Made by a program: the position numbers and the translations under genes. From the NCBI RefSeq assembly GCF_030053595.1, contig NZ_JASGBQ010000005.1, positions 62,001 through 126,000 of the forward strand: a stretch of DNA of 64,000 nt, given 5' to 3'. This DNA comes from Fusibacillus kribbianus. GTDB lineage: Bacteria; Bacillota; Clostridia; Lachnospirales; Lachnospiraceae. Positions 1 through 64,000 of this stretch are shown here, in pieces (positions within the stretch are counted from its first letter, which is position 1; every line of letters starts with the position of its first letter). Under the pieces are notes generated by a model. That model searched no databases, was not told the origin of the DNA, and saw only the letters and a list, made by a program, of their open reading frames with translations.

Positions 1-300
1 CTCTCTTCTCTCGGAATGTCCGATAATTACGTACTTCACACCCACATCGGTCAGCATTGCAGGAGAGATCTCGCCGGTATAAGCGCCCTTCTCCTCAAAG
101 TACATATTCTCGGCACCGATCTGGATGTTGCTTCCCTTTGCTGCCTCAAGAGCGGGAATGATATCGATGGCAGGTACGCAGAATACCACGTCAGCCTCAT
201 CTGTCTCAACAAGGGGTTTCAGAGTATTGATCAGTTCTACGGCCTCACTGGGAGTCATGTTCATCTTCCAGTTGCCGGCAATGATTTTCTTTCTTGCCAT
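1..300 (-). CDS. tpiA: Triose-phosphate isomerase (N-terminal part, cut by window edge)
   Basis: Interconverts dihydroxyacetone phosphate and glyceraldehyde 3-phosphate in glycolysis. The first 100 codons are in the window and the gene runs off the left edge. It begins [14 protein letters not shown], the family's N-terminal substrate-binding stretch with the Asn and Lys residues, and reaches [10 protein letters not shown], which holds the catalytic His of the family. The ATG at 300 has an AGAGGAT ribosome site about 10 bases upstream. It starts 28 bases after the pgk stop, so it is the third gene of a gap-pgk-tpiA operon. Identification is secure; only the C-terminal part is unseen. Confidence 0.96.
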
Positions 301-328
301 TTTGATTATCCTCTTTTCTTAAAAATGA

Positions 329-1552
329 TTATTTATCGTCTGCAGCCATTACGCCGGGCAGTTCCTTGCCCTCCAGGAATTCCAGAGAAGCGCCGCCGCC
401 GGTGGAGATGTGGGACATCTTATCGCCGAAGCCCAGCTGGTTGACAGCCGCTGCAGAATCACCGCCACCGATGATGGTCGTTGCATCTGTCTCAGCCAGA
501 GACTTGGCAACTGCGATGGTACCCTTTGCAAGGATGGGATTCTCAAATACGCCCATGGGGCCATTCCATACAACGGTCTTTGCGGACTTCACGGCATCTG
601 CGTAGAGCTCAGCAGTCTTGGGGCCGATATCGAGCCCCATCTTATCAGCAGGGATCTTGTCGGAATCCACAGCGGAAACCTCGATCTCAGCATCGATCGG
701 ATTCGGGAAAGCTGCTGCGATGGTGGTATCAACCGGCAGAAGAAGCTTCTTTCCAAGCTTGTCAGCCTTTGCCATCATTTCCTTGCAGTAATCGATCTTC
801 TCGTCGTCCACAAGGGAGGTACCAACTTCATATCCCTTTGCTTTCAGGAAGGTATAAGCCATACCGCCGCCGATGATCAGGGTGTCGCATTTCTCGAGAA
901 GGTTTGCGATAACGTTCAGCTTATCGGCAACCTTTGCACCGCCCAGGATCGCAACAAAAGGTCTTACGGGGTTTTCAACGGCATTGCCGAGGAAGTCGAT
1001 CTCCTTCTGCATCAGGTAACCAACCACATTCTCACCGCCCTTGGCTGTGATGAATTTAGTTACGCCTGCAACAGAAGCATGCGCTCTGTGAGAAGAACCA
1101 AAGGCGTCACATACATAGATATCTGCCAGATCGGCCAGTTCCTTGCTGAAAGCTTCGCCGTTCTTGGTCTCTTCCGCTCCGCGGAAACGGGTATTCTGAA
1201 GAAGGACAACATCGCCGTCCTTCATGGCCTCCACTGCCTTTGTTGCAGCTTCGCCGGTCACGTTGTAATCAGCCACAAAGTTTACAGGCTGTCCCAGCTT
1301 CTCGGAAAGTCTGACAGCCACAGGAGCAAGAGACTCACCCTCGTTGGGGCCGTTCTTTACCTTGCCCAGATGAGAGCAGAGGATCACCTTTCCGCCGTCA
1401 GCGATCAGCTTCTTAATCGTAGGAAGCGCTGCCACGATACGGGTCTCGTCGGTGATCTGGCCATTCTTTAAGGGAACATTGAAATCGCAGCGGACAAGGA
1501 CTCTCTTGCCCTTTGCGTTGATATCGTCTACTGTTTTCTTATTTAATGCCAT
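329..1552 (-). CDS. pgk: Phosphoglycerate kinase
   Basis: Transfers phosphate from 1,3-bisphosphoglycerate to ADP in glycolysis. At 407 residues it is close to the usual length. N-terminal [14 protein letters not shown] is the substrate-binding signature; [12 protein letters not shown] and [13 protein letters not shown] follow; the C-terminal domain has [10 protein letters not shown] and the nucleotide-loop motif [11 protein letters not shown]. The ATG at 1552 has GGAGG seven bases upstream. It lies between gap and tpiA in the same direction, with a hairpin-plus-T-run between gap and pgk that may lower its expression relative to gap. Confidence 0.98.
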
Positions 1553-1570
1553 TTTATACCTCCATGGATG

Positions 1571-1607
1571 AAAAAACGGGCCCGGTCCTATTATAGAACC
1601 GGACCCG
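1571..1607 (-). terminator. Intrinsic terminator or attenuator between gap and pgk
   Basis: On the minus strand an inverted repeat (CGGGTCCGG... paired with ...CCGGGCCCG, G-U pairs allowed) at 1577-1607 is followed by six T at 1576-1571. It lies just after gap and before the pgk ribosome site, so it would end part of the gap transcripts. Confidence 0.75.
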
Positions 1608-1638
1608 CCGTAGGTTCTTTTTTACTTGCTTGTCCCGA

Positions 1639-2652
1639 TTATGCTAACTCAGCAAAGTATTTGATGGTTCTAACCATCTGGCTTACATAAGAGTTCTCAT
1701 TGTCATACCAGGAAACAACCTCTACCTGAGTCTTGCCGTCAGCAAGAGGAGATACCATGGTCTGAGTAGCGTCGAACAGAGAACCGTAGGTCATACCAAC
1801 GATATCGCTGGATACGATCTCATCCTCGTTGTAGCCGAAGGACTCAGTCTGAGCAGCCTTCATAGCGGCGTTAATCTCTTCCTTGGTAACAACCTTGTCA
1901 ACTACTGCGAACAGCAGAGTGGTGGAACCGGTAGGAGTAGGTACACGCTGAGCAGCGCCGATGAGCTTGCCGTTCAGTTCGGGGATTACCAGGCCAATAG
2001 CTTTTGCAGCACCGGTGGAGTTGGGAACGATGTTTACAGCACCTGCACGGCTTCTTCTCAGGTCACCCTTTCTCTGAGGACCATCGAGGATCATCTGATC
2101 ACCAGTGTAAGCGTGGATGGTGCACATAATACCGGACTCAACGGGAGCCAGGTCGTTCAGAGCCTTAGCCATGGGAGCCAGGCAGTTTGTTGTACAGGAA
2201 GCTGCGGAAATAACAGTATCTTCCTTGGTCAGAGTTGTATGGTTTACATTGTAAACGATGGTAGGAAGGTCATTTCCGGCAGGTGCGGAGATAACTACCT
2301 TCTTAGCTCCGGCTGCGATATGAGCGGAAGCCTTCTCCTTGGAGGTGTAGAAGCCTGTGCACTCAAGAACTACGTCTACGCCAAGCTCACCCCAGGGCAG
2401 ATCCTTTGCATCCTTCTCTGCGTAAATGGTGATTTCCTTGCCATCAACAGTGATGGAATTGTCAGAATAGCTAACAGTGTCAGCCAGAGCATACTTACCC
2501 TGAGAAGAGTCGTACTTCAGCAGATGAGCCAGCATCTTGGGGCTGGTTAAATCGTTGATTGCTACAACATCATATCCGGGAGCGTTGAACATCTGTCTGA
2601 ATGCCAGACGGCCGATACGACCGAAACCATTGATCGCTACTTTTACTGCCAT
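1639..2652 (-). CDS. gap: Glyceraldehyde-3-phosphate dehydrogenase, type I
   Basis: NAD-dependent phosphorylating oxidation of glyceraldehyde 3-phosphate in glycolysis. 337 residues, normal length. The N-terminal Rossmann motif [13 protein letters not shown] is followed by the active-site stretch [12 protein letters not shown] with the catalytic Cys, and by [14 protein letters not shown] near the C-terminus. The ATG at 2652 has AGGAGG eight bases upstream and a good promoter about 65 bases further up. First gene of the gap-pgk-tpiA unit. Confidence 0.98.
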
Positions 2653-2716
2653 TTTGAATTCCTCCTAAAATATTAAAATATTTTTTAGTAGTGCTTTTGC
2701 TTTTAGCTCATTAGCT

Positions 2717-2745
2717 ATTTTACATAATCTGTTAAAAAATATCAA
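2717..2745 (-). promoter_or_regulatory. Promoter of gap
   Basis: Minus-strand TTGATA (2745-2740), a 17-base spacer, then TAAAAT (2722-2717). It is the best vegetative promoter match in the region between gap and the aminopeptidase gene. Confidence 0.7.
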
Positions 2746-2843
2746 GTTATTTTTTTCCTTTTTTAAGTGTCGAAGCTTCTTTTGTTCATAATCTATAATT
2801 ATTCCCTTTTAAACCGCTCATATCCGGCATTTTGCTAAAAATT

Positions 2844-3959
2844 TCACATAAGGTTTTCCGGATTCAGACCGAATAGTTCGGGAACCACGAAGCGCCCATC
2901 CTTCCGGATCAGCCGGCCGTCGAAATAGATCTCGCCGCCGCCGTATTCCGGAGTCTGTATGCAGACAAGATCCCAGTGAATAGAGGACCGGTTTCCGTTG
3001 GGTGCCTCATCGTAGCAGTTGCCCGGTGTGAAATGGAAGGAGCCCTTGATCTTTTCGTCAAACAGAGTATCCTTCATGGGCTTTGTCACATAGGGATTGA
3101 CACCGATGGCAAATTCTCCCACGTAACGTGCGCCCTCGTCCATATCGAAGATCCGATTCAGCTTCTCCGAATCGTTGGCCTCTGCCCTTACGATCTTCCC
3201 GTTTTCAAAGGTCAGACGGATATTCTCAAAGGTAAAGCCCTGGAATACAGACGGGGTATTGTAGGAAAGCACCCCGTTGACCGAATCCCGCACCGGAGCT
3301 GTGTAGACCTCTCCGTCGGGAATATTCATGGTTCCCGCGCAGGGAACCGCCGGAATTCCCTCGATAGAAAAGGAAAGATCCGTGCCGGGCCCGACGATCC
3401 GGACCTGTTTCGTCTCATCCATCAGCCGTATCAGCGGCTTCATAGCCTCTCCCATTTTTTCGTAATCCAGGCAGCACACATCAAAATAGAAATCCTCAAA
3501 AGCCTCCAGGCTGGTGCCCGCACTCTGCGCCATGGAAGGCGACGGATAACGGAGCACTACCCATTTTGTCTTCGGAACACGGATCTCATGATGGACCGGC
3601 GTCGTATAAAGAGCACTGTACAGGGACATTTTTTCCGAGGGGACATCGGAAAGCTCGGTGATATTGTCCCCGCCCCGGATCCCCAGATAACAGTCCATCT
3701 GAGCCATTTCCATGGCGTCCACCTGAGCCATCAGCTTAAGCTGCTCCTCCGTACAGGAAAGCAGCATTTCCCTCTGCATTCTTGTATCGGTAAAGTGCGG
3801 AAAAGGAATCCCTCCTGCCTCGTAAACCTCCTTCACCACCTGTCTTGCCAGGGCCTCCGTATCCATGCCCGTGTAATGGACATACACCTTTTCCCCCGGC
3901 TGTACCCGGCAGGAATAATTTACCAGGCTGTGTGCCAGTCTCTTAATTCTCTCGTCCAT
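2844..3959 (-). CDS. M29-family aminopeptidase
   Basis: Metal-dependent aminopeptidase of the thermophilic aminopeptidase (AmpS/AmpT) family, cytoplasmic, trimming peptides. 371 residues from the chosen start MDERIKRLAH. The C-terminal catalytic half shows the family blocks YVGEFAIG, GSFHFTPGNCY and SSIHWDLV, which carry the Glu, His and Asp metal ligands. I place the start at 3959 because GAAGGAGA lies just upstream; a longer reading to 4025 would run into the ABC ATPase gene. It overlaps the ATPase stop by 17 bases, so it is translated as the last gene of the lgt-ABC operon. Possibly it degrades peptides taken up or released nearby; its link to the transporter is unknown. Confidence 0.9.
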   Translation of the reverse strand: MDERIKRLAHSLVNYSCRVQPGEKVYVHYTGMDTEALARQVVKEVYEAGGIPFPHFTDTRMQREMLLSCTEEQLKLMAQVDAMEMAQMDCYLGIRGGDNITELSDVPSEKMSLYSALYTTPVHHEIRVPKTKWVVLRYPSPSMAQSAGTSLEAFEDFYFDVCCLDYEKMGEAMKPLIRLMDETKQVRIVGPGTDLSFSIEGIPAVPCAGTMNIPDGEVYTAPVRDSVNGVLSYNTPSVFQGFTFENIRLTFENGKIVRAEANDSEKLNRIFDMDEGARYVGEFAIGVNPYVTKPMKDTLFDEKIKGSFHFTPGNCYDEAPNGNRSSIHWDLVCIQTPEYGGGEIYFDGRLIRKDGRFVVPELFGLNPENLM

Positions 3960-4551
3960 GATTCTCTCCTTCTTTATCCATGAAAATAATTGTCCCGCCC
4001 AGGCTTTCTGCCTCCGCCCGGTCATGGGTCACAAGAAGGACCGTCCGTCCTTCCCTGTGCCGCTTAACATATTCTGCAGCTTTTTTCTTTGTCACCCCGT
4101 CCAGACCGTCAAATGGCTCGTCCAGGAACAGAATGCCGCTTTCTGCCAGCACGGCCCGCGCGAGAGCCACTCTTCTTCGCATTCCGCCTGACAGCTCCAG
4201 GACCGGCTTTTTCAAAGCCTCACCGGTAAGCTCCAGCTGAGAAAGATGCTCCCGGATGGCTTGTTCATCCGCGTCTTTCCCCAACGCCCCCTTCAGATTC
4301 GCCACAGCATGAAAGGCTTCAAAGAGCCTGTCCTCCTGAAACACGGCGCTCATGGCCTTCGGTACACCGCTCACGGTTCCGCTGTCCGGCTTTTCGAGGC
4401 CCATGAGAAGTCTTAACAGAGTTGTTTTTCCGCAGCCGGACCGTCCCATGAAAACGGTCACCTCACCGACCGGAAGCTCCGCCGAAAAATCCGAAAGCAC
4501 CGGCTCTCCTCCATAGCTTTTACATAAATGGCTGATTATAATCTGTTTCAT
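3943..4551 (-). CDS. ABC transporter ATP-binding protein, SsuB/TauB-like
   Basis: Energises an importer together with the next two genes upstream. 202 residues, short for the family (about 240-260), yet all nucleotide motifs are present: Walker A GRSGCGKTTLL near residue 35, signature LSGGMRRRVALARA, Walker B ILFLDEPFDGLD, and switch His in LLVTHDRAEA. The missing length is in the linker before the Q-loop and at the C-terminus. It overlaps the permease by four bases (ATGA) and the aminopeptidase by 17. The family handles sulfonates, taurine, nitrate or pyrimidine precursors; the substrate here cannot be read from sequence. Confidence 0.9.
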   Translation of the reverse strand: MKQIIISHLCKSYGGEPVLSDFSAELPVGEVTVFMGRSGCGKTTLLRLLMGLEKPDSGTVSGVPKAMSAVFQEDRLFEAFHAVANLKGALGKDADEQAIREHLSQLELTGEALKKPVLELSGGMRRRVALARAVLAESGILFLDEPFDGLDGVTKKKAAEYVKRHREGRTVLLVTHDRAEAESLGGTIIFMDKEGENHGREN

Positions 4552-5315
4552 GCGCTCTCCAATCGGGCAAAGCCCTTTTTCATTCCCCAGAGAAACAGTT
4601 TTTCAAACAGAGCACTCAAAAGGACGATCACAAGGGTCCATGCAAAAAGATCCGCGGTGTCGAGATAAATCTTTGCCTCATAGAGCCTCTCGCCGATGGA
4701 GCCGTCCGGTATGCCGATGACCTCGGCGGCGATCCCCGCCTTCCAGGAAATCCCGAGAGCCGTCCGACAAGCTGACAGTAAAAAGGGCTTTACCTGGGGC
4801 AGATAGAGATATCTCATCCGCCTTCCCCAGGGAATGGCAAACACTTCCGCCATCTCCAGAAGCTTTCTGTCAGTACTCTTCATTCCTTCCAGCACATTGA
4901 AATATACAATGGGAAGAACCATCAGGAAAGAAATAAAAACAGAAAGCCCCGATGCGCCCAGCCAGATCAGGCTCAAAATGATAAAAGACGCCACCGGAAC
5001 TGATTTCACAGCCGTCATAAAAGGCCATATCAGGATCTCCAGCAGCGAAAAACGGGCAGCAGCAGCGGCCAGCACTGCTCCCGCAAAAAGACCCAGAAGG
5101 AAACCGGCCTCAATGCGGAGGAAGCTGTAGAGCACCGTCCTCCAGAAGCTCCCTTCCAGAAGAAGACTGCCCAGCCGGACTGCCACCTGAATGGGAGACA
5201 CCAGCAAAAGCCGCTGGGAAAGGGCCATGGCGGCCGCCTGCCAGAGCATCAGTGCAAAGGCTATGGCAGCCGCCCTTTTTAAATATTCATCCCGCTTCTG
5301 ATTTTCCCTTTTCAT
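4548..5315 (-). CDS. ABC transporter permease, SsuC/TauC-like
   Basis: Inner-membrane channel of the importer. 255 residues with about six hydrophobic helices; the region VASFIILSLIWLGASG and the following EGMKSTDRKLLEMAEVF form the cytoplasmic EAA-type loop that contacts the ATPase. Its start overlaps the binding-protein stop by four bases (ATGA), and its stop overlaps the ATPase start the same way, so the three genes are translationally coupled. Confidence 0.9.
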   Translation of the reverse strand: MKRENQKRDEYLKRAAAIAFALMLWQAAAMALSQRLLLVSPIQVAVRLGSLLLEGSFWRTVLYSFLRIEAGFLLGLFAGAVLAAAAARFSLLEILIWPFMTAVKSVPVASFIILSLIWLGASGLSVFISFLMVLPIVYFNVLEGMKSTDRKLLEMAEVFAIPWGRRMRYLYLPQVKPFLLSACRTALGISWKAGIAAEVIGIPDGSIGERLYEAKIYLDTADLFAWTLVIVLLSALFEKLFLWGMKKGFARLESA

Positions 5316-6283
5316 GAGCCAAGATAGAAATCACTGCCGGGGAGCTTGCCGCCCACCGCCTTGGGATTTGCTTCAAACAGAATGTTGAGATAGCCGTCCA
5401 CCGCCGTCTTCATCTCGTCGCCGTCCAGGTATACCACATTGCAGGCAGGAATGGCTTTTTCCGCCACTGCAGCCTTGACAATGCCGTATTTCTCCACCAG
5501 GGCAGCCCCCTCGGTCACATTCGCATTGAGGTATTCGGTAGATGCCTTGTATTCCTCCAGGAACTTTGCCAGCTGCTTCGGATATTTCTCTGCAAACTCC
5601 TTGCGGACAACGAGTCCTGCTGTGATGAAACGGGTTCCGTTGTCCAGCTTTTCCCATTCCTCCGTGAGATCAAGAGCTACCTTAAGCCCTTCAACCTGTC
5701 CCATGGCTACCGTCACAAAGGGCTGGGGCAGCATGGCAACACCTTCTGCTTCCTGTCCGAGAACAGCTGCCACCTCTGTCGGCTCACTCTTCCACTCAAT
5801 GGTCACATCCTTGTCCGGATCCAGTCCGTTTTCCCCAAGAAGATACCGAAGGGCATACTCCGGAGTCGTTCCCTTGCCTGTGGCATAAATGGTCTTTCCC
5901 TTGAGATCCGCCACACTGTTTACGGTCGTTCCGCCCTTTTCCACGATATAAAGAACGCCCAGCGTATTGACAGCAGCAAACCGGACTGCGCCTTCCGAAT
6001 TGTTGTACAATACGGAGGCCAGATTGACCGGCACTGCCAGAATATCCATCTCCCCCTTCAAAAACTTCGGTGTCAGTTCATCGGCTGCTGCCGCCATGGT
6101 GAACTCGATCTTACTTTCTGTCTTTCCCTTTTCCGCATCATCCAGAAGCTTGACCATGCCCATGGATGTGGGACCCTTCAGGCCTCCCAGGCGGATAACG
6201 GTCTCCTCCTCCTTTTTATCGCAGCCCCCAAGCGCTGCCATGACCAGCACTGCCGACAATAAAATCATCAAAAACCTTTTCAT
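5312..6283 (-). CDS. NMT1/SsuA-type substrate-binding lipoprotein
   Basis: Extracellular solute receptor of the adjacent ABC importer. 323 residues. A basic start and hydrophobic stretch end in the lipobox ALGGC (Cys about residue 20), so it should be lipid-anchored, which fits lgt being the gene immediately upstream. The mature part has the SsuA/THI5 layout: an N-terminal lobe, ADLKGKTIYATGKGTTPEYALRYLL, and a later lobe beginning VRKEFAEKYPKQLAKFLEEY. GGAGGAGG lies just upstream of the ATG. Ligand unknown; nitrate, sulfonate, taurine or pyrimidine compounds are family possibilities. Confidence 0.88.
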   Translation of the reverse strand: MKRFLMILLSAVLVMAALGGCDKKEEETVIRLGGLKGPTSMGMVKLLDDAEKGKTESKIEFTMAAAADELTPKFLKGEMDILAVPVNLASVLYNNSEGAVRFAAVNTLGVLYIVEKGGTTVNSVADLKGKTIYATGKGTTPEYALRYLLGENGLDPDKDVTIEWKSEPTEVAAVLGQEAEGVAMLPQPFVTVAMGQVEGLKVALDLTEEWEKLDNGTRFITAGLVVRKEFAEKYPKQLAKFLEEYKASTEYLNANVTEGAALVEKYGIVKAAVAEKAIPACNVVYLDGDEMKTAVDGYLNILFEANPKAVGGKLPGSDFYLGS

Positions 6284-6332
6284 CTCATTTCCTCCTCCTT
6301 CTTATTCTTTATCCGCAGAGGATCCCTCCTCT

Positions 6333-7115
6333 TTACGTTTCCTTAGCCTGCTCCTCTGTTTTCGGAAATTTCTTTCCGCAGTATACAAAAATTGCGATTC
6401 CTGCAATCAGCATAAATATGGCGATAAACTGTGAGGTGGACAGAGGGCCCACGCTGCCTCTGGGATCATCCCGGAAGCACTCAATGATGAAACGGCCGAT
6501 GCTGTAAAAGATCAGATACAGGCCGCCCACCTGCCCGTCGCTCTTTGTCCTCCTTGCCAGAAACAGGAGCGCAAAGAAATTGAGAAAATTGGCGGCACTG
6601 GAAATCAGCTGGGTGGGGATCAGAGGTACTCCGCCCGGTGCATAACCGCAGTCCGCCGGGAAAATAATATGAAAGGCTCCCGCCGTTTCCTTTCCGTAGC
6701 AGCAGCCTGCCATCAGACAGCCAAGGCGGCCGAAGGCCTGAGCCAGTGCAATGGACGGCATCACCAGATCAAAATATTTCAAAAAGGAAAGCTTTTTTAT
6801 CCGGCAGAACACATAACCGGTGAGGATTCCACCGATAAGTCCGCCGTAAACAACAAACCCACTGGACAGAGTCGTGAGGAACCACTCAGGATCTGCAACA
6901 ATGGCCGGAAGCTCAGTGATGACAAACAGCACCTTTGCTGCAAGCCAGCCTCCCACCAGACACCAGATACCAAGCGAAAAGATCTGATCATCCCCCACCG
7001 CGTACTTTTTCTCCCGATACATTCCCACAAGAAAAGCTGCAACCACGCCGATCGCGATCATAAAACCATATCCATATACGGTAAACGGACCAATGCTGAA
7101 TAAAACCTCTTTCAT
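6333..7115 (-). CDS. lgt: Prolipoprotein diacylglyceryl transferase
   Basis: Adds diacylglycerol from phosphatidylglycerol to the lipobox Cys of prelipoproteins in the membrane. 260 residues from MKEVLFSIGPFTVYGYGF. Seven hydrophobic segments; the family signature region reads GRLGCLMAGCCYGKE, the Cys-containing variant common in Clostridia, and the second signature is RFIIECFRDDPRG. I chose 7115 because GGAG is eight bases upstream and a promoter with extended -10 ends 65 bases upstream; MEFD at 7127 is possible. Reading open further to 7316 would pass through the promoter. First gene of an operon that continues into the lipoprotein-dependent ABC importer. Confidence 0.9.
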   Translation of the reverse strand: MKEVLFSIGPFTVYGYGFMIAIGVVAAFLVGMYREKKYAVGDDQIFSLGIWCLVGGWLAAKVLFVITELPAIVADPEWFLTTLSSGFVVYGGLIGGILTGYVFCRIKKLSFLKYFDLVMPSIALAQAFGRLGCLMAGCCYGKETAGAFHIIFPADCGYAPGGVPLIPTQLISSAANFLNFFALLFLARRTKSDGQVGGLYLIFYSIGRFIIECFRDDPRGSVGPLSTSQFIAIFMLIAGIAIFVYCGKKFPKTEEQAKET

Positions 7116-7179
7116 GTCAAACTCCATTCCGCCGCCGCAGGGCGGCACTGTCATTTCTTTGCAGACCAACATTAATTTT

Positions 7180-7208
7180 ATTATATCAGGGTTTCTCCCG
7201 GTGCGCAA
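7180..7208 (-). promoter_or_regulatory. Promoter of lgt operon
   Basis: Minus-strand TTGCGC (7208-7203), 17-base spacer, TATAAT (7185-7180) preceded by TGA, giving an extended -10. Transcription would start about 60 bases before the lgt ATG. Confidence 0.65.
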
Positions 7209-7287
7209 TAAGAGCCGGGGCTGATCTGCCCTCTTTCTTATCCTTCCCTTCCAAAAACTTTCTAACACAACTATAAAGTTTTTATTA

Positions 7288-7338
7288 AATGTTAATATTT
7301 TATTGACATTCAACAAAATCTTGCTATACTAATAGCAA
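7288..7338 (+). promoter_or_regulatory. Promoter and two palindromic operators of marR-ftsH
   Basis: TTGACA (7303-7308), 16 bases, TATACT (7325-7330) with an extended TGC before it. The -35 sits inside a 23-base palindrome at 7288-7310 (AATGT...ACATT, one mismatched pair besides the centre), and the -10 sits inside TTGCTAT...ATAGCAA at 7321-7338. The placement is what MarR autorepression would need. Confidence 0.65.
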
Positions 7339-7358
7339 AACAAAAAAGAGGTGAATCC

Positions 7359-7859
7359 ATGGATTACAAAGAAGCAGCCCAAAAGGAACTGTCCTCCGTC
7401 CCCGACCGACTGGCAGATTCCTTTACCCATTTTATTGTCACCCTGTATTTCCGGATCCAGGAGCACCCGCTGACGATTTCCTGTATCAAGCTGAACTCTC
7501 ACAGCTATCACGTTCTGTACATTCTGGATACAAGCCCTGACGGGCAGGTTCCCATGACAGAACTGGTCACCAGGATCCGCCGCACCAGACAGCAGCTTTC
7601 CAAGCTCATCAGCGATCTGGAGGATGCCGGTCTTGTCACCAGGATCCATAGTCGTGAAAACCGCCGGCAGGTTTATGTGGCTCTGACTAAGGAGGGCCGG
7701 AAACTGACAAACGAAATCTTTTCCTGCATGTCGGGAGCCATGAAGGACTATCTGAAAACGCTTCCGCCGGAAAAGCTTTCCATCATTCAAGACATCACAG
7801 AGAATCTCCATGCGCTTTCCGCGCAGCTTTCGGATTTTTCTGTTAAGGAGGACACCTAA
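7359..7859 (+). CDS. MarR-family transcriptional regulator
   Basis: Winged-helix DNA-binding regulator, 166 residues. The central part, MTELVTRIRRTRQQLSKLIS then LEDAGLVTR and the wing IHSRENRRQVYVALTKEG, is the MarR fold. AGAGG precedes the ATG. Its stop TAA shares one base with the ftsH ATG, with TAAGGAG in its last codons as the ftsH ribosome site, so the two proteins are made together. The palindromes over its own promoter suggest autoregulation, making ftsH part of its regulon. The inducing signal is not visible. Confidence 0.88.
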   Translation: MDYKEAAQKELSSVPDRLADSFTHFIVTLYFRIQEHPLTISCIKLNSHSYHVLYILDTSPDGQVPMTELVTRIRRTRQQLSKLISDLEDAGLVTRIHSRENRRQVYVALTKEGRKLTNEIFSCMSGAMKDYLKTLPPEKLSIIQDITENLHALSAQLSDFSVKEDT

Positions 7860-9700
7860 TGAAAGAAGTGAAATCACCCAAAAAACCGATCCTGTATTAC
7901 TATTTCATCGCTCTTATCGTTCTTCTCCTGCTGAATGCCCTTTTCTTCCCCAAGCTGTTCAGTGCAAAGGTAACCGAGGTGGATTACGGCGAATTTCTGT
8001 CCATGATCGACAAAGGGCAGGTCAGCCAGGTGGAGATCAATGAAAACGAAATTATCTTTGCCGACAATAATCCCGATCCCAATTATTACAAAACCGGCAC
8101 CATGAACGACGACAAGCTTATTGACCGGCTTTATGATGCAGGTATCACCAATTTCGGCACCCCCATTATCGAGGAAATGTCACCTATCCTGAGCTTTCTT
8201 TTAAGCTGGGTATTCCCCATCGTCATCTTCGTTGTCATCGGCCAGCTCCTTTCCAGAAGCCTGATGAAAAAAATGGGCGGTTCCATGGGCAATGCCATGA
8301 CCTTTGGAAAGAGCAATGCAAGAGTTTACGTGGAATCCAAGACCGGCATCAAGTTTTCTGATGTGGCAGGCGAGGACGAGGCCAAGGAGCTTCTCCAGGA
8401 GATCGTGGATTTCCTCCACAATCCAAAAAAATATACGGAAATCGGTGCCAGAATGCCCAAGGGCGCTCTTCTCGTAGGCCCTCCCGGAACAGGAAAGACC
8501 CTGCTGGCAAAGGCTGTGGCCGGCGAAGCCAATGTTCCCTTCTTCTCCATTTCCGGCTCCGAATTTGTGGAAATGTTCGTCGGTATGGGTGCCTCCAAGG
8601 TCCGTGATCTTTTCAAGCAGGCTGCCGACAAGGCCCCCTGTATCGTTTTCATCGACGAGATCGATACCATCGGAAAGAAGCGTGACGGAAACGGAATGGG
8701 CGGAAACGACGAACGGGAGCAGACCTTAAACCAGCTCTTGACAGAGATGGACGGCTTTGACGGCACCAAGGGCGTCATGATCCTGGCGGCCACCAACCGC
8801 CCCGAATCCCTGGATCCGGCCCTGCTTCGTCCCGGCCGTTTTGACAGGCGGGTGCCTGTGGAGCTTCCCGATCTGGCAGGACGTGAAGCCATTTTAAAGG
8901 TCCACGCAAAGAAGATTCGGTTAAGTGACAATGTAGACTTCATGGCCATTGCCAGAACTGCCGCCGGTGCCAGCGGTGCAGAGCTTGCCAACATGATCAA
9001 TGAAGCTGCTCTCCGTGCCGTCCGCGACGGAAGAAAATTTGTGACCCAGGCCGATCTGGAGGAAAGCGTGGAGGTCGTCATCGCCGGATACCAGAAGAAG
9101 AACAGACTCCTCTCCGACAAGGAAAAGCTGATCGTTTCTTACCATGAGATGGGGCATGCGCTGGTGGCCGCGCTCCAGACAAACTCGGCACCTGTCACCA
9201 AGATCACGATCATTCCCCGCACCTCCGGTGCTTTGGGCTACACCATGCAGGTGGACCAGGATCAGAAGAATCTGATGTCCAAGGAGGAACTGGAAAACAA
9301 GATCGCCACCCTGACCGGCGGCCGTGTGGCCGAGGATCTGGTGTTCCATTCCATTTCCACCGGAGCCTCCAACGATATTGAGCAGGCTACCAAGGTGGCG
9401 AGGGCCATGATCACCCGCTACGGCATGAACGAGGAATTCGGCATGGTGGCCTTCGAGACCATCCAGAACCAATACCTGGGCGGAGACACCTCCCTTGCCT
9501 GCTCCGAGACCACTGCGGCACAGATCGACGAAAAGGTCATCGGTCTTGTCCGCAGACAGTATGAAAAAGCCGAGGAGCTTCTCCGATCCAATATGCCAAA
9601 GCTTCACCAGCTTGCCAAGTACCTCTATGACCATGAGACCATCACCGGTGACGAGTTTATGGAGATCCTCCATACCCCCGTTCCGAAGCTTCCCGATTGA
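7859..9700 (+). CDS. ftsH: ATP-dependent zinc metalloprotease FtsH
   Basis: Membrane-anchored AAA protease that degrades misassembled membrane proteins and some regulators. 613 residues. Two membrane helices (about residues 12-30 and 108-130) flank an extracytoplasmic domain; then Walker A GPPGTGKT near 207, Walker [10 protein letters not shown], second region of homology with [20 protein letters not shown], and the zinc motif HEMGH near residue 430. It ends soon after the protease domain, so it lacks the long C-terminal tail of some FtsH. Many Firmicutes carry more than one FtsH; the MarR-coupled arrangement suggests a conditionally expressed copy rather than the housekeeping one, which is an inference. 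Confidence 0.95.
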
Positions 9701-9726
9701 CAAAAGTCCCCTCCTCTATTTACAAT
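9697..9726 (+). promoter_or_regulatory. Promoter of the DUF4317 gene
   Basis: TTGACA (9697-9702), 18 bases, TACAAT (9721-9726). The -35 overlaps the ftsH stop codon. Confidence 0.65.
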
Positions 9727-9773
9727 AGAATACGGTGCCGGAGCATCCGACACCGCAGAAAGGGGATTGCAAC

Positions 9774-10904
9774 ATGAATAAAAAAGAAATTTCTGAAATA
9801 AAAAAACAGTTCACCCAGGAGCGCTGTACCATAACGCGGATCTGTGGCTGCTATGTGGACGGAGAAAAAGAGAGGAAGGCCGAAATGAAGGAGGCCTTCC
9901 TCTCTCTGCCGGAGGAAGAAATGTTCAAATACTTTGAACTCTTCCGCAAAAATCTGTCCGGTACCCTCGGAAAAAATCTCATCAATATGGAATTTCCGCT
10001 GGCTGCTGAAAATGAAGGCAGCGCTCACGATCTTCTCATGCGTCTGCGTGAATCCCGTCTTACGGACGACATTCTTCTGGACACCTTCTACGATAAAATA
10101 CTGGACAGCATTGACCTGGAGGGGAGCTTTCTCATCCTTCTGATCCATGCTGTCTATGATATCCCGGGAAAATCCACTGACGGACAGAAAATGTTCGACG
10201 CCTCCGATGAGGTTTACGACTATCTGCTCTGTACCGTCTGTCCTGTGAAGCTGACAAAACCGGGGCTTTGTTACAATGCAGAGAGGGGAGCCATTGAAAA
10301 TCGCATCCGCGACTGGCTGGTGGAGGCTCCTGCCACCGGCTTTCTCTTCCCTGCCTTCAATGACAGAAGCACCGACATTCACAGCCTTCTTTTCTATTCC
10401 AAGGATGCCGATCTTTTTCAGGCACGGCTCATTGAGGACGTGCTCCGCTGCACTCTTCCCCTTCCTGTCACCGGCCAGAAGGAGACCTTCAATACACTGG
10501 TGGAGGAGACCCTGGGCGAGGACTGCGATTTCGACACGGTAAGAGCCATCCATGAGCGGCTGGCGGAACGTCTGGAGGAGACAAAAGACGCAGCAGAGCC
10601 TCTGACCCTCTCCGCTCCCGATATGAAGCGGCTCCTCTATGAGAGCGGCGCCGATGAAGAACGGCTGTCCGGTTTTGATGACCGATACGAAGAAGCGGCC
10701 GGAAAGCACACAGCTCTCCTGGCCGCCAATGTGACAAGCACAAGAAAATTCGAGGTCCGCACTCCCGATGTGATCATCCAGGTGAGTCCCGACAAGGCGG
10801 CTCTTCTGGAAACCCGCATCATCGACGGACGTCAGTGCCTGGTGATCCCCATGGACGAGCATGTGGAGGTCAACGGGATCTGCGTCCATCCGAAGGCGGA
10901 ATAA
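9774..10904 (+). CDS. DUF4317-family protein
   Basis: 376-residue soluble protein beginning MNKKEISEIKKQFTQERC. It matches my memory of the DUF4317 family, found mostly in Lachnospiraceae and relatives; no function is established. Features visible: an N-terminal KRICGCYVDG-like strand (here ITRICGCYVDGEKE), no signal peptide or membrane helix, many acidic residues, and a C-terminal beta-rich part ending near QCLVIPMDEHVEVNG. The start at 9774 follows AAAGGGG by nine bases; an in-frame reading 13 codons longer has no ribosome site. Monocistronic by its own promoter, with the next gene convergent. Confidence 0.8.
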   Translation: MNKKEISEIKKQFTQERCTITRICGCYVDGEKERKAEMKEAFLSLPEEEMFKYFELFRKNLSGTLGKNLINMEFPLAAENEGSAHDLLMRLRESRLTDDILLDTFYDKILDSIDLEGSFLILLIHAVYDIPGKSTDGQKMFDASDEVYDYLLCTVCPVKLTKPGLCYNAERGAIENRIRDWLVEAPATGFLFPAFNDRSTDIHSLLFYSKDADLFQARLIEDVLRCTLPLPVTGQKETFNTLVEETLGEDCDFDTVRAIHERLAERLEETKDAAEPLTLSAPDMKRLLYESGADEERLSGFDDRYEEAAGKHTALLAANVTSTRKFEVRTPDVIIQVSPDKAALLETRIIDGRQCLVIPMDEHVEVNGICVHPKAE

Positions 10905-10914
10905 TCTGCTGTTT

Positions 10915-12096
10915 TCATTTTTTCAGCAGCTCCTGAAGCTTCCCAAGGCGGGAAATGGCCTCATCGATAGTTGCCTCTTCTCTTGCAAAGTGAAGACGGA
11001 TCAGGTGATTTACCTCCTCCTTGAAGAAGCTGGAACCGGGCACTGCCGCCACACCGATGTTTTTGATCATCCACTCACAGAATTCCAGATCCGTATAGCC
11101 GGCAAACTGAGGCAGATCCAGAAATTCCTGAATGTCGATGAGCACAAAATATGTTCCCTGGGGCACATTATGCTTGAGGCCGATCCTGTCAAGGCCTGCA
11201 AGGAAATAATCTCTCTTCTTTGTATAGGTTTCCAGAAGGGTATCGTAGTAGGACTGAGGGAAGAGAAGTCCTGCCACAGCCGCCTCCTGCAGAGGTGCTG
11301 CCGCTCCCACAGTCAGGAAATCGTGAACCTTTTTGGCTCCCTCGATGACCTCCTCCGGCCCGATCAGATATCCCAGTCTCCAGCCGGTGATGGAATATGT
11401 CTTGGACAGGGAATTGCAGGTGATGGTGTGGTCAAACATCCCCGGCAGAGATGCCATGCAGGTATGATGATAAGGAGCATAGACCATATGCTCATAAACC
11501 TCGTCGGTCACAACGAAGGCATCGTACTGGAGAGCGAGACGTCCGATGGCCATGAGCTCCTCCCTGGAAAACACCTTGCCGCAGGGATTGGAAGGATTGC
11601 AGACAATGATGGCCTTTGCCCCCCGCTTAAAGCCTTCCTCCACAAGAGAAATATCAAACTTATATTCCGGAGGCACAAGAGGAATGTAAATAGGCTCCGC
11701 CCCGGACAAAATCGCATCCGCCCCGTAATTTTCATAAAAAGGAGAAAACACCATGACCTTGTCACCGGGGTTCACAATGGTCATCATGGCGCACATCATG
11801 GCCTCGGTCCCGCCGCAGGTAACAACGATCTCTTTTGCAGGATCGATCTCTCTCCCGATGGCTCTTCCCTGCTTCTTTGCCAGCGCCTCTCTGAAATTCT
11901 CTGCTCCGAAGGTCACCGAATACTGGTGAGGGCCTGCATAGGCTGCCCTGGCAAGAGCGTCCATGATCTCCTTCGGCGGATCAAAATCAGGGAATCCCTG
12001 GGACAGGTTGATGGCTCCGTATTCGTCGCTGATCCTCGTCATCCTGCGGATCACGGAATCGGTAAAGCTCTGTACTCTTTCACTTAAAACCGGCAT
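10915..12096 (-). CDS. PLP-dependent aminotransferase, class I/II
   Basis: Transfers amino groups between an amino acid and a 2-oxo acid, cytoplasmic. 393 residues. PLP-site motifs: INLSQGFPDFDPP near the N-terminus, NPSNPCGKVFS, TDEVYEHMVY, and the Schiff-base Lys in NSLSKTYSITGWRLG; the C-terminal substrate Arg is in IRLHFAREE. It resembles the aspartate/methionine or kynurenine-type branch that works on several amino acids, so the substrate is not decided. AGAGGA precedes the ATG. Its stop faces the DUF4317 stop ten bases away. Confidence 0.9.
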   Translation of the reverse strand: MPVLSERVQSFTDSVIRRMTRISDEYGAINLSQGFPDFDPPKEIMDALARAAYAGPHQYSVTFGAENFREALAKKQGRAIGREIDPAKEIVVTCGGTEAMMCAMMTIVNPGDKVMVFSPFYENYGADAILSGAEPIYIPLVPPEYKFDISLVEEGFKRGAKAIIVCNPSNPCGKVFSREELMAIGRLALQYDAFVVTDEVYEHMVYAPYHHTCMASLPGMFDHTITCNSLSKTYSITGWRLGYLIGPEEVIEGAKKVHDFLTVGAAAPLQEAAVAGLLFPQSYYDTLLETYTKKRDYFLAGLDRIGLKHNVPQGTYFVLIDIQEFLDLPQFAGYTDLEFCEWMIKNIGVAAVPGSSFFKEEVNHLIRLHFAREEATIDEAISRLGKLQELLKK

Positions 12097-12183
12097 ATCA
12101 AATCCTCTTTTCTCTTATCTATAGTTCTGTATTCATGTTGTCCTGTATCCGTGAAAAAGACACGAAGGCTCTTTAATAATAAA

Positions 12184-12217
12184 TGCACCTTCGCTCTCCG
12201 TCAAGAGCAAAGGCGCA
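12184..12217 (-). terminator. Intrinsic terminator of the P-type ATPase gene
   Basis: Fourteen-base arms (TGCGCCTTTGCTCT paired with AGAGCGAAGGTGCA on the minus strand) around a six-base loop, followed by a T-rich run, 19 bases after the ATPase stop. Confidence 0.65.
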
Positions 12218-12235
12218 TAAAAATACATCTACTGT

Positions 12236-14707
12236 TTATTTGCCAAATCGGAATTTCATCCTTCTCCAAAGCTCCTGGACCTTTTCCAGTCCCATGGTCA
12301 GATATCTGAGAAGAGGTTCCGTGGCAACGGCGAACACGCCGAACAGCATGGCGCACTCCAGAGAGATCTTTGTAATGGCAAAGAGCTGCGGGAGAAGCAC
12401 ACCGGCCAGAATGAGGCCGATAACGCAGCCGCACCAGACTGCCCCACGGAATTTATTTATGGGTTTGCATATTTTAAAGAGGATCATAAAGCCCACAATG
12501 GCCAGGAGCATAGTAGCTGCCGTGGAAATTTCGTTGGGATCCACATGGAAGGTCTGTCCGAACACCACAAGAGCTCCCACTGCGATCACATCGGCAAGAC
12601 CACCCGGCAGAGCCTTTTTGATCACATTGGACATGAAATGCCCCTGGATCCGCTCCTTGTTGGGCTGAAGAGCCAGGAAAAACGCCGGCACGCCGATGGC
12701 AAACATACTGATCAAAGAGATCTGCGCCGGCTCCAGCGGATAGGTGATCATAAAAGCCATGGAGAACAGGGACAGGAGGAAGGAGAAAATATTTTTCACC
12801 AGGAACAGACTGGCCGATCGTTCAATGTTGTTGACCACCCGTCTTCCCTCCAGAACCACTTCCGGCATGCAGGAGAAATCAGAATCCAGAAGGACCACCT
12901 GGGAGGCCTGGGCCGCCGCCTCGCTTCCCGATGCCATGGCTACGCTGCAGTCGGCGTCCTTCAGTGCCAGCACATCGTTGACGCCGTCCCCTGTCATGGC
13001 AACAGTCCTTCCCTGAAGCTTTAAGGCTCCCACAAACTGACGCTTCTGATCAGGTGTTACGCGGCCGAAGACCGTATATTCCCGCATGGCCCGGCTGACC
13101 TGCTCCGGTGTCTTCAGAGTGGAGGCATCCACGTACTTCTCCGCACCTGCCACTCCCGCCTCCTTTGCAGCTTCCGATACCGTCAGCGGGTTGTCGCCGG
13201 AAATCACCTTGATCTCCACCCCCTGCTCCGCAAAGTAGGCAAAGGTCTCCGGTGCCTCTTTACGGATGGGGTTAGCCAGAAGCACATAGCCCAGAGGAGT
13301 CACCTTTCCTGTCAGAGCCTTTCCGTCCAGCTCCCCGTCATAGGAGCCAAACACCAGCACCCGGTAGCCTTTGGCCGTATGGGTCTGGATCTGAGGCCGC
13401 AGCGCCTCAAAATCCTCTCTGAGAACAAACTCCGGAGCCCCCAGCACATAGGCTCCGTCTGCAAAAGTCACTCCGCTGTATTTCACTGCGGAGGAGAAGG
13501 GAGTGATCCGAATGGGAACAGCCCCTGTCTTCTCCTTAAAGGTACTTTTTATGGCCGCCATGGTAATATTGTCGTTGCTCATGGCGCCGGCAAAATCACC
13601 CAGCAGCTTTTTCAGAGGCGCCATAGTCTCCGGGTCGTAACCGGGAGCCGGAATCACCTCCCTGACACTCATCTTATTTTCCGTTATGGTTCCTGTCTTA
13701 TCCACGCAGAGCACATCGACCCTGGCCAGAGTCTCAATGCTTTTCATGTCATGGAGAAGAACTCCCTTGCCTGCCAGACGCATGGAGCTGACAGCCAGTG
13801 CCACACTGGTGAGAAGATAAAGCCCCTCGGGAATCATTCCGATGATCGCCGCCACCATGGAGGTGATGCTGTTGGTGATGGTTTCTCCGTTGAACAGGTA
13901 GCTCTGAACAAAAAGGGCCACCGCAATGGGAATAAGGGCAATGCCCACCACCTTGAGAAGCTTGTTTAAGGAGCGCATCATCTCCGACTGCTCACCCGTC
14001 TTCATCTCCTTGGCCTGAAGGGTCAGCTTGGAAATGTAGGAGGAACGGCCCACAGCTGTCAGCACGGCCCGGCATTGGCCCGATACGATGAAGCTGCCGG
14101 AAACCAGCTTATCTCCCGGTTTTTTTGTGATCTCATCGGCTTCTCCGGTAAGAAGAGACTCATTGACCTGCACCTCGCCCGCCACCACCGTGGCATCGGC
14201 ACAGATCTGATTGCCTCCTTTGAAAATCACCACATCATCCCGTACCAGCTGCTCGGAATTGACGCTCCAGACCTTGCCGTCCCGAACTGCCGTGACCTTT
14301 ATCGCTCCCAGCATATTCATCTTCTCCAGGACCCTCTTTGCCCGGATCTCCTGTATAATACCGATCAGCGTATTGACAATGATAACAGGAAGAAAGGTCA
14401 GGTTCCGAAAGGATCCCACCATACAGAGAAGCACCGCCAATACGGCAAAAATCAGATTAAAGTAAGTAAAGAGATTCCCCTTTATAATATCCTTTGTGGA
14501 ACGGGCTGAGGAATCCACTGCGACATTGGAAAGTCCCTGCGCCATCCGCTCCTCCACCTGGCTTCTCGTAAGGCCCGTCTTATAATCCACTGCCTGCCGG
14601 ACAGAAGTCCGCCCGGCGGCCTGCACATTCGGTATGCGCATCGTCTCCTCCAGAATCCGCCTGGGACGCCGTTTTTCACTCTCATTGTATCTGTCCTGAT
14701 TCATCAT
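12236..14707 (-). CDS. Cation-transporting P-type ATPase
   Basis: Integral-membrane pump. 823 residues from the chosen start. In order: N-terminal helix pair, actuator domain with LLTGEADEITKKPGD, membrane segment with IGMIPEGLYLLTSVAL, phosphorylation site DKTGTITENKM near residue 336, nucleotide domain, hinge MTGDGVNDVLALKDADCSVAM, and a C-terminal hydrophobic bundle. TGEA in place of the commoner TGES, and the IPEGL site, resemble the CtpE-like calcium/cation branch; the ion cannot be fixed by reading. Start at 14707 chosen for GGAGG seven bases upstream. Single-gene unit with its own promoter and terminator. Confidence 0.9.
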   Translation of the reverse strand: MMNQDRYNESEKRRPRRILEETMRIPNVQAAGRTSVRQAVDYKTGLTRSQVEERMAQGLSNVAVDSSARSTKDIIKGNLFTYFNLIFAVLAVLLCMVGSFRNLTFLPVIIVNTLIGIIQEIRAKRVLEKMNMLGAIKVTAVRDGKVWSVNSEQLVRDDVVIFKGGNQICADATVVAGEVQVNESLLTGEADEITKKPGDKLVSGSFIVSGQCRAVLTAVGRSSYISKLTLQAKEMKTGEQSEMMRSLNKLLKVVGIALIPIAVALFVQSYLFNGETITNSITSMVAAIIGMIPEGLYLLTSVALAVSSMRLAGKGVLLHDMKSIETLARVDVLCVDKTGTITENKMSVREVIPAPGYDPETMAPLKKLLGDFAGAMSNDNITMAAIKSTFKEKTGAVPIRITPFSSAVKYSGVTFADGAYVLGAPEFVLREDFEALRPQIQTHTAKGYRVLVFGSYDGELDGKALTGKVTPLGYVLLANPIRKEAPETFAYFAEQGVEIKVISGDNPLTVSEAAKEAGVAGAEKYVDASTLKTPEQVSRAMREYTVFGRVTPDQKRQFVGALKLQGRTVAMTGDGVNDVLALKDADCSVAMASGSEAAAQASQVVLLDSDFSCMPEVVLEGRRVVNNIERSASLFLVKNIFSFLLSLFSMAFMITYPLEPAQISLISMFAIGVPAFFLALQPNKERIQGHFMSNVIKKALPGGLADVIAVGALVVFGQTFHVDPNEISTAATMLLAIVGFMILFKICKPINKFRGAVWCGCVIGLILAGVLLPQLFAITKISLECAMLFGVFAVATEPLLRYLTMGLEKVQELWRRMKFRFGK

Positions 14708-14731
14708 AAAAAGACCTCCGTATAACACACG

Positions 14732-14760
14732 ATTATACCTCGGCCTTTTTATTTTTTCTA
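14732..14760 (-). promoter_or_regulatory. Probable promoter of the P-type ATPase gene
   Basis: A perfect minus-strand TATAAT (14737-14732) lies 17 bases from a weak TAGAAA (14760-14755). The weak -35 suggests activator dependence or low basal use. Confidence 0.45.
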
Positions 14761-14804
14761 TAAAAAAACTATGAATTTTTTCTTACATTACCGAAAGAAT
14801 CGTT

Positions 14805-15980
14805 TTAACAGTTCCGAACAGCTGCAGCAAGCTGATCCAGCGCTTTCTGAAGCGTTTCCCTGGGACAGGCGATATTGACCCGCTCAAAGCCCTCTCCGTC
14901 CGGTCCGAACATGGCACCGGAATCCAGCCACAGACCGGCCTTTTCTTCGATCAGCTCCTGTCTCTGCTCCTCGGTGAGCCCCAGCGCCCCAAAATCCAGC
15001 CACACCAGATAGGTGCCCTCCGGTTCCACCAGACGGATCTCAGGAAGGTTTTCCTTTAAGTATTCCCGAAGGAAACAGAGATTTCCGTATATGTATTCCT
15101 TCACCGCCGAAAGCCATTCCTCCCCGGTCTCATAGGCCGCCTGGCAGGCCAAAAGCCCCAGCAGATTCACCTGGCTGTAGCCAACTGCATCCACCGCCTT
15201 CTGAAACCGCGCTCTTAACTCCGGATCAGGGATGAAAATATTGGAGACCTGAAGGCCGGCGATGTTGAAGGTCTTGCTGGGCGCCGTACAGGTGACACTG
15301 ATGCGGGCAAATTCCGGAGACAGGCCTGCGAACACATGATGGGCAACACCCGGATAGGTAAAATCGCTGTGGATCTCATCACTGACCACAAGAACGCCGT
15401 GCTTCACGCAGAGCTCTCCGGCCTTTTTCAGCTCCTCCTCAGTCCACACACGTCCCACCGGATTGTGGGGACTGCACAGAAGGAACAGCTTCACCTGATT
15501 CTCCGTGATCTTCCGCTCCATATCCTCAAAATCCATCTCATAGCGGCCGTTCACCTGCTTTAAGGGACTGTTGATCAGTACACGCCCGTTATCCCGGATC
15601 ACCTCGCTGAAGGGATAATAGACCGGCTGCTGGATCAGAACACGGTCCCCTTTTTCCGTAAAGGCCCGGACAGCCGTTGCCAGAGCAAAGACCACACCGG
15701 GAGTTTTGATCAGCCACTCTTCCTTTGTCTCCCAGCCAAACTTTTCTCTGTACCAGGAGGAGACTGCCGCGAAATAATCAGCCTTCCCGTCGCTGTAGCC
15801 GAAAATTCCATGATCCACCGCAGCCCTCAGCCGTTCCTGAATGCCGGGAGCCGTCTGAAAATCCATGTCCGCGACCCAGAGGGGAAGAATGTCCTCTTTT
15901 CTGCCCCGCTCCACCGCGAAATCATATTTGAGACAGTTGGTACCCCTCCTGTCTATCACCTTATCAAAATCAAATGTCAT
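14805..15980 (-). CDS. MalY/PatB-type cystathionine beta-lyase / aminotransferase
   Basis: PLP enzyme of the MalY/PatB branch, which cleaves C-S bonds of cystathionine or cysteine conjugates to a thiol, pyruvate and ammonia. 391 residues. Family marks: LPLWVADMDFQTAPGIQERL near the N-terminus, FLLCSPHNPVGRVW, VSDEIHSDF, and the PLP Lys in CTAPSKTFNIAGLQ. Starts ten bases after the cystathionine gamma-synthase stop, so the pair forms an operon that could make homocysteine for methionine synthesis. A role in cysteine degradation with sulfide release is the alternative. Confidence 0.9.
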   Translation of the reverse strand: MTFDFDKVIDRRGTNCLKYDFAVERGRKEDILPLWVADMDFQTAPGIQERLRAAVDHGIFGYSDGKADYFAAVSSWYREKFGWETKEEWLIKTPGVVFALATAVRAFTEKGDRVLIQQPVYYPFSEVIRDNGRVLINSPLKQVNGRYEMDFEDMERKITENQVKLFLLCSPHNPVGRVWTEEELKKAGELCVKHGVLVVSDEIHSDFTYPGVAHHVFAGLSPEFARISVTCTAPSKTFNIAGLQVSNIFIPDPELRARFQKAVDAVGYSQVNLLGLLACQAAYETGEEWLSAVKEYIYGNLCFLREYLKENLPEIRLVEPEGTYLVWLDFGALGLTEEQRQELIEEKAGLWLDSGAMFGPDGEGFERVNIACPRETLQKALDQLAAAVRNC

Positions 15981-15990
15981 ACTTCTCCTC

Positions 15991-17136
15991 CTATTCCAGA
16001 GCCTGTCTGAGATCTGCGATCAGATCCTCCGCCTTCTCAATGCCCACCGACAGCCGCAGGAAGCATTCGGTAATGCCGAGACGCTCCCTCACCTCCACCG
16101 GAACATCACTGTGGGTCTGAAGCATGGGATAAGTGATCAGGGATTCCACCCCGCCCAGACTCTCTGCAAAAACGATCAGATTGACCCGTTCCAGGATCCT
16201 TCTCGCCGTCTCCTCCGTATCGGTGGTAAAAGAGATCATGCTGCCGAAGCCGTCTGTCTGGCTCTTGTTGACCTCATAGCCGGGATGATCCGGCAGTCCG
16301 ATATAATACACCTGTTTGATCTTATCCTGTTTCTTCAGCCATTCGGCGATCTGCATGGCGTTTTCCTGCTGCCGCTCCATCCGGACTGCCAGAGTCTTGA
16401 TTCCGCGCAGGGTCAAATAGCTGTCAAAGGGGGAAAGACAGTTTCCCACAGTCTTATAGAGGTAACGGATCCGTTCCTTAAGTTCCTCCGTCGCCGTACA
16501 GACAAAGCCTGCCAGGGTATCATTGTGTCCGGCGAGAAATTTTGTACCGCTGTGAAGGACAATATGGGCTCCAAGCTCCATGGGCCGCTGGAAATAAGGA
16601 CTTAAAAAGGTATTGTCTACAATAAGAAGCAGATGGTACTTGTCCGCCAACGCCTTCATGGCACGGATGTCCGTGATCTGCATGGTGGGATTGCTGGGCG
16701 TCTCAATATAAAGGGCCTTCGTGTCAGGTCCTATGTTCTTTTCCACCAGCGCTGCATCGGCAGTATTCACATAAGTAAATTTCAGCCCTCTTCTCTCACC
16801 GACTGCAGAAAAGACACGGACCGATCCGCCGTAAAGATCCTCCGAGCAGATCAGATGATCCCCGGTGTCAAACAGCTCCAGCACAAGTGAAATGGCAGCC
16901 ATGCCGGTGGCACAGGCCACCGTATCAAGGGCACCCTCCAGAGAAGAAATGGTCTGCTCCAGCTCATCTCTGGTGGGATTGCTGACACGCGTATAATCAT
17001 GCCCTGTGGATTCTCCGATCCCTCTGTGTGCAAAGGTCGCCGTCTGATAAATGGGAACACTGACAGCCCCAAACGAATGCTCCTTTACGATCTCCGTAAC
17101 TCCGTGACAACACCGTGTTTCAATCCCGTATTCCAT
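15991..17136 (-). CDS. Cystathionine gamma-synthase / trans-sulfuration PLP enzyme
   Basis: Member of the Cys/Met metabolism PLP family. 381 residues. It contains SVPIYQTATFAH, YTRVSNPTRDELE, the cofactor-binding IETPSNPTMQITD and the PLP Lys in LHSGTKFLAGHNDTLAG; the C-terminal LRLSVGIEKAEDLIADL is the substrate-carboxylate region. It could act as cystathionine gamma-synthase, or as a gamma- or beta-lyase; sequence alone does not separate these. AAGGAGA precedes the ATG. It has its own promoter inside the end of the LysR gene and is followed by the MalY-type lyase. Confidence 0.9.
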   Translation of the reverse strand: MEYGIETRCCHGVTEIVKEHSFGAVSVPIYQTATFAHRGIGESTGHDYTRVSNPTRDELEQTISSLEGALDTVACATGMAAISLVLELFDTGDHLICSEDLYGGSVRVFSAVGERRGLKFTYVNTADAALVEKNIGPDTKALYIETPSNPTMQITDIRAMKALADKYHLLLIVDNTFLSPYFQRPMELGAHIVLHSGTKFLAGHNDTLAGFVCTATEELKERIRYLYKTVGNCLSPFDSYLTLRGIKTLAVRMERQQENAMQIAEWLKKQDKIKQVYYIGLPDHPGYEVNKSQTDGFGSMISFTTDTEETARRILERVNLIVFAESLGGVESLITYPMLQTHSDVPVEVRERLGITECFLRLSVGIEKAEDLIADLRQALE

Positions 17137-17165
17137 AATCTCGTCTCCTTGCTGTTTGATTTACA

Positions 17166-17209
17166 TACTATTTTAGTAGGATTATAACACTCTGTTTATC
17201 TGCCGTCAA
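17166..17209 (-). promoter_or_regulatory. Promoter with palindromic operator for the trans-sulfuration operon
   Basis: Minus-strand TTGACG (17209-17204), exact 17-base spacer, TATAAT (17186-17181). The -35 lies in the last codons of the LysR gene. Directly after the -10 is TACTATTTTAGTA (17166-17178), a five-base-arm palindrome placed where a repressor would block initiation. Confidence 0.75.
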
Positions 17210-18098
17210 CCGAGCGGCGGATATAGGTTAAAAATTCTCTGGCCGCATGGGAAAGTGGCCTGCTTTTGCTCCAGATCAGCACATAGGAGGCCGTCACCTC
17301 CGGTTCCACGATCCGTTTTGCCCGGAGTCCCCGTACCACTCCCGAGTACAGATCTGCACTTCTGGAGGCCGCCGGATAAATGGCGATCCCAAGGCCCTGG
17401 GACGTCAGCTCGTAGGCGTTGAGCACATGGGCCATCCGGCAGCGGACATTCGGCACCCTTCCGATCCCGGCAAACCAGCCCTCGATCTCCTGAAGCCTGG
17501 ACTGTCGGGAGGGAATGATCAGGTCATAATCCACCAGCTTTTTCAGGGATACGGAATCTCCCGGCTCCTTCACCAGCGGATGATCTGCCGGCATGATCGC
17601 AACCCAGGGCTCCTCAAAAACCTTCAGGCCGTGAAGCCCCTCCGCATTGTACGGCTCCATGATGACCGCCAGATCACAGAGTCCCTTCATGATCCGGTTG
17701 GTCACGTCATCGGAATTTCCGTTCCATAAATTATACTGAATATGGGGATGACTTTTGTGGAAGCCTGCGATCCAGCCAGAAAGCAGATGGGGCGCCGAGC
17801 CGTCCACCGACGCCAGGTATAAGGTTCCCTGAAGCCCTTTTTTCAGTTCCCGAACATCCTCGGTGGATTTGTCTACCAGCTCCATGACCCGGACGGCATA
17901 CTGGCGGAACACCTCACCCTCCTCGGTGAGCTGAAGCGCACGGGGCTTTCTGACAAAAAGCTTTGCCCCCAGCTCCGCCTCCAGATCCTGGATCTGCCGG
18001 CTTAAAGGCGGCTGGGCCATGGCAAGCTTCTCTGCCGCCTTGGTAAAATTCAGTTCGTCTGCCACAGTAAGAAAATACCGGATATGTCGAAGCTCCAT
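17196..18098 (-). CDS. LysR-family transcriptional regulator
   Basis: 300 residues: N-terminal helix-turn-helix (FTKAAEKLAMAQPPLSRQIQDLE) and a LysR effector-binding domain from about residue 90. Usual length for the family. It sits 13 bases after the MATE gene in the same direction and its last codons contain the -35 of the trans-sulfuration promoter. It may control either neighbour. The divergent arrangement typical of LysR genes is absent, so the target is uncertain. Confidence 0.9.
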   Translation of the reverse strand: MELRHIRYFLTVADELNFTKAAEKLAMAQPPLSRQIQDLEAELGAKLFVRKPRALQLTEEGEVFRQYAVRVMELVDKSTEDVRELKKGLQGTLYLASVDGSAPHLLSGWIAGFHKSHPHIQYNLWNGNSDDVTNRIMKGLCDLAVIMEPYNAEGLHGLKVFEEPWVAIMPADHPLVKEPGDSVSLKKLVDYDLIIPSRQSRLQEIEGWFAGIGRVPNVRCRMAHVLNAYELTSQGLGIAIYPAASRSADLYSGVVRGLRAKRIVEPEVTASYVLIWSKSRPLSHAAREFLTYIRRSVDGR

Positions 18099-18111
18099 GA
18101 GCCCCCTCCTT

Positions 18112-19470
18112 TCATGCGTTCGAAACCTTCAGCTTTTTCGCCGTTTTCTTAAGACAAAGGATACAGGTGGGAATCAGATACAAACAGGCCGATACCCAGG
18201 CTGTCTGGTCTGCAAAACAGATGGCTGTAAAGCCAAAAACCCCCACAAAGCCCAGGCTGACCACGCTTCTCGCGATCATTTCAAATACTCCGGCAAAAAC
18301 TGCTCGTCCGGCATAGCCCAGTCCCTGAATGCTCAGCCGGACCACGTTTAAAAGGCCCAGAGTCCAGAAGAAATATCCCATGCACCGGAGATATTTTGCC
18401 GCCGCATCGAGGACTGCCGTCTCATCACCGCTCACAAACAGCATGGAGAGGGTCCTCCCTCCGAGAATGAGAACTGCTCCTGCCGCAAGCCCGTAGCCGA
18501 TGGCGATCAGTGACGCTTCCTTAATTCCCTGTTTGATACGCTTAAGCTTTCCGGCGCCCAGGTTCTGCCCGCAGTAAACGGAAATGGACGTGGCAAAGGC
18601 ATCAAAGGGACACATGGTAAACTGCTTGATCTTTAAGGCTGCCGTGAAGCCCGAAACGTAAATGCTTCCCAGACTGTTGTTGGCCGACTGCATCACCATG
18701 CTTCCGATGGCCGTGATGGAAAACTGGAAGCCCATGGGAAGTCCCATGAGAAGGAGATCCCGGGATACCATCCCGCTCATCCGGCAGTTTTCTCTGGCCG
18801 GATGGAGGATCTCCACCTTCTTTTTAATAAAGATCAGACACAGGATCCCGCTGACTGCCTGGGCCACAACGGTTGCAATGGCAGCTCCCGCACAGCCCCA
18901 TTTCAGGACAACGATGCAGAACAGATCCAGAACGATATTCAGCACCGTAGAGATGAGCAGAAAGAAGAACGGCGTTCTGCTGTCTCCCACTGACCGGAGA
19001 ATGCTGGCCAGCAGATTATATAAAAAGGTAAAGGGCAGTCCCAGAAAGATCACCAGAAGATACTGATGCGCATTCCGGTAAAGCTCCTCCGGCACCGAAA
19101 GAATATGTAAGATCCAGGGACAAAGCAGGCCGCAGAGCGTCGTCAGTATCGCTGCCACCGCAGCTGTCAGCACCAGGCCGTTGAAAATATAATCTCTCAT
19201 CCGGTCCAGGCACCTTGCACCAAAGCATTTGGCTACGGGAACGCCAAAGCCGGTACAGGTCCCCATACAGAAGCCCAGCACCATAAACTGGACGCTGGAG
19301 GTGGCTCCCACACTGGCCAGCGCATTGGCTCCCAGGATCCTGCCCACAATGGCTGCATCAATGATATTGTAGGTCTGCTGAAGTATGTTTCCGATTAGCA
19401 ATGGAGTGGCAAACTGCAACAGCAGCTTGAACGGCTTGCCCTCCGTCATGGTCTTTGCCACAATAGTCAT
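18112..19470 (-). CDS. MATE-family efflux transporter
   Basis: Twelve-helix multidrug or metabolite exporter driven by H+ or Na+. About 452 residues with the two pseudo-symmetric halves; the first begins LLIGNILQQTYNIIDAAIVGR and the second MGLPMGFQFSITAIGSMVMQ, both typical. The ATG at 19470 directly abuts its only Shine-Dalgarno (AGGAG then ATG), so the GTG three codons later (19461), nine bases from that site, may be the true start. Substrate unknown. Confidence 0.9.
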   Translation of the reverse strand: MTIVAKTMTEGKPFKLLLQFATPLLIGNILQQTYNIIDAAIVGRILGANALASVGATSSVQFMVLGFCMGTCTGFGVPVAKCFGARCLDRMRDYIFNGLVLTAAVAAILTTLCGLLCPWILHILSVPEELYRNAHQYLLVIFLGLPFTFLYNLLASILRSVGDSRTPFFFLLISTVLNIVLDLFCIVVLKWGCAGAAIATVVAQAVSGILCLIFIKKKVEILHPARENCRMSGMVSRDLLLMGLPMGFQFSITAIGSMVMQSANNSLGSIYVSGFTAALKIKQFTMCPFDAFATSISVYCGQNLGAGKLKRIKQGIKEASLIAIGYGLAAGAVLILGGRTLSMLFVSGDETAVLDAAAKYLRCMGYFFWTLGLLNVVRLSIQGLGYAGRAVFAGVFEMIARSVVSLGFVGVFGFTAICFADQTAWVSACLYLIPTCILCLKKTAKKLKVSNA

Positions 19471-19513
19471 CTCCTATACTCAAAAAGTATTATCGCACCC
19501 TCATTATATGTAT

Positions 19514-19542
19514 TTTACATTTTACTGTCAACCGATTACAAT
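19514..19542 (+). promoter_or_regulatory. Promoter of the 22-residue peptide gene
   Basis: TTTACA (19514-19519), 17 bases, TACAAT (19537-19542), on the strand opposite to the MATE gene and about 80 bases before the small reading frame. Confidence 0.6.
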
Positions 19543-19622
19543 AAAGACAACAAAAAGAAGTCAGGCCGGACCTCTAAAACAAGTCAAAGCAATCGTTCTT
19601 AACCGGAAAAGGAGGATGCATT

Positions 19623-19691
19623 ATGAAGAAGATGTTAGAGAGATTTGAAGAGCTGCTGGAAGAATATTACGATAGTTTTTCCCACAAATAA
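19623..19691 (+). CDS. Very small protein (22 residues), unknown
   Basis: Begins MKKMLERFEELLEEYY and ends with a short Ser/His/Lys tail. AAAGGAGGATGCATT gives a near-perfect ribosome site seven bases before the ATG. A promoter lies upstream and a hairpin with T-run lies just downstream, so it is a complete stand-alone transcription unit. The peptide would form one amphipathic, strongly acidic helix with Leu/Phe on one face; no signal sequence. It is between two convergently or divergently placed minus-strand genes and is not an antisense shadow of either. Function unknown; a helical partner-binding peptide or a leader for a small RNA are both possible. Confidence 0.6.
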   Translation: MKKMLERFEELLEEYYDSFSHK

Positions 19692-19723
19692 ATTACACCA
19701 TCTACATTTTACAGTTTCCCTTC

Positions 19724-19763
19724 GGGAGGACATCTGACAAGATGCCCTCCCCCCTTTGTTTTT
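19724..19763 (+). terminator. Intrinsic terminator of the 22-residue peptide gene
   Basis: GGGAGGACATCT pairs with AGATGCCCTCCC (one mismatch, four-base loop), followed by a T-rich stretch (19755-19763). Confidence 0.7.
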
Positions 19764-19769
19764 CGGGAA

Positions 19770-20921
19770 TTATTTTCTGCTCTGCTTCCGCCCGCGGCAG
19801 AAAGCTGCCTCCACCGAATAATCTTCATTTAAAACAACGATATCCGCATCATACCCGGCACACAGCTTTCCCTTTCTGTTGTCGATTCCCAGACATTCCG
19901 CCGGATTGACTGTACAGGCATTGACTGCAGTATCAAAGGGGACAAGCGCCTCCTCCACCAGGATCCGAAGGCCCTCATTCATCCGCAGCGTACTTCCCGC
20001 AATGGTATCGGTTCCCGTAAGTCTGGCCACCCCCTGTTCATCCACCGTCACCGGATGACCGCCCAGACTGTAGCCGTCCCCCGGAGGCAGTCCCTTGGCT
20101 CTCATGGAATCTGTGATCAGAATTCCCCGTCCTCTCTCCTTTTCGTGGAAAAAGGCATTGATGGCAGCCAAATGGCTGTGAAACCCATCGGCGATGAGTT
20201 CCCCGTAAAGCTCCCGGAGACGGAAGGCCGCCCCCACAAGCCCCGGTTTCCTGTGATGATATCCTGTCATGCCATTATAGACATGGGTCATGGAGGTGAC
20301 GCCATTGGCCACGGCCATAACCGCCTGTTCAAAAGAGGCGGAGGAATGGCCCATGGAAACCACAACTCCCGTCCTTCTGCAGTACTTCGTGAGAGCATAG
20401 TCCTCATCGTGCTCCGGTGCCAGGGTAATATAACGGATCATGCCTCCCGCAGCAGTCTGATAGGCCTGAAACTCCTCCACCGAGGCTTTTGCTACGGCCT
20501 CCGGCGGCTGGGCGCCCTTGTATTCCATATTCAGGTAGGGCCCCTCCAGGTGAACTCCCAGGATCTCAGCCCCTTCATATCCCGTTTCCGCCACCGACGC
20601 TACATTGGCAAGGGCTTTTTTTAACACAGGCAAAAGACTCGTCACCGTGGTGGGAAGAAAGGACGTCACTCCCTCCTCCGGGAGACGCCTGGCCCATGCC
20701 TTTAACCCCTCCGGCTCTCCGTCATTTGTGTCAAAGCCGTAGGCGCCGTGAGTATGAATGTCGATAAACCCCGGAAGGATCCGTCTGTCACCGTAATCTT
20801 CATCGGCCGCTCCTGTATGATAAGACAACACCTGCTCAATTTTCCCTTCTGAAATCACGATCCGGGCCGGCATAAACTGTCCCGCCAGCCAGACCCGTCT
20901 GCTCTTGATCACCCTTGTCAC
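19770..20921 (-). CDS. nagA: N-acetylglucosamine-6-phosphate deacetylase
   Basis: Hydrolyses GlcNAc-6-phosphate to glucosamine-6-phosphate and acetate in the cytoplasm. 383 residues from a GTG start with AAGGAGG seven bases upstream (19770-20921). Amidohydrolase marks: PGFIDIHTHGAYGFDT (metal His pair), LGVHLEGPYLN, VSMGHSSASFEQA, MTHVYNGMTGYHHR and TDSMRAKGLPPG. Last gene of the six-gene GlcNAc operon, 44 bases after nagB. Confidence 0.95.
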   Translation of the reverse strand: MTRVIKSRRVWLAGQFMPARIVISEGKIEQVLSYHTGAADEDYGDRRILPGFIDIHTHGAYGFDTNDGEPEGLKAWARRLPEEGVTSFLPTTVTSLLPVLKKALANVASVAETGYEGAEILGVHLEGPYLNMEYKGAQPPEAVAKASVEEFQAYQTAAGGMIRYITLAPEHDEDYALTKYCRRTGVVVSMGHSSASFEQAVMAVANGVTSMTHVYNGMTGYHHRKPGLVGAAFRLRELYGELIADGFHSHLAAINAFFHEKERGRGILITDSMRAKGLPPGDGYSLGGHPVTVDEQGVARLTGTDTIAGSTLRMNEGLRILVEEALVPFDTAVNACTVNPAECLGIDNRKGKLCAGYDADIVVLNEDYSVEAAFCRGRKQSRK

Positions 20922-20965
20922 GAAAACGCCTCCTTCTCTGTCCGCCTGAACCATCTTCCTCTGAA

Positions 20966-21703
20966 TCAAAGCATGTCCCGCACCTTCCAAAGAGCCTCCT
21001 CGTCGGCCACCACCACCGCATCGGAATGGATCTGAAGGACAGAGGCCGGTACCTTTGGAGTCACCGGACCGAAAAAGGCGGTCCTTACCATAGCGGCCTT
21101 TTCTTTCCCGCTCACAGCCACCAGTACCTTTTTTGCCTGCATGATCGAACGGATCCCCATGGTATAGGCCTGTGCCGGCACCTCCTCATCCGGAGCAAAA
21201 AAGCGTCGGTTCGCGGAAATGGTGGATTCGCTTAAGGAAACGCAGTGGGTGTCCAGTTCAAACCGGTCGGAAGGCTCATTAAAACCGATATGGCCGTTGT
21301 GTCCCAACCCCAGAAGCTGCAGATCGATGGGACCCAGAGCCCGAAGAAGAGCCTCATAAGCCCGGCAGGCCTTCTCTGCATTTTCCTCTGTCCCGTCGGG
21401 CAGATGACAACGCTCCGGCAAAAGGTTGACATGCTTAAAAAAATTCTCATTCATAAAATAATGATAGCTCTGTTTGTTCCATTTGTCCAAGCCTTTATAC
21501 TCATCCAGGTTGACCGTTGTCACCCGGGAAAAATCCAGATCTCCCTTTTCATACCATTCAATGAGCTTCCGATAGGCTCCCACCGGTGTTTCGCCGGTGG
21601 CCAGCCCCAAAACGCTGTCCGGCTTTCCGATGACCTGGGCCGAAATGATATTGGCCGCCTTCCGGCTCATATCCTGATAATCCTTTGCTCTTATGATTCT
21701 CAC
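20966..21703 (-). CDS. nagB: Glucosamine-6-phosphate deaminase
   Basis: Converts glucosamine-6-phosphate to fructose-6-phosphate and ammonia. 245 residues from the GTG at 21703, which has AAGGAGG seven bases upstream. Family motifs: LGLATGETPVGAYRKLI, TVNLDEYKGL with the catalytic Asp, LLGLGHNGHIGFNEP, and a C-terminal SDAVVVADEEAL. It follows the EIICB gene by about 30 bases, so it is co-transcribed with the sugar transporter. Confidence 0.95.
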   Translation of the reverse strand: MRIIRAKDYQDMSRKAANIISAQVIGKPDSVLGLATGETPVGAYRKLIEWYEKGDLDFSRVTTVNLDEYKGLDKWNKQSYHYFMNENFFKHVNLLPERCHLPDGTEENAEKACRAYEALLRALGPIDLQLLGLGHNGHIGFNEPSDRFELDTHCVSLSESTISANRRFFAPDEEVPAQAYTMGIRSIMQAKKVLVAVSGKEKAAMVRTAFFGPVTPKVPASVLQIHSDAVVVADEEALWKVRDML

Positions 21704-21734
21704 AGGTCTGCCTCCTTTCTCCCGTCTGTTTTTT

Positions 21735-23192
21735 TTACAGCAGCTTTTTGATCTCCTCCGCCACAAACTGTACTTTGGTTCCGACCACCACCTGGACCGA
21801 ATACTTTCCCGGGCGGATCACCCCGGCTACACCGGCGGACCGGATCTTTTTCTCGTCCACCTGGGTATAGTCCCCGATCTCAAACCGCAGTCTCGTCACA
21901 CAGTAATCCAGCTGCTTCACATTTTCCTTTCCGCCGATCCCTTCCAGGATCCGTACAGCCACAGCTGCAAAATCGCCGTCGGACAGCTGGACACTTTTTT
22001 CCGCTTCCGTATCGTCATCCTCACGGCCCGGCGTCTTCAAATCAAACTTCACAATAGCAAACCGGAATACCACATAATAGATGATTCCCACCACCACGCC
22101 GATGGGAATCACCATCCATGGATTCCGGGCCAGCGGCGTAAAAGAGCTCAACACCAGATCAATGGCGCCTCCGGAAAAAGAAAAACCGGCGCGGACAGGC
22201 AGAGCCGCCGTCACTCCCATGGTAATACCGGCAAGGGCCGCATGCACCAGATAAAGCCCCGGCGCCAGAAACATAAAGGCAAACTCGATGGGCTCCGTCA
22301 CTCCTGTAAAAAAGGAACAGAAGGCTGCCGACAGAAGAAGACCGTAGGCGGTCTTCTTCTGTTCCGGCTTTGCCGTATGATACATGGCAAGGCAGGCAGC
22401 CGGAAGACCGAACATCATAAACGGAAAATAGCCGCTCATATACATGCCCGTCTGACCGTAAACACCGGTATTCCCCCAGAAATTGGTCAGATCCGCGATT
22501 CCCGCCACGTCAAACCAGAACACGGAATTCAGAGCATGATGGAGGCCGAAGGGAATCAACAGACGGTTGAAGAACACATAGATGCCGGCGCCAAAGGCTC
22601 CCATTCCCACGAATGCCTTTCCAAGGGCCACCAGACCGCCGTAAACCAGGGGCCATACGAAAAACAGGACTCCGGATGCCACAATGGAAAAGAAGGCTGT
22701 GACAATGGCAACCGCCCGCTTTCCGCTGAAAAAGGACAGGGCATCGGGAAGCTTTGTCTCCCTGAAGCGGTTATAGGAGCCGGAGCCGATGAGACCGGCC
22801 AGGATCCCCACAAACTGGTTTCCGATCTTTGCGAAGGCGGCATCGGCCTCCGCACCGGTCAGAGCCGCCACGGTACCGGTACTCAGAAGACTGGTGATCA
22901 TCAGATAGGATACCAGGCCGGAAAGGGCAGCCGTTCCGTCATGATCCACCGACATACCAGCGGCAACACCGATGGCAAACAGGATAGCCATATTGTCGAT
23001 GAGCGCGCCGCCTGCTTTGATCAGAAATACACCGATCGTATAGGCAAGGCCTCCTGTCGTAAAGCCTGCCACCTCACCGGCCATGGCAGCCGGAGCAAGA
23101 ATATAGCCGATGCCCATGAGAATCCCGGAAACGGGCAGAACCGCAACCGGAAGCATCAGAGATTTTCCCAACCGCTGAAAATATTTCATCAT
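21735..23192 (-). CDS. nagE: PTS GlcNAc-specific EIICB component
   Basis: Membrane permease that takes up and phosphorylates N-acetylglucosamine. 485 residues: EIIC (about 1-370, roughly ten hydrophobic segments, with the substrate loop containing TGVTEPIEFAFMFLAPGLY) and a C-terminal EIIB whose phospho-Cys lies in LDYCVTRLRFEI. EIIA is a separate gene in the same operon, unlike the three-domain NagE of enterics. GAGGGA precedes the first of two ATGs. GlcNAc specificity rests on the adjoining nagBA genes and sequence resemblance; glucosamine is an alternative substrate. Confidence 0.9.
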   Translation of the reverse strand: MMKYFQRLGKSLMLPVAVLPVSGILMGIGYILAPAAMAGEVAGFTTGGLAYTIGVFLIKAGGALIDNMAILFAIGVAAGMSVDHDGTAALSGLVSYLMITSLLSTGTVAALTGAEADAAFAKIGNQFVGILAGLIGSGSYNRFRETKLPDALSFFSGKRAVAIVTAFFSIVASGVLFFVWPLVYGGLVALGKAFVGMGAFGAGIYVFFNRLLIPFGLHHALNSVFWFDVAGIADLTNFWGNTGVYGQTGMYMSGYFPFMMFGLPAACLAMYHTAKPEQKKTAYGLLLSAAFCSFFTGVTEPIEFAFMFLAPGLYLVHAALAGITMGVTAALPVRAGFSFSGGAIDLVLSSFTPLARNPWMVIPIGVVVGIIYYVVFRFAIVKFDLKTPGREDDDTEAEKSVQLSDGDFAAVAVRILEGIGGKENVKQLDYCVTRLRFEIGDYTQVDEKKIRSAGVAGVIRPGKYSVQVVVGTKVQFVAEEIKKLL

Positions 23193-23212
23193 AGTCGTTC
23201 CCTCAGTCTTTC

Positions 23213-23470
23213 TTACAGATTTTCTTCCATGAAGGAAAGAAGGCCGGCTGCCGCCTGCTCTTCATCCTCTCCCTCCACTGAAAATTCCACCGTCTGTCCC
23301 TGTTTTACAGCCAGGAGCATCACGGACAGGATCTGTTTTGCATTCCCCTGTTTTCCATTAGCTTCCAGACTCACAGTGCTTTTAAATTCCGATGCCCTTT
23401 TCGCCAGAAGCCCAGCCGGTCTTGCATGGATCCCCAGCTCATCGGTAATCGTATACGAAAATCGCTTCAT
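23213..23470 (-). CDS. HPr-like phosphocarrier lacking regulatory Ser46
   Basis: Carries phosphate from EI to EIIA. 85 residues, normal size. His15 is in GIHARPAG. Aligning from that His, position 46 is Gln (NAKQILSVM) where Bacillus HPr has the Ser that HPr kinase phosphorylates (NLKSIMGVM). A protein like this can pass phosphate through the PTS but should not serve as P-Ser-HPr corepressor with CcpA. It overlaps the EI gene by four bases, as part of a self-contained phosphorelay operon. The cell should hold another, canonical HPr elsewhere. Confidence 0.9.
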   Translation of the reverse strand: MKRFSYTITDELGIHARPAGLLAKRASEFKSTVSLEANGKQGNAKQILSVMLLAVKQGQTVEFSVEGEDEEQAAAGLLSFMEENL

Positions 23471-25104
23471 CCCGCTTCTCCTTTCTGTCCAATGGCCCGT
23501 ACGGCCCTCCGTACCTCCAGCACGCTGGAAACAGAAACGGAAAGCTCATCGACCTCCATATCCAAAAATGCTTCTGTCAGGCTGGTGTCCGCAGCCAGTT
23601 CGCCGCAGATACCGGCCCAGATACCGGCACGATGGGCGTTTTCCACCGTCATGCGGATCAAACGCAAAACCGCCTCATGGTGAGGATCATAAAAAGGCTC
23701 CAACGCCTCATTCTGCCTGTCAATGGCCAGGGTGTACTGAGTCAGATCATTTGTTCCGATACTGAAAAAGTCCACCTCTCCGGCCAGAATATCGCTGATG
23801 AGAGCAGCTGCCGGCGTCTCAATCATGATACCGATCTCCACCTCTCCGACAGCCCTTCCTTCCCGCAAAAGGCTCTCCCTGACTTCCCCTGCCAGCTTTT
23901 TTACCTGTCTGATTTCCACTTCTGAAATGATCATGGGAAACATGACTGCCGCGTTTCCGTACACAGCTGCCCGGTAAATGGCCCGAAGCTGGGTCCTTAA
24001 AAGCTCCGGATCGGAAAGACAGAGGCGGATGGCCCGAAAGCCCATAGCCGGATTCTCCTCCGTCTTAAGGCCCAGATAATCCACCTGCTTGTCGGCTCCG
24101 ATGTCCAGTGTCCGGATCACCACCTTCTTTCCCGCCATACAGGAAAACACCTCTTTATAAATTTCATACTGCTCCTCCTCAGAGGGAGGCTCTCCCCTTC
24201 CCAGATACAAAAATTCGCTGCGGAACAGACCGATACCTCCGGCGTCCTCCCTGAGGGCCAGCCTTGCATCGGAAGCACTTCCGATATTGGCAAAGATATC
24301 GACAGACCGTCCGTCTGAAGTGATGTTTTCTTTTCCCTTCAGCTCCTCAAGACCGCTCCGGTATCTGTCCGCTTCCATCTTTTTTTTGACAGCCGCTTCC
24401 AGAAGCTCCTCCGCCGGTTCGATCAGAAGCGTTCCTTCACCGGCATCCACCACGGCACGCTTCCCATGATATTCCGGCTTAAGCTCCACCTCCGTCTGCA
24501 CCAGAGCCGGAATATTCATGGACCGGGCCAGGATCGCCGTATGAGAGTTGGCAGAGCCCTTCCTGGTCACAATGGCTAACAGCTTATTTTTGTCCATCTG
24601 CACCGTCTCACTGGGCGAGAGATCCTCTGCCAGCAGAATCACCGGCTCCGCCGAATCCAGGCTGCCGCCGCCAAAGCCCGTCAGGATCCGTACAAGCCTG
24701 GAGGCAATGTCCAGCACATCGGCGCTTCTTGCTTTCATGTACTCATCCTCCATGGAGGCAAAGGCCTCTGCAAAGCTTTCTCCCGCCTGATGGACGGCAT
24801 ATTCCGCATTCACATGGCCCTGAAAGATGGCGTCCCGGATACTGTCCAGAAAGCTTTCGTCCTGAAGCATCATGCTGTGGATCTCAAAAATCAGGGCCTC
24901 CTCGCCGCCGATCTCCTTCCTGGCCTTCTCATAAAGCTCTGAAAGCTCCCTTGCCGCCTCTTTCCTGGCCTCCTCAAACCGGTCCAGCTCCGATTTCTCG
25001 TCCTCCACAAGCCTTTTATTTAAAACGGCATTTTCTTTCTCGTAAAGATACAGCCTGCCGATGGCAATTCCTTTTCCCACACATTTTCCCGAAACTCTGA
25101 TCAT
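23467..25104 (-). CDS. ptsI: PTS enzyme I
   Basis: Moves phosphate from phosphoenolpyruvate to HPr. 545 residues, slightly shorter than the usual 570. N-terminal HPr-binding domain, then the phospho-His in GSANSHTAILARSMNIPALV, the PEP-binding barrel with GIGLFRSEFLYLGR and EIGIMIETPAAAL, SIGTNDLTQYTLAIDR, and the catalytic Cys in GICGELAAD. Coupled to the HPr gene by a four-base overlap and 33 bases downstream of the EIIA gene. Probably a sugar-dedicated paralogue, given the operon context. Confidence 0.95.
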   Translation of the reverse strand: MIRVSGKCVGKGIAIGRLYLYEKENAVLNKRLVEDEKSELDRFEEARKEAARELSELYEKARKEIGGEEALIFEIHSMMLQDESFLDSIRDAIFQGHVNAEYAVHQAGESFAEAFASMEDEYMKARSADVLDIASRLVRILTGFGGGSLDSAEPVILLAEDLSPSETVQMDKNKLLAIVTRKGSANSHTAILARSMNIPALVQTEVELKPEYHGKRAVVDAGEGTLLIEPAEELLEAAVKKKMEADRYRSGLEELKGKENITSDGRSVDIFANIGSASDARLALREDAGGIGLFRSEFLYLGRGEPPSEEEQYEIYKEVFSCMAGKKVVIRTLDIGADKQVDYLGLKTEENPAMGFRAIRLCLSDPELLRTQLRAIYRAAVYGNAAVMFPMIISEVEIRQVKKLAGEVRESLLREGRAVGEVEIGIMIETPAAALISDILAGEVDFFSIGTNDLTQYTLAIDRQNEALEPFYDPHHEAVLRLIRMTVENAHRAGIWAGICGELAADTSLTEAFLDMEVDELSVSVSSVLEVRRAVRAIGQKGEAG

Positions 25105-25137
25105 CCTGTTTCTCTGCCTTTCTTCCTGTCACTGATT

Positions 25138-25617
25138 TCATTTCGTAAGCTCCAGGCAGGTCTCTCCTGGCCGTTTCCTGCCGGTTTTTGCCTCCACGGA
25201 AGAAAACTCAGAGGTGTTGCAGACGATCACCGGAGTGATGCTCTCATATCCTGCATTCTTTATAAAAGAAATATCCGCTTCCAGAAGAAGCTCCCCCCTT
25301 TTCACCCGACTTCCCGCCTCTGTCCTCACAGAGAAGCCGTTTCCCTCCAGCTTCACCGTGTCCAGTCCCACATGGATCAGGATCTCAGCCCCCTCATCAG
25401 AGGTGACTGCCACCGCATGCCCGGTGGGAAACACAGTGGTCACCGTTCCGTCGCAGGGAGCGTATATCCTTCCCTCCGCCGGAAGTACCGCGATGCCCTT
25501 TCCCAGAATTTCTTCCCGAAAGGTGGGATCCGTCACTTCCTTTAAGGAAACATACTCCCCGGAGACGGGAGCCCCAACCTCTATGACGTTCTTTTTCCGA
25601 AAACTGAATAATCCCAT
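25138..25617 (-). CDS. PTS EIIA component, glucose family
   Basis: Cytoplasmic phosphocarrier between HPr and EIIB. 159 residues. Glc-family marks: VSGEYVSLKEVTDPTF, YAPCDGTVTTVFPTGHAVAV, and the phospho-His in ILIHVGLDTVKLEG. First gene of the operon EIIA-EI-HPr-EIICB-nagB-nagA. The 200 bases upstream contain only a weak -10-like TAATAC and the terminator of the DUF2935 gene; no antiterminator-protein target was recognised. Confidence 0.92.
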   Translation of the reverse strand: MGLFSFRKKNVIEVGAPVSGEYVSLKEVTDPTFREEILGKGIAVLPAEGRIYAPCDGTVTTVFPTGHAVAVTSDEGAEILIHVGLDTVKLEGNGFSVRTEAGSRVKRGELLLEADISFIKNAGYESITPVIVCNTSEFSSVEAKTGRKRPGETCLELTK

Positions 25618-25745
25618 GCGCTTTTCCTCCGCGTTCTGTCAATTGCCGCCGGCAGCCGCCTGCAAATCCTGTATTATTCTTTATCAGAACAGCACAAATC
25701 ATTCATTTGAAGGAGAAGAATTTAAAATTTTTATTTTTGCACAGC

Positions 25746-25764
25746 AAAAAGGAGCCATTGCTCC
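25746..25764 (-). terminator. Short intrinsic terminator after the DUF2935 gene
   Basis: GGAGC-AATG-GCTCC followed by five T on the minus strand, about 55 bases after the DUF2935 stop and before the GlcNAc operon. The stem is only five pairs, so termination may be partial. Confidence 0.5.
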
Positions 25765-25817
25765 ATAGATGAAGTAATCACCCATTTTGCAATGACTCTG
25801 TTCCGACAGTTTCCCTG

Positions 25818-26747
25818 TCATTTACAGCTTTGTTTCCTTTTCTCTTTTTCTTCCAGAAGCCGAAGATAGTGGTTCGCCTCCCGCAGCACATGGTCCGCCA
25901 GCAAAGGAAGGATCACGGAGCGCACGCTGCAGCCGGTGATCCCATTTGTGCCGGCAGCCTTGAAATCTCTGTATTTCTCTGTGGTCTCCCGGTTTTTTCC
26001 GGTCAGTTCCTCTCTTACCCTTGAATCCTGTCTGACGGCGGTCTCCAGAAGAATTCCGTACTCTCTGGCAAAATCATTGGCTGTGTTGATCAGCTCACAT
26101 TCTGTCGGATCCAGGAGGCCGCGGATGAATTCCGCATGCTCCATCATGATCTGATTCCAGAATGCCTCCATGTTCTGGTTTTCCTCCTCTGCGCATCCCT
26201 GTTCGATTTCTCCGAGCCTTTGCCGGTACCATCTGGCCTCCCGCAGGATATGCTCGATCAGTAACGGATAATTGGAAGTGTAAAGACGGCAGCTTTCCAC
26301 ATCTGCAAGGATCCTTTCCTTCAGTGAGATCAGTCCTTCCAGAAGGACAAGAACCCTTCTGTTGAGATTCCGGACCTGCATAAGAAGTCTTCTGTTCTCC
26401 GGACAGGAATCCCTCTTATCCGCACCTCCGGGCCGCAGCCTCTCCTCTGCTCTGGTGATTCGGCTGTCAATGGGAATGCCGGTGAGCTTCTGTGTCTGCC
26501 GTTCTGCCTTCTCCGTATATTCCGTAACAGCCTCGCCGGACCTGAGAATTTCTCTTCTCACCATTCCGTCGGACAGGCGTACCGTTACATCCAGTGCACG
26601 CTCAAACTGCATTCTGTACCAGTCGGCCTGCTTTCTGTAATTCGTTTCCTTCTCCGGAAAGGATGCCAGAAGAAACAATGAATGCTCCTTCATGATCCGG
26701 CCAAAAAACAAATGAGTTTCCAGGGATCTGACAATATAGTTTTCCAT
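25818..26747 (-). CDS. DUF2935-family protein (two hemerythrin-like helical bundles)
   Basis: About 309 residues, all helical, with no signal peptide. The layout is duplicated: SLETHLFFGRIMKEHSLFL and IEHILREARWY in the first half, IMMEHAEFIRGLLDPTE and LADHVLREANHYLRLL in the second. The repeated E-H and H-x-x-x-E pairs are the likely metal ligands of this family. Biological role is not established. No good ribosome site is visible; ATG at 26747 (MENYIVRS) is my choice, TTG at 26762 is possible. Confidence 0.75.
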   Translation of the reverse strand: MENYIVRSLETHLFFGRIMKEHSLFLLASFPEKETNYRKQADWYRMQFERALDVTVRLSDGMVRREILRSGEAVTEYTEKAERQTQKLTGIPIDSRITRAEERLRPGGADKRDSCPENRRLLMQVRNLNRRVLVLLEGLISLKERILADVESCRLYTSNYPLLIEHILREARWYRQRLGEIEQGCAEEENQNMEAFWNQIMMEHAEFIRGLLDPTECELINTANDFAREYGILLETAVRQDSRVREELTGKNRETTEKYRDFKAAGTNGITGCSVRSVILPLLADHVLREANHYLRLLEEKEKRKQSCK

Positions 26748-26832
26748 ATTTCCGAATTTCAATGGGTTTTAATTCTAATGTATGCAGCGTCGGGGCGGTT
26801 CGTTCCATCCCGGCAGTCTGCAGGAAGTGCGT

Positions 26833-27042
26833 TTATTCCTGCTTTACCATACAATACCCGATTCCCACATGGGTCTGAATACATTTATTCTCTCTGTCCT
26901 TTTTCTCAAGCCCCATCAGATTATGAAGCGCTGGGGATTTCGGCATCTGCATAAGAGCCTGTCCGGCCAGTCTTTCTCCCTCTGAATACTGTTCATCTTC
27001 CATGCATTTTTTTATTTCACTGATTACTTTTTCTCTCTTCAA
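26833..27042 (-). CDS. Small chimeric reading frame: TPR-like start, KdpE-like tail
   Basis: 69 codons from a TTG start with AAGGAGG upstream. Residues 1-50 (KSPALHNLMGLEKKDRENK) resemble the TPR protein encoded at 29661-30017 (HSAIPHNLMGILMEREKNH). The last 15 residues (IQTHVGIGYCMVKQE) resemble the extreme C-terminus of the KdpE encoded at 30228-30935 (IETEIGIGYRMREH). The two source-like genes are neighbours three to four kilobases away. I read it as the scar of a deletion in a second copy of that pair, still open and possibly translated. Its ribosome site is inside the stem of a large hairpin, so expression is doubtful. Confidence 0.45.
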   Translation of the reverse strand: MKREKVISEIKKCMEDEQYSEGERLAGQALMQMPKSPALHNLMGLEKKDRENKCIQTHVGIGYCMVKQE

Positions 27043-27115
27043 AAAAAGCTGCCTCCTTATACATTTCTCGCATGAAAAATACTAGCATTTTCATGTTTAA
27101 AATGTATAAAGAGGC
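27041..27115 (-). terminator. Large hairpin with T-run after trkH (terminator or translational switch)
   Basis: Sixteen-base outer arms at 27100-27115 and 27051-27066 (one G-U pair), a symmetric internal loop, then eight-base inner arms CATGAAAA/TTTTCATG. On the minus strand it is followed three bases later by seven T (27047-27041). The outer arm contains the GGAGG that precedes the small chimeric frame, so pairing would hide that ribosome site. Confidence 0.65.
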
Positions 27116-27137
27116 TTTCAGGTCCTGTTAAGAATCT

Positions 27138-28544
27138 TTAAACCTTCTTTTTGCAGAAGGCCTGCAGCAGTACAAAAATTTCCAGTCTTCCGAGTATCAT
27201 CCCCATGATCTCAATGAGGAGACAGATAGAAGAGGTCGAAGCATTGGTAATGCCGATGGAAAGTCCCACTGTCCCCAGGGAGGAGGCAAATTCAAAGGCT
27301 CCCTCCAGCAGGCTGCACCCGGAGAAAAAGGTCAGCGCAATGGTTCCCGCCACATAGATCAGAAGATAGCTTTCCGCATAGGTGGATGCCTCCTCCACCT
27401 GCGCAGGCTCCAGCGGCGCCTTTTCCGTTCCCCTCCGGTAATAAGCCAGAGTTACGGTCCTGTCCGGGATCATTTTCTTTTTGATGTTCCGTGCCAGATT
27501 TTTAAGCAGCATGCAGACCCTTCCCAGCTTGACGCCTCCTGCCGTCGAACCGACCCCTCCGCCGATGACCATGAGAAGGATCATAACTGCCAGCGCCGTC
27601 TGCGGCCAGTTCTGATAGCTGCAGGTGGAATAGCCTGTCGTCGACAGGGCAGAAAATGCATTAAACAGGGAAAGCTCGATTCCTTCCCCCACCGCTGTTC
27701 CCTGATGGATCAGGAAGAGACTCATGAGCGGCACCGTCACTACCGTAAGCCCTGCCAGGAACCGTATCTCGCTGGATTTGAAGAAATCCCGGAACCGTCC
27801 CTTAAACAGGAGTAACAGCAGCGAAAAGTTTGTAGTACCGATCAGCATCAGAAGGATCGTGATCCATTCGATCGGAAGGGAGTGGTATGCTCCGATGCTG
27901 TCCAGCCGGTTGGAAAATCCGCCGGTGGAAAGGGCGCACATGGTGTGGACGAGGCTGTCAAAAACAGGCATTCCGAACACCGTATAAAGGATCGTTCCCA
28001 CCACCAGAAAGAAACCGTACATCATGGCAATGACCTTAGCCGTTTTCCCGATGTTGGGCATCAGCTTATCGGGATGGCCCTCTGCCTGGAAAAGTCCTAC
28101 GGAATCCTTGCCCTGGATAAAAATAAGCATCATCAGCACAAAGCCCAGACCACCCACATACTGCAGAAAGCCGCGGTAAAAAAGAAAAATATGAGGAGTC
28201 CGTTCCACATCCAGAACAGAAAGGCCCGTCGTGGTAAAGCCGCTGACCGACTCAAACAGCGCCTGAATGGGATTTACATTTCCATACAGCCAGAAGGGGA
28301 CCGCTGCAAGGACAAATCCATACATCCACGCAAATACCACGATCCGGCTGCTGGTTAGTTTTCTTTTTTTTCTGCAGCAGACCAAAAGACCCAGCAAAAT
28401 GGAAATCACTGCCGGGAGAAGGAACTGCCAGAACAGGCCGGCCTCGCCGGGATAAAAGAGCAGTATCAGAAGAGGGACAAGAAGTATCATTCCCTCCAGA
28501 ATCATCATCCTTCCGGTTACCGGTATCTCATCATGATGCAGCAT
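27138..28544 (-). CDS. trkH: TrkH/KtrB-family potassium uptake channel
   Basis: Membrane subunit of a K+ uptake system. 468 residues with four pore repeats; each selectivity-filter segment is visible with its Gly: SVSGFTTTGLSV, ALSTGGFSNR, ALSTTGYSTC and SSLGTVGLSIG. Start overlaps the preceding TrkA-type gene by 14 bases. Partner gating subunits are the two TrkA-type genes directly upstream. Followed by a strong hairpin terminator. Confidence 0.93.
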   Translation of the reverse strand: MLHHDEIPVTGRMMILEGMILLVPLLILLFYPGEAGLFWQFLLPAVISILLGLLVCCRKKRKLTSSRIVVFAWMYGFVLAAVPFWLYGNVNPIQALFESVSGFTTTGLSVLDVERTPHIFLFYRGFLQYVGGLGFVLMMLIFIQGKDSVGLFQAEGHPDKLMPNIGKTAKVIAMMYGFFLVVGTILYTVFGMPVFDSLVHTMCALSTGGFSNRLDSIGAYHSLPIEWITILLMLIGTTNFSLLLLLFKGRFRDFFKSSEIRFLAGLTVVTVPLMSLFLIHQGTAVGEGIELSLFNAFSALSTTGYSTCSYQNWPQTALAVMILLMVIGGGVGSTAGGVKLGRVCMLLKNLARNIKKKMIPDRTVTLAYYRRGTEKAPLEPAQVEEASTYAESYLLIYVAGTIALTFFSGCSLLEGAFEFASSLGTVGLSIGITNASTSSICLLIEIMGMILGRLEIFVLLQAFCKKKV

Positions 28545-29223
28545 ATTCTGTCAGCTCCTTTATCTCTTCCAATTTGCTTTTGTCCGAAGTGATGATCAGA
28601 AGGACATCGCCCTCCCTAATCCTGGTATCACCTCTCGGTATCAGACTCCGGTCTCCCCTAAGAATGCAGCCGATGATAATCTCCTTGGGAAGATTCAGTT
28701 CCCACAGTTTTTTGCCTGCCATTGCCGAATTCTTTAAGATCGGGATCTCCATAATGTGGATCCTGTCCTCGTCAAAGGGAACTCTGGTCGTCATCTCATC
28801 CATGAGAGCCTGCTCTTCCATGATGCCGGTGATCATATTCAGTGCGCAGACCACCCGGTCGATCCCCATCTGGTAAAAAAAGTTCGTCTTGGAGGGATCG
28901 TTTAAGAGTGCCACCGTCTTTTTTACATGGAAAAACTGTTTGCACATTTCACAGATAACCAGATTGGTCTCATCGCTTTCCGTCAGCGCGATGGCCACCT
29001 GACAGGTATCCGCCCCCGCATCCTCCAGAATGAACCGTTTGCTTCCATCCCCGTAGATCACATTCAGCTTATGGATCTCCGCCAGCTTTTCGCAGGCGTC
29101 GTACTCTTTGTTGATCACAGTCACCCGGTATCCTTTTTTCAACAGGGAATTGGCCAGGGATCTTGCTTTGTTGAAGCCTCCGACAATCAGAATACTTCCC
29201 TGTTCTTTCCGTTTACCCAACAT
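28531..29223 (-). CDS. TrkA-type gating protein (RCK-N plus RCK-C)
   Basis: Cytosolic regulator of TrkH. 230 residues: an N-terminal nucleotide-binding domain and, from about residue 150, a TrkA-C domain (IPILKNSAMAGKKLWELNL ... EGDVLLIITSD). The usual GxGxxG loop is degenerate here (VGGFNKARSLA), so this chain may bind nucleotide weakly or not at all, while the second TrkA-type protein keeps the motif. Overlaps trkH by 14 bases and the 144-residue TrkA-N gene by 11, so all three are coupled. Confidence 0.88.
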   Translation of the reverse strand: MLGKRKEQGSILIVGGFNKARSLANSLLKKGYRVTVINKEYDACEKLAEIHKLNVIYGDGSKRFILEDAGADTCQVAIALTESDETNLVICEMCKQFFHVKKTVALLNDPSKTNFFYQMGIDRVVCALNMITGIMEEQALMDEMTTRVPFDEDRIHIMEIPILKNSAMAGKKLWELNLPKEIIIGCILRGDRSLIPRGDTRIREGDVLLIITSDKSKLEEIKELTEYAAS

Positions 29224-29647
29224 GCTTCATCCCTCCGATTTCAATGTAATTGGAAATTTCTTTTTCCGAAAGCTCCGACGGACAGATCGTATCGATTCCC
29301 ATGCTTTTTACAAGCTCCGTCTTCTCTTCGTCGTAGATCCTTGCCACGACCTTCGGGATCTGAAAGACCTTTTTTGCGATCTGCGCCGCACAGATATTGA
29401 CGCAGTCATAATCGGTAACTGCAAGAAACACGGAGGCCTCCTTCAAATTTGCCGCCGTCAGCTTCTCAATATCAGTTGCACCAGCGGTCATTGTCAAACC
29501 CCCGTAGGAATAAGGCAGCTTCCGGAAAGCCGTTTTATCACAATCCAGAATCATAACATCCTTTTTCTCATCGGAAAGCTTTCCGGCAATGCTGGCCCCC
29601 AGACGGCCGCAGCCTGCGATCACTGTATATTTCTTTTCCTTTTCCAT
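29213..29647 (-). CDS. TrkA-N domain protein (nucleotide-binding half only)
   Basis: 144 residues, one Rossmann domain with an intact loop, IAGCGRLGASIAGKL, then LDCDKTAFRKL and the ADYD-like VTDYDCVNICAAQIAKK. It lacks the TrkA-C domain. Together with the neighbouring 230-residue chain it may build a mixed RCK ring on TrkH: one chain with the intact nucleotide site, the other with the ligand-binding C-domain. That split of roles is inference. Confidence 0.85.
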   Translation of the reverse strand: MEKEKKYTVIAGCGRLGASIAGKLSDEKKDVMILDCDKTAFRKLPYSYGGLTMTAGATDIEKLTAANLKEASVFLAVTDYDCVNICAAQIAKKVFQIPKVVARIYDEEKTELVKSMGIDTICPSELSEKEISNYIEIGGMKHVG

Positions 29648-29660
29648 CCTTGCTCTCCTC

Positions 29661-30017
29661 CTATCTTCTCAAAAGACGTCCCACATGATGCTCGTCATAA
29701 ACAAGCGTAAACCGGGGATCCTCCTGTACCGGACAATCTTCTTCCGTATAGGCATAACGGCCTGTCGGCTCCAGAGTTCCATACCGATCCATATTGACCC
29801 TTGCCGGCACATAAGCCGGATCCAGCTCGTATGCCGCGCGAAAATGTTTCATGGCAAGGACGTGATTTTTCTCCCGCTCCATCAGGATCCCCATCAGATT
29901 ATGAGGAATTGCGGAATGCGGATTTTTTGCCATTGCCTCTCTAAGTATACTTTCACATTCTTTATATTCCCGTTTATCCATCAGCGTTCTGCATCTGTTT
30001 TCCAGCCTGCCTTCCAT
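29661..30017 (-). CDS. Small TPR-repeat protein
   Basis: 118 residues. EYKECESILREAMAKNPHSAIPHNLMGILMEREKNHVLA is split here by TPR signature positions; one and a half to two TPR repeats are followed by a non-TPR tail rich in Tyr and Asp. No signal peptide. GAGGAGG precedes the ATG. First gene of the trk transcript, 13 bases before the TrkA-N gene. A scaffold role for Trk assembly or signalling is a guess from position. Confidence 0.7.
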   Translation of the reverse strand: MEGRLENRCRTLMDKREYKECESILREAMAKNPHSAIPHNLMGILMEREKNHVLAMKHFRAAYELDPAYVPARVNMDRYGTLEPTGRYAYTEEDCPVQEDPRFTLVYDEHHVGRLLRR

Positions 30018-30049
30018 AATTCCTGCCTCCTCTTTTCTTTTGCAACTGC

Positions 30050-30162
30050 AGTATAGCGTTTTTTCTGTGAAAACAGTGTGGAAATTCTCTGTAAGCCTGT
30101 GAGAATCCTGTGAGAATTTCCCAAAAGCATCAAAATCCTGTGACTTTCGTTCTTTCCTGTAA
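30050..30162 (-). promoter_or_regulatory. trk promoter with tandem CCTGTGA repeats (candidate KdpE sites)
   Basis: Minus-strand TATACT (30055-30050) has no good -35. Upstream lie two perfect-register 11-base direct repeats, on the plus strand GCCTGTGAGAA and TCCTGTGAGAA at 30095-30105 and 30106-30116, with further copies TCCTGTGAC at 30136-30144 and CCTGTAA at 30156-30162. Eleven-base tandem half-sites upstream of a weak promoter fit activation by an OmpR-family regulator. Confidence 0.6.
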
Positions 30163-30171
30163 AAATGGCAT

Positions 30172-30204
30172 AAAAAATACAGCTCAGATGTTCCTGAACT
30201 GTAT
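30172..30204 (-). terminator. Intrinsic terminator after kdpE
   Basis: ATACAGTTCAG pairs with CTGAGCTGTAT (one G-U) around a six-base loop, then TTTTTT on the minus strand. It separates the kdpDE transcript from the trk transcript. Confidence 0.85.
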
Positions 30205-30227
30205 CTTACGGATTCTCTGTAATTGCT

Positions 30228-30935
30228 TCAATGCTCCCGCATCCGGTATCCGATGCCGATCTCCGTCTCAATGTATTCCGGTTTTGCCGGATTTTTCTCG
30301 ATCTTTCTTCTTGTGGAGGCCATGACAGAACGGAGCACCTGGGTATCCTCTCCATAGCCCTCTCCCCAGATTTTCCGGAGGATGGTGTGGTAAGTCAACA
30401 CTTTTCCGGGATTCTGCATAAATAAAAGAAGCAGCTGATACTCTGTGGGCGTCATATGAATTTCGTTTCCGTCCTTATAGACAACATGCGCTCCGTTATC
30501 CAGCTTCAGACTTCCGTTGATATAAACCGTATCATCCGGCTTTTCTTCCTCTCTTGCCCCGCTCATCCGGTAATAATGCCTGAGAGCAACACGGATCCTG
30601 GCCATCAGCTCTGTGGCCGAAAAGGGCTTCGTCAGATAATCGTCAGCCCCGTCGTCCAGAGCCGCCGCTTTTTCTTTATCCTGGTCCCTCGCGGAAACAA
30701 TGATGACCGGTACCTCTGACCATTCCCGTATCCTGTGAAGGACATCCATTCCATCCATATCCGGCAGTCCCAGATCCAGAAGGATCAGATCAGCATTTTT
30801 CCTTATCATATAGTCAATGCCGTCCTTTCCGTTGACCGTACCCGCCACCGCAAAGCCTGCATTTTCCAGCGTATAGATCATAAAGTTCTGAATCTGTACA
30901 TCATCCTCAATGACCAGTATTTTTTCTTTGAACAT
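30228..30935 (-). CDS. kdpE: KdpE-like OmpR-family response regulator
   Basis: 235 residues from MFKEKILVIEDD. Receiver domain with the acidic pair, phospho-Asp in LILLDLGLPDMDG and switch Lys in DYLTKPFSATELMARIR; then a winged-helix DNA-binding domain ending YIETEIGIGYRMREH. The start at 30935 has AAGGAGA nine bases upstream and lies inside the kdpD gene, overlapping its end by 29 bases, so the pair is coupled. The usual target kdpFABC is not in the window; the trk operon directly downstream has matching tandem sites. Confidence 0.92.
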   Translation of the reverse strand: MFKEKILVIEDDVQIQNFMIYTLENAGFAVAGTVNGKDGIDYMIRKNADLILLDLGLPDMDGMDVLHRIREWSEVPVIIVSARDQDKEKAAALDDGADDYLTKPFSATELMARIRVALRHYYRMSGAREEEKPDDTVYINGSLKLDNGAHVVYKDGNEIHMTPTEYQLLLLFMQNPGKVLTYHTILRKIWGEGYGEDTQVLRSVMASTRRKIEKNPAKPEYIETEIGIGYRMREH

Positions 30936-32610
30936 CTGCTTTTTCTCCTTCCTCCAGAGGCAGAGCAAACAGGAATTCTGCACCTTTTCTGTCTGTCCTG
31001 TTGCGGCCTACAATGGTTCCTCCATGGGCTTTTACAACAGTCTCACAGATGGCAAGTCCCAGCCCGATTCCCCGTTTCACATCAGCGGAACGCGTTTTGG
31101 AGGTATAAAACAAATGGAACAGGTTTGGAACATCCTCCTCGGCAATGCCTTCCCCCTCATCCCGGACCGTAATGACCACGCTGTCCTCTGTATAACGGGC
31201 CGACACCAGGATCGCCTCACCGGGGGCCGTATGCTTGACCGCATTGTCCAGAAGATTGGTGATCACCTGCTCGATGAGCTTCGCGTCCATGGGCACCAGT
31301 CGGAATTCCTCCGGCGTCTCTACCTGGATCACCCGATCCGGAAAACTCCTCTCCACATGGGCCACCGCACAGCCGATGATCTCCTCCACCGCCTCCGGTT
31401 CCTTATGGATCAGGATCTTTCCATCCTGAAGCCTTGTCAGACTCAGAATATTCTCCACCATGGCCTTCAGCCAGTCCGCATCCTGATAAATTCCCTGAAG
31501 AAGGGCCTGCCTTTTATCCTCCTTCTCCGTCATATCCATCAGCATTTCCGACGTTCCCATAATACCGGAAAGTGGAGTCCGAAGATCGTGGGAAATGGCC
31601 CTCAGAAGATTGGCCCTCTCCCTTTCCCGCTCCATATTTTCCCTGTCCCGCACTCTCTCAATGGTGATCTCGATCCGGTCCAGAGCCATAGCGATATTTT
31701 CCAGAATAGAGTGGAGAAATTTTTTCTTTTCCTCAAGCTCCTCCGTCCGGACCGCCTTGTCGATCTCCACCACTGCCAGCAGATGCTCCCGGCCATTGAC
31801 CGGATAGTACCAGGCGTCCTCATCTTCCAGATACTCAGTCCGCAGATTGGAAAATTTCCCGCGCAGCTCTGCCGGTTTTTGCACACTTCTGTGGATCTGC
31901 TCTCCGCCTACCTGCTGGATATAAACCGGCGCTCCCTGCCGTCCCACATAAATGCAGCCTGCATTTTTCTGAAACAGGAGGCTGATGCTCTCCGCAGCGA
32001 TCCTCAGCACTGCCTCTATATCAGCCGCATCGGAAAGACGGCTGGAAAGCATATATAAGATCTGGCTTTCCTCTCCCCGTTCCTTTGCCTCCTTCGTCAG
32101 AAGCTTTTCCTTTGTGGTCATGGCACTTGTCACCAGCGAAGTCACCAGCATAATGACAAAGGTAATCAGGTAACTGGAATCATTGACTGCAAAGGTATGA
32201 TATGGTGCTGTAAAATAATAATTATAACACAGCAAAGAGGCCACGGCAGATAAAATACCGTACTGATACCCCTGAGTGAACCTGGCCACCAAAAGCACAG
32301 CCAGAAGATACACGACCACGATGTTGGTCTCCGGGAACCCCAGAGCCACGAACATTTTTCCCAACAGCGTCGCGCCCAGCACAATACCTGCCAGCTTTAT
32401 GATGTTTTCCGCAAATTTTCTCTTTTTTTCCATAGCTTTTTCCATAACGACAGTCCAGCGCAGATCTACGGCTGCAGTTCCACTTTTCCCAGCTGCAGCC
32501 GTACAATTCAATAAGGGGCAATTCCCCCCTCTCGTACCACCGTACGAAGTCAGTCTCGCAAGGTCAAAGAGTGTTGCCCCTGACCAGAAATCATTCTGAT
32601 TCCAGGTCAT
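30907..32610 (-). CDS. kdpD: KdpD-like sensor histidine kinase lacking the N-terminal KdpD/Usp region
   Basis: Membrane sensor kinase partner of KdpE. Up to 567 residues against about 900 for full KdpD. It starts with the four-helix DUF4118 membrane domain (ALGFPETNIVVVYLLAVLLV ...), then a GAF-like domain, the dimerisation/phospho-His block AISHDLRTPLSG, and the ATPase boxes LLDNAVKHTAPG, DEGEGI and GIGLGLAICETVVKAHGG. The N-terminal ATP-binding KdpD and Usp domains that sense K+/c-di-AMP elsewhere are absent. The start at 32610 has GGGGAG nine bases upstream; starts at 32445 or 32433 (MEKKRKF) are closer to the conserved domain but have poor ribosome sites. Confidence 0.85.
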   Translation of the reverse strand: MTWNQNDFWSGATLFDLARLTSYGGTRGGNCPLLNCTAAAGKSGTAAVDLRWTVVMEKAMEKKRKFAENIIKLAGIVLGATLLGKMFVALGFPETNIVVVYLLAVLLVARFTQGYQYGILSAVASLLCYNYYFTAPYHTFAVNDSSYLITFVIMLVTSLVTSAMTTKEKLLTKEAKERGEESQILYMLSSRLSDAADIEAVLRIAAESISLLFQKNAGCIYVGRQGAPVYIQQVGGEQIHRSVQKPAELRGKFSNLRTEYLEDEDAWYYPVNGREHLLAVVEIDKAVRTEELEEKKKFLHSILENIAMALDRIEITIERVRDRENMERERERANLLRAISHDLRTPLSGIMGTSEMLMDMTEKEDKRQALLQGIYQDADWLKAMVENILSLTRLQDGKILIHKEPEAVEEIIGCAVAHVERSFPDRVIQVETPEEFRLVPMDAKLIEQVITNLLDNAVKHTAPGEAILVSARYTEDSVVITVRDEGEGIAEEDVPNLFHLFYTSKTRSADVKRGIGLGLAICETVVKAHGGTIVGRNRTDRKGAEFLFALPLEEGEKADVQRKNTGH

Positions 32611-32621
32611 TGTGCAACACT
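32467..32621 (-). other. Dyad-rich leader or 5' coding segment of kdpD
   Basis: Three nested or serial perfect stems within 155 bases: AGTGTTGC/GCAACACT (32614-32621 with 32570-32577) enclosing GACC/GGTC and AATC/GATT pairs; TCGTAC/GTACGA (32532-32547); and TACGGCTGCAG/CTGCAGCCGTA (32467-32503). It begins at the expected transcription start. If kdpD begins at 32445 this is a structured leader; if it begins at 32610 the stems are inside the coding region. Confidence 0.5.
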
Positions 32622-32631
32622 CCCCTCATAA

Positions 32632-32659
32632 AGTATATCATAAATATTTATATTTTCAA
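32632..32659 (-). promoter_or_regulatory. Promoter of kdpDE
   Basis: Minus-strand TTGAAA (32659-32654), 16 bases, TATACT (32637-32632) with TGA immediately before it, an extended -10. Confidence 0.65.
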
Positions 32660-32683
32660 TCCATCATGGAAAAAGACTCATGA

Positions 32684-35257
32684 TCAACAGGTGGCTCCGC
32701 CTTCCACATCCTTGTCCAGGATCGCAGATTTATCGATCTGCGTATTCAGAAGCTTGTCCTCCACATATTCAAATCCCAGTCTCTGGATGGTGTCAGCAAA
32801 CCGCTCGCCGGAAATTCCCTCATCCCGGAACAGAAGGATCGCCTTCTCCACCAGCTCCAGTACTTCTTCTTCGGAGGTGAAAATTCTGTTCAGAGGACGG
32901 CCGTTGGCGATTCGTTTGCCCCAGCGTCCGCCGATGTAGATCTTGTAGCCCTCCTGATAATCCTCCACAGCGCCGAAAGGACATTTTCCCTTGCACCGTC
33001 CGCAGTTGTTGCAGGCATTGGGATCGATCTGGATCTTTCCGTCCACAACCTTGGCCACATGGACAGGACAGCCTGACTCCACCTGACATTTTTTGCAGCC
33101 GCGGCACTTGGTGTAATCGATCATCGGTACTCTCTGACCCACGATACCCAGGTCATTGAGATCCGGCTTCACACAGTTATTGGGACATCCTCCCACAGCA
33201 ATCTTAAACTTGTGAGGAAGAGTCACACCGTGATAGCCGATATAGAAGCGCTCATGAAGCTTTTCCGACAGTCCGTAGGAATCCAGCAGACCGTACTGGC
33301 AGGTAGTACCCTTGCAGGAAACGACAGGGCGAACAAGAGATCCTGTACCTCCGGTCTGAAGTCCATGGGCCTGAAGGAATTCGATCACATCGGGAATGTT
33401 ATCGTAATGAACTCCCTGAATCTCAAGGGTCAGTCTTGTGGTCATGGTAACGGCTCCGCTTCCGAACTTCTCGGCAGCCTCAGCAATGACCCGATGCTCC
33501 TCAGAAGTGATCTTTCCGTTGCGGGTAATGACACGGACATTGAACACATCCGGATAACGCTTATCCTGGAGGCAGCCCAGACCCTTGACCCGCTTGATCT
33601 CCGCCGGGCTCAGCTTTCTGCCCTCCAAAGAAACCTTCACCTTATTGAAGAAGGCTCCGCCTTCCAACACCCTCGTATTCGTATAACCAAAAGCCTTCAG
33701 CCGGTTCTGCAGGAAATAAGCTCTCTTGCCCTTGGTGCACACCAGAAGAAGCTTTTCGTCAGGATCCAGACCATCCACAGGCCCGTTTACAGTTGTCAGA
33801 TCGACCCAGGCTGCTCCGGGGATCTTCGGCTCGGGCTGTACGTCAATGACCTTGTAGCCCTTTGCCGCACCGGCCGCATACTCTGCCGGAGTAAAGGATT
33901 CCAGCTTGCCGGAGAGCTTGTTCTCCAGAATATAGCAGGCCTGCACAAAAGGATGGATCGCTGTGGAGAAGGGAGGCGCATAGGCAAAGTCCATCGTGTT
34001 AAAATCTTCTGCCTTAGCCTTCATAGAAATGCCTGTCACGGCAATATCCACCATTTTATCCACCGCTCCGGCACCGATTACCTGGATACCCAGCAAACGA
34101 TGGCTTTCTCTGTCGGCGATCAGCTTTGTCACAAAGCTGGAAGCTCCGGGATAATAATGAGCCTTATCGTCGGTGACACAGGTAATGGTGACAGGATCAA
34201 AGCCCGCCTCCTTAGCCTGTGACTCGGTCAGTCCGGTACGTCCTGCATTCATGTCCTCCGCCAGGCGGACCACGCCGGTGCCCAGACATCCGCCGTACAG
34301 TGCTTCCTCACCGGTCAGATTTTCGGCAAGGCACCGTCCGGTGATATTGGCAGTGGAGCCCATGGCAGACCACTGTCCCTTGCCGGTGATCCTGTTATGT
34401 ACCTGAGCACAGTCTCCCACCGCATAGATATCAGGAAGGTTTGTCTTCTGATGACCATCCACCACAATGGTTCCCCTGTTCATTTCCAGGCCGGAATCAG
34501 AAAGGAAACCGGTTGCCGGACGAACACCGATAGCCAGCACCACCACATCCCCCTGAATGGTACCCACGCTGGTACGGATCCCGGCAGCATGACCCTCGCC
34601 GGTGATCTCCTCCAGGGCCGCCCCGGTAACGATTCGAAGCCCCTTCTCCTGAAGCCTGCGCTTGATATAATCGGCCATTTCTGCATCAAACAGATTAGGC
34701 ATCACCTGATCTGCCATATCTGCCACAGTTACCTTAAGTCCCTGAGCCATGAGATTTTCTGCGATCTCCAGTCCGATGAAGCCGCCGCCCACAACGACCG
34801 CACTGCGGCAGTGGTTATCCTCCACATAGCTTTTCAGACCGATGGCGTCATCCGGCGTCCGTATGGTGAACACTCCGTTGAGCCCTGTTCCTGCCACATT
34901 GGGCACAAAGGGTTCTGCTCCGGTGGCAATGATCAGACTGTCGTACCCCTCTTTTCTCTCGCCGCCGTTTTCCAGATCACGAAACGTAACGGTTTTTCCT
35001 GCCGCATCGAGAGCAACTGCCTCCATACCGGTCTGTACCTCTACTCCGGTAAGAGCAGAAAACTTAGCAGGCGTATTGACGATCAGAGCTTCTCTGGACC
35101 TGATTTCTCCACCCACATAATAAGGAAGGCCACAGCCGGCATAGGAAATGTCCTTTCCTTTGGTATATACAGTCACCTGAGCAGAACGATCCTGCCGCTT
35201 CAGTTTTGCAGCTGCCTTTGTACCGGCAGCCACACCGCCAATAACAACAACTTTCAT
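32684..35257 (-). CDS. CoA-disulfide-reductase/rhodanese/sulfite-reductase fusion with two [4Fe-4S] sites
   Basis: 857 residues, four modules. (1) About 1-450: FAD/NAD oxidoreductase, VVIGGVAAGTKAAAKLKR, redox Cys in SYAGCGLPYYVGG as in CoA-disulfide reductases, VVVGGGFIGLEIAENL, YAVGDCAQV. (2) About 460-545: rhodanese domain with LLLVCTKGKRAYFLQNRL. (3) About 560-710: nitrite/sulfite-reductase-like part with siroheme-cluster Cys spacing, SCKGTTCQYG and GGCPNNCVKP. (4) Two ferredoxin motifs, CRGCKKCQVESGCP and CNNCGRCKGKCP. Together these suggest NADH-driven reduction of a sulfur compound such as sulfite or a persulfide. Start chosen for AAGGAGAAGG. Regulated probably by the divergent LysR gene. 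Confidence 0.88.
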   Translation of the reverse strand: MKVVVIGGVAAGTKAAAKLKRQDRSAQVTVYTKGKDISYAGCGLPYYVGGEIRSREALIVNTPAKFSALTGVEVQTGMEAVALDAAGKTVTFRDLENGGERKEGYDSLIIATGAEPFVPNVAGTGLNGVFTIRTPDDAIGLKSYVEDNHCRSAVVVGGGFIGLEIAENLMAQGLKVTVADMADQVMPNLFDAEMADYIKRRLQEKGLRIVTGAALEEITGEGHAAGIRTSVGTIQGDVVVLAIGVRPATGFLSDSGLEMNRGTIVVDGHQKTNLPDIYAVGDCAQVHNRITGKGQWSAMGSTANITGRCLAENLTGEEALYGGCLGTGVVRLAEDMNAGRTGLTESQAKEAGFDPVTITCVTDDKAHYYPGASSFVTKLIADRESHRLLGIQVIGAGAVDKMVDIAVTGISMKAKAEDFNTMDFAYAPPFSTAIHPFVQACYILENKLSGKLESFTPAEYAAGAAKGYKVIDVQPEPKIPGAAWVDLTTVNGPVDGLDPDEKLLLVCTKGKRAYFLQNRLKAFGYTNTRVLEGGAFFNKVKVSLEGRKLSPAEIKRVKGLGCLQDKRYPDVFNVRVITRNGKITSEEHRVIAEAAEKFGSGAVTMTTRLTLEIQGVHYDNIPDVIEFLQAHGLQTGGTGSLVRPVVSCKGTTCQYGLLDSYGLSEKLHERFYIGYHGVTLPHKFKIAVGGCPNNCVKPDLNDLGIVGQRVPMIDYTKCRGCKKCQVESGCPVHVAKVVDGKIQIDPNACNNCGRCKGKCPFGAVEDYQEGYKIYIGGRWGKRIANGRPLNRIFTSEEEVLELVEKAILLFRDEGISGERFADTIQRLGFEYVEDKLLNTQIDKSAILDKDVEGGATC

Positions 35258-35303
35258 GATTTCCTTCTCCTTTTTCATGAATTTTCCTTTTTCTTAAGTT
35301 GAT

Positions 35304-35369
35304 GTTATCACAGTTTTATGATAAAATCAATTTATCGTTTTTTATGATTCGATAAATTAATTTTATGAT
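35304..35369. promoter_or_regulatory. Shared regulatory region with LysR-type boxes
   Basis: About 120 bases between divergent genes hold three direct copies of TTTTATGAT (35314-35322, 35340-35348, 35361-35369) and a perfect inverted repeat AATTTATCG...CGATAAATT (35329-35337 and 35350-35358). These are plausible sites for the adjacent LysR regulator. Confidence 0.6.
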
Positions 35370-35380
35370 ACGAGGTGCCT

Positions 35381-36265
35381 ATGCTGGACTACCGGATGAA
35401 TACTTTTCTGACTGTATGCGATACCATGAATTACCGAAAAGCCGCGGAGCTTCTGCATATTACCCAGCCTGCCGTGACCCAGCACATTCAATTTCTGGAA
35501 AAAGAGTATCAGTGTCATCTGTTTCTCTATGAAAACCGACGTCTGGTCAAGACAGAAGCCGCCTCCGTTCTGGAACAATATGCCAGGGCCATGCGCTACA
35601 ACGAAAGCTCCATTCGTCAGGAACTGCGAAAGAGCTCTGTCAGAGAGCTCAAGGTGGGAGCCACCAAGACCATCGGAGACTATGTGATCCTGGATCAGAT
35701 CCATCACTATCTGGCAGATCCGGACCATGCCCTGACCCTGATCGTAGATAACACCGAGCACCTATTGTGGCTTCTGGAGGAAAACCAGCTTGATTTTGCT
35801 GTTGTCGAAGGGTTCTTTGACAAAAGAGCCTTTGAAAGCAGATGCATCCGAAAAGAACCTTTTGTAGGGATCTGCCGGAAGGGTCATCCCTTCGCCGGAC
35901 GGAATATTACGGTGGAAGAGCTTCTCAATGAGACCATCATCCACCGGGAAGAGGGCTCCGGCACCCGGGCCATTCTGGAACAGAAGCTCCGGGGATACAA
36001 TGAATCTCTGAACCAGTTTCGGCGTCACATCTGTATTTCCAGCTTCAAACTGATCCTGGAACTGGTCAAAGCCGGCCTGGGCGTATCCTTCGTTTACAAG
36101 GTTCTGGCCGAAAGCGCTCCGGAGCTTGATACCTTCAGCATCCAGGGCGAAGCTATCGTCCGGGAATTCAATCTGATCTGGCTTAAAAATGCTCACGTTC
36201 AGGATAAGATCGACAGCTTCTTCACGGCAGGAACGATCCCGTCCCTTCCTGATGATCTGCTATGA
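35381..36265 (+). CDS. LysR-family regulator, divergent to the sulfur reductase fusion
   Basis: 294 residues: helix-turn-helix YRKAAELLHITQPAVTQHIQFLE, then an effector domain (LKVGATKTIGDYVILDQI ... GLGVSFVYKVLAE). It resembles CysB/CysL-type regulators of sulfur metabolism in overall shape, which fits the neighbouring reductase, though sensing specificity cannot be read. The ATG at 35381 has GAGG five bases upstream; a GTG two codons earlier overlaps that site. Confidence 0.9.
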   Translation: MLDYRMNTFLTVCDTMNYRKAAELLHITQPAVTQHIQFLEKEYQCHLFLYENRRLVKTEAASVLEQYARAMRYNESSIRQELRKSSVRELKVGATKTIGDYVILDQIHHYLADPDHALTLIVDNTEHLLWLLEENQLDFAVVEGFFDKRAFESRCIRKEPFVGICRKGHPFAGRNITVEELLNETIIHREEGSGTRAILEQKLRGYNESLNQFRRHICISSFKLILELVKAGLGVSFVYKVLAESAPELDTFSIQGEAIVREFNLIWLKNAHVQDKIDSFFTAGTIPSLPDDLL

Positions 36266-36305
36266 CACTATCGACACTGTCCATGAAATAAAAAGGAGGA
36301 AACAG

Positions 36306-36800
36306 ATGAAAAAACGTTATCTCATTGCCTTTTTATCATGTCTGGCCTTGGCAGTCATTATCGGCATACAGTTTATTCAAAAGGATGACTTACAACGCCT
36401 TTCAAAACCGGACAAAATAGAACTTGATATAACAATAACGAACCATCATTATGAATTCCTGCCCGGGGACAAGAACTATGAGGAGCTCTACAATCTGATT
36501 AAAAAAGACTGGGACAATACCAGAAAACTTGATAACGGAGAACTGGTATGTCTGCAATTAGACTATCTGGATGAGGAAAGAGACAATACAGGAACCGCAA
36601 TTCATCTTTATTATGAAAAAGCCAAAAACCCGGGAAGAAACAGCATAATAGAACACGGACACTATTATAGTTTCTTTCCATATACCCTTGAATTTGCGGC
36701 TATCACAGAAAACAAAGATTATTATAAGGCAGCTATTTTGCCGCACTTTATACCCAGCGGTGAACTACAAGGTTATATAACCAGTCTGAAATGGGATTAA
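36306..36800 (+). CDS. Membrane-anchored extracytoplasmic protein, unknown
   Basis: 164 residues from an ATG with AAGGAGG seven bases upstream. MKKRYLIAFLSCLALAVIIG is a signal anchor without a lipobox or clear cleavage site; the rest is polar, mixed alpha/beta, rich in Tyr, Asp and Asn, with no motif I recognise. It starts 40 bases after the LysR gene on the same strand. Codon use and AT content shift here toward those of the next 7 kb, suggesting the beginning of an acquired region. Confidence 0.6.
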   Translation: MKKRYLIAFLSCLALAVIIGIQFIQKDDLQRLSKPDKIELDITITNHHYEFLPGDKNYEELYNLIKKDWDNTRKLDNGELVCLQLDYLDEERDNTGTAIHLYYEKAKNPGRNSIIEHGHYYSFFPYTLEFAAITENKDYYKAAILPHFIPSGELQGYITSLKWD

Positions 36801-36812
36801 GAGGAACATTAT

Positions 36813-36844
36813 CGGCAGCCGTGCAAAACCACGCATAGCTGCCG
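36813..36844. terminator. Hairpin between convergent genes
   Basis: CGGCAGC/GCTGCCG with an inner CGTG/CACG stem. It lies between convergent stops but lacks a T-run after the stem on either strand, so intrinsic termination is not proven. Confidence 0.4.
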
Positions 36845-36868
36845 AAAAAAACTATTGGCTTCCTCCTT

Positions 36869-37426
36869 CTATCTGTCCGGTTCTGCGATATGAAAACGGT
36901 CGTATGTCCCATAACAGTCCAGACATACCTTCTTACCGCCCATAAGACGGATCCAGTTGGCACCGGTACTTTCACCGCAGCATTCGCACACATAAGAGTC
37001 GAACAGGCGGGCCTGCCCCGGAAGCCGAATTGTGGTTTCCTTAATATCAAACATCTCTTCCGGCGTGCAGCTCTGATAGTATTGGAAGGATTCGTCACGA
37101 GTCATCTCACGCGGTTTAGGTTTGAGCACCAGCCGAAGTGACTTGCCGTTTTTACGGTTGTAGAACGAGAAGGCCTGTTTGCCGCGCATATGGAAAAGCA
37201 GATTCCCCTTACCAATGCTGCATCCTAAAATCACTTGAATGGCATCCACGCTGCAGGTGTCATTTTCAGATATACAAACAACCTGCTCGTCTTTTGAAAA
37301 AGTCAGATCCAGCAATTCGATTGCGTAAAGTGCCGCCCGATAGCCAATGGTCAGACCACCGCAGGCATGGCCGTGAAAGGCCACTGCTTTTTCCCATAAT
37401 CCTTCTTTTCTGATGGTGTAATTCAT
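36869..37426 (-). CDS. FmdE-family protein with C-terminal zinc ribbon
   Basis: 185 residues. The FmdE domain (formylmethanofuran dehydrogenase subunit E family) shows FHGHACGGLTIGYRAALYA, ENDTCSVDAIQVILGCSIGKGN, and then a C-terminal CxxC pair, YVCECCGESTGAN and KVCLDCYG. In non-methanogens such proteins are found near molybdenum, tungsten or selenium metabolism genes; their reaction is not settled. GGAGAA precedes the ATG. Nothing nearby pins down a partner. Confidence 0.82.
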   Translation of the reverse strand: MNYTIRKEGLWEKAVAFHGHACGGLTIGYRAALYAIELLDLTFSKDEQVVCISENDTCSVDAIQVILGCSIGKGNLLFHMRGKQAFSFYNRKNGKSLRLVLKPKPREMTRDESFQYYQSCTPEEMFDIKETTIRLPGQARLFDSYVCECCGESTGANWIRLMGGKKVCLDCYGTYDRFHIAEPDR

Positions 37427-37481
37427 CGCCTTCTCCTTATTCTCCCGTTTTTACATGAACCACTTCCGCTGTGATGTTTCT

Positions 37482-37658
37482 TCAGTTAACGTACCACACA
37501 AAGTATATCAATATGAGTTCAGTATATATAGACAGATATACCACCGGAATGACTATTGATTCTTTATTTATCAGCTGCTCGATCAATCTGGCTATCATCG
37601 GCCAGACCAGTACCCCACCGATAATGATAAGTAATACAAAAATCCCAACCATCCTCAT
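37482..37658 (-). CDS. Small two-helix membrane protein, unknown
   Basis: 58 residues: MRMVGIFVLLIIIGG opens a first hydrophobic helix, a short loop IEQLINKES follows, then a second helix ending YFVWYVN. Start at 37658, or 37652 which is better spaced from the GAGGGGG ribosome site. It begins 25 bases after the preceding gene on the same strand, so it is the last member of the blaI-blaR1-like accessory operon. Too small for family assignment. Confidence 0.6.
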   Translation of the reverse strand: MRMVGIFVLLIIIGGVLVWPMIARLIEQLINKESIVIPVVYLSIYTELILIYFVWYVN

Positions 37659-37683
37659 ACCCCCTCGTCTTTAACATGTCTTA

Positions 37684-38073
37684 TTATTTTAATGAATTTA
37701 ACAATTTAACAAACTCCTGAATATCATTTTCACTGACACTGAACTCTCTGCTGATGATTCCATGATATACTATAATATTTCCAACTATAGAAATCTCTTG
37801 TCCATTGGAACACGACAGCCAGACCTTCCAGCCTTTTCCCGAATGAAAACCGGCGAAATCCTTTTCAATCCCATTTAAGGCTTCACATATAAGCGAGATA
37901 TCTTCACCAGATACATCCCATTTAGTCATCCCGTTCATCTGAAACTGAATGTTCATCTCAGTGATTTTATCCTGCTTTAATTCAGGTGCCGAAGCCAGTT
38001 TGAGTGATGTGAGAACCGCAATGACTGCTGCAACAATGGCTACAATCAAGATGACCCATTTCTTTCCGGACAT
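37684..38073 (-). CDS. Membrane-anchored extracytoplasmic protein, unknown
   Basis: 129 residues from MSGKKWVILIVAIVAAVIAV, a signal anchor, with GGAGGAGAGG upstream. The outer part is a small polar domain (MTKWDVSGEDISLICEALNG, then a C-terminal helix EFVKLLNSLK). It resembles the size and layout of the immunity- or sensor-type small lipoproteins but has no recognised motif. It follows the 232-residue gene by about 60 bases. Confidence 0.55.
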   Translation of the reverse strand: MSGKKWVILIVAIVAAVIAVLTSLKLASAPELKQDKITEMNIQFQMNGMTKWDVSGEDISLICEALNGIEKDFAGFHSGKGWKVWLSCSNGQEISIVGNIIVYHGIISREFSVSENDIQEFVKLLNSLK

Positions 38074-38130
38074 GACATCCTCTCCTCCCCCCGTGTTAAA
38101 TAATCTTCCGCTGCAAAACAATGATTCAGC

Positions 38131-38829
38131 CTATATCTTTTCCCCTTTCCCGGATACAGTCCCCATAAATGGTCCTACAATTTCATCGCCGGTTTCCGGC
38201 CCGTCATACATCGGAGACAAATTTAAAGAAAAAACAGCCTGAAAATCCACTGCATTTCCATCTTTCCTGAGTGCAAAGGTTGTTGCGTCACATACTAAAC
38301 AGTCAATATTCCTCTCTCCCAGGAAGCAGCCCACATTTAAACCAGGATTTTCGTAACTGACTATTTCTCCTGTGCTGCCTTCAAACTGACAGGTTCCTGT
38401 TACACTGTAAGCAATTTCAAAGAGCTCTGTTCCATCTGATAATTTAGGCGTCCTTGCCAGGGCATAAAAATCATCTTTGTATGTCCGGATTATTATATCA
38501 TTTTCTTTTTTCTCATCCTGATGCCATGTTTTCCATTGAATATACAGCAGTTCGTCTGATATAGCATCAGAAATGGTCTGATATTCCTGTTTCTCATATG
38601 CAGTTTTATACTGATCATAGAATTGTTCCGTTATATCATGCCCGTCTTTGTCAACCGCACGATACGTTCCTGATGGTGATCCAAAAAAGCTCGTACACAC
38701 TTCAAGATACGTCCTCGATAACCCTATGGTATCTTTATTGCTCCCTTTTGAGCCTAATACAAGCACAACAGACGAAATAACTATGATCATTGCACAAACC
38801 ACTGATAACCCGATTATTATTTTCTTCAT
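38131..38829 (-). CDS. Membrane-anchored extracytoplasmic protein, unknown
   Basis: 232 residues. Residues 1-27 are a signal anchor; the exported part is rich in aromatic and acidic residues with two Cys pairs (EVCTSFF, TGTCQFEG, VGCFLGERNIDCLVC). GAGGAGGGGG precedes the ATG. No family recognised. It lies downstream of the BlaI/BlaR1-type pair on the same strand and is the first structural gene after them, so it is a candidate target of that switch. Confidence 0.55.
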   Translation of the reverse strand: MKKIIIGLSVVCAMIIVISSVVLVLGSKGSNKDTIGLSRTYLEVCTSFFGSPSGTYRAVDKDGHDITEQFYDQYKTAYEKQEYQTISDAISDELLYIQWKTWHQDEKKENDIIIRTYKDDFYALARTPKLSDGTELFEIAYSVTGTCQFEGSTGEIVSYENPGLNVGCFLGERNIDCLVCDATTFALRKDGNAVDFQAVFSLNLSPMYDGPETGDEIVGPFMGTVSGKGEKI

Positions 38830-38841
38830 CCTTCCCCCTCC

Positions 38842-38913
38842 TCATTCATATAACAAGCCATAAGCGACACTTCCGGTTATGGGATTCCCTTGCGTGTCTC
38901 CGGATTGTTCCAT
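38842..38913 (-). CDS. Possible 23-residue peptide
   Basis: ATG at 38913 with GAGG seven bases upstream; reads MEQSGDTQGNPITGSVAYG and four more residues. Its stop overlaps the ribosome site of the 232-residue gene, so it could act as a translational leader. Small enough to be chance. Confidence 0.25.
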   Translation of the reverse strand: MEQSGDTQGNPITGSVAYGLLYE

Positions 38914-38971
38914 ATACCGTCCTCAGCTTACAGCAAGAAAAAAGTTCCAGTGCCCCCGTACTTTTGCAGTA

Positions 38972-40333
38972 TTATTGAACTATATAGGTCCCTTCGACTT
39001 TTGCCTCAGAAGTACTCTTATTTTCTATAAAGATCCTATAACCTTCCGTCTGATCCAATACAAATTTATGAGAAATATACCCGCTATCCTGAACATATCT
39101 TCTTGTTCCATCCGGTTCAACAATCCCGGCACTTACTGTTGTGTCTGACGGCTTAATAAACACTGTAATTGCGATACTTTTTCCAGAACCTACACGAAAT
39201 GTTCCTGACCTATACATCGTTTTACCTGCTAAAGTCCAATTAAAAACAGTCGCCGCTCCCGTCCCACTTTCCGAGTCCATATCTACTACAGCAATCCCAT
39301 CTTCAACACCAGAATCTGTATATTCTACATAGGAAACTTCAATGTTCTCCTCCTCAATATCAACTACCGTATTATCATAAAGCGTTTCATATTGCTCTAC
39401 AAAATTTGCGGAAGCTGCATATACCATCCCTGAACTTGCAAATAACATAACCATACAAATTCCCATTGCAACTTTCAAAGATTTTCTCTTGTACAAATGA
39501 TTTTTCCTCATATGCTCCATCCGTTCCGCCAGTTCACACTTATTTTCAACCAAACGTGATATAAAATAGGAATCGAGTTTATTTATATCTAATACAATTT
39601 TTGAAATGATAATAAAATATTTCTTTATTCCACCTACGATCTGACAGGATTTATCATCACACGAATATTCACTCCATCTTCGCAGCAAACCATGAAGCCA
39701 CCATACTACCGGATTAAAAAACTGGGTAATCAGTATGATCGTCACCGCTCCCTTAAGCCACGTATCCCTCTGCTTATAATGAATCAATTCATGAATAAAC
39801 ATAACCCGCAGTTCTTCATCGGAATACTGTTCTACCGGCAAAACAACTTTCGGTCGAAGTATTCCTCCAAACTCAGAAATATGTACATAATAACTCTGGC
39901 TCAGTTCGATCTTTCCTTCCTTGATCCCGAGCTCCCTGCAAATTTCATTAAAAAGTGTTTGTTTGTAAAGATCGCATGGAAAACACGTTTGATACCTTCT
40001 ATTGAGTTTTTTTAGTTCATAGACATACTTTCCCACCATTACACAGACACCCAAAAACCAAATGAAACAGAAAACCCGGCTAACCACCAGTATGAACGGT
40101 GTCAGCAACAGAATACTGCCTTCCTTTGATAATATATAACTGTCATAATATATAATCAAATATGCCAATGGAAACAAAAAGAGAAAAATAATCAGATATA
40201 ATATCCGATAAAGAATATTGATATATCCTATCCTCTCCAAAAAGCGTCCAATCCAATACCAGGTTCCCAACAATATACTTCCGGTAATTGTAGTTAGTAA
40301 CAACATTACCATGAAGTTAATCGTCCAGCTCAT
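38972..40333 (-). CDS. M56-family BlaR1/MecR1-like membrane metalloprotease
   Basis: 453 residues. Four N-terminal membrane helices and a cytoplasmic zinc protease domain with HELIHYKQRD (HEXXH), YSCDDKSC after it, then a last membrane helix near residue 305. The outer C-terminal domain (about 130 residues) is not a penicillin-binding domain: it is beta-rich, with no SxxK. So the ligand sensed is probably not a beta-lactam. By family analogy, sensing outside triggers cleavage of the BlaI-type repressor. Overlaps the repressor gene by 17 bases. Confidence 0.88.
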   Translation of the reverse strand: MSWTINFMVMLLLTTITGSILLGTWYWIGRFLERIGYINILYRILYLIIFLFLFPLAYLIIYYDSYILSKEGSILLLTPFILVVSRVFCFIWFLGVCVMVGKYVYELKKLNRRYQTCFPCDLYKQTLFNEICRELGIKEGKIELSQSYYVHISEFGGILRPKVVLPVEQYSDEELRVMFIHELIHYKQRDTWLKGAVTIILITQFFNPVVWWLHGLLRRWSEYSCDDKSCQIVGGIKKYFIIISKIVLDINKLDSYFISRLVENKCELAERMEHMRKNHLYKRKSLKVAMGICMVMLFASSGMVYAASANFVEQYETLYDNTVVDIEEENIEVSYVEYTDSGVEDGIAVVDMDSESGTGAATVFNWTLAGKTMYRSGTFRVGSGKSIAITVFIKPSDTTVSAGIVEPDGTRRYVQDSGYISHKFVLDQTEGYRIFIENKSTSEAKVEGTYIVQ

Positions 40334-40715
40334 CCAAAATACTCCTTATTTTTTCAATATCTGCTTTTGACAGTTTTTGTGTACGTGTCAGTGTCATCAT
40401 CAGCTCCGGGGCACTCCCTCCAAACCACAAGTCAGCTTCTTCATGAATTAATCTGTTTTTATATTCCTCTTCTGTCTTGAGTGCACGCACATAAGATAAA
40501 TAACCTTTTCGGTACGATTCCGCAAATCCTTTTTCGGCTAATCTGGTTAAAAATGTCGCTATTGTAGTCCGTTTATAATCCTTATTGAATCGTACTCGCA
40601 ATTGTTCCATTAATTCCGGAACAGATAAATCTTCCTCTGCATCCCAGACCACTTTCATAATTAACGCTTCGCAGCCGCTCAGCATTTTTTCTTCAGATTT
40701 CTTTTTATCACTCAT
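40317..40715 (-). CDS. BlaI/MecI/CopY-family repressor
   Basis: 132 residues. Winged helix with LSGCEALIMKVVWD, VPELMEQLR, KRTTIATFLTRLAEKGF, then a dimerisation tail. AGGAGAG precedes the ATG. It is first in its operon, and its promoter carries two TACA/TGTA-type operators, so it should repress itself and the genes after it until the BlaR1-like protease inactivates it. Confidence 0.9.
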   Translation of the reverse strand: MSDKKKSEEKMLSGCEALIMKVVWDAEEDLSVPELMEQLRVRFNKDYKRTTIATFLTRLAEKGFAESYRKGYLSYVRALKTEEEYKNRLIHEEADLWFGGSAPELMMTLTRTQKLSKADIEKIRSILDELDD

Positions 40716-40728
40716 AGCTCTCCTTTTA

Positions 40729-40777
40729 CTACATTTGTACTTGTTCTCATTTTACTACGTTTGTAGAATTTTATCAA
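40729..40777 (-). promoter_or_regulatory. blaI-type promoter with two operators
   Basis: Minus-strand TTGATA (40777-40772), 17 bases, TAAAAT (40754-40749). Operator CTACGTTTGTAG (40755-40766) fills the spacer; a second, TACATTTGTA (40730-40739), lies just downstream of the -10. Both match the TACA-n-TGTA pattern of BlaI/MecI sites. Confidence 0.85.
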
Positions 40778-40924
40778 CTGTTTTTGGGCAAAAAATCAGT
40801 TTTCAGATTTTTTAGATGTTACGTGCAAATTTAAATACCCATTTATCAAACAACACCGCAGCCCCGGATCACGCACATCGTGAGAATCCGAAAAGCTTCA
40901 CCAGTTGACCTTCCAAAAGAAAAA

Positions 40925-40990
40925 GGGCAGTAGGTATTACCCTCTTCCGCGACGAAGAACTGCCATTGCCGGCTTGCTTACCTACTACCC
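40925..40990. other. Inverted repeat with two mutually exclusive pairings
   Basis: GGGCAGTAGGTA (40925-40936) can pair with TACCTACTACCC (40979-40990) or, through GGCAGT, with ACTGCC (40959-40964); the latter encloses a TCTTC/GAAGA hairpin (40943-40958). The rest of the 300-base gap between blaI and the DUF5714 gene shows nothing else beyond the blaI promoter. Confidence 0.45.
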
Positions 40991-41012
40991 GATATGTACT
41001 TCTAAAATGGTA

Positions 41013-41567
41013 CTATCCATAATATGGACACCGTTCTTTTATACATTGCTCATTCCGATTTGAATATTCGCATCTCATATGCTCGTATTCCAAAGTCACT
41101 CCATAATGGTTATTTACATACTGGATGCAATTTTTTAATGCGATCACTGCATCTCTTTTACAGCAGCGCGGACCATTGATTCTACCAAGTTCTCCAATTG
41201 CATTTGACGTAAACTGCATATGATTTCCCCACGTTCCGTCTGCTGATAATGGACCGGTTCCGTCAATAATGGACAAGGCAGCTCCTAAAGATGTAATTGC
41301 ACCGCAAACGCCCCATAAACCGCACATCGCTCCGGGCATACGGAGACCTTCCGCCATGAGTTTTTCAAGAGCTTCTTCGATATCTATTTCTCCTCCGGCA
41401 TTCTTATATGCTACAAGCAGACTTGCACCATCCAGTATGTGATGTTCCGGCCCATGAATACTGATATATTCTTTCTGTGCAATATTCTTAAAAATGCGAA
41501 CCGGATTTGTCCCTGTTTCCTGTATTATATCCTTTACTATTTGTTCAGCTTTTTCTTTTATCGTCAT
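41013..41567 (-). CDS. DUF5714-family Cys-rich protein
   Basis: 184 residues from MTIKEKAEQIVKDI, with AGGAGA nine bases upstream. It matches my memory of the DUF5714 family of anaerobes, function unknown. Conserved Cys clusters: GAMCGLWGVCGA, GPRCCKRDA, and a C-terminal RCEYSNRNEQCIKERCPYYG, which together could bind a metal or an iron-sulfur cluster; HGPEHHILDG adds His ligands. Single gene with its own probable promoter. Confidence 0.75.
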   Translation of the reverse strand: MTIKEKAEQIVKDIIQETGTNPVRIFKNIAQKEYISIHGPEHHILDGASLLVAYKNAGGEIDIEEALEKLMAEGLRMPGAMCGLWGVCGAITSLGAALSIIDGTGPLSADGTWGNHMQFTSNAIGELGRINGPRCCKRDAVIALKNCIQYVNNHYGVTLEYEHMRCEYSNRNEQCIKERCPYYG

Positions 41568-41618
41568 CTTTTTTCTCCTAAATATCTTGTGCAAAGCATC
41601 TCAAATATATCTTCCTGC

Positions 41619-41647
41619 ATAATTTTATATACATAGATATATGTCAA
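41619..41647 (-). promoter_or_regulatory. Probable promoter of the DUF5714 gene
   Basis: Minus-strand TTGACA (41647-41642), 17 bases, AATTAT (41624-41619). A TAAAAT three bases closer is an alternative -10 with a short spacer. Confidence 0.45.
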
Positions 41648-41772
41648 TATGAAATCGCCCTTTGCATATAACCTCTCACCGACGGCTTTCCAAGATAACA
41701 GCCGTATGTCTCTATTGCATCTGAATCGAAAAAGCCAGCCATCTGATCCGGTTTTAAAGCCAGTATTATTAT

Positions 41773-42262
41773 TTAATAGAAATCAACAGTATATTTTTCA
41801 TTGCTCATTTGCCACATATAAAACCCTGAATAAACAGTATCCAACTCGGGATGTGATTCTAAATATGAGAATCCCCATTCCTCCGCTTCTTCTAAGGTAT
41901 CAAAGGCCATACCGCTGTTCCCATATTTTATTGCTTCTGTAGTCGTGGCCTGTGTGGATGCCGCAGTGGTCGGAGCTGCCGTCGGTGTCTGTGCCGGAGC
42001 TGCTGTCGCAGCATTGGTTCCTTCCGGTTTCGTACCGGCCCCTTCACTATTTGCAACTGTTGTCTCTGCTGCAACCGTTGCTTTAGTTCCACTCAGATGA
42101 CCTGTTCCGGATTCTGTTTCCGGTCTCTTTCCTCCGCTTTCCTGCTCTGCAATGGCATTCTCTCCGGAGACGGAAGCGGCTTCTGCATCCGGATTCTCAT
42201 GGACTTCTGCAGCTACAGACTCTTCCATGTCTCTTCTCACAGTTTCACTGTCTTCTGTCGAT
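41773..42262 (-). pseudogene. 3' fragment of an ICE-type lipoprotein gene
   Basis: About 160 codons that match the C-terminal two-thirds of the lipoprotein encoded at 48936-49652: SVSGENAIAEQESGGKRPETE, the Thr/Pro/Ala-rich linker TAAPAQTPTAAPTTAA, the end module YGNSGMAFDTLEEAEEW, and the terminal YTVDFY. DNA similarity starts near 42262 (ATATCGAC-GAAGAC) inside the truncated TtcA frame. Signal peptide and lipobox are gone, so no functional lipoprotein can be made. It suggests an earlier or second ICE copy left this piece behind. Confidence 0.75.
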
Positions 42263-42755
42263 ATATCAGTTTTGCCAGGAGCATGGAATCCTTTCCCCCG
42301 GAAATACAGACTGCAATCCGGTCACCCTCCTGTATCAGCCGGTACTCGTTCAATGCTTTCGTAAAAGGGCGCCAAACACTCTTTCGGAATTTTTTAATAA
42401 TGCTTCTCTCAATCTCAATTGTCTTTTCTCTGCACTTTTCTTCCGATTCCTTCCTCATATATCTGGAAAGTGACAGTTTCAGATATGCCCGATATCCGCC
42501 GCTTACGTTAACAGCATCATATCCTTCCTCTTCCAGCTTTTCCGTATAAGCCTGGCTGCGTTCGCCGGTATGGCACAGGAGATAAACAGACTTTTCTTTC
42601 GAAAGCTCCCTTTTTCTTTCATCGAACTGTTCCATAGGAATATTGAAAGCGCCCGGGAAAGTGCCTCTCTTATACTGATCTTCCGGTCTGATGTCAACTA
42701 TACAGCATGTTGACGGATCTACCGTTTCCAGTTCTTCAATTGTAATAGCTTTCAT
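42237..42755 (-). pseudogene. Rhodanese-TtcA-type tRNA thiolation protein, 3'-truncated
   Basis: 172 codons. Residues 1-95 are a rhodanese domain with the persulfide Cys in LLCHTGERSQAYTEKL. It continues into the start of a TtcA/TilS-type PP-loop ATPase, RIAVCISGGKDSMLLAKL, and then changes abruptly to unrelated residues IYRQKTVKL and stops. The whole rest of the ATPase (normally over 150 residues, including CxxC motifs) is missing. The junction coincides with the start of similarity to the lipoprotein fragment. Overlaps the TcdA fragment by four bases (ATGA), so it once formed an operon with it. Confidence 0.8.
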
Positions 42756-43078
42756 CGTTTCTCCAATTCTCTATCCATATAAGTCAGATCCTTCACTACC
42801 TCACCGGCTATAATAAGACCTGCCACAGATGGGACAAATGAATCGCTTCCCGGAATATCTCTGCGTTCCGTGCATTTATGTTTCGCACCCGGCGGGCAGA
42901 TACAGTGAGTTCTGCAGCTAATGGACATATCTTCCAGCGGTCTGGTGGGTTTCTCTTCAGAATAAACAACCTTCAATTGCTTCACACCACGTTTTTTCAG
43001 TTCTCTTCTCATCACCTTCGCCAGAGGGCACATTATTCTGTCCGTAAAAAAGACAGCAACGGATGCTGATAGCAACAT
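42752..43078 (-). pseudogene. C-terminal fragment of a TcdA/ThiF-family E1-like enzyme
   Basis: 108 codons. CPLAKVMRRELKKRG, LKVVYSEEKPTRP and the end PGSDSFVPSVAGLIIAGEVV are the C-terminal third of TcdA, which cyclises the threonylcarbamoyl group of tRNA t6A. The N-terminal adenylation domain (GxGGVG and catalytic residues) is missing; similarity starts about ten codons after the visible start, near 43045. The missing head may lie beyond the far end of the ICE, if the element inserted in this gene. Confidence 0.75.
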
Positions 43079-43211
43079 CCTTGCCGTCTTTACTTTTCTG
43101 TAAGGCTTTCCGGGCCTCCTAAAAATCTCATCTCATTTCACCAGGCTACAGTGTCATCTCGTGTCCATAAGCTTCTGCAATATTTATTTTCCTGTTTTTC
43201 ATGAATAAGCC

Positions 43212-43275
43212 AAAAAAGGCCCGAAAATCTTTGTGGGAGCCATAAATACAGCATCCAAAAGACTTTTCGGGCCTT
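43212..43275 (-). terminator. Strong bidirectional-looking hairpin at the ICE/chromosome border
   Basis: AAGGCCCGAAAA (43216-43227) pairs perfectly with TTTTCGGGCCTT (43264-43275), extended by TCTTT/AAAGA inside. On the minus strand it runs into TTTTTT, so it would end transcripts coming from int. The rest of 43079-43473 is AT-rich and holds no gene I can support; the ICE end should be within it. Confidence 0.7.
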
Positions 43276-43473
43276 CATAAATTATATTTCATAAAATTTG
43301 AAAACAGAAGATTACATCATCTGCTTTGCAACTTTTTGCAATTACCTTTTTAATACATAGATTATGTTTTTTTGTTGTGCCAAACAATTTGAGTAGTATG
43401 TAAACCTTCTCAAATCATCCTTTCTTTAAATTATACTTATATTTTGTATCTTGTGCAAGCTTTTTTTACAATT

Positions 43474-44682
43474 TTAAACATTCAAAAAATCTTTATATTG
43501 CTCCACCGCCTTTCTTATTGTATCATCTGTGACATGGGTGTATGTGACTGTTGTGCTGTAATTCTCATGCCCCATCAGATCCTGAACCAATTTAGGGGGC
43601 ATATTTTTTTCAAAGCACCTGGTAGCAAAGGTATGCCGCAGCGCATGTGGATGAACATTTTCAAAAGTTATCGGATCATCCAGAGCTCGTTCGTAAAGAA
43701 GATACTGACGGATATCATCTGAAATGTGCCTCAATTCCTTCTCCGCTATATGTCTTCCTACTGGGGATCCCAGTCTAGTGACAAAAACGAGATTTCCAAA
43801 TTCATCATTTTCTCTCCACAGATAGCCCTTTTCTTTTTTTTGTTTTTCTGCCTTTTTTCTCTGGCTTTTTAGAATCGCCTCTGTTTCTCCAAAAAACGGG
43901 ATTCTTCTCTTCGAGTTTTCTGTTTTGGGTGACATAATCTTATACTCAGATTTTCCCGTTTCATGGTTTCTCATATAACTGAGGCTTCTCTGTACATGAA
44001 TGATTTTGGAATTAAAATCGATATCTTCCCACCGTAAAGCACCGATCTCGCCGATTCGCATTCCGGTCACAAGCATAAATTGGTACATTTCTTTATACCA
44101 GTTTTGTGTCCTTTCCAGATAGTCCAAAAACAATTTCTGTTCTTTCTGAGTCAATACCCTTCTTTCTGCAGTTTTGCCTTTCATAACGGTTACTCCCATA
44201 GTCGGATTATTGGTGATCATACCATTACCCACGGCTGCATCAAAACACTGTCTGGTTATTCCAAGACCGGTACGAATATACCTTGATGATCTCCCTTGAT
44301 CAAACAGATCAGCGATCGCAGCCTGAATATCCATCTGAATCACATCAGACAAGTATTTCATTCCTATGTACTTGCCAAACGTATTGATAAACGTCCGCTT
44401 ATAGGATCCATCCTTTCCATGCTTCAGATTCGGAGCCTTATAGGTATTGAACCACTCCTCATACCATTCATTCACGGTGACAATACTTCCCCGCCTGACT
44501 GGGAGCAGCTGCCTGACTTTCACTTCATTCACCAGCACCGGCAGCTTCTTTTTTAACTCCTTCAGATTAAATCCATAGATGGCTATGGTTTCTCCGTCTA
44601 CCATGGCACGCGCCATATAACGCCCATCACGCCGTTGTGAAAAACCTTTCCCAAGTTCTTTTCCCTTAAGATCCTTTCCCAT
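43474..44682 (-). CDS. int: ICE integrase, Tn916-Int-like tyrosine recombinase
   Basis: 402 residues. N-terminal arm-binding domain (GFSQRRDGRYMARAMVDGE), SAM-like core-binding domain, and catalytic domain with Arg in VTGMRIGEIGALRWEDID, HALRHTFATR (HxxR), LMGHENYSTTVTYTHVT containing the last His and the Tyr nucleophile. It excises and integrates the element together with the Xis gene upstream. Its gene is the outermost ICE gene, in the usual place next to the attachment site. Confidence 0.95.
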   Translation of the reverse strand: MGKDLKGKELGKGFSQRRDGRYMARAMVDGETIAIYGFNLKELKKKLPVLVNEVKVRQLLPVRRGSIVTVNEWYEEWFNTYKAPNLKHGKDGSYKRTFINTFGKYIGMKYLSDVIQMDIQAAIADLFDQGRSSRYIRTGLGITRQCFDAAVGNGMITNNPTMGVTVMKGKTAERRVLTQKEQKLFLDYLERTQNWYKEMYQFMLVTGMRIGEIGALRWEDIDFNSKIIHVQRSLSYMRNHETGKSEYKIMSPKTENSKRRIPFFGETEAILKSQRKKAEKQKKEKGYLWRENDEFGNLVFVTRLGSPVGRHIAEKELRHISDDIRQYLLYERALDDPITFENVHPHALRHTFATRCFEKNMPPKLVQDLMGHENYSTTVTYTHVTDDTIRKAVEQYKDFLNV

Positions 44683-44804
44683 TTGTCAGTATCCTTTCAA
44701 AATAATTACTCAGCCTGACATTTCCGGCACTTTTGAGGTATTCCTGTATTCAGTTGTCTCTATCATACTAAAAAAAACCGATTCTGCAAATATCAATTAA
44801 GCCG

Positions 44805-45047
44805 TCAAATGTCCAGGCCGTATTTTGCCGCTTTTTTCAGATAATCATCCAAGAGTTCTTTATGAACCATGACCTTCCGGCCGATCCGTACAACAAACCT
44901 ATAATTTGGATTCCGTGTCAATTCCCGGCCCTTCGTTCTACCAATCTTAAGATAAGCCAGAAATTCCTCAAAAGTCATAAGCGGCGATTCATATTTTTGA
45001 TCCCGGGAAGGATCAGTTTCCTTCCCGGGAACAGTTTCATAACTCAT
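44805..45047 (-). CDS. xis: Excisionase, Tn916-Xis-like
   Basis: 80 residues, a small MerR-like winged helix: LMTFEEFLAYLKIGRTKGRELTR then the wing RFVVRIGRKVMVHKELLDDYLKK. It directs Int toward excision. It overlaps the next upstream gene by 11 bases and is separated from int by 122 bases. The order xis-int at the element end is as in Tn916-type elements. Confidence 0.88.
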   Translation of the reverse strand: MSYETVPGKETDPSRDQKYESPLMTFEEFLAYLKIGRTKGRELTRNPNYRFVVRIGRKVMVHKELLDDYLKKAAKYGLDI

Positions 45048-45381
45048 TAATCATTCTCTCCACTTTATTACATTTTTGATACTTATTTGAATGGGTATAG
45101 ATATACCCGGCCAGTTCCCCCGGATTCATCTGCTGCTTGAATTGCAAATGATAGTCAGGATATTTCGTTTTTCTGGAGGCTGAAGAATAAAACAAATTCG
45201 AGTGGAAAAGCATGACCTGTATCTTTTGTTTATCCGGCAAATACTGATATTCTATGATCCACCGTTCCAGGCCGTTCTGAATGTAGGTTCCATAATCACG
45301 ATCCTGATAACTGATATGATATCCCTTAAGATATCCATAGAACTCTTTACAATATTCCCGGATTGCCTGATCCGCCCGCAT
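45037..45381 (-). CDS. ICE hypothetical protein
   Basis: 114 residues, basic, Tyr-rich (YLKGYHISYQDRDYGTYIQ). No membrane segment or motif recognised. It overlaps xis by 11 bases, so it is translated with it and may adjust excision; this is a guess from position only. Confidence 0.6.
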   Translation of the reverse strand: MRADQAIREYCKEFYGYLKGYHISYQDRDYGTYIQNGLERWIIEYQYLPDKQKIQVMLFHSNLFYSSASRKTKYPDYHLQFKQQMNPGELAGYIYTHSNKYQKCNKVERMINEL

Positions 45382-45405
45382 TATGGCATAATCCTTGATG
45401 CCGCC

Positions 45406-45831
45406 TTAATTAAATGGAAGACCGTCGTCGTCCACATTATCCGGAACATTCATAAACCCATCATCGTCCGGATTAGAAACAGGCTTGTCCATTTCAGCAT
45501 TTTTCTTTTCAACAAATTCCTGTTCTTCCACTACCACATCTGTAGTATAGACCTTCTGACCTTCTCTATTGGTGTAGCTTCCGGTTTGGATTCTTCCGGA
45601 AATCGCAATTTTCATTCCCTGCCGTAAATACTTTTCAGCGAACTCGGCGCTTCTTCCGAAGGCTACACATCCAATGAAATCTGCCGTCTGGTCGTTTCCG
45701 TTTCCGCCGCTTCTGGAAAAACGCCGGTCAACAGCCAGCGTATATCTGGCAACAGCCGTTGCTTTTTCACCCTGAGAATAACGGACATCGGGATCTCTTG
45801 TTAATCTACCCATTAAAATCACTTTATTCAT
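45406..45831 (-). CDS. ssb: Single-stranded DNA-binding protein
   Basis: 141 residues: MNKVILMGRLTRDPDVRY, then the OB-fold strands ending GRIQTGSYTNREGQKVYTTDVVVEE, an acidic tail and the C-terminal DDDGLPFN, which ends in the DDxxF-type interaction tip one residue short of the usual F end. Probably protects the transferred strand during conjugation. AGGAGGAAGGAGC precedes the ATG. Confidence 0.93.
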   Translation of the reverse strand: MNKVILMGRLTRDPDVRYSQGEKATAVARYTLAVDRRFSRSGGNGNDQTADFIGCVAFGRSAEFAEKYLRQGMKIAISGRIQTGSYTNREGQKVYTTDVVVEEQEFVEKKNAEMDKPVSNPDDDGFMNVPDNVDDDGLPFN

Positions 45832-45868
45832 AATCCTGCTCCTTCCTCCTGATTTGCAGTACCTTGCA

Positions 45869-48800
45869 TCATACCTGGCGGCGGCGCCGGATCAACATCC
45901 ACGCTACCACTCCAGCTGACACGATCATAGAAAGGACCAGGTAAATGATCGGTGCTGCATCTCCAGTGAATACGGATGATATGGAGTTCGAGAACAGCAG
46001 CGTCACGGTTTTATCGTTGTCCTCAGTCGTGGTCCCTCTCCAGTCTCCGGTAAGCTTGATATTATTAACCAGCTCTTCACTAGCTTTGGTTCCCTCCTTA
46101 ACCGTTACAAAATATACCGGTTTAACCTCTCCGATTTTAAAACCTTCAGGAACTGTACCAAATTCGTACCGGAATGCGGTCACCTGTTCTCCGGATGCCA
46201 GGGAAAGATTTGTAAAGGACAATACCTGATCCTTTCCGGAATCCAGATCGGCAGCCAGAACATGCCATTCTTCAGAGGCATTTGTCCTATAAGCAACCGT
46301 ATAAGTCAGATCATGGCTGAATGTACCCGTATGCAATTCCTTCATAATCACCTGGCTGGGCAAGAAATCTGTACAGGTAAAGTTCTCGAGTTCCGTATTA
46401 GAGGCATTGGTAATATCGGTAATGGTATATTTATAAGTATCTCCGGCCTGCGTCCGACGGATCGTTTCTTTCCCAACCTCCAACTTAATCACAGCCAATT
46501 CATCCTCGATAGCTACCGTTTGCACCTCGCCTGTATCAGCCACTGTAAATTCCACGTCAGAAGCCGTCAAATAGCCCTCTGGAGCCTCTTTTTCGTGTAA
46601 TACATAAGTTTCTCCAGCGATCAATTTTTCGATCATTTTCGGGTCATTTTCGCTGATCCATTCCCGTACTACAACGCCGTCCTTGTCGATGATCTGCAGG
46701 GTTGCTCCTGGAATCTGCTTTTTATCAGACACATCCAGTTTCGATACTTCGACCTTTGTAGTATCATCTTTCATTTCGATCTTTTGGATCTCACTGGTGT
46801 CGTCTATTGTGAACTCAATGGATTCTGCAGTGGAATATCCATCTGCAGGAATTGTTTCTGTCAGAGTGTATTTTTTTCCAACAACCAGATTGGTAATACT
46901 ATGCGGCGTTTCTTCCGATACCCATTCGTCAACCTTGTTTCCATCTTCATCAGTCACCGTCAGGGTAGCTCCGGGCAGCTCCTCACCAGTCGTAAGATCG
47001 GTTTTGGAAATCTCGATCCGGGTGATATCATCTTTCATTTCGATCTTCTGAATCTCACTGGTGTCGGCTATTGTGAACTCAATGGATTCTGCAGTGGAAT
47101 ATCCATCTGCAGGAATTGTTTCTGTCAGAGTGTATTTTTTTCCAACAACCAGATTGGTAATGCTATGCGGTGTCTCTTCCGATACCCATTCGTCAACCTT
47201 GTTTCCATCTTCATCAGTCACCGTCAGGGTAGCTCCGGGCAGCCTCTCACCGGTCGTAAGATCGGTTTTGGAAATCTCGATCCGGGTGATATCATCTTTC
47301 ATTTCGATCTTCTGAATCTCACTGGTGTCGGCTATTGTGAACTCAATGGATTCTGCAGTGGAATATCCATCTGCAGGAATTGTTTCTGTCAGAGTGTATT
47401 TTTTTCCAACAACCAGATTGGTAATGCTATGCGGCGTCTCTTCCGATACCCATTCGTCAACCTTGTTTCCATCTTCATCAGTCACCGTCAGGGTAGCTCC
47501 GGGCAACTCCTCACCAGTCGTAAGATCGGTTTTGGAAATCTCGATCCGGGTGATATCATCTTTCATTTCGATCTTCTGAACCGTTCCTGTATTAGCCACA
47601 GTAAACTTGATCGAAGAAGCACTAGAATATCCGGCTGCAGGAATTGTTTCCGTCAAAGTATAAGTCTTGCCGACAGTAAGTTTTTCAATCCGATGCGGAG
47701 TAGTTCCAGATACCCATTCGTCAACCTTGTTTCCGTTTTCGTCGGTCACCGTCAGGGTAGCTCCAGGCAGCTCCTCACCAGTTGCAAGATCCTTTTTGGA
47801 AATTTCGATTCGGGTGATATCATCCTTCATTACAACCGGCTGTGCATTTTTCGCAGCCGTAAATGTGATGCTCTGTGCAGTCACATATCCAGGTGCCGGT
47901 ATAGTTTCTGTAAGGGTATATTTTTCATCCACAATCAGACCGTTGATGCTATGCGGCGTGCTCCCGGATACCCATTCGTCTATTATTTTCCCGGAAGAAT
48001 CTGTAACTTTCAGTGTTGCTCCCGGCAGCTCCGCGCCGGTCGTAAGATCCTGCTTGGAAAACTGAACGGAAGTTGTTGCCGGAGTGACAGAAATATTAAG
48101 GGCTGCATACACTGGATCGTAGTAACCACAAGTCATTAAATCTTGCAGTGTATCATCTGTAAAAACAAAATTTGTTCCCTCAATCCCAGCCGGAAGCGGT
48201 TTTTTTAATCGGACAAATGCTGTTCCAGCTGATGTTCCCGTAGCTGTAATAATAAGCTGATTTCCGTTTTGTGAAACCTGGATTGGGCCGCCGGTTGCAG
48301 CCACCGTCATGTCTTTTAAGACACCATTAGTATCTGTTACAGTGATACTTTCACCAGCCTTAACTGTTTTGGTTGTTCCATTAAAGCTCGGTTTTGTAAG
48401 ATATGTATTTACTTTGGAATAAACCGAATTGTAATAATTCTGCATTGTTGCCCGGTCAGGAATGTTTGGTGTTATCATATACATTTCACCAGTTTCCCCA
48501 TTCCGACTTACAATTTCAGTCCAGATCATAGATTGGCCAACAGCCCATCCATCATTACCCCAGCCAGAATTCATGCTAAAATATGCAATCAAGGATAATT
48601 TGTTTGCAAAATCTGTATCACCGAAATAAGATGATAGAGACGTTCTGGAATTATGGGCTCCAGATACCGCATTTGCATGGGGTTCTACACAAAACAGATA
48701 TCCTCCAGAAAGAGAATCCATATAGATCCCGCCCACTGGATTTGTCTGAATGTGTCCATCTGTGTGGTGGATCTTCCAGCCGGTCTGTCCTGTATAAGTG

Positions 48801-48904
48801 ACATTGGCTGTCTCCCCATATGCCTGTGATACCATTCCTGTCATTATGCTCATTACTGCGATTAGACAGGCCAAAATGAATCCCGTAAATCTTTTTTGTT
48901 TCAT
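45869..48904 (-). CDS. Thioester-domain adhesin with six Cna-B/SpaA repeats
   Basis: 1011 residues. Signal peptide (1-30). Residues about 35-280 form a thioester domain: Cys72 in YLFCVEPH and Gln124 in AVGQSMIWTE can make an internal Cys-Gln thioester that bonds covalently to host surfaces. Then six Cna-B/SpaA-type repeats starting with SKxDLxTGxxLPGATL, units 3-5 nearly identical, each able to form a Lys-Asn/Asp isopeptide bond. Next a C-terminal beta domain, then SVFTGDAAP, a membrane helix and RRRRQV. No LPxTG motif is present, so sortase anchoring is uncertain. Cargo of the ICE: a surface adhesin for host or cell-cell contact. Confidence 0.88.
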   Translation of the reverse strand: MKQKRFTGFILACLIAVMSIMTGMVSQAYGETANVTYTGQTGWKIHHTDGHIQTNPVGGIYMDSLSGGYLFCVEPHANAVSGAHNSRTSLSSYFGDTDFANKLSLIAYFSMNSGWGNDGWAVGQSMIWTEIVSRNGETGEMYMITPNIPDRATMQNYYNSVYSKVNTYLTKPSFNGTTKTVKAGESITVTDTNGVLKDMTVAATGGPIQVSQNGNQLIITATGTSAGTAFVRLKKPLPAGIEGTNFVFTDDTLQDLMTCGYYDPVYAALNISVTPATTSVQFSKQDLTTGAELPGATLKVTDSSGKIIDEWVSGSTPHSINGLIVDEKYTLTETIPAPGYVTAQSITFTAAKNAQPVVMKDDITRIEISKKDLATGEELPGATLTVTDENGNKVDEWVSGTTPHRIEKLTVGKTYTLTETIPAAGYSSASSIKFTVANTGTVQKIEMKDDITRIEISKTDLTTGEELPGATLTVTDEDGNKVDEWVSEETPHSITNLVVGKKYTLTETIPADGYSTAESIEFTIADTSEIQKIEMKDDITRIEISKTDLTTGERLPGATLTVTDEDGNKVDEWVSEETPHSITNLVVGKKYTLTETIPADGYSTAESIEFTIADTSEIQKIEMKDDITRIEISKTDLTTGEELPGATLTVTDEDGNKVDEWVSEETPHSITNLVVGKKYTLTETIPADGYSTAESIEFTIDDTSEIQKIEMKDDTTKVEVSKLDVSDKKQIPGATLQIIDKDGVVVREWISENDPKMIEKLIAGETYVLHEKEAPEGYLTASDVEFTVADTGEVQTVAIEDELAVIKLEVGKETIRRTQAGDTYKYTITDITNASNTELENFTCTDFLPSQVIMKELHTGTFSHDLTYTVAYRTNASEEWHVLAADLDSGKDQVLSFTNLSLASGEQVTAFRYEFGTVPEGFKIGEVKPVYFVTVKEGTKASEELVNNIKLTGDWRGTTTEDNDKTVTLLFSNSISSVFTGDAAPIIYLVLSMIVSAGVVAWMLIRRRRQV
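46790..47581 (-). repeat. Three near-identical 264-bp tandem repeats within the adhesin gene
   Basis: Unit starts at 46790, 47054 and 47318 (each with CTCACTGGTGTCG on the plus strand) are spaced exactly 264 bases, 88 codons. Units differ by only a few bases, while flanking Cna-B units are more diverged. Recent duplication; copy number could change by recombination. Confidence 0.9.
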
Positions 48905-48935
48905 TTTCTCCTCCTATCCGGAAGGAAAACGCAAT

Positions 48936-49652
48936 CTAATAGAAATCGACCGTCCATTGACCATTTTCCATGGTCCATGCCCTGTATCCATTTATTGAAA
49001 AATCTCCTTCATAGGCTTTTTCAATAACATAGTTGTCAGCCCATGCATCCGCTTCAGCTAGGGTATCAAAAGCCATCCCGCTATTCCCATAGGTCAATTT
49101 GGGTGGCTCTGTCGGGGCCGCTGTCGTAGGCGCTTGAGTCGGGGCCACTGTTGTAGGGGCCTGAGTGGGTGCTGCCGTGGTCGGAGCTGCCGTCGGGGCC
49201 TGTGTCGGAGCTGCTGTCGTAGCTTTGGTTCCTTCTGGTTTCGCACCGGCTCCTTCGTTCTTTGCAGCTGTTGTCTTTGCTGCAGCCGTTGTTTTGCTTC
49301 CGCTCTGCGGACCTGTGCCGGCTTCTGTTTCCGGTTTCTTTTCTCCGCTTTCCTCTTCCGCAACGGCGTCCTCTCCGGAGACAGAAGCGACTTCTGTCTC
49401 CCGGTTCTTAAGGGCTTCTGCAACCGCAGACTCTGCCATGCTTCTTCTCACAGACTCAATGTCTTCAGTCGATATTCTATCTTCTCCGGTTTCCATCATG
49501 GATTCCGGTTCTGTCTTCCCTTCCAGGGTTGTCTCTGCTTCTGCAGCCGCAGAAACAGATTCCTTTATATTTCCACTTTTATTTCCACAGCCGCTTAATA
49601 TACTCATGGCTGTTAATAAGATACCCATTGCACATGCAATATTCTTTCTCAT
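48936..49652 (-). CDS. Lipoprotein with Pro/Thr/Ala-rich linker
   Basis: 238 residues from MRKNIACAMGILLTAMSILS; lipobox LSGC puts the lipidated Cys at residue 22. A charged stalk is followed by a low-complexity linker with repeated APTTAAPTQ-like units (about residues 145-200) and a 45-residue end module (YGNSGMAFDTLAEADAW ... WTVDFY). The end module occurs in the truncated copy at 41773-42262 too. GGGAGAA precedes the ATG. It lies directly upstream of the adhesin gene, 31 bases from it, so the two may act together at the surface. Confidence 0.75.
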   Translation of the reverse strand: MRKNIACAMGILLTAMSILSGCGNKSGNIKESVSAAAEAETTLEGKTEPESMMETGEDRISTEDIESVRRSMAESAVAEALKNRETEVASVSGEDAVAEEESGEKKPETEAGTGPQSGSKTTAAAKTTAAKNEGAGAKPEGTKATTAAPTQAPTAAPTTAAPTQAPTTVAPTQAPTTAAPTEPPKLTYGNSGMAFDTLAEADAWADNYVIEKAYEGDFSINGYRAWTMENGQWTVDFY

Positions 49653-49683
49653 ATCGTTCTCCCTTTCTTTCTGTATATTCGAG

Positions 49684-49698
49684 GGTCCCCCGGGGACC
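49684..49698. repeat. ICE palindrome copy 1
   Basis: GGTCCCC-C-GGGGACC, perfect seven-base arms, just upstream of the lipoprotein gene. Confidence 0.7.
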
Positions 49699-49819
49699 TT
49701 TCTGTTATAGGCTTCAAGTGGTGCACGGATGAGAATTGCATATGCGCTTCTTTCCTTCCATGCTTTCACTCTTTATCCAGAGTTATATAATCCCATTATC
49801 CGTCCTCCTTTCCTACATT

Positions 49820-50809
49820 TCAACTCTTATTTTTTACTCCCATTTCTGCTTCGATTTCTGTAAAAAATACACCATAGGGACTGACAATCCTTGCCTGACG
49901 GATTTTGCTTTTCAGAATCCCTTTGGATGGTTTTAACAAAATGGATTCTTTACTGACTATCGGTATCGTTGTGAAATCTGTCGGTATTTTAAATTCCCAG
50001 ACCCCATTCTTTTTCTTTGCATAGATATGGCCCATGTGAATCGGCTTTTTGTTTCCACGCACATATAGTTCAACCGTATTCTTCCGGCGTCGGAAGAAGA
50101 AAAAGACGAAAAAAGCACCAATCAATACTGCCCCGGTTGCACCGCCTACAATTACCGCCGGTAGAACTGACGGTTCTTGTACGATTGATGCCTCAGTTCC
50201 CACCAATTCATAGGTGCATCTTGCAACAACCTCTTTTAATACTTTCTCTGTCTTTGTTCCGGCATATGTGGCCGTTGCTGTCCATTCCACAGGATTTTCT
50301 TCTTCATACTCTATATTCGTCGCATATCTGCATCTGGCTGCATACTCTGTAGGAACCCCAGACTCCGTAGCTTTCGTTACACTGTATTCTACAGATATAA
50401 GATCCAAGGTCTTCCCATCTTTTGTGATCTGTTTCGTCAGTCGTTCAATATCATTGTCCGGCAGAGTATAAGTCACATATTCTTCCAGGATATCCGTTCC
50501 CGTGATGGTTTCGCTTCTGCTCACCGTCACTGTCACACTGGCCTCATCCAATTTGTATTCTATGCCATCCCGGGTTATCGTTCGGGGAACCTGAGAAATA
50601 TCATCCGATTCCAATACCGTTTCTTCCGTGAGGGTGACTTCTTCCGATTTGTCCTCATATATTTCCTCATATTCGGTATCAATATATTGATATATTTTCC
50701 CGTCAGTTCTTATCCGATCCGGAAAATCCGGTAGTCTGTCTTTGGTTTCTGCACGATACTCCTTTATTAAATCTGATCCTGCAGCTCCCGTTTCCTCTTG
50801 CTGTTTCAT
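49820..50809 (-). CDS. ICE membrane protein, unknown
   Basis: 329 residues from MKQQEETGAAG, with GGAGGAG ten bases upstream. A long polar beta-rich part repeats Thr/Glu-rich strands (about residues 40-215), followed by one membrane helix (VGGATGAVLIGAFFVFFFF) and a basic RRRK start of a cytoplasmic tail of about 90 residues. The topology would put the large part outside. Likely a transfer-channel or surface component of this ICE type; no family recognised. Confidence 0.65.
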   Translation of the reverse strand: MKQQEETGAAGSDLIKEYRAETKDRLPDFPDRIRTDGKIYQYIDTEYEEIYEDKSEEVTLTEETVLESDDISQVPRTITRDGIEYKLDEASVTVTVSRSETITGTDILEEYVTYTLPDNDIERLTKQITKDGKTLDLISVEYSVTKATESGVPTEYAARCRYATNIEYEEENPVEWTATATYAGTKTEKVLKEVVARCTYELVGTEASIVQEPSVLPAVIVGGATGAVLIGAFFVFFFFRRRKNTVELYVRGNKKPIHMGHIYAKKKNGVWEFKIPTDFTTIPIVSKESILLKPSKGILKSKIRQARIVSPYGVFFTEIEAEMGVKNKS

Positions 50810-50834
50810 ACACGATCTCCTCCTTTTTATTTGT

Positions 50835-50930
50835 TTAAGATAACATGGCAGAATTCCTTCCAGCATACTGATTCTTTATGTTTTTCAATTCCATTCCATT
50901 TTTTACTTCATCCATATCATTCGCAAACAT
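50835..50930 (-). CDS. Possible 31-residue peptide
   Basis: ATG at 50930 with AGAGGAAAT upstream; starts MFANDMDEVKNGMELKN. It fits the gap between two ICE genes and ends 26 bases before the start of the next. Hydrophilic, no motif. Confidence 0.4.
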   Translation of the reverse strand: MFANDMDEVKNGMELKNIKNQYAGRNSAMLS

Positions 50931-50948
50931 AGATTTCCTCTACCTCAG

Positions 50949-50963
50949 GGTCACCCGGGGATC
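50949..50963. repeat. ICE palindrome copy 2 (imperfect)
   Basis: GGTCACC-C-GGGGATC; one mismatch and one G-U pair. It directly follows the stop of the 105-residue gene and is flanked by CTTCATTA as in copies 5 and 6. Confidence 0.6.
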
Positions 50964-50967
50964 TTCA

Positions 50968-51285
50968 TTAAAAGGCCGCTGTAAGTGCCCGAAAAAATGT
51001 ATCTCTTAAATAACTGTTACAAAGCACAGTCAGTCCGATACTGGCCAACACAAATACGATTGCGATAAATAAAACTTTGACGCCGATCCGTAAGGCTGCA
51101 CCGAAAAGTTCCAAAAACCTTGCACCCGCCGGGATCTTTGTTACCACTATTTTTTCTTCATCTGCTCCCAGCTCTTCTGATATCCGCTCGATTTCGTCTT
51201 TTTCCTTCTGTTCCTGCAGATATTTCATATACAAAACCGGTGCCTTATGCTTTTTCCTCATTTTTTTCATCATCCTTTGTTCCAT
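50968..51285 (-). CDS. Small ICE membrane protein, unknown
   Basis: 105 residues. Basic coiled-coil-like first half (MKYLQEQKEKDEIERISEEL), then one membrane helix (VLFIAIVFVLASIGLTVLC) and a short tail. Overlaps the CpaE-like gene by 16 bases, so it is translated with it. Could anchor the CpaE-like protein to the membrane; inference from coupling. Confidence 0.6.
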   Translation of the reverse strand: MEQRMMKKMRKKHKAPVLYMKYLQEQKEKDEIERISEELGADEEKIVVTKIPAGARFLELFGAALRIGVKVLFIAIVFVLASIGLTVLCNSYLRDTFFRALTAAF

Positions 51286-52385
51286 TTAAACAGGCCTTTC
51301 TTTTTCTTCTCTGGCTCAATCACCTTCGGCAGATAATTTTTAAAAATCTCATCAACATCTGGGAAAGAACCTTCATAGAATGGATCCTGTGTATAAGGCA
51401 GGAAATGAACCCGATCTATTCCGGCCATTCCCTCCCGGATCCCTTTTTCGTTTTCCGGTGACACAAAGTTAAAGCAGAAATGCAAAGAATCCAAAGTCCC
51501 CTGAATGTGAAACGTATCATTTACTTTTGCAAGCTCCCAGGGCCTTGATCCGCATATGAGGAGCTTTATTTCTGATTTGTGATAGGTCACCAGATCGCAG
51601 GAATTATATTTGCCAAAATCTGCAATTACAAAATTGTAGCTTTTTGCAATAATCTCCGCCAGATGGGCGGCATGTCCACTGTCCGGCTGCGGATCCGGAG
51701 CCGGGTAATAGTCCACTCCATTCAGATTGAAATACCGTCCATCAATCAGAGGTTCATCGAAGCTTGATCGTACTGCCTCAAACGCTGCGGAGTTATTGCA
51801 CTCCACTACCGCCACCAAAAACCCCCGTTTACGCAATGTGTTGGCAAGGGTAATACAGTGATGAGTTGTTCCAATCCGCTCCTGGGATCCGGCCATCCCG
51901 ACCATGACCTTATTCACAACCCGGCGGATCTCCTGTCGGAGAACCGGTTTGTCCTTTTTGGCATCCTTAAATACGGATGCAGCCTTAAAGCTCTTTCCTG
52001 TCGTGATGCAAACAGCCAACTCATTTCTGATAACTGCAAAATCATCACTTTGTACGATATTCCAGATCCCCAGATGGAAGCATCTGGTTAAAAGCTCATC
52101 TCCAGGATACCGGTTGGCTGCCAGAATGATGATCCGTATCTTATCATTCAAAGTCCTGAGTGCTTCAAGGGCAGATATGATATCGTCATCCGGATCCCTG
52201 CAGGCTGACAGGTCAATCACAATGCTGTCCACATTGTTTAATTTGGTTATAGCACTGGTCTTGACAAATTTGAGTAGGTAAATATCATCTCCGATCTCAA
52301 CCCCTGATACGACCGCATTTTCTTCTTTTAATACAGACTGTATTGTCTGCAGATATACCTCGCTGCATATGTAATACGTCACCAT
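51270..52385 (-). CDS. CpaE/ParA-like protein with degenerate P-loop
   Basis: 371 residues. Residues 1-130 look like a receiver-type domain; from about 165 a ParA/MinD fold begins, VMVGMAGSQERIGTTHHCIT, where GSQERIGTT replaces the Lys-rich deviant Walker A (KGGVGKT). The switch positions later in the fold (VIADFGKYNSCD) are also altered. ATP hydrolysis is therefore doubtful. CpaE proteins position secretion or pilus machines; here it may place the conjugation channel. The C-terminus is basic (KKKKGLFKWNKG). Confidence 0.72.
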   Translation of the reverse strand: MVTYYICSEVYLQTIQSVLKEENAVVSGVEIGDDIYLLKFVKTSAITKLNNVDSIVIDLSACRDPDDDIISALEALRTLNDKIRIIILAANRYPGDELLTRCFHLGIWNIVQSDDFAVIRNELAVCITTGKSFKAASVFKDAKKDKPVLRQEIRRVVNKVMVGMAGSQERIGTTHHCITLANTLRKRGFLVAVVECNNSAAFEAVRSSFDEPLIDGRYFNLNGVDYYPAPDPQPDSGHAAHLAEIIAKSYNFVIADFGKYNSCDLVTYHKSEIKLLICGSRPWELAKVNDTFHIQGTLDSLHFCFNFVSPENEKGIREGMAGIDRVHFLPYTQDPFYEGSFPDVDEIFKNYLPKVIEPEKKKKGLFKWNKG

Positions 52386-52405
52386 GATTGTCTCTCCCTA
52401 CTGTT

Positions 52406-53581
52406 TCAGTCAACCTCTGGCACCGGATCCTGAACTCGTTCTATATCAGCCTCTGGTGTCGATGCTGTAAGTTCCTGATCGGCCAGCTGGTTAATGATCC
52501 CAGCCAAATACTTTCCCTGTTCTTCAGAATAAGATTGGTCTTCCAGCTGCTTCAACATTCCTTCCACGATACATGCTTCCCCCGTCATGGCAGCATAATC
52601 CTTGATATCCTTGATAAGCTGATCGGTCGGCTGATATCCATTGCTTCGTAGATCCTTTTCAATAGCAGCCGTCTGGATCCGGTCCATGTATGCTTCATAA
52701 TTTTTCATCAGCCGTTCGCTTGATCGGTCCGCTTCCCTGCAGGCCCGGAATAAAGCGTTGGGATCGTCAGTCAGCATCTGGATCCATGATTTGATATAAG
52801 CACTGTTATTCTGCAGGCCCTCCGGTACTGTAACTCCAAGATCTGCCTGGACAAATACAGCCGAAAACTCTGCCACCAGCTCTTCCCTGGCATAGTTTTC
52901 TATGCTCCTATCATCTGACAGGCGGTTAAGTCTCGATGGATGGCCGGTGGAATGTGCCATTTCATGGATGCCGGTTGCCAGAAATTCTCCGGTTGTCTCA
53001 AAATATTTTTCCTTTGGCAGATAGATTTTGTCTTCACTGGGACGATAAAAGGCTTCATCTCCATCCGTATATTCGATTTCCACCTCAGCTGACTTCATAA
53101 AGTCATAAGACAACTGTTTAAGCTCTTCGTTGGTATGTTCGTAGGTTTTTCTTTGCAATTCTGGTATACCAGAGATCTGTTCTGCGTTAAATACATAAAA
53201 TAAATTAACCTTTGGAGAATCCAGTTTTTTTATCTCATAATGGATCTCACCTGTTTTTTCATCCTGTACTTTCTTCCGCTCTTCAAAGATCCACTTTTCC
53301 AGACGGATCCCTTTCTCTCCCTTTTTCACACTCCAGCCTTTACTCTTTGCGTGATTAAAGGTCATCCACCGGTTATCCGTATATCCCTTAAGATAACTCT
53401 GGATCATTAACCGGATTACATTTCCCGCCTTATAATAAGTCCCCGAAACTGGATTATACGGACGGTTTACTCCGGCAGTGGACCATCCCCGCTTCCAGGT
53501 AAGGCCCTCGGTTTCCATAAGAGATACGACCTGATCCACCAGTGCTTTCCGGTCATGATTCAGTTCTTCGTAAACACTCAT
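52406..53581 (-). CDS. ArdC-like antirestriction protein with zincin domain
   Basis: About 391 residues. N-terminal ArdC/DUF1738 domain, LTWKRGWSTAGVNRPYNPVSGTYY in two pieces of the family consensus (single-stranded DNA binding), WMTFNHAKSKGWSVKKGEKG; then a metalloprotease-like domain with HEMAHSTGHPSRL. ArdC proteins protect incoming plasmid DNA from restriction. The C-terminal 130 residues are helical and not recognised. GGAGG is six bases before the second of two ATGs, which I take as start. It follows the 43-residue gene with a 29-base overlap. Confidence 0.85.
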   Translation of the reverse strand: MSVYEELNHDRKALVDQVVSLMETEGLTWKRGWSTAGVNRPYNPVSGTYYKAGNVIRLMIQSYLKGYTDNRWMTFNHAKSKGWSVKKGEKGIRLEKWIFEERKKVQDEKTGEIHYEIKKLDSPKVNLFYVFNAEQISGIPELQRKTYEHTNEELKQLSYDFMKSAEVEIEYTDGDEAFYRPSEDKIYLPKEKYFETTGEFLATGIHEMAHSTGHPSRLNRLSDDRSIENYAREELVAEFSAVFVQADLGVTVPEGLQNNSAYIKSWIQMLTDDPNALFRACREADRSSERLMKNYEAYMDRIQTAAIEKDLRSNGYQPTDQLIKDIKDYAAMTGEACIVEGMLKQLEDQSYSEEQGKYLAGIINQLADQELTASTPEADIERVQDPVPEVD

Positions 53582-53684
53582 CATCCACCTCCGACAGATC
53601 TATGGTTATATCAATGTCTTCTTCAGATAGCTCCAGATCCTCTTCCACACATCCATATTGTTTGATCCATTCTTCCTTCGTCAT
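53553..53684 (-). CDS. Small acidic ICE protein (43 residues)
   Basis: Starts MTKEEWIKQYGCVEED and continues highly acidic. GGAG lies seven bases before the ATG; the ATG overlaps the stop of the previous gene by four bases (ATGA) and its own end overlaps the ArdC-like start. Perfect coupling on both sides argues for a real gene. Short acidic proteins in such positions are often DNA mimics or anti-defence factors, but nothing shows that here. Confidence 0.6.
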   Translation of the reverse strand: MTKEEWIKQYGCVEEDLELSEEDIDITIDLSEVDDECLRRTES

Positions 53685-54028
53685 TCGTCCGCTCCTTTGA
53701 TTATATTTTTTTCCATGCCTCTTAAAACAAGCACTTCAGCTACTCGACAACGGGAAGTATTTGCCTGATTTGCCAGCTCCTCAATTATTTTTACTTCTTC
53801 CAGAGGGAAATAAACAATATGCTTTGCCGCTCCCTTAAGAGCCCTTCGCCTATTTCGGGCTTCTTCTATGATCTCCGGATTCGTTGTGATTTTGTCGAAA
53901 TCCCGGAATGCCAAAAATCTTAAATACGTGGGGAATTGCATGACCCGTTCAAAACTGTCCACATAATTGTTTTCCAATCTTTTCGATTCTTCCAGAGAAA
54001 ACGTCAGCCTTATTTGCTTATAATTCAT
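53681..54028 (-). CDS. ICE hypothetical protein, possibly DNA-binding
   Basis: 115 residues from MNYKQIRLTFSLEESKRLEN. All helical, basic middle (EEARNRRRALKGAAKHIV); the C-terminal TSRCRVAEVLVLRGMEKN looks like a ribbon-helix-helix or small helix-turn-helix tail. Its 5' region carries ICE palindrome copy 3 and a weaker relative. A regulator or an accessory DNA-processing protein are possibilities. Confidence 0.55.
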   Translation of the reverse strand: MNYKQIRLTFSLEESKRLENNYVDSFERVMQFPTYLRFLAFRDFDKITTNPEIIEEARNRRRALKGAAKHIVYFPLEEVKIIEELANQANTSRCRVAEVLVLRGMEKNIIKGADE

Positions 54029-54048
54029 TCTTTGTTCTCCTTTTTCGG

Positions 54049-54063
54049 AGTCCTTCGGGGACT
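54049..54063. repeat. Weak relative of the ICE palindrome
   Basis: AGTCC-TTCGG-GGACT, five-base arms with a TTCG loop; listed because it is 20 bases from copy 3 and shares GTCC/GGAC. Confidence 0.4.
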
Positions 54064-54082
54064 TTCCTTCTTTAATATCGTT

Positions 54083-54103
54083 CAGGGTCACCCGGTGACC
54101 CTG
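54083..54103. repeat. ICE palindrome copy 3
   Basis: Perfect ten-base arms CAGGGTCACC and GGTGACCCTG around one C, the longest stem of the set. Lies between the 126-residue gene and the 115-residue gene. Confidence 0.75.
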
Positions 54104-54121
54104 CAGCACCCGGCTGCCTGT

Positions 54122-54502
54122 TTATTCAGTTCTTTCTGTAATTTTAAATTCGCACTCATCTTTCAGCATGTTGTACCTAGCTATATAATTTTCATCCTTT
54201 CCGGCCAAATACAAGGTGATCGAATTCCCCGCCACTTGTTTGGATGCAATCAACACACTATCTTCTACAATACCCTGGCTTTTAAGCCAGCCTTCAAACT
54301 GTGTCAGAAATTCCTTGACCTTCGTATCCTCAATGGGAAGATTCTCAAGGACCTCTTCATTTTCAATCTGCAGATTGAGTACCTGAGATTCCTCTGTTTT
54401 GTTTCTGTTAGCAAAGAACTCCCGAAATTGGAACACCAAACCAACAGCCGTAAGCAGCAGACAAACCGCAATAATTAAAATTTTCATTCCTTTCCGGTCC
54501 AT
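54122..54502 (-). CDS. Membrane-anchored ICE protein, unknown
   Basis: 126 residues. Signal anchor (ILIIAVCLLLTAVGLVFQF) followed by an extracytoplasmic acidic domain with SLTLYLAGKD-like strands. AGGAGAAGG precedes the ATG. It follows the C39-like peptidase gene across ICE palindrome copy 4. Similar size and topology to VirB8/TcpC-type small transfer proteins, but similarity was not recognised. Confidence 0.55.
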   Translation of the reverse strand: MDRKGMKILIIAVCLLLTAVGLVFQFREFFANRNKTEESQVLNLQIENEEVLENLPIEDTKVKEFLTQFEGWLKSQGIVEDSVLIASKQVAGNSITLYLAGKDENYIARYNMLKDECEFKITERTE

Positions 54503-54516
54503 TACCTTCTCCTTTC

Positions 54517-54535
54517 AGGGTCCCCCGGGGACCCT
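54517..54535. repeat. ICE palindrome copy 4
   Basis: AGGGTCCCC-C-GGGGACCCT, perfect nine-base arms, exactly between the stop of the C39-like gene and the ribosome site of the next. Confidence 0.75.
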
Positions 54536-54536
54536 A

Positions 54537-55829
54537 CTATTTCCAATATCTCCAATACCCCTTTGCACAGGCATCAATAAAGCTCGGTTCAAAAGATAAG
54601 GTCAGATTGGTTAATCCATTTCCTCCGGGGTCATTTACCAGAATCTTCCCGTCAGAGGTAAGTCCGCGCAGAACCACAAAATGACCGGCAGATCTTGCAA
54701 AGTACGTTCCTTTCTTCATACTGGCAATGCAGGGTTTTCCTTCTTTTAATGCCTGTATTACAGATGTAATGCCAGAGATCCGTTCCCCGTGGAGACCGTA
54801 GTGCTCAGCTGCGTCCGTCAAAAGTCCCCAGGTTGTTCCAACTCCGTCTTTGTAGTAAGTGTTTCCAGCCCAGGCAACCACATCCGGCGGTGTTACGGTC
54901 TGGCCGGTAAGATAGGAGATCACCATGGACAAGCTGGTAGGACCACAGGCACTGTTCCCTATATTTCCACCATCCGTACCATATGGTATGCTGCCCCAGG
55001 TTGATGATCCCTGCAGGTAAAGCGGGATCGGCATCCCGCTGTCCGGTATGATTCCGTCCCCTTCGCCTAATGTCCCGCCGATAAAGGTATAATTTCCATT
55101 GGAACTGTCTATGGATCCAGTCGCTGCTGTCTCGCCAAAGAATTCCAAATACTGTTCATAGGATGCAGTAAACAGATCTTTCCATGCTTCATCCGTATAT
55201 AACAGCTCTGCCACCTGTTCTGCTGTCTTATTCGTATTGGTAATAAGATAGCCGGATCCGTTCTGAAGCACCCTTATGTCTGTGCATTTCTGCAGAAACT
55301 CTTTCACCTCAAATGTTGATGGAATAATAAGACTTTCCATCTGATCAAACTGAGATACGCCACTTTCCTCTTCCGCATTTTCGTCTGAAGGAGCGGACGT
55401 TTCTGTTTCAGGGGAAGTTTCCGCTGTTTCAGCTGTCGATTCGTCCAGTAGAACATCTTCGTTATTCAGCACAGTGATCCAGGCAAATACCATACTGAAT
55501 CCAACTTCATTGACCTCCACTTCCGCTTCCACGCCCGGGATTGTTTGCTCATTTCCGTTCTCATCCGTAACCGTTTCTTCTTCCTTCCGGTAAGAATCCG
55601 CTGTGGTATTCATGTCTGCCCGCAGCTCTTCGATAAATTCCGTGTAGGTAGGAAGGATCTCCGTATACGCATAAGTCTGACGCGGATCAAAGGTATCATC
55701 GATGGCATCATCCGTAAACAAAGCAACGATGCTGCCAAGTAAAATGACCGGTATTAAAATTAAAAACACTGCTGTTCCCAGGCATCCTGCTCCGATTTTA
55801 AGCCCCAGCTTATTGTTGCTCTCTTCCAT
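54537..55829 (-). CDS. C39-like peptidase, ICE cell-wall or transfer protein
   Basis: 430 residues. One N-terminal membrane helix (FLILIPVILLGSIVALF), a middle region rich in acidic residues and Thr/Ser (about 130-175), and a C-terminal peptidase C39-like domain: catalytic Cys in NSACGPTSLSMV, His in SAGHFVVLRG, and Asp in ILVNDPGG. Located where Tn916-type elements carry a wall hydrolase, so it may cut peptidoglycan to let the channel through. Starts one base inside the VirB4 stop (TAATG). Confidence 0.75.
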   Translation of the reverse strand: MEESNNKLGLKIGAGCLGTAVFLILIPVILLGSIVALFTDDAIDDTFDPRQTYAYTEILPTYTEFIEELRADMNTTADSYRKEEETVTDENGNEQTIPGVEAEVEVNEVGFSMVFAWITVLNNEDVLLDESTAETAETSPETETSAPSDENAEEESGVSQFDQMESLIIPSTFEVKEFLQKCTDIRVLQNGSGYLITNTNKTAEQVAELLYTDEAWKDLFTASYEQYLEFFGETAATGSIDSSNGNYTFIGGTLGEGDGIIPDSGMPIPLYLQGSSTWGSIPYGTDGGNIGNSACGPTSLSMVISYLTGQTVTPPDVVAWAGNTYYKDGVGTTWGLLTDAAEHYGLHGERISGITSVIQALKEGKPCIASMKKGTYFARSAGHFVVLRGLTSDGKILVNDPGGNGLTNLTLSFEPSFIDACAKGYWRYWK

Positions 55830-57712
55830 TACCGTCCTCCGGCTGATCCAAACATGGCCAGGAACCTTTCATTGATATCCACCCGGAGTTCAAGTCTGGT
55901 GCTGCCAGCGATCAGAATTCCCTGTCCTCTCTGTTTGGATGCCAGGATATTTTCTTCTTCGTCCGATAACTTGAACAGTTCCTTCGTTTCTCTCAGGTTT
56001 TTTCCATCACATCCCATCAAAAATTTGTAGCAGGCGCTATCAATGAGGGACTGGCCCAGACGTTTTACCTCTGGCTCCAGAATGTCTCCGACCGCATGAG
56101 TTATAAACATAATACCCGCTTCATATTTCCTGCCACGTTTACTCATATTTCGCACATACTGGAAGGTTTCTTTCAATTCCGGGTCGGCCACCAGATACCC
56201 TTCGTCCAGAGCCATGATCACTTTTTCTTTCCTGTCAACTGCCATTTGCTGCCAGCACCACATCATGATGTTATGTAACTGTGCATTCTTAACATTTTTG
56301 TCTGTTTCCAGAAGTGCGGACGCATCCAGCACGACAAACGATGATTTCGGATCTACAGTCGTATGTCCATTCCACATGAAGCTGTCAGCTCCCATGGCTG
56401 CTGATTTTAAATCTTCCTTCAATTCCTCAAAAAGTGTTTTCCGCCGATCTGATTCTTCCGAACGGTCTGAAACTTTTTCATCAATGGTATTCCACAGATC
56501 CCGCATAATCGGGAATTGCTGATTCGTAAGTTTGGAAATATCCGTGTCCCATGTAATTCCAAATTTTTCATAAGTTTCGATCAGCGCTTCTTCCAGAAGA
56601 ACCTTTTTTCTATTGTTATAAGACTCTCCCAGATACAGTTTAAAAAAGGTTCTCAGGTTCTGAATGTGCAGGGCTAAATCAGATATTCCATGTCCTTCGT
56701 CCTGGTAAATGTCCTCTGATTCCAGACTGGCATGATCCAGATCTTCTTCCTCCAGTTTTGGAGAATAACGGACCTGTAACGGGTTGATCCTTCCAGTCTG
56801 TCCACCGGCACAATCAATCACATCTCCTTTGATATCCTCATGCCGCGCAAGGTCAATGTATTCCTGCTCCGGGTCAAAGACAATGATCTTTGTCCCGAAC
56901 GCATTCATTTTGACAAATAGATCTTTCATGGTGGAAGATTTTCCGACCCCGGGTATTCCTGTGATGATCCAGTTGGAATTCACGCGATCCTTGTCTCTCT
57001 TCCACACATCCAGAATCACCAGTCGATTCCGTTTCGTTTTTCCAAGATAAAATCCCTGCTCGTCATAGATCCCGGCGGCCGCCATGGGAAATCCCCCGAA
57101 AAACGTTGAGATCGGCATGTTCCGGTTTCCCTGATTGGATACCATCGGATTAGGGATTCCATAAGGGGATGCGGCCTGTAATGCTTCGATCTGCCGGTAT
57201 TTCAGCGACCGCATATTGCAGCCGGTGACGCCGATCACACCAGACACCTTTTTTATCCGGTTATCAAGCTCCGGCAGACTCCCAGCCTGGACATGAAACA
57301 TTAAATTCAAATAACCAAACGGCTCATTCCGAATGGAGATCCGGTTAATCATCTCTTCCAGATCTTTGATTGCCTTTTCATTTTTCTGCCGTTCCGATTC
57401 GTCCTTGATTGTCTCCCGATTGCTCCTGAACTCTTTAATTTTATTATTGAAGACCTCGATCATGGCAGCCGGGCTGGTATTGCGAAACTCGATACAGGTT
57501 GTAGTCCCTTCGAGGTTACAAAGAGGAGCCAGCCATCCATAATCAGGGTTCGCCGGAAACCGGGTGGCAGAATAAAATTTGCCGTAATTTTCTCCCAGAT
57601 TGCAGTAGGTACTGTCATAATCAATTCCTGCCGGAGTGATCGCATTTAACAGGATTTCGTTAACTTGTACTTTCTTCTCTGGCTGCGCCTTCTGTTTTTC
57701 CTGTTTCTTCAT
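55829..57712 (-). CDS. virB4: VirB4-like conjugation ATPase, C-terminal polypeptide
   Basis: 627 residues from MKKQEKQKAQPEKKVQ, with AAGGAGGG seven bases upstream. Walker A GIPGVGKSSTMKDLF near residue 249, Walker B KVIMALDEGYLVAD near 496, and RGQGILIAGSTRLEL at the end, all typical of the TrsE/VirB4 motor of type IV secretion. The N-terminal CagE/TrbE-like region is short here; the rest of it seems to be the separate 200-residue gene just upstream. Energises pilus or channel assembly at the membrane. Confidence 0.9.
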   Translation of the reverse strand: MKKQEKQKAQPEKKVQVNEILLNAITPAGIDYDSTYCNLGENYGKFYSATRFPANPDYGWLAPLCNLEGTTTCIEFRNTSPAAMIEVFNNKIKEFRSNRETIKDESERQKNEKAIKDLEEMINRISIRNEPFGYLNLMFHVQAGSLPELDNRIKKVSGVIGVTGCNMRSLKYRQIEALQAASPYGIPNPMVSNQGNRNMPISTFFGGFPMAAAGIYDEQGFYLGKTKRNRLVILDVWKRDKDRVNSNWIITGIPGVGKSSTMKDLFVKMNAFGTKIIVFDPEQEYIDLARHEDIKGDVIDCAGGQTGRINPLQVRYSPKLEEEDLDHASLESEDIYQDEGHGISDLALHIQNLRTFFKLYLGESYNNRKKVLLEEALIETYEKFGITWDTDISKLTNQQFPIMRDLWNTIDEKVSDRSEESDRRKTLFEELKEDLKSAAMGADSFMWNGHTTVDPKSSFVVLDASALLETDKNVKNAQLHNIMMWCWQQMAVDRKEKVIMALDEGYLVADPELKETFQYVRNMSKRGRKYEAGIMFITHAVGDILEPEVKRLGQSLIDSACYKFLMGCDGKNLRETKELFKLSDEEENILASKQRGQGILIAGSTRLELRVDINERFLAMFGSAGGR

Positions 57713-57722
57713 GATACCCTCC

Positions 57723-58325
57723 TTAACGGATAACGGAAATGGGAAGATAGCTGCTGTCATCGACATGCTCATACGTTGCCTGCAGCGCATTGCCAAACAG
57801 GTTGCAGAGCTTGATAATCTCCATCTCTGTCAGAATCTCCGTTTTGATTCCTGCCCGGCTAAAGCAGTTTTTCAGCTCCCCGGCTCTCTGCATAAGCTCG
57901 ATTTCACTTCTGGATTTATCTTTTCTCTTCCGAGTCCAGATTTTCAAAAAGTGTTGATGCTCAAAATTTTCTCCGGAAAGAACCAAATCCGAAGATTCCC
58001 GGATCATTTCTGCCAAAATCCGCTTTCTTCCGACACTCACGATCTCACTTTCATATAACTGTTTTAAATGCACATTGTATTTTTCCAGATCGATCTCTCT
58101 GGGATAAGACACATATGCAAAATCTCCTCTTCCGTCCTGAAATGCAGCTGCCAATGTATTGGTTTTCGCCCTTTTCTCCTCTATTGTTATGAGGTCCAGA
58201 TTAAAGGGATAGATTCTCAGATATGCAATCAAATATCCATCTTTGGTTTCCAGACAACTGCCGGATATATCGGCCACATTGGTAAACTCATTGGCCGTCA
58301 GCTTCTTCTCTATCGTCTTCTTCAT
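57723..58325 (-). CDS. VirB4-like N-terminal domain as a separate protein
   Basis: 200 residues. ISGSCLETKDGYLIAYLRIYPFNL is the beginning of the CagE/TrbE/VirB4 N-domain, and the helices that follow fit it; it ends before any nucleotide motif. The ATPase gene starts 11 bases after the stop with its own ribosome site, so this is a genuine split rather than a simple frameshift. The two chains are presumably joined non-covalently. It overlaps the PrgI-like gene by 38 bases. Confidence 0.75.
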   Translation of the reverse strand: MKKTIEKKLTANEFTNVADISGSCLETKDGYLIAYLRIYPFNLDLITIEEKRAKTNTLAAAFQDGRGDFAYVSYPREIDLEKYNVHLKQLYESEIVSVGRKRILAEMIRESSDLVLSGENFEHQHFLKIWTRKRKDKSRSEIELMQRAGELKNCFSRAGIKTEILTEMEIIKLCNLFGNALQATYEHVDDSSYLPISVIR

Positions 58326-58665
58326 ATATCTCTTCTTCTTTCATATAGGGATCCGTATAATGATAAATATACTGTTTCTGCGCTTTCCGGTAATTCAAAA
58401 AGATCTTAAGCTGTGTGATCAGATTCTCACCGGCCCGGTTGAGCCGTACTGTCACAATCGTTATTGCAATCGCAAAGCAGCTTCCCATGATACAAAAGAT
58501 CAGATAATCCGACCGGTTCAATGCAGCAAACAGGCAGATCAGAATCATCAGCCCTGATACTGCTCCCACAATCGTCATTTCTTCCTTCCGGAAACCGCTT
58601 ATAATTTCCCGCCGGTCTGGTACATATTCCGGAATATATAAATCATGCTCTTTTTTTTCTTCCAT
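58288..58665 (-). CDS. PrgI/VirB3-like membrane protein
   Basis: 125 residues. YIPEYVPDRREIISGFRKEE then two close membrane helices (VGAVSGLMILICLFAAL and YLIFCIMGSCFAIAITIV) and an acidic tail EEEIYEEDDREEADGQ. This layout and its position before VirB4 match the PrgI/TcpE-VirB3 class of channel proteins. The tail is coded in the region that overlaps the VirB4 N-domain gene. Confidence 0.75.
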   Translation of the reverse strand: MEEKKEHDLYIPEYVPDRREIISGFRKEEMTIVGAVSGLMILICLFAALNRSDYLIFCIMGSCFAIAITIVTVRLNRAGENLITQLKIFLNYRKAQKQYIYHYTDPYMKEEEIYEEDDREEADGQ

Positions 58666-58678
58666 ACGGTCTGCCTCT

Positions 58679-58915
58679 CTATGTATAATATCTTTGGATC
58701 AGCTTGATAAATGCTGACAGACATAAAACAATGACTCCAACCATAAGGTATTTTTTTTGCCGCCTGATAATTTCTTTCACCGGCATATCCTCTTCCCGGC
58801 ATTTATGGATATCCAAAATGCACCGGATCAGCACACCTCCAGAAACCAGCCAGGTGCTATAAATTAGATATTTATCTAAAAAATTTACACTCTGATATAC
58901 TGCCAGAAATCTCAC
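58679..58915 (-). CDS. Small ICE membrane protein
   Basis: 78 residues with two membrane helices (YLIYSTWLVSGGVLIRCIL and YLMVGVIVLCLSAFIKL) joined by a basic loop EIIRRQKK. Overlaps the VirB6-like gene by four bases. Probably part of the transfer channel; no family recognised. Confidence 0.6.
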   Translation of the reverse strand: MRFLAVYQSVNFLDKYLIYSTWLVSGGVLIRCILDIHKCREEDMPVKEIIRRQKKYLMVGVIVLCLSAFIKLIQRYYT

Positions 58916-59766
58916 AAACCACGCCCTCCTCTAAATGCCATCATTCGGAGCATTCCCCGTACTGTACCGCCTCCCTGTCTTGCAAGCCCGGAAGAATAGG
59001 CAAAACGTTCCAGCCATTTGGGAGCCCGGAGCATCAAAACCGCCCATCCACAGGTAGCAATCACCGCTGTACCAAATTTACCGGCCTCAATATAAGAAAA
59101 GCTCCTGGTAAACATTTGAAAGCACAAGATCTGAAGCGCATATCCAACAAAGCAGATGATATATGCGGAGAAAAAGTTACTCCATCGTTCCCTCGTTTCC
59201 GTCACATAATCTACGGCAAAAATCGGAAACAGGATCTTCATGAGCACAAGCTCCGCCCCGCGAATCCCGGCCACGACCATAAACGCAAAATATGAAATGA
59301 TGATAATGAGAAAAAGGATCACAAAAACCAATAATGCCGGACCAAGGCTGTCTCCAATAGAAGCCAGGATCCCTTTTCCCATTTCTGTCACTCCCTGATC
59401 GACCGAAGAGGTGACATCCTGAGACAGTGCCTTTGAGAAATTCATAAGCTCACTGAAAATCCAACCATTACAGCTGATAAGTGCCGTAGCAATGCTGGCT
59501 TTCACCACATAATCCAACGGATCCGATTCCGCATCGCCAACTGTCTGCAACAAATAAACATTGAAAAGCTGTTTGATCGTCATTAATATCAAGAGGGTAA
59601 TTGCCAGTGTGGTTGTAAACAAAACGACAGAGCTTATGATTTCATTGTCGTTCATATCAGCGATCTTAAAAAAGATGTTGTCCAGAAAATCCCCGAAATA
59701 ATCCAGCATTCCTTCAATAAGATTTAACAGAAATTTTCCGATCTGTTTACTTACCCAACCCAACAT
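58912..59766 (-). CDS. VirB6/TrbL-like channel protein
   Basis: 284 residues, six or seven hydrophobic helices, with the central motif LALFVILFLIIIISYF-like segment (FVILFLIIIISYFAFMVV) followed by RGAELVLMKILFPIF, characteristic of polytopic TrbL/VirB6 proteins. The C-terminal part is Arg/Gly-rich (RGMLRMMAFRGGRGL). Follows the VirB2-like gene by 22 bases. Forms the inner-membrane pore of the transfer channel by family role. Confidence 0.8.
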   Translation of the reverse strand: MLGWVSKQIGKFLLNLIEGMLDYFGDFLDNIFFKIADMNDNEIISSVVLFTTTLAITLLILMTIKQLFNVYLLQTVGDAESDPLDYVVKASIATALISCNGWIFSELMNFSKALSQDVTSSVDQGVTEMGKGILASIGDSLGPALLVFVILFLIIIISYFAFMVVAGIRGAELVLMKILFPIFAVDYVTETRERWSNFFSAYIICFVGYALQILCFQMFTRSFSYIEAGKFGTAVIATCGWAVLMLRAPKWLERFAYSSGLARQGGGTVRGMLRMMAFRGGRGL

Positions 59767-59788
59767 TCGTTATCCTTCTTTCCAATTT

Positions 59789-60100
59789 TTATTGATAGTA
59801 GCTAAAAATGAACGGGACAAGTGCTGTAAGAGAGATCACCACAATTCCTGCTACAATCGTTCCAGTTAAGGCTTTTCTTGCCCTCGGTTTTTCCTCTTCT
59901 TCTGCTTTCTGCCATATGATCCCTCTCCAGATTGCAAGTACAACCGTTATAGCGACTTCCAATCCAATGAGCCATCCCTCTACATCACTTAAAAGTTTCT
60001 GCGTACCGGTAACTAACGTAGGGCTGCTGGCAAAACATACGCTTCCCAAAAGCATAGTCATAAAGATAACTCCTGTTACTATTTTTTTTACTTTGTTCAT
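59789..60100 (-). CDS. VirB2/TrbC-like pilin-type protein
   Basis: 103 residues. Signal sequence (VTGVIFMTMLLGSVCFA), then two membrane helices separated by a short charged loop KAEEEEKPRARKAL, and a C-terminal YYQ. This is the pilin-like layout of VirB2 proteins from Firmicute ICEs. AGGAGGAACC precedes the ATG. Confidence 0.75.
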   Translation of the reverse strand: MNKVKKIVTGVIFMTMLLGSVCFASSPTLVTGTQKLLSDVEGWLIGLEVAITVVLAIWRGIIWQKAEEEEKPRARKALTGTIVAGIVVISLTALVPFIFSYYQ

Positions 60101-60174
60101 GGTTCCTCCTTTTTGTGATCCTTGACAGGATCCGGTTCATCATTTTTATACGCAATGCAGATTCTGCATTTTCG

Positions 60175-62154
60175 TTATCCTAAAAACATCGATCTATTTT
60201 TTTCCGGCTTCTCCAATTTCTGTTTTGCAGCACTCATGGCAGCTTCTTGTCTCCGATTATTCTTTGGCTCCGGATTTTCATAATCCTTCCATACCATCCA
60301 TAAACCGATACTGTCCATCCTGACTTCACGGGCCGATCTGTCATTCTCCTGACTCTGCATGAGCTTTCGATTAAACTCTTCATCTCCCAGACCATAATCA
60401 TCATTAATCGAGTATTCGCTGAGATCCGGAAGATTAGATATCAGCGGATCGACTCCCGTTATTTTACACAGAGCATAAGGAGCATGGATTTTTCCGATTT
60501 CGGCTGGTTCCAAAAGACTTCTGGATGTCATATTGGAGCTGGATGAATAACTGGCCCCTCCATGCTTTCCTCCGGAAACCGAAGAGGACACGGAGGGGGA
60601 TTCCACCGTATAGGTTCCCAGATTCTCCGAAAAGTCTTTTAAGGTCTGTGTATCATCAGTTTTCAGATACATCTTAAGCTGTGCATTCGATTTAATGTTT
60701 CTAAACTCTTCTTTATAATTTCTTTCAAGCTGTTGATAATCCTGAATAATTCCGTTCACATGAATTCCCCTGGAACGCCCAGCTGAATACATCGTAGACA
60801 GTACCGGAATATAGGGGAAATTTCCCAGTTCATCCAGGTCATAATCCACGCCGACCGGCAATTTGGTTCCATATTCGTTCGCCACTTCTACCTGGATTCC
60901 ATATGCTTGTGTGATAAATATTGATACCAACGGATATAATGTCTTTTTCTCATCCGGGATCATAATATAAAGCATGGTTTTTTCTCGGCATATAGTATCA
61001 AGTTTAAAATCAGATCGTGAAGTCATATCAGCCACCGAAGGGCTGGTAAACAGCCGCAGTGTTGATAGAGCACTTGTAAAAAAGCTTGCCCGGGTCTTTG
61101 ACGGAGCAACCTGCGCCAGTGCAAATACCCCCTTTGCCGGATGGGTATCCGGCAGCATCTTTAAATAATCATTAAGCGGCAGACTTCCATCCTCTCTCGG
61201 CTGGCACATATAGGCAAGAAAATAGTATACGTTCACACAGTTTCTGTGTTTGGGTGGAGCGTCTTTTGCAACGATCAAGATCGCTGCAGCGATTGTTGCC
61301 ATTTCACCGTTATACCAAAGTGGTTCCCCACTGGATTCCTTGACGATTGCCGATACCAGATCCCAGGTGGCATCCACGGCTTTTGAATCATTTCCGGATT
61401 CAAAAGCATCCAGAATCGGTTGTAAAAAATTGTAATGCACACTTTTTTCCGGACGCCGGAAATCCAATGGCAGAATATGATATCCTTGATTTCTGGCAAA
61501 TCTATTTGTGTAATAATACAGTTCTCCTTTGACATCCGAACAGATCACAGACACGCCCGACAACATTTGTAAATACATAGTCTCCAATAGGATCCGTCTG
61601 GTCTTTCCTGCTCCAGTTGCACCTACGACCAGAGAATGAGGCACCATAGTATTGTAATAGATCTTTTCTTTCGATCCATTCCTTTCCATGTGGACAACCA
61701 AACCTGCAGGGCCTTTGAATTCCGATCCTGTCCTGTAAACAGAAAAATACTTTTCCAAGTCCGATTTTTCCATAAATTTTGCAGTTCCATACTGCCCATT
61801 ACCGACTGCTACAGGGATTTCAATGTTATCTGTCACGCGGATAGTTGTGACATCCTTAACCTTTCCCTGTACCGGCATCAACCAGTACAGATATATCATG
61901 GCTACACCAAAAACCATCTGCAGAATCAGCCACCAGATTTTCACCTGTTTCACTGTAAAAAGTAAGATCCATGCTTCTTGATAGCTCAAGGGCTTTAATC
62001 CGTTGGCAGTTCCGCTCCCCGATAGTGTTAAAAGCGCATGTATAATTGCTGCTATATATGGAGAGATAAGTAACTCTGCAACCAAAAGAAACACAAACAG
62101 CAGAAAATTTGATATTTTCTTTTTTTTACGACCATTTTTTTCAAGAGTTGCCAT
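60175..62154 (-). CDS. virD4: VirD4-type coupling protein
   Basis: 659 residues from MATLEKNGRKKKK, with AAGGGG eight bases upstream. Two or three N-terminal membrane helices, then the hexameric ATPase: Walker A VVGATGAGKTRRILLE near residue 181, VICSDVKGELY, Walker B VDYDLDELGNFPYIP, IQDYQQLERNY. It hands the relaxase-DNA complex to the VirB4 channel. The Ser-rich segment SSVSGGKHGG and an acidic C-terminal third are poorly conserved parts. Confidence 0.93.
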   Translation of the reverse strand: MATLEKNGRKKKKISNFLLFVFLLVAELLISPYIAAIIHALLTLSGSGTANGLKPLSYQEAWILLFTVKQVKIWWLILQMVFGVAMIYLYWLMPVQGKVKDVTTIRVTDNIEIPVAVGNGQYGTAKFMEKSDLEKYFSVYRTGSEFKGPAGLVVHMERNGSKEKIYYNTMVPHSLVVGATGAGKTRRILLETMYLQMLSGVSVICSDVKGELYYYTNRFARNQGYHILPLDFRRPEKSVHYNFLQPILDAFESGNDSKAVDATWDLVSAIVKESSGEPLWYNGEMATIAAAILIVAKDAPPKHRNCVNVYYFLAYMCQPREDGSLPLNDYLKMLPDTHPAKGVFALAQVAPSKTRASFFTSALSTLRLFTSPSVADMTSRSDFKLDTICREKTMLYIMIPDEKKTLYPLVSIFITQAYGIQVEVANEYGTKLPVGVDYDLDELGNFPYIPVLSTMYSAGRSRGIHVNGIIQDYQQLERNYKEEFRNIKSNAQLKMYLKTDDTQTLKDFSENLGTYTVESPSVSSSVSGGKHGGASYSSSSNMTSRSLLEPAEIGKIHAPYALCKITGVDPLISNLPDLSEYSINDDYGLGDEEFNRKLMQSQENDRSAREVRMDSIGLWMVWKDYENPEPKNNRRQEAAMSAAKQKLEKPEKNRSMFLG

Positions 62155-62236
62155 AATTCCCCTTCTATCTTTACAATAAAGAGAGACAATATAAATATTT
62201 TGTCCCATTATTAATATCACATTTAAGGAGGTAACT

Positions 62237-62827
62237 ATGAGAAAAAACGAAGAACGTTTAAAGTACCTGGCACCCAGAGAAAAAGAAGCCTTATTTGATG
62301 TGATCAATCAGGATCATTCTCTCCACGCCATCCGTAACCAGGCAATTTTTCATATTGCAAAATATTGTGCTCTCAGGGTCAGTGAAATAGGCTTGTTACA
62401 GATCAGTGATTACAATCCATACCGTAACAGCATACATTGTCAAAGACTCAAAGGATCCTGTTCCAACACGCTCAGAATTATAGATCCGGTTGTTAGCGAC
62501 GTCCTGAACCGATATCTCCAAATTCGGAAATCACTTAACACATTGAGTCCATACCTATTTCTTTCACAATTCAATGCTCCTATCTCCCGGAAACGTTTAG
62601 ATGGTTTGATAAAGCAGTATGGAGAGCAAGCTCAAATTCCTCCAGATAAATGTCATTTTCATGTATTGAAACATACCCGTGGAGTAGAGCTTGCAGATGC
62701 CGGTCTGGATATGCGTGAGATACAATATTGGTTGGGGCATAAAAACATGGCAAACTCACAACGCTATCTCAGTTACACAGACCGGCAGTATGAAAGAATA
62801 TATACGATTCTATTAAAAGAATTATAA
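62237..62827 (+). CDS. Tyrosine recombinase with catalytic domain only
   Basis: 196 residues, on the opposite strand to all other ICE genes. It has only the catalytic half: Arg in YCALRVSEIGLLQI, HVLKHTRGVELADAG (HxxR), YWLGHKN, and the Tyr in SQRYLSYTD. Length and make-up resemble FimB/FimE-type invertases. AAGGAGG precedes the ATG, and a strong hairpin follows the stop. It may invert or resolve a local DNA segment, or help resolve dimers; no invertible repeat pair longer than the short palindromes was found nearby. Confidence 0.8.
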   Translation: MRKNEERLKYLAPREKEALFDVINQDHSLHAIRNQAIFHIAKYCALRVSEIGLLQISDYNPYRNSIHCQRLKGSCSNTLRIIDPVVSDVLNRYLQIRKSLNTLSPYLFLSQFNAPISRKRLDGLIKQYGEQAQIPPDKCHFHVLKHTRGVELADAGLDMREIQYWLGHKNMANSQRYLSYTDRQYERIYTILLKEL

Positions 62828-62871
62828 AAAAAATCGTCACCCATAGCCGATACTATGAGTAACGATTTTTT
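62828..62871 (+). terminator. Strong intrinsic terminator after the recombinase
   Basis: Nineteen-base arms AAAAAATCGTCACCCATAG and CTATGAGTAACGATTTTTT (two G-U-type changes) around a six-base loop. A- and T-runs at the arms allow termination on both strands. Confidence 0.85.
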
Positions 62872-62887
62872 GTTTTGATATTCTCAG

Positions 62888-62902
62888 GGTCACCGGGTGA
62901 CC
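62888..62902. repeat. ICE palindrome copy 5
   Basis: GGTCACC-G-GGTGACC, perfect, then TTCATTAC. Confidence 0.75.
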
Positions 62903-62924
62903 TTCATTACATGACCGCCCTCAG

Positions 62925-62939
62925 GGTCCCCCGGGGACC
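62925..62939. repeat. ICE palindrome copy 6
   Basis: GGTCCCC-C-GGGGACC, perfect, then TTCATTAC, 37 bases after copy 5. Both lie between the recombinase and relaxase stops. Confidence 0.75.
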
Positions 62940-62980
62940 TTCATTACTTTTAAGATCCCTAGGCCCCTATCCCAACAAAA

Positions 62981-64000
62981 TTACAACTCGAGTTCCTCCA
63001 TATGTGTTCTTCTTTTATGTTTCTTCTTTTTTTGCATTGAATGAGAATGAACTGCCTCTCTCTCCTGGCGTCTTCTATTGCAATGAGAAAATGCACTTCG
63101 GAATAGTGCATAGGCAAAATTAACCGCTCTTCCACTTTCAATATTTCGCATTACATTTAAAGATTCTATTGCTTCTTGGTTTCCCTGATCCGCAAGATCT
63201 TGTAACAGTTGCTTTCCAGCTGCAGGATTATTTTTCTCTTTCTTGTCATTCCACAGTTGCCATGCGAGAGCTACGGTCTTTTCATTTTTGTCAAAATCTT
63301 CTTTTGCCGTTCCATCAATTTGATTCTGTATATGAGACTCTTCTACACTTCCAGCATCTTCAGTGACCCCCAATAAATGATCTGGAATATCACAAACCTT
63401 ATACTGTTCAATTTCTAATGTTTTTCTGATAATAAGATTGCCGATTCTCTTATTCAAATCCTCTTCTGCAGACTGTGTTACTCTTGAAGCTTTACCTTCA
63501 GTAGACGAATATGTTCTGCTTATATTTTCAGCTGCAGCTTTAAATGCACGATACTCTTTTGCAATATCGCTTCTTTCCAAAAGCATTTTTGTAATGAGAT
63601 CTATTTTTTCCTTCACTTCTGGCGGCATATATTGGTAATACTTTCTTCCATTCGTAGGAATACTCTGCTTTAACTCCAGCATTTTCTCCGCCAGTTTTTC
63701 ACAATCCTCCATGGAGGTGCGCCCCAAAAAATGATCTACTCTATCACCTGGTATTTGTGACAGAATTCCGGTTTCGTCGAGCGCTGCTTCCACCTGGGTT
63801 AAAGTTGCATTCCGCTTCAAGGTCTTTTCTGTAATCAGATTCTCTCTTTCTGCTTTGAATATTTCCCGTGAAAATATTTCTCTGCAGCAATTTTGTGTTT
63901 TGACTGAAATAAACTTATCTTTCAACTGTTCTTTTTCTGACCAAAAAACAATATGTACATGAGGATGGCTTACTTCTCTGTGATAGGCAGCGATATACCG
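62981..64000 (-). CDS. Mobilisation relaxase, C-terminal part (runs off window)
   Basis: The reading frame is open from the right edge; 339 codons are visible. The first visible residues, AAYHREVSHPHVHIVFW, contain the HxHxH metal motif of MOB relaxases, which nick the origin of transfer and stay bound to the DNA strand. Downstream is a long helical, charged region with an ADQGNQEAIESLNVM segment like a Sel1/TPR repeat and a basic tail KKKKHKRR. It resembles MobP-type relaxases of Firmicute ICEs. The catalytic Tyr and start lie outside the window. Confidence 0.82.
   Translation of the reverse strand, partial: RYIAAYHREVSHPHVHIVFWSEKEQLKDKFISVKTQNCCREIFSREIFKAERENLITEKTLKRNATLTQVEAALDETGILSQIPGDRVDHFLGRTSMEDCEKLAEKMLELKQSIPTNGRKYYQYMPPEVKEKIDLITKMLLERSDIAKEYRAFKAAAENISRTYSSTEGKASRVTQSAEEDLNKRIGNLIIRKTLEIEQYKVCDIPDHLLGVTEDAGSVEESHIQNQIDGTAKEDFDKNEKTVALAWQLWNDKKEKNNPAAGKQLLQDLADQGNQEAIESLNVMRNIESGRAVNFAYALFRSAFSHCNRRRQEREAVHSHSMQKKKKHKRRTHMEELEL

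Follow-up and report, generated by a model that had tools for sequence, protein, structure and literature searches.

Introduction

BlaR1 is the penicillin detector of staphylococci. In the BlaI-BlaR1 and MecI-MecR1 systems of Staphylococcus aureus, the genes of a repressor and an M56 metalloprotease receptor lie side by side, operators with TACA/TGTA-like cores are found at the promoter, and the outer part of the receptor is a penicillin-binding sensor with an acylated SXXK serine; a beta-lactamase or PBP2a is the controlled product. In S. aureus BlaR1, H201 and E242 lie 41 residues apart, and the sensor is shed by signal peptidase (PMC9834060).

Here, we analyze a locus of the gut bacterium Fusibacillus kribbianus (Lachnospiraceae) located within a window of 64,000 nucleotides (contig NZ_JASGBQ010000005.1, positions 62,001 to 126,000, forward strand). 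On the minus strand, blaI is followed by a blaR1-like gene, by genes for proteins of 232, 129, and 58 residues, and then by an FmdE gene. The locus shares with the S. aureus systems the adjacency of repressor and receptor genes, the type of promoter operators, the spacing of the protease motifs, and a signal-peptidase-like site that follows the final membrane helix. Unlike those systems, it has neither a beta-lactamase nor PBP2a, its receptor carries a PliG/PPC-like outer part of ~ 105 residues instead of the penicillin-binding sensor, and the cleavage point of BlaI falls, by alignment, at T↓L rather than at N↓F. We propose that the locus is probably a BlaI/M56 regulated-proteolysis switch, in which a ligand of the outer domain would trigger cleavage of BlaI and transcription would read through into genes for envelope proteins. 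A literature search on comparable BlaI/M56 systems in Lachnospiraceae retrieved nothing relevant; the mediterrocin paper (PMC12345188) matched BlaI merely by the name of one of its authors.

Gene Families and the Protease Half

The repressor (132 aa; 40317-40715, minus strand) matches the Pfam family Penicillinase_R with 73.9 bits, well above the cut-off of 22.6 bits, over BlaI residues 12-129. The gene of the receptor (453 aa; 38972-40333, minus strand), which overlaps blaI by 17 nt, encodes an M56 metalloprotease scoring 65.9 bits against Peptidase_M56 (cut-off 31 bits). Against the NCBIfam blaR1 model, the same protein reaches 63.4 bits at a cut-off of 400, with the match restricted to the M56 part. 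In those cassette and flanking proteins that were scanned with Pfam and NCBIfam, no match emerged to a beta-lactamase or a low-affinity penicillin-binding protein, the products that BlaR1/MecR1 receptors control. The first-pass annotation of this DNA had recognized a BlaI/BlaR1-type switch without a beta-lactamase, and the Pfam families, the gene order, and the scan of the neighboring proteins all bear this out. A defense role, for which PADLOC was consulted, was discarded, the weak match obtained being confined to the DNA-binding part of the repressor.

The zinc motifs of the receptor, HELIH (HEXXH) and EYSCD (EXXXD), are 41 residues apart, exactly as in S. aureus BlaR1, and this spacing is found in all 20 of 20 subfamily members. 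An alignment of the repressor with BlaI (1sd4) and MecI of S. aureus extends across the cleavage region and places the bond N101↓F102 of S. aureus BlaI at T108↓L109. The N↓F cleavage point is a staphylococcal feature and not a family-wide one; in most of the subfamily, the P1' position is L or I, with A↓L or A↓I being common. From these alignments and motifs, we infer that BlaI is cleaved by its M56 partner here.

A signal-peptidase-I-like site, VYA↓AS (residues 304-308; 39410-39424, minus strand), is located where the last membrane helix ends on the outer side. Alanine occupies position - 1 in 26 and position + 1 in 28 of the 35 members. The site resembles a known feature, since signal peptidase also sheds the S. 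aureus BlaR1 sensor. Something similar can be seen in a few other M56 proteins, and the site is therefore not specific to the subfamily.

Operator Arrangement

Upstream of blaI, a sigma-70-type promoter, TTGATA-N17-TAAAAT, agrees with the consensus at 10 of 12 positions (40749-40777, minus strand). Two predicted operators of the TACA/TGTA type flank its - 10 box, 26 bp apart: operator 1, TACAAACGTAG, is located in the promoter spacer (40755-40765, minus strand), and operator 2, TACAAATGTAG, directly after the - 10 box (40729-40739, minus strand). They are the only two sites in the 2.9-Mb genome that follow the pattern TACAAAYGTAG, while the reversed pattern, used as a control, has six matches. 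The arrangement is conserved in a congeneric species (G008:C58, whose BlaI is 72% identical), where the homologous promoter carries both operators at the same 26-bp spacing. At a third locus (G002:C5), the sequence CTACATATGTAG forms a perfect palindrome roughly where operator 2 lies here. The two operators of the first-pass annotation, in the spacer and after the - 10 box, are thus confirmed by coordinates, by their uniqueness in the genome, and by their conservation at G008:C58.

The same annotation had suggested looking for operators elsewhere in the genome. This search yielded none at other genes genome-wide; it covered the exact pattern, and looser sites could remain. The promoters of the other blaI-blaR1 pairs of the genome likewise lack TACAAAYGTAG. 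Judged from its promoter anatomy, the locus appears to be a self-contained, autoregulated circuit, whose response would be local because the operator pattern has no other genomic copy. As the promoters of the other pairs lack the motif, the circuits of this genome may be insulated from one another.

Predicted Structure of the Receptor Outer Domain

The outer domain (residues about 346-453; 38975-39298, minus strand) is predicted by AlphaFold2 as a confident beta-sandwich of the PliG/PPC/GOLD type, with a mean pLDDT of 84.6 and a core mostly > 93. The domain is shared by 35 aligned proteins, mostly from this genus and other Lachnospiraceae. It occurs in 8 of the 398 genomes of a phylum-wide sample, the matches outside F. 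kribbianus being weaker. None of the Pfam families matched the domain of the studied receptor, and one of the 35 members reaches Pfam PPC at an E value of 0.0044.

PliG is the periplasmic inhibitor of g-type lysozyme. Of the folds matched, that of the PliG structure 4dzg comes closest to the outer domain (Foldseek E 4e-5; Z 11.3; rmsd 2.4 over 102 residues). GOLD domains and PPC/collagen-binding domains, the latter at Z 9-10, tie or nearly tie with it. Identity in the fold alignments amounts to 7-9%. PliG also surfaced in the sequence profile search, at E values of 0.14-0.46, which are not significant. The predicted structure thus adopts a PliG-type fold, although a shared fold shows no function. 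PPC and collagen-binding domains are tails of secreted proteases. They form the same beta-sandwich, but the domain described here serves a membrane protease-receptor as its outer part.

No penicillin-sensor domain was matched in the outer part, Pfam and NCBIfam hits covering the M56 part only, and the fold differs from such a sensor; a penicillin-binding domain with an acylated SXXK serine was accordingly not found. The claim of the first-pass annotation that the outer domain is unlike penicillin sensors therefore holds, and the family search and structure prediction that it had proposed have supplied both a family and a confident fold.

Two further loci provide examples. M56 proteins with the outer domain are encoded on the Enterocloster bolteae plasmid pCbo51 (profile E 5e-8) and in Lachnospira eligens ATCC 27750 (profile E 5e-27), where they are annotated as M56 family metallopeptidases and nothing further. 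On pCbo51, blaI and the M56 gene are followed by hypothetical proteins with signal-like N-termini. The neighboring proteins at these loci are unrelated to the 232-, 129-, or 58-residue proteins.

Sister Pairs in the Genome and Beyond

The genome of F. kribbianus harbors six blaI-blaR1-like pairs, the studied one included. Behind five of the six lie genes for exported proteins or lipoproteins, in two cases together with ABC transporters. Outside the window, 27 related pairs were compared: the next same-strand gene within 400 nt appears to encode an exported protein or lipoprotein in 16, against a rate of 27% for all open reading frames in the same loci judged by the same crude rule; this comparison lends support and is not a strict test, because the pairs are mutually related. 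In some related pairs, no exported gene follows. At the level of the system, the suspected link to exported proteins is upheld as a tendency of sister pairs, in this and related genomes, to precede exported proteins, lipoproteins, and ABC transporters.

Genes Behind blaR1

Three genes on the same strand, separated by short gaps, follow blaR1, and each product has an N-terminal signal or anchor. The signal-anchored 232-residue protein (38131-38829, minus strand) matches no family in Pfam or NCBIfam and has no relatives in 195 genomes. For the signal-anchored 129-residue protein (37684-38073, minus strand), likewise without a Pfam or NCBIfam family match, relatives occur in three further congeneric species, in no case beside blaIR. 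The 58-residue two-helix membrane protein (37482-37658, minus strand) also matches no Pfam or NCBIfam family. Its one relative (G002:C2) immediately follows a pair in which blaI is intact and blaR1 has suffered an internal deletion, and a wider search revealed no convincing relative beyond it.

The region between blaR1 and the 232-residue gene bears a scar. An insertion-sequence-end relic (38883-38956, no strand assigned; 82% over 74 nt, 50 of 57 nt in the core), other copies of which are found at the contig ends of C7 and C21, abuts a 30-nt patch (38853-38882, minus strand) that is identical at 29 of 30 nt to the start of the sister blaR1 genes of C3 and C48. The patch encodes ITGSVAYGL of the first membrane helix. 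A possible 23-residue peptide noted at first pass (38845-38913, MEQSGDTQGNPITGSVAYGLLYE) overlaps both relics and is therefore probably not a gene; we rejected it as mostly scar. RNA structure in the gap between blaR1 and the 232-residue gene was also considered and dropped, folding being no better than that of shuffled sequences (z - 0.03).

Given this scar, the present downstream neighbors may be newcomers. We infer that in the older order blaR1 was followed by the 58-residue gene, and that the 232- and 129-residue genes arrived later. The pair has no conserved association with two of the three downstream proteins, and mobile-element debris separates them from blaR1; both observations speak against the read-through switch that we favor. 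They would fit a reading in which blaI-blaR1 is an intact, autoregulated switch standing by itself, with downstream genes brought in by rearrangement and the original effector operon lost at this locus. The insertion-sequence end and blaR1 fragment, the 232-residue protein without relatives, and the occurrence of the 129-residue relatives elsewhere all point in this direction, as does the absence here of the lipoprotein and ABC operons of the sister pairs. However, the minus strand shows no terminator-like site between blaR1 and the 58-residue gene, a weak piece of evidence for read-through across three closely spaced same-strand genes, and the 58-residue protein recurs behind blaIR in G002. 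Moreover, with operators only at this promoter, the cell would have kept a switch otherwise without a target. We regard such an isolated switch as rather unlikely, while giving it appreciable weight.

As to a separate promoter, one promoter-like match precedes the 58-residue gene (37712-37683), and a match at this level is to be expected by chance. Read-through from the blaI promoter becomes likelier because the operator has no other copy and no terminator-like site intervenes. For the proposal that the small proteins are effectors of the switch, the outcome is mixed: neither a separate promoter nor a separate operator is conspicuous and the 58-residue protein recurs behind a blaI-blaR1 pair, but linkage is not conserved for the 232-residue protein, which has no relatives, or for the 129-residue protein, whose relatives lie elsewhere. 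We read the effector slot of the locus as reshuffled.

Proposed Signaling Pathway

In the read-through switch that we consider probable, BlaI at rest would occupy the two operators and repress its own promoter, as the promoter anatomy suggests. An extracellular ligand would bind to the beta-sandwich outer domain, upon which the cytoplasmic zinc protease would cut BlaI near T108↓L109, by analogy with S. aureus BlaR1 and BlaI. The promoter would then open, leading to expression of blaI, blaR1, and the genes behind them that are reached by read-through, and the envelope proteins of 232, 129, and 58 residues would act as effectors if read-through extends to them. The ligand is the least certain step. 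It would most likely be an envelope-acting agent, such as an antimicrobial peptide, a bacteriocin, or a peptidoglycan hydrolase, because lipoproteins and ABC transporters are encoded in the sister operons. With a different outer part, no resistance gene, control over itself, and small envelope proteins, the system probably senses another attack on, or change of, the cell surface. Sensing of envelope stress or of a peptide is plausible on this analysis.

A more specific proposal is that the PliG-like receptor detects a peptidoglycan hydrolase of the lysozyme-like kind and releases a set of envelope proteins, one gut commensal thereby running six insulated circuits. Such a degree of specificity we consider doubtful.

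The outer domain could alternatively sense a protein co-secreted from its own operon, making the locus a surface quorum or self-recognition switch. Candidates would be free-standing, exported copies of this domain, which lie directly behind blaR1 in L052 and near blaR1 in L085, or a small exported family of sister loci (115-140 aa) that is nearly confined to this genus and mostly located directly behind blaR1. The best fold match of the small exported proteins is the MspA rim domain (Z about 9). Nothing spoke for assigning them to the lactococcin-972 bacteriocins: neither of two members scanned with Pfam gave a match, the fold matches were unconvincing, and 2LGN, the lactococcin 972 structure, was not among the fold matches listed. 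However, the studied locus has no member of this family, and two members in G009 have no adjoining blaR1, which makes self-recognition quite improbable here. An ordinary metal-responsive (CopY-like) or beta-lactam-responsive switch, toward which a weak match of the repressor to NCBIfam CopY_TcrY (40.2 bits, cut-off 121.95) would point, is hardly credible, as the scores fall far below the cut-offs, penicillin-sensor domain and beta-lactamase are both missing, and CopY repressors are not known to need an M56 partner.

Conclusions

The regulated-proteolysis switch proposed here belongs to the BlaI/BlaR1 kind, which is itself known; what is new is the outer domain and the reshuffled effector slot. 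In Lachnospiraceae, the known protease-repressor core is combined with a different outer domain and is present in several parallel copies per genome. Operators, outer domain, and conserved cleavage region make the system directly testable. For resistance scans, the finding means that an M56/BlaI pair does not necessarily imply beta-lactam resistance. If these circuits indeed answer attack on the envelope, one of the major bacterial groups of the gut would possess a sensing system that has gone unrecognized.

Related blaI-blaR1 Pairs

Downstream of the sister blaIR pair on contig G000:C3 (locus L030), which carries a paralogous blaR1, lie genes for a 235-aa exported protein and a 129-aa membrane protein. 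The same contig also harbors parA/parB-like genes, and hence this pair may be plasmid-borne. At locus L121 (contig G002:C2, positions 5100-6600), blaI is intact and blaR1 has lost its middle, with the N- and C-terminal pieces remaining; a relative of the 58-aa two-helix membrane protein stands behind this reduced blaR1. Another species of the genus displays two tandem blaIR pairs (G008:C58, locus L067): an 840-aa lipoprotein comes after the first, and behind the second lie a small exported protein and more lipoproteins.

Genomic Surroundings of the Cassette

The blaIR cassette adjoins a conjugative element at 43474-64000, and falls outside its integrase end. The element encodes a tyrosine integrase (43474-44682) and an excisionase-like protein (44805-45047), and further SSB, a SpaA-fold surface protein, ArdC, a C39-like peptidase, a TraG/VirB4-like ATPase and a T4SS coupling protein. 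A repeat of ~330 nt with 83% identity is shared between 41937-42264 and 49148-49475, partly covering a 155-aa gene (41773-42240) and a 277-aa ORF inside the mobile element (48936-49769), so that part of the former resembles part of the latter. At 42237-42755, a rhodanese domain is joined to the beginning of a PP-loop (TtcA-like) protein that ends early; insertion of the conjugative element may have interrupted a gene here.

Between 36000 and 42000, across the blaIR cassette, GC content falls from ~0.51 to ~0.39, a drop in keeping with horizontal arrival.
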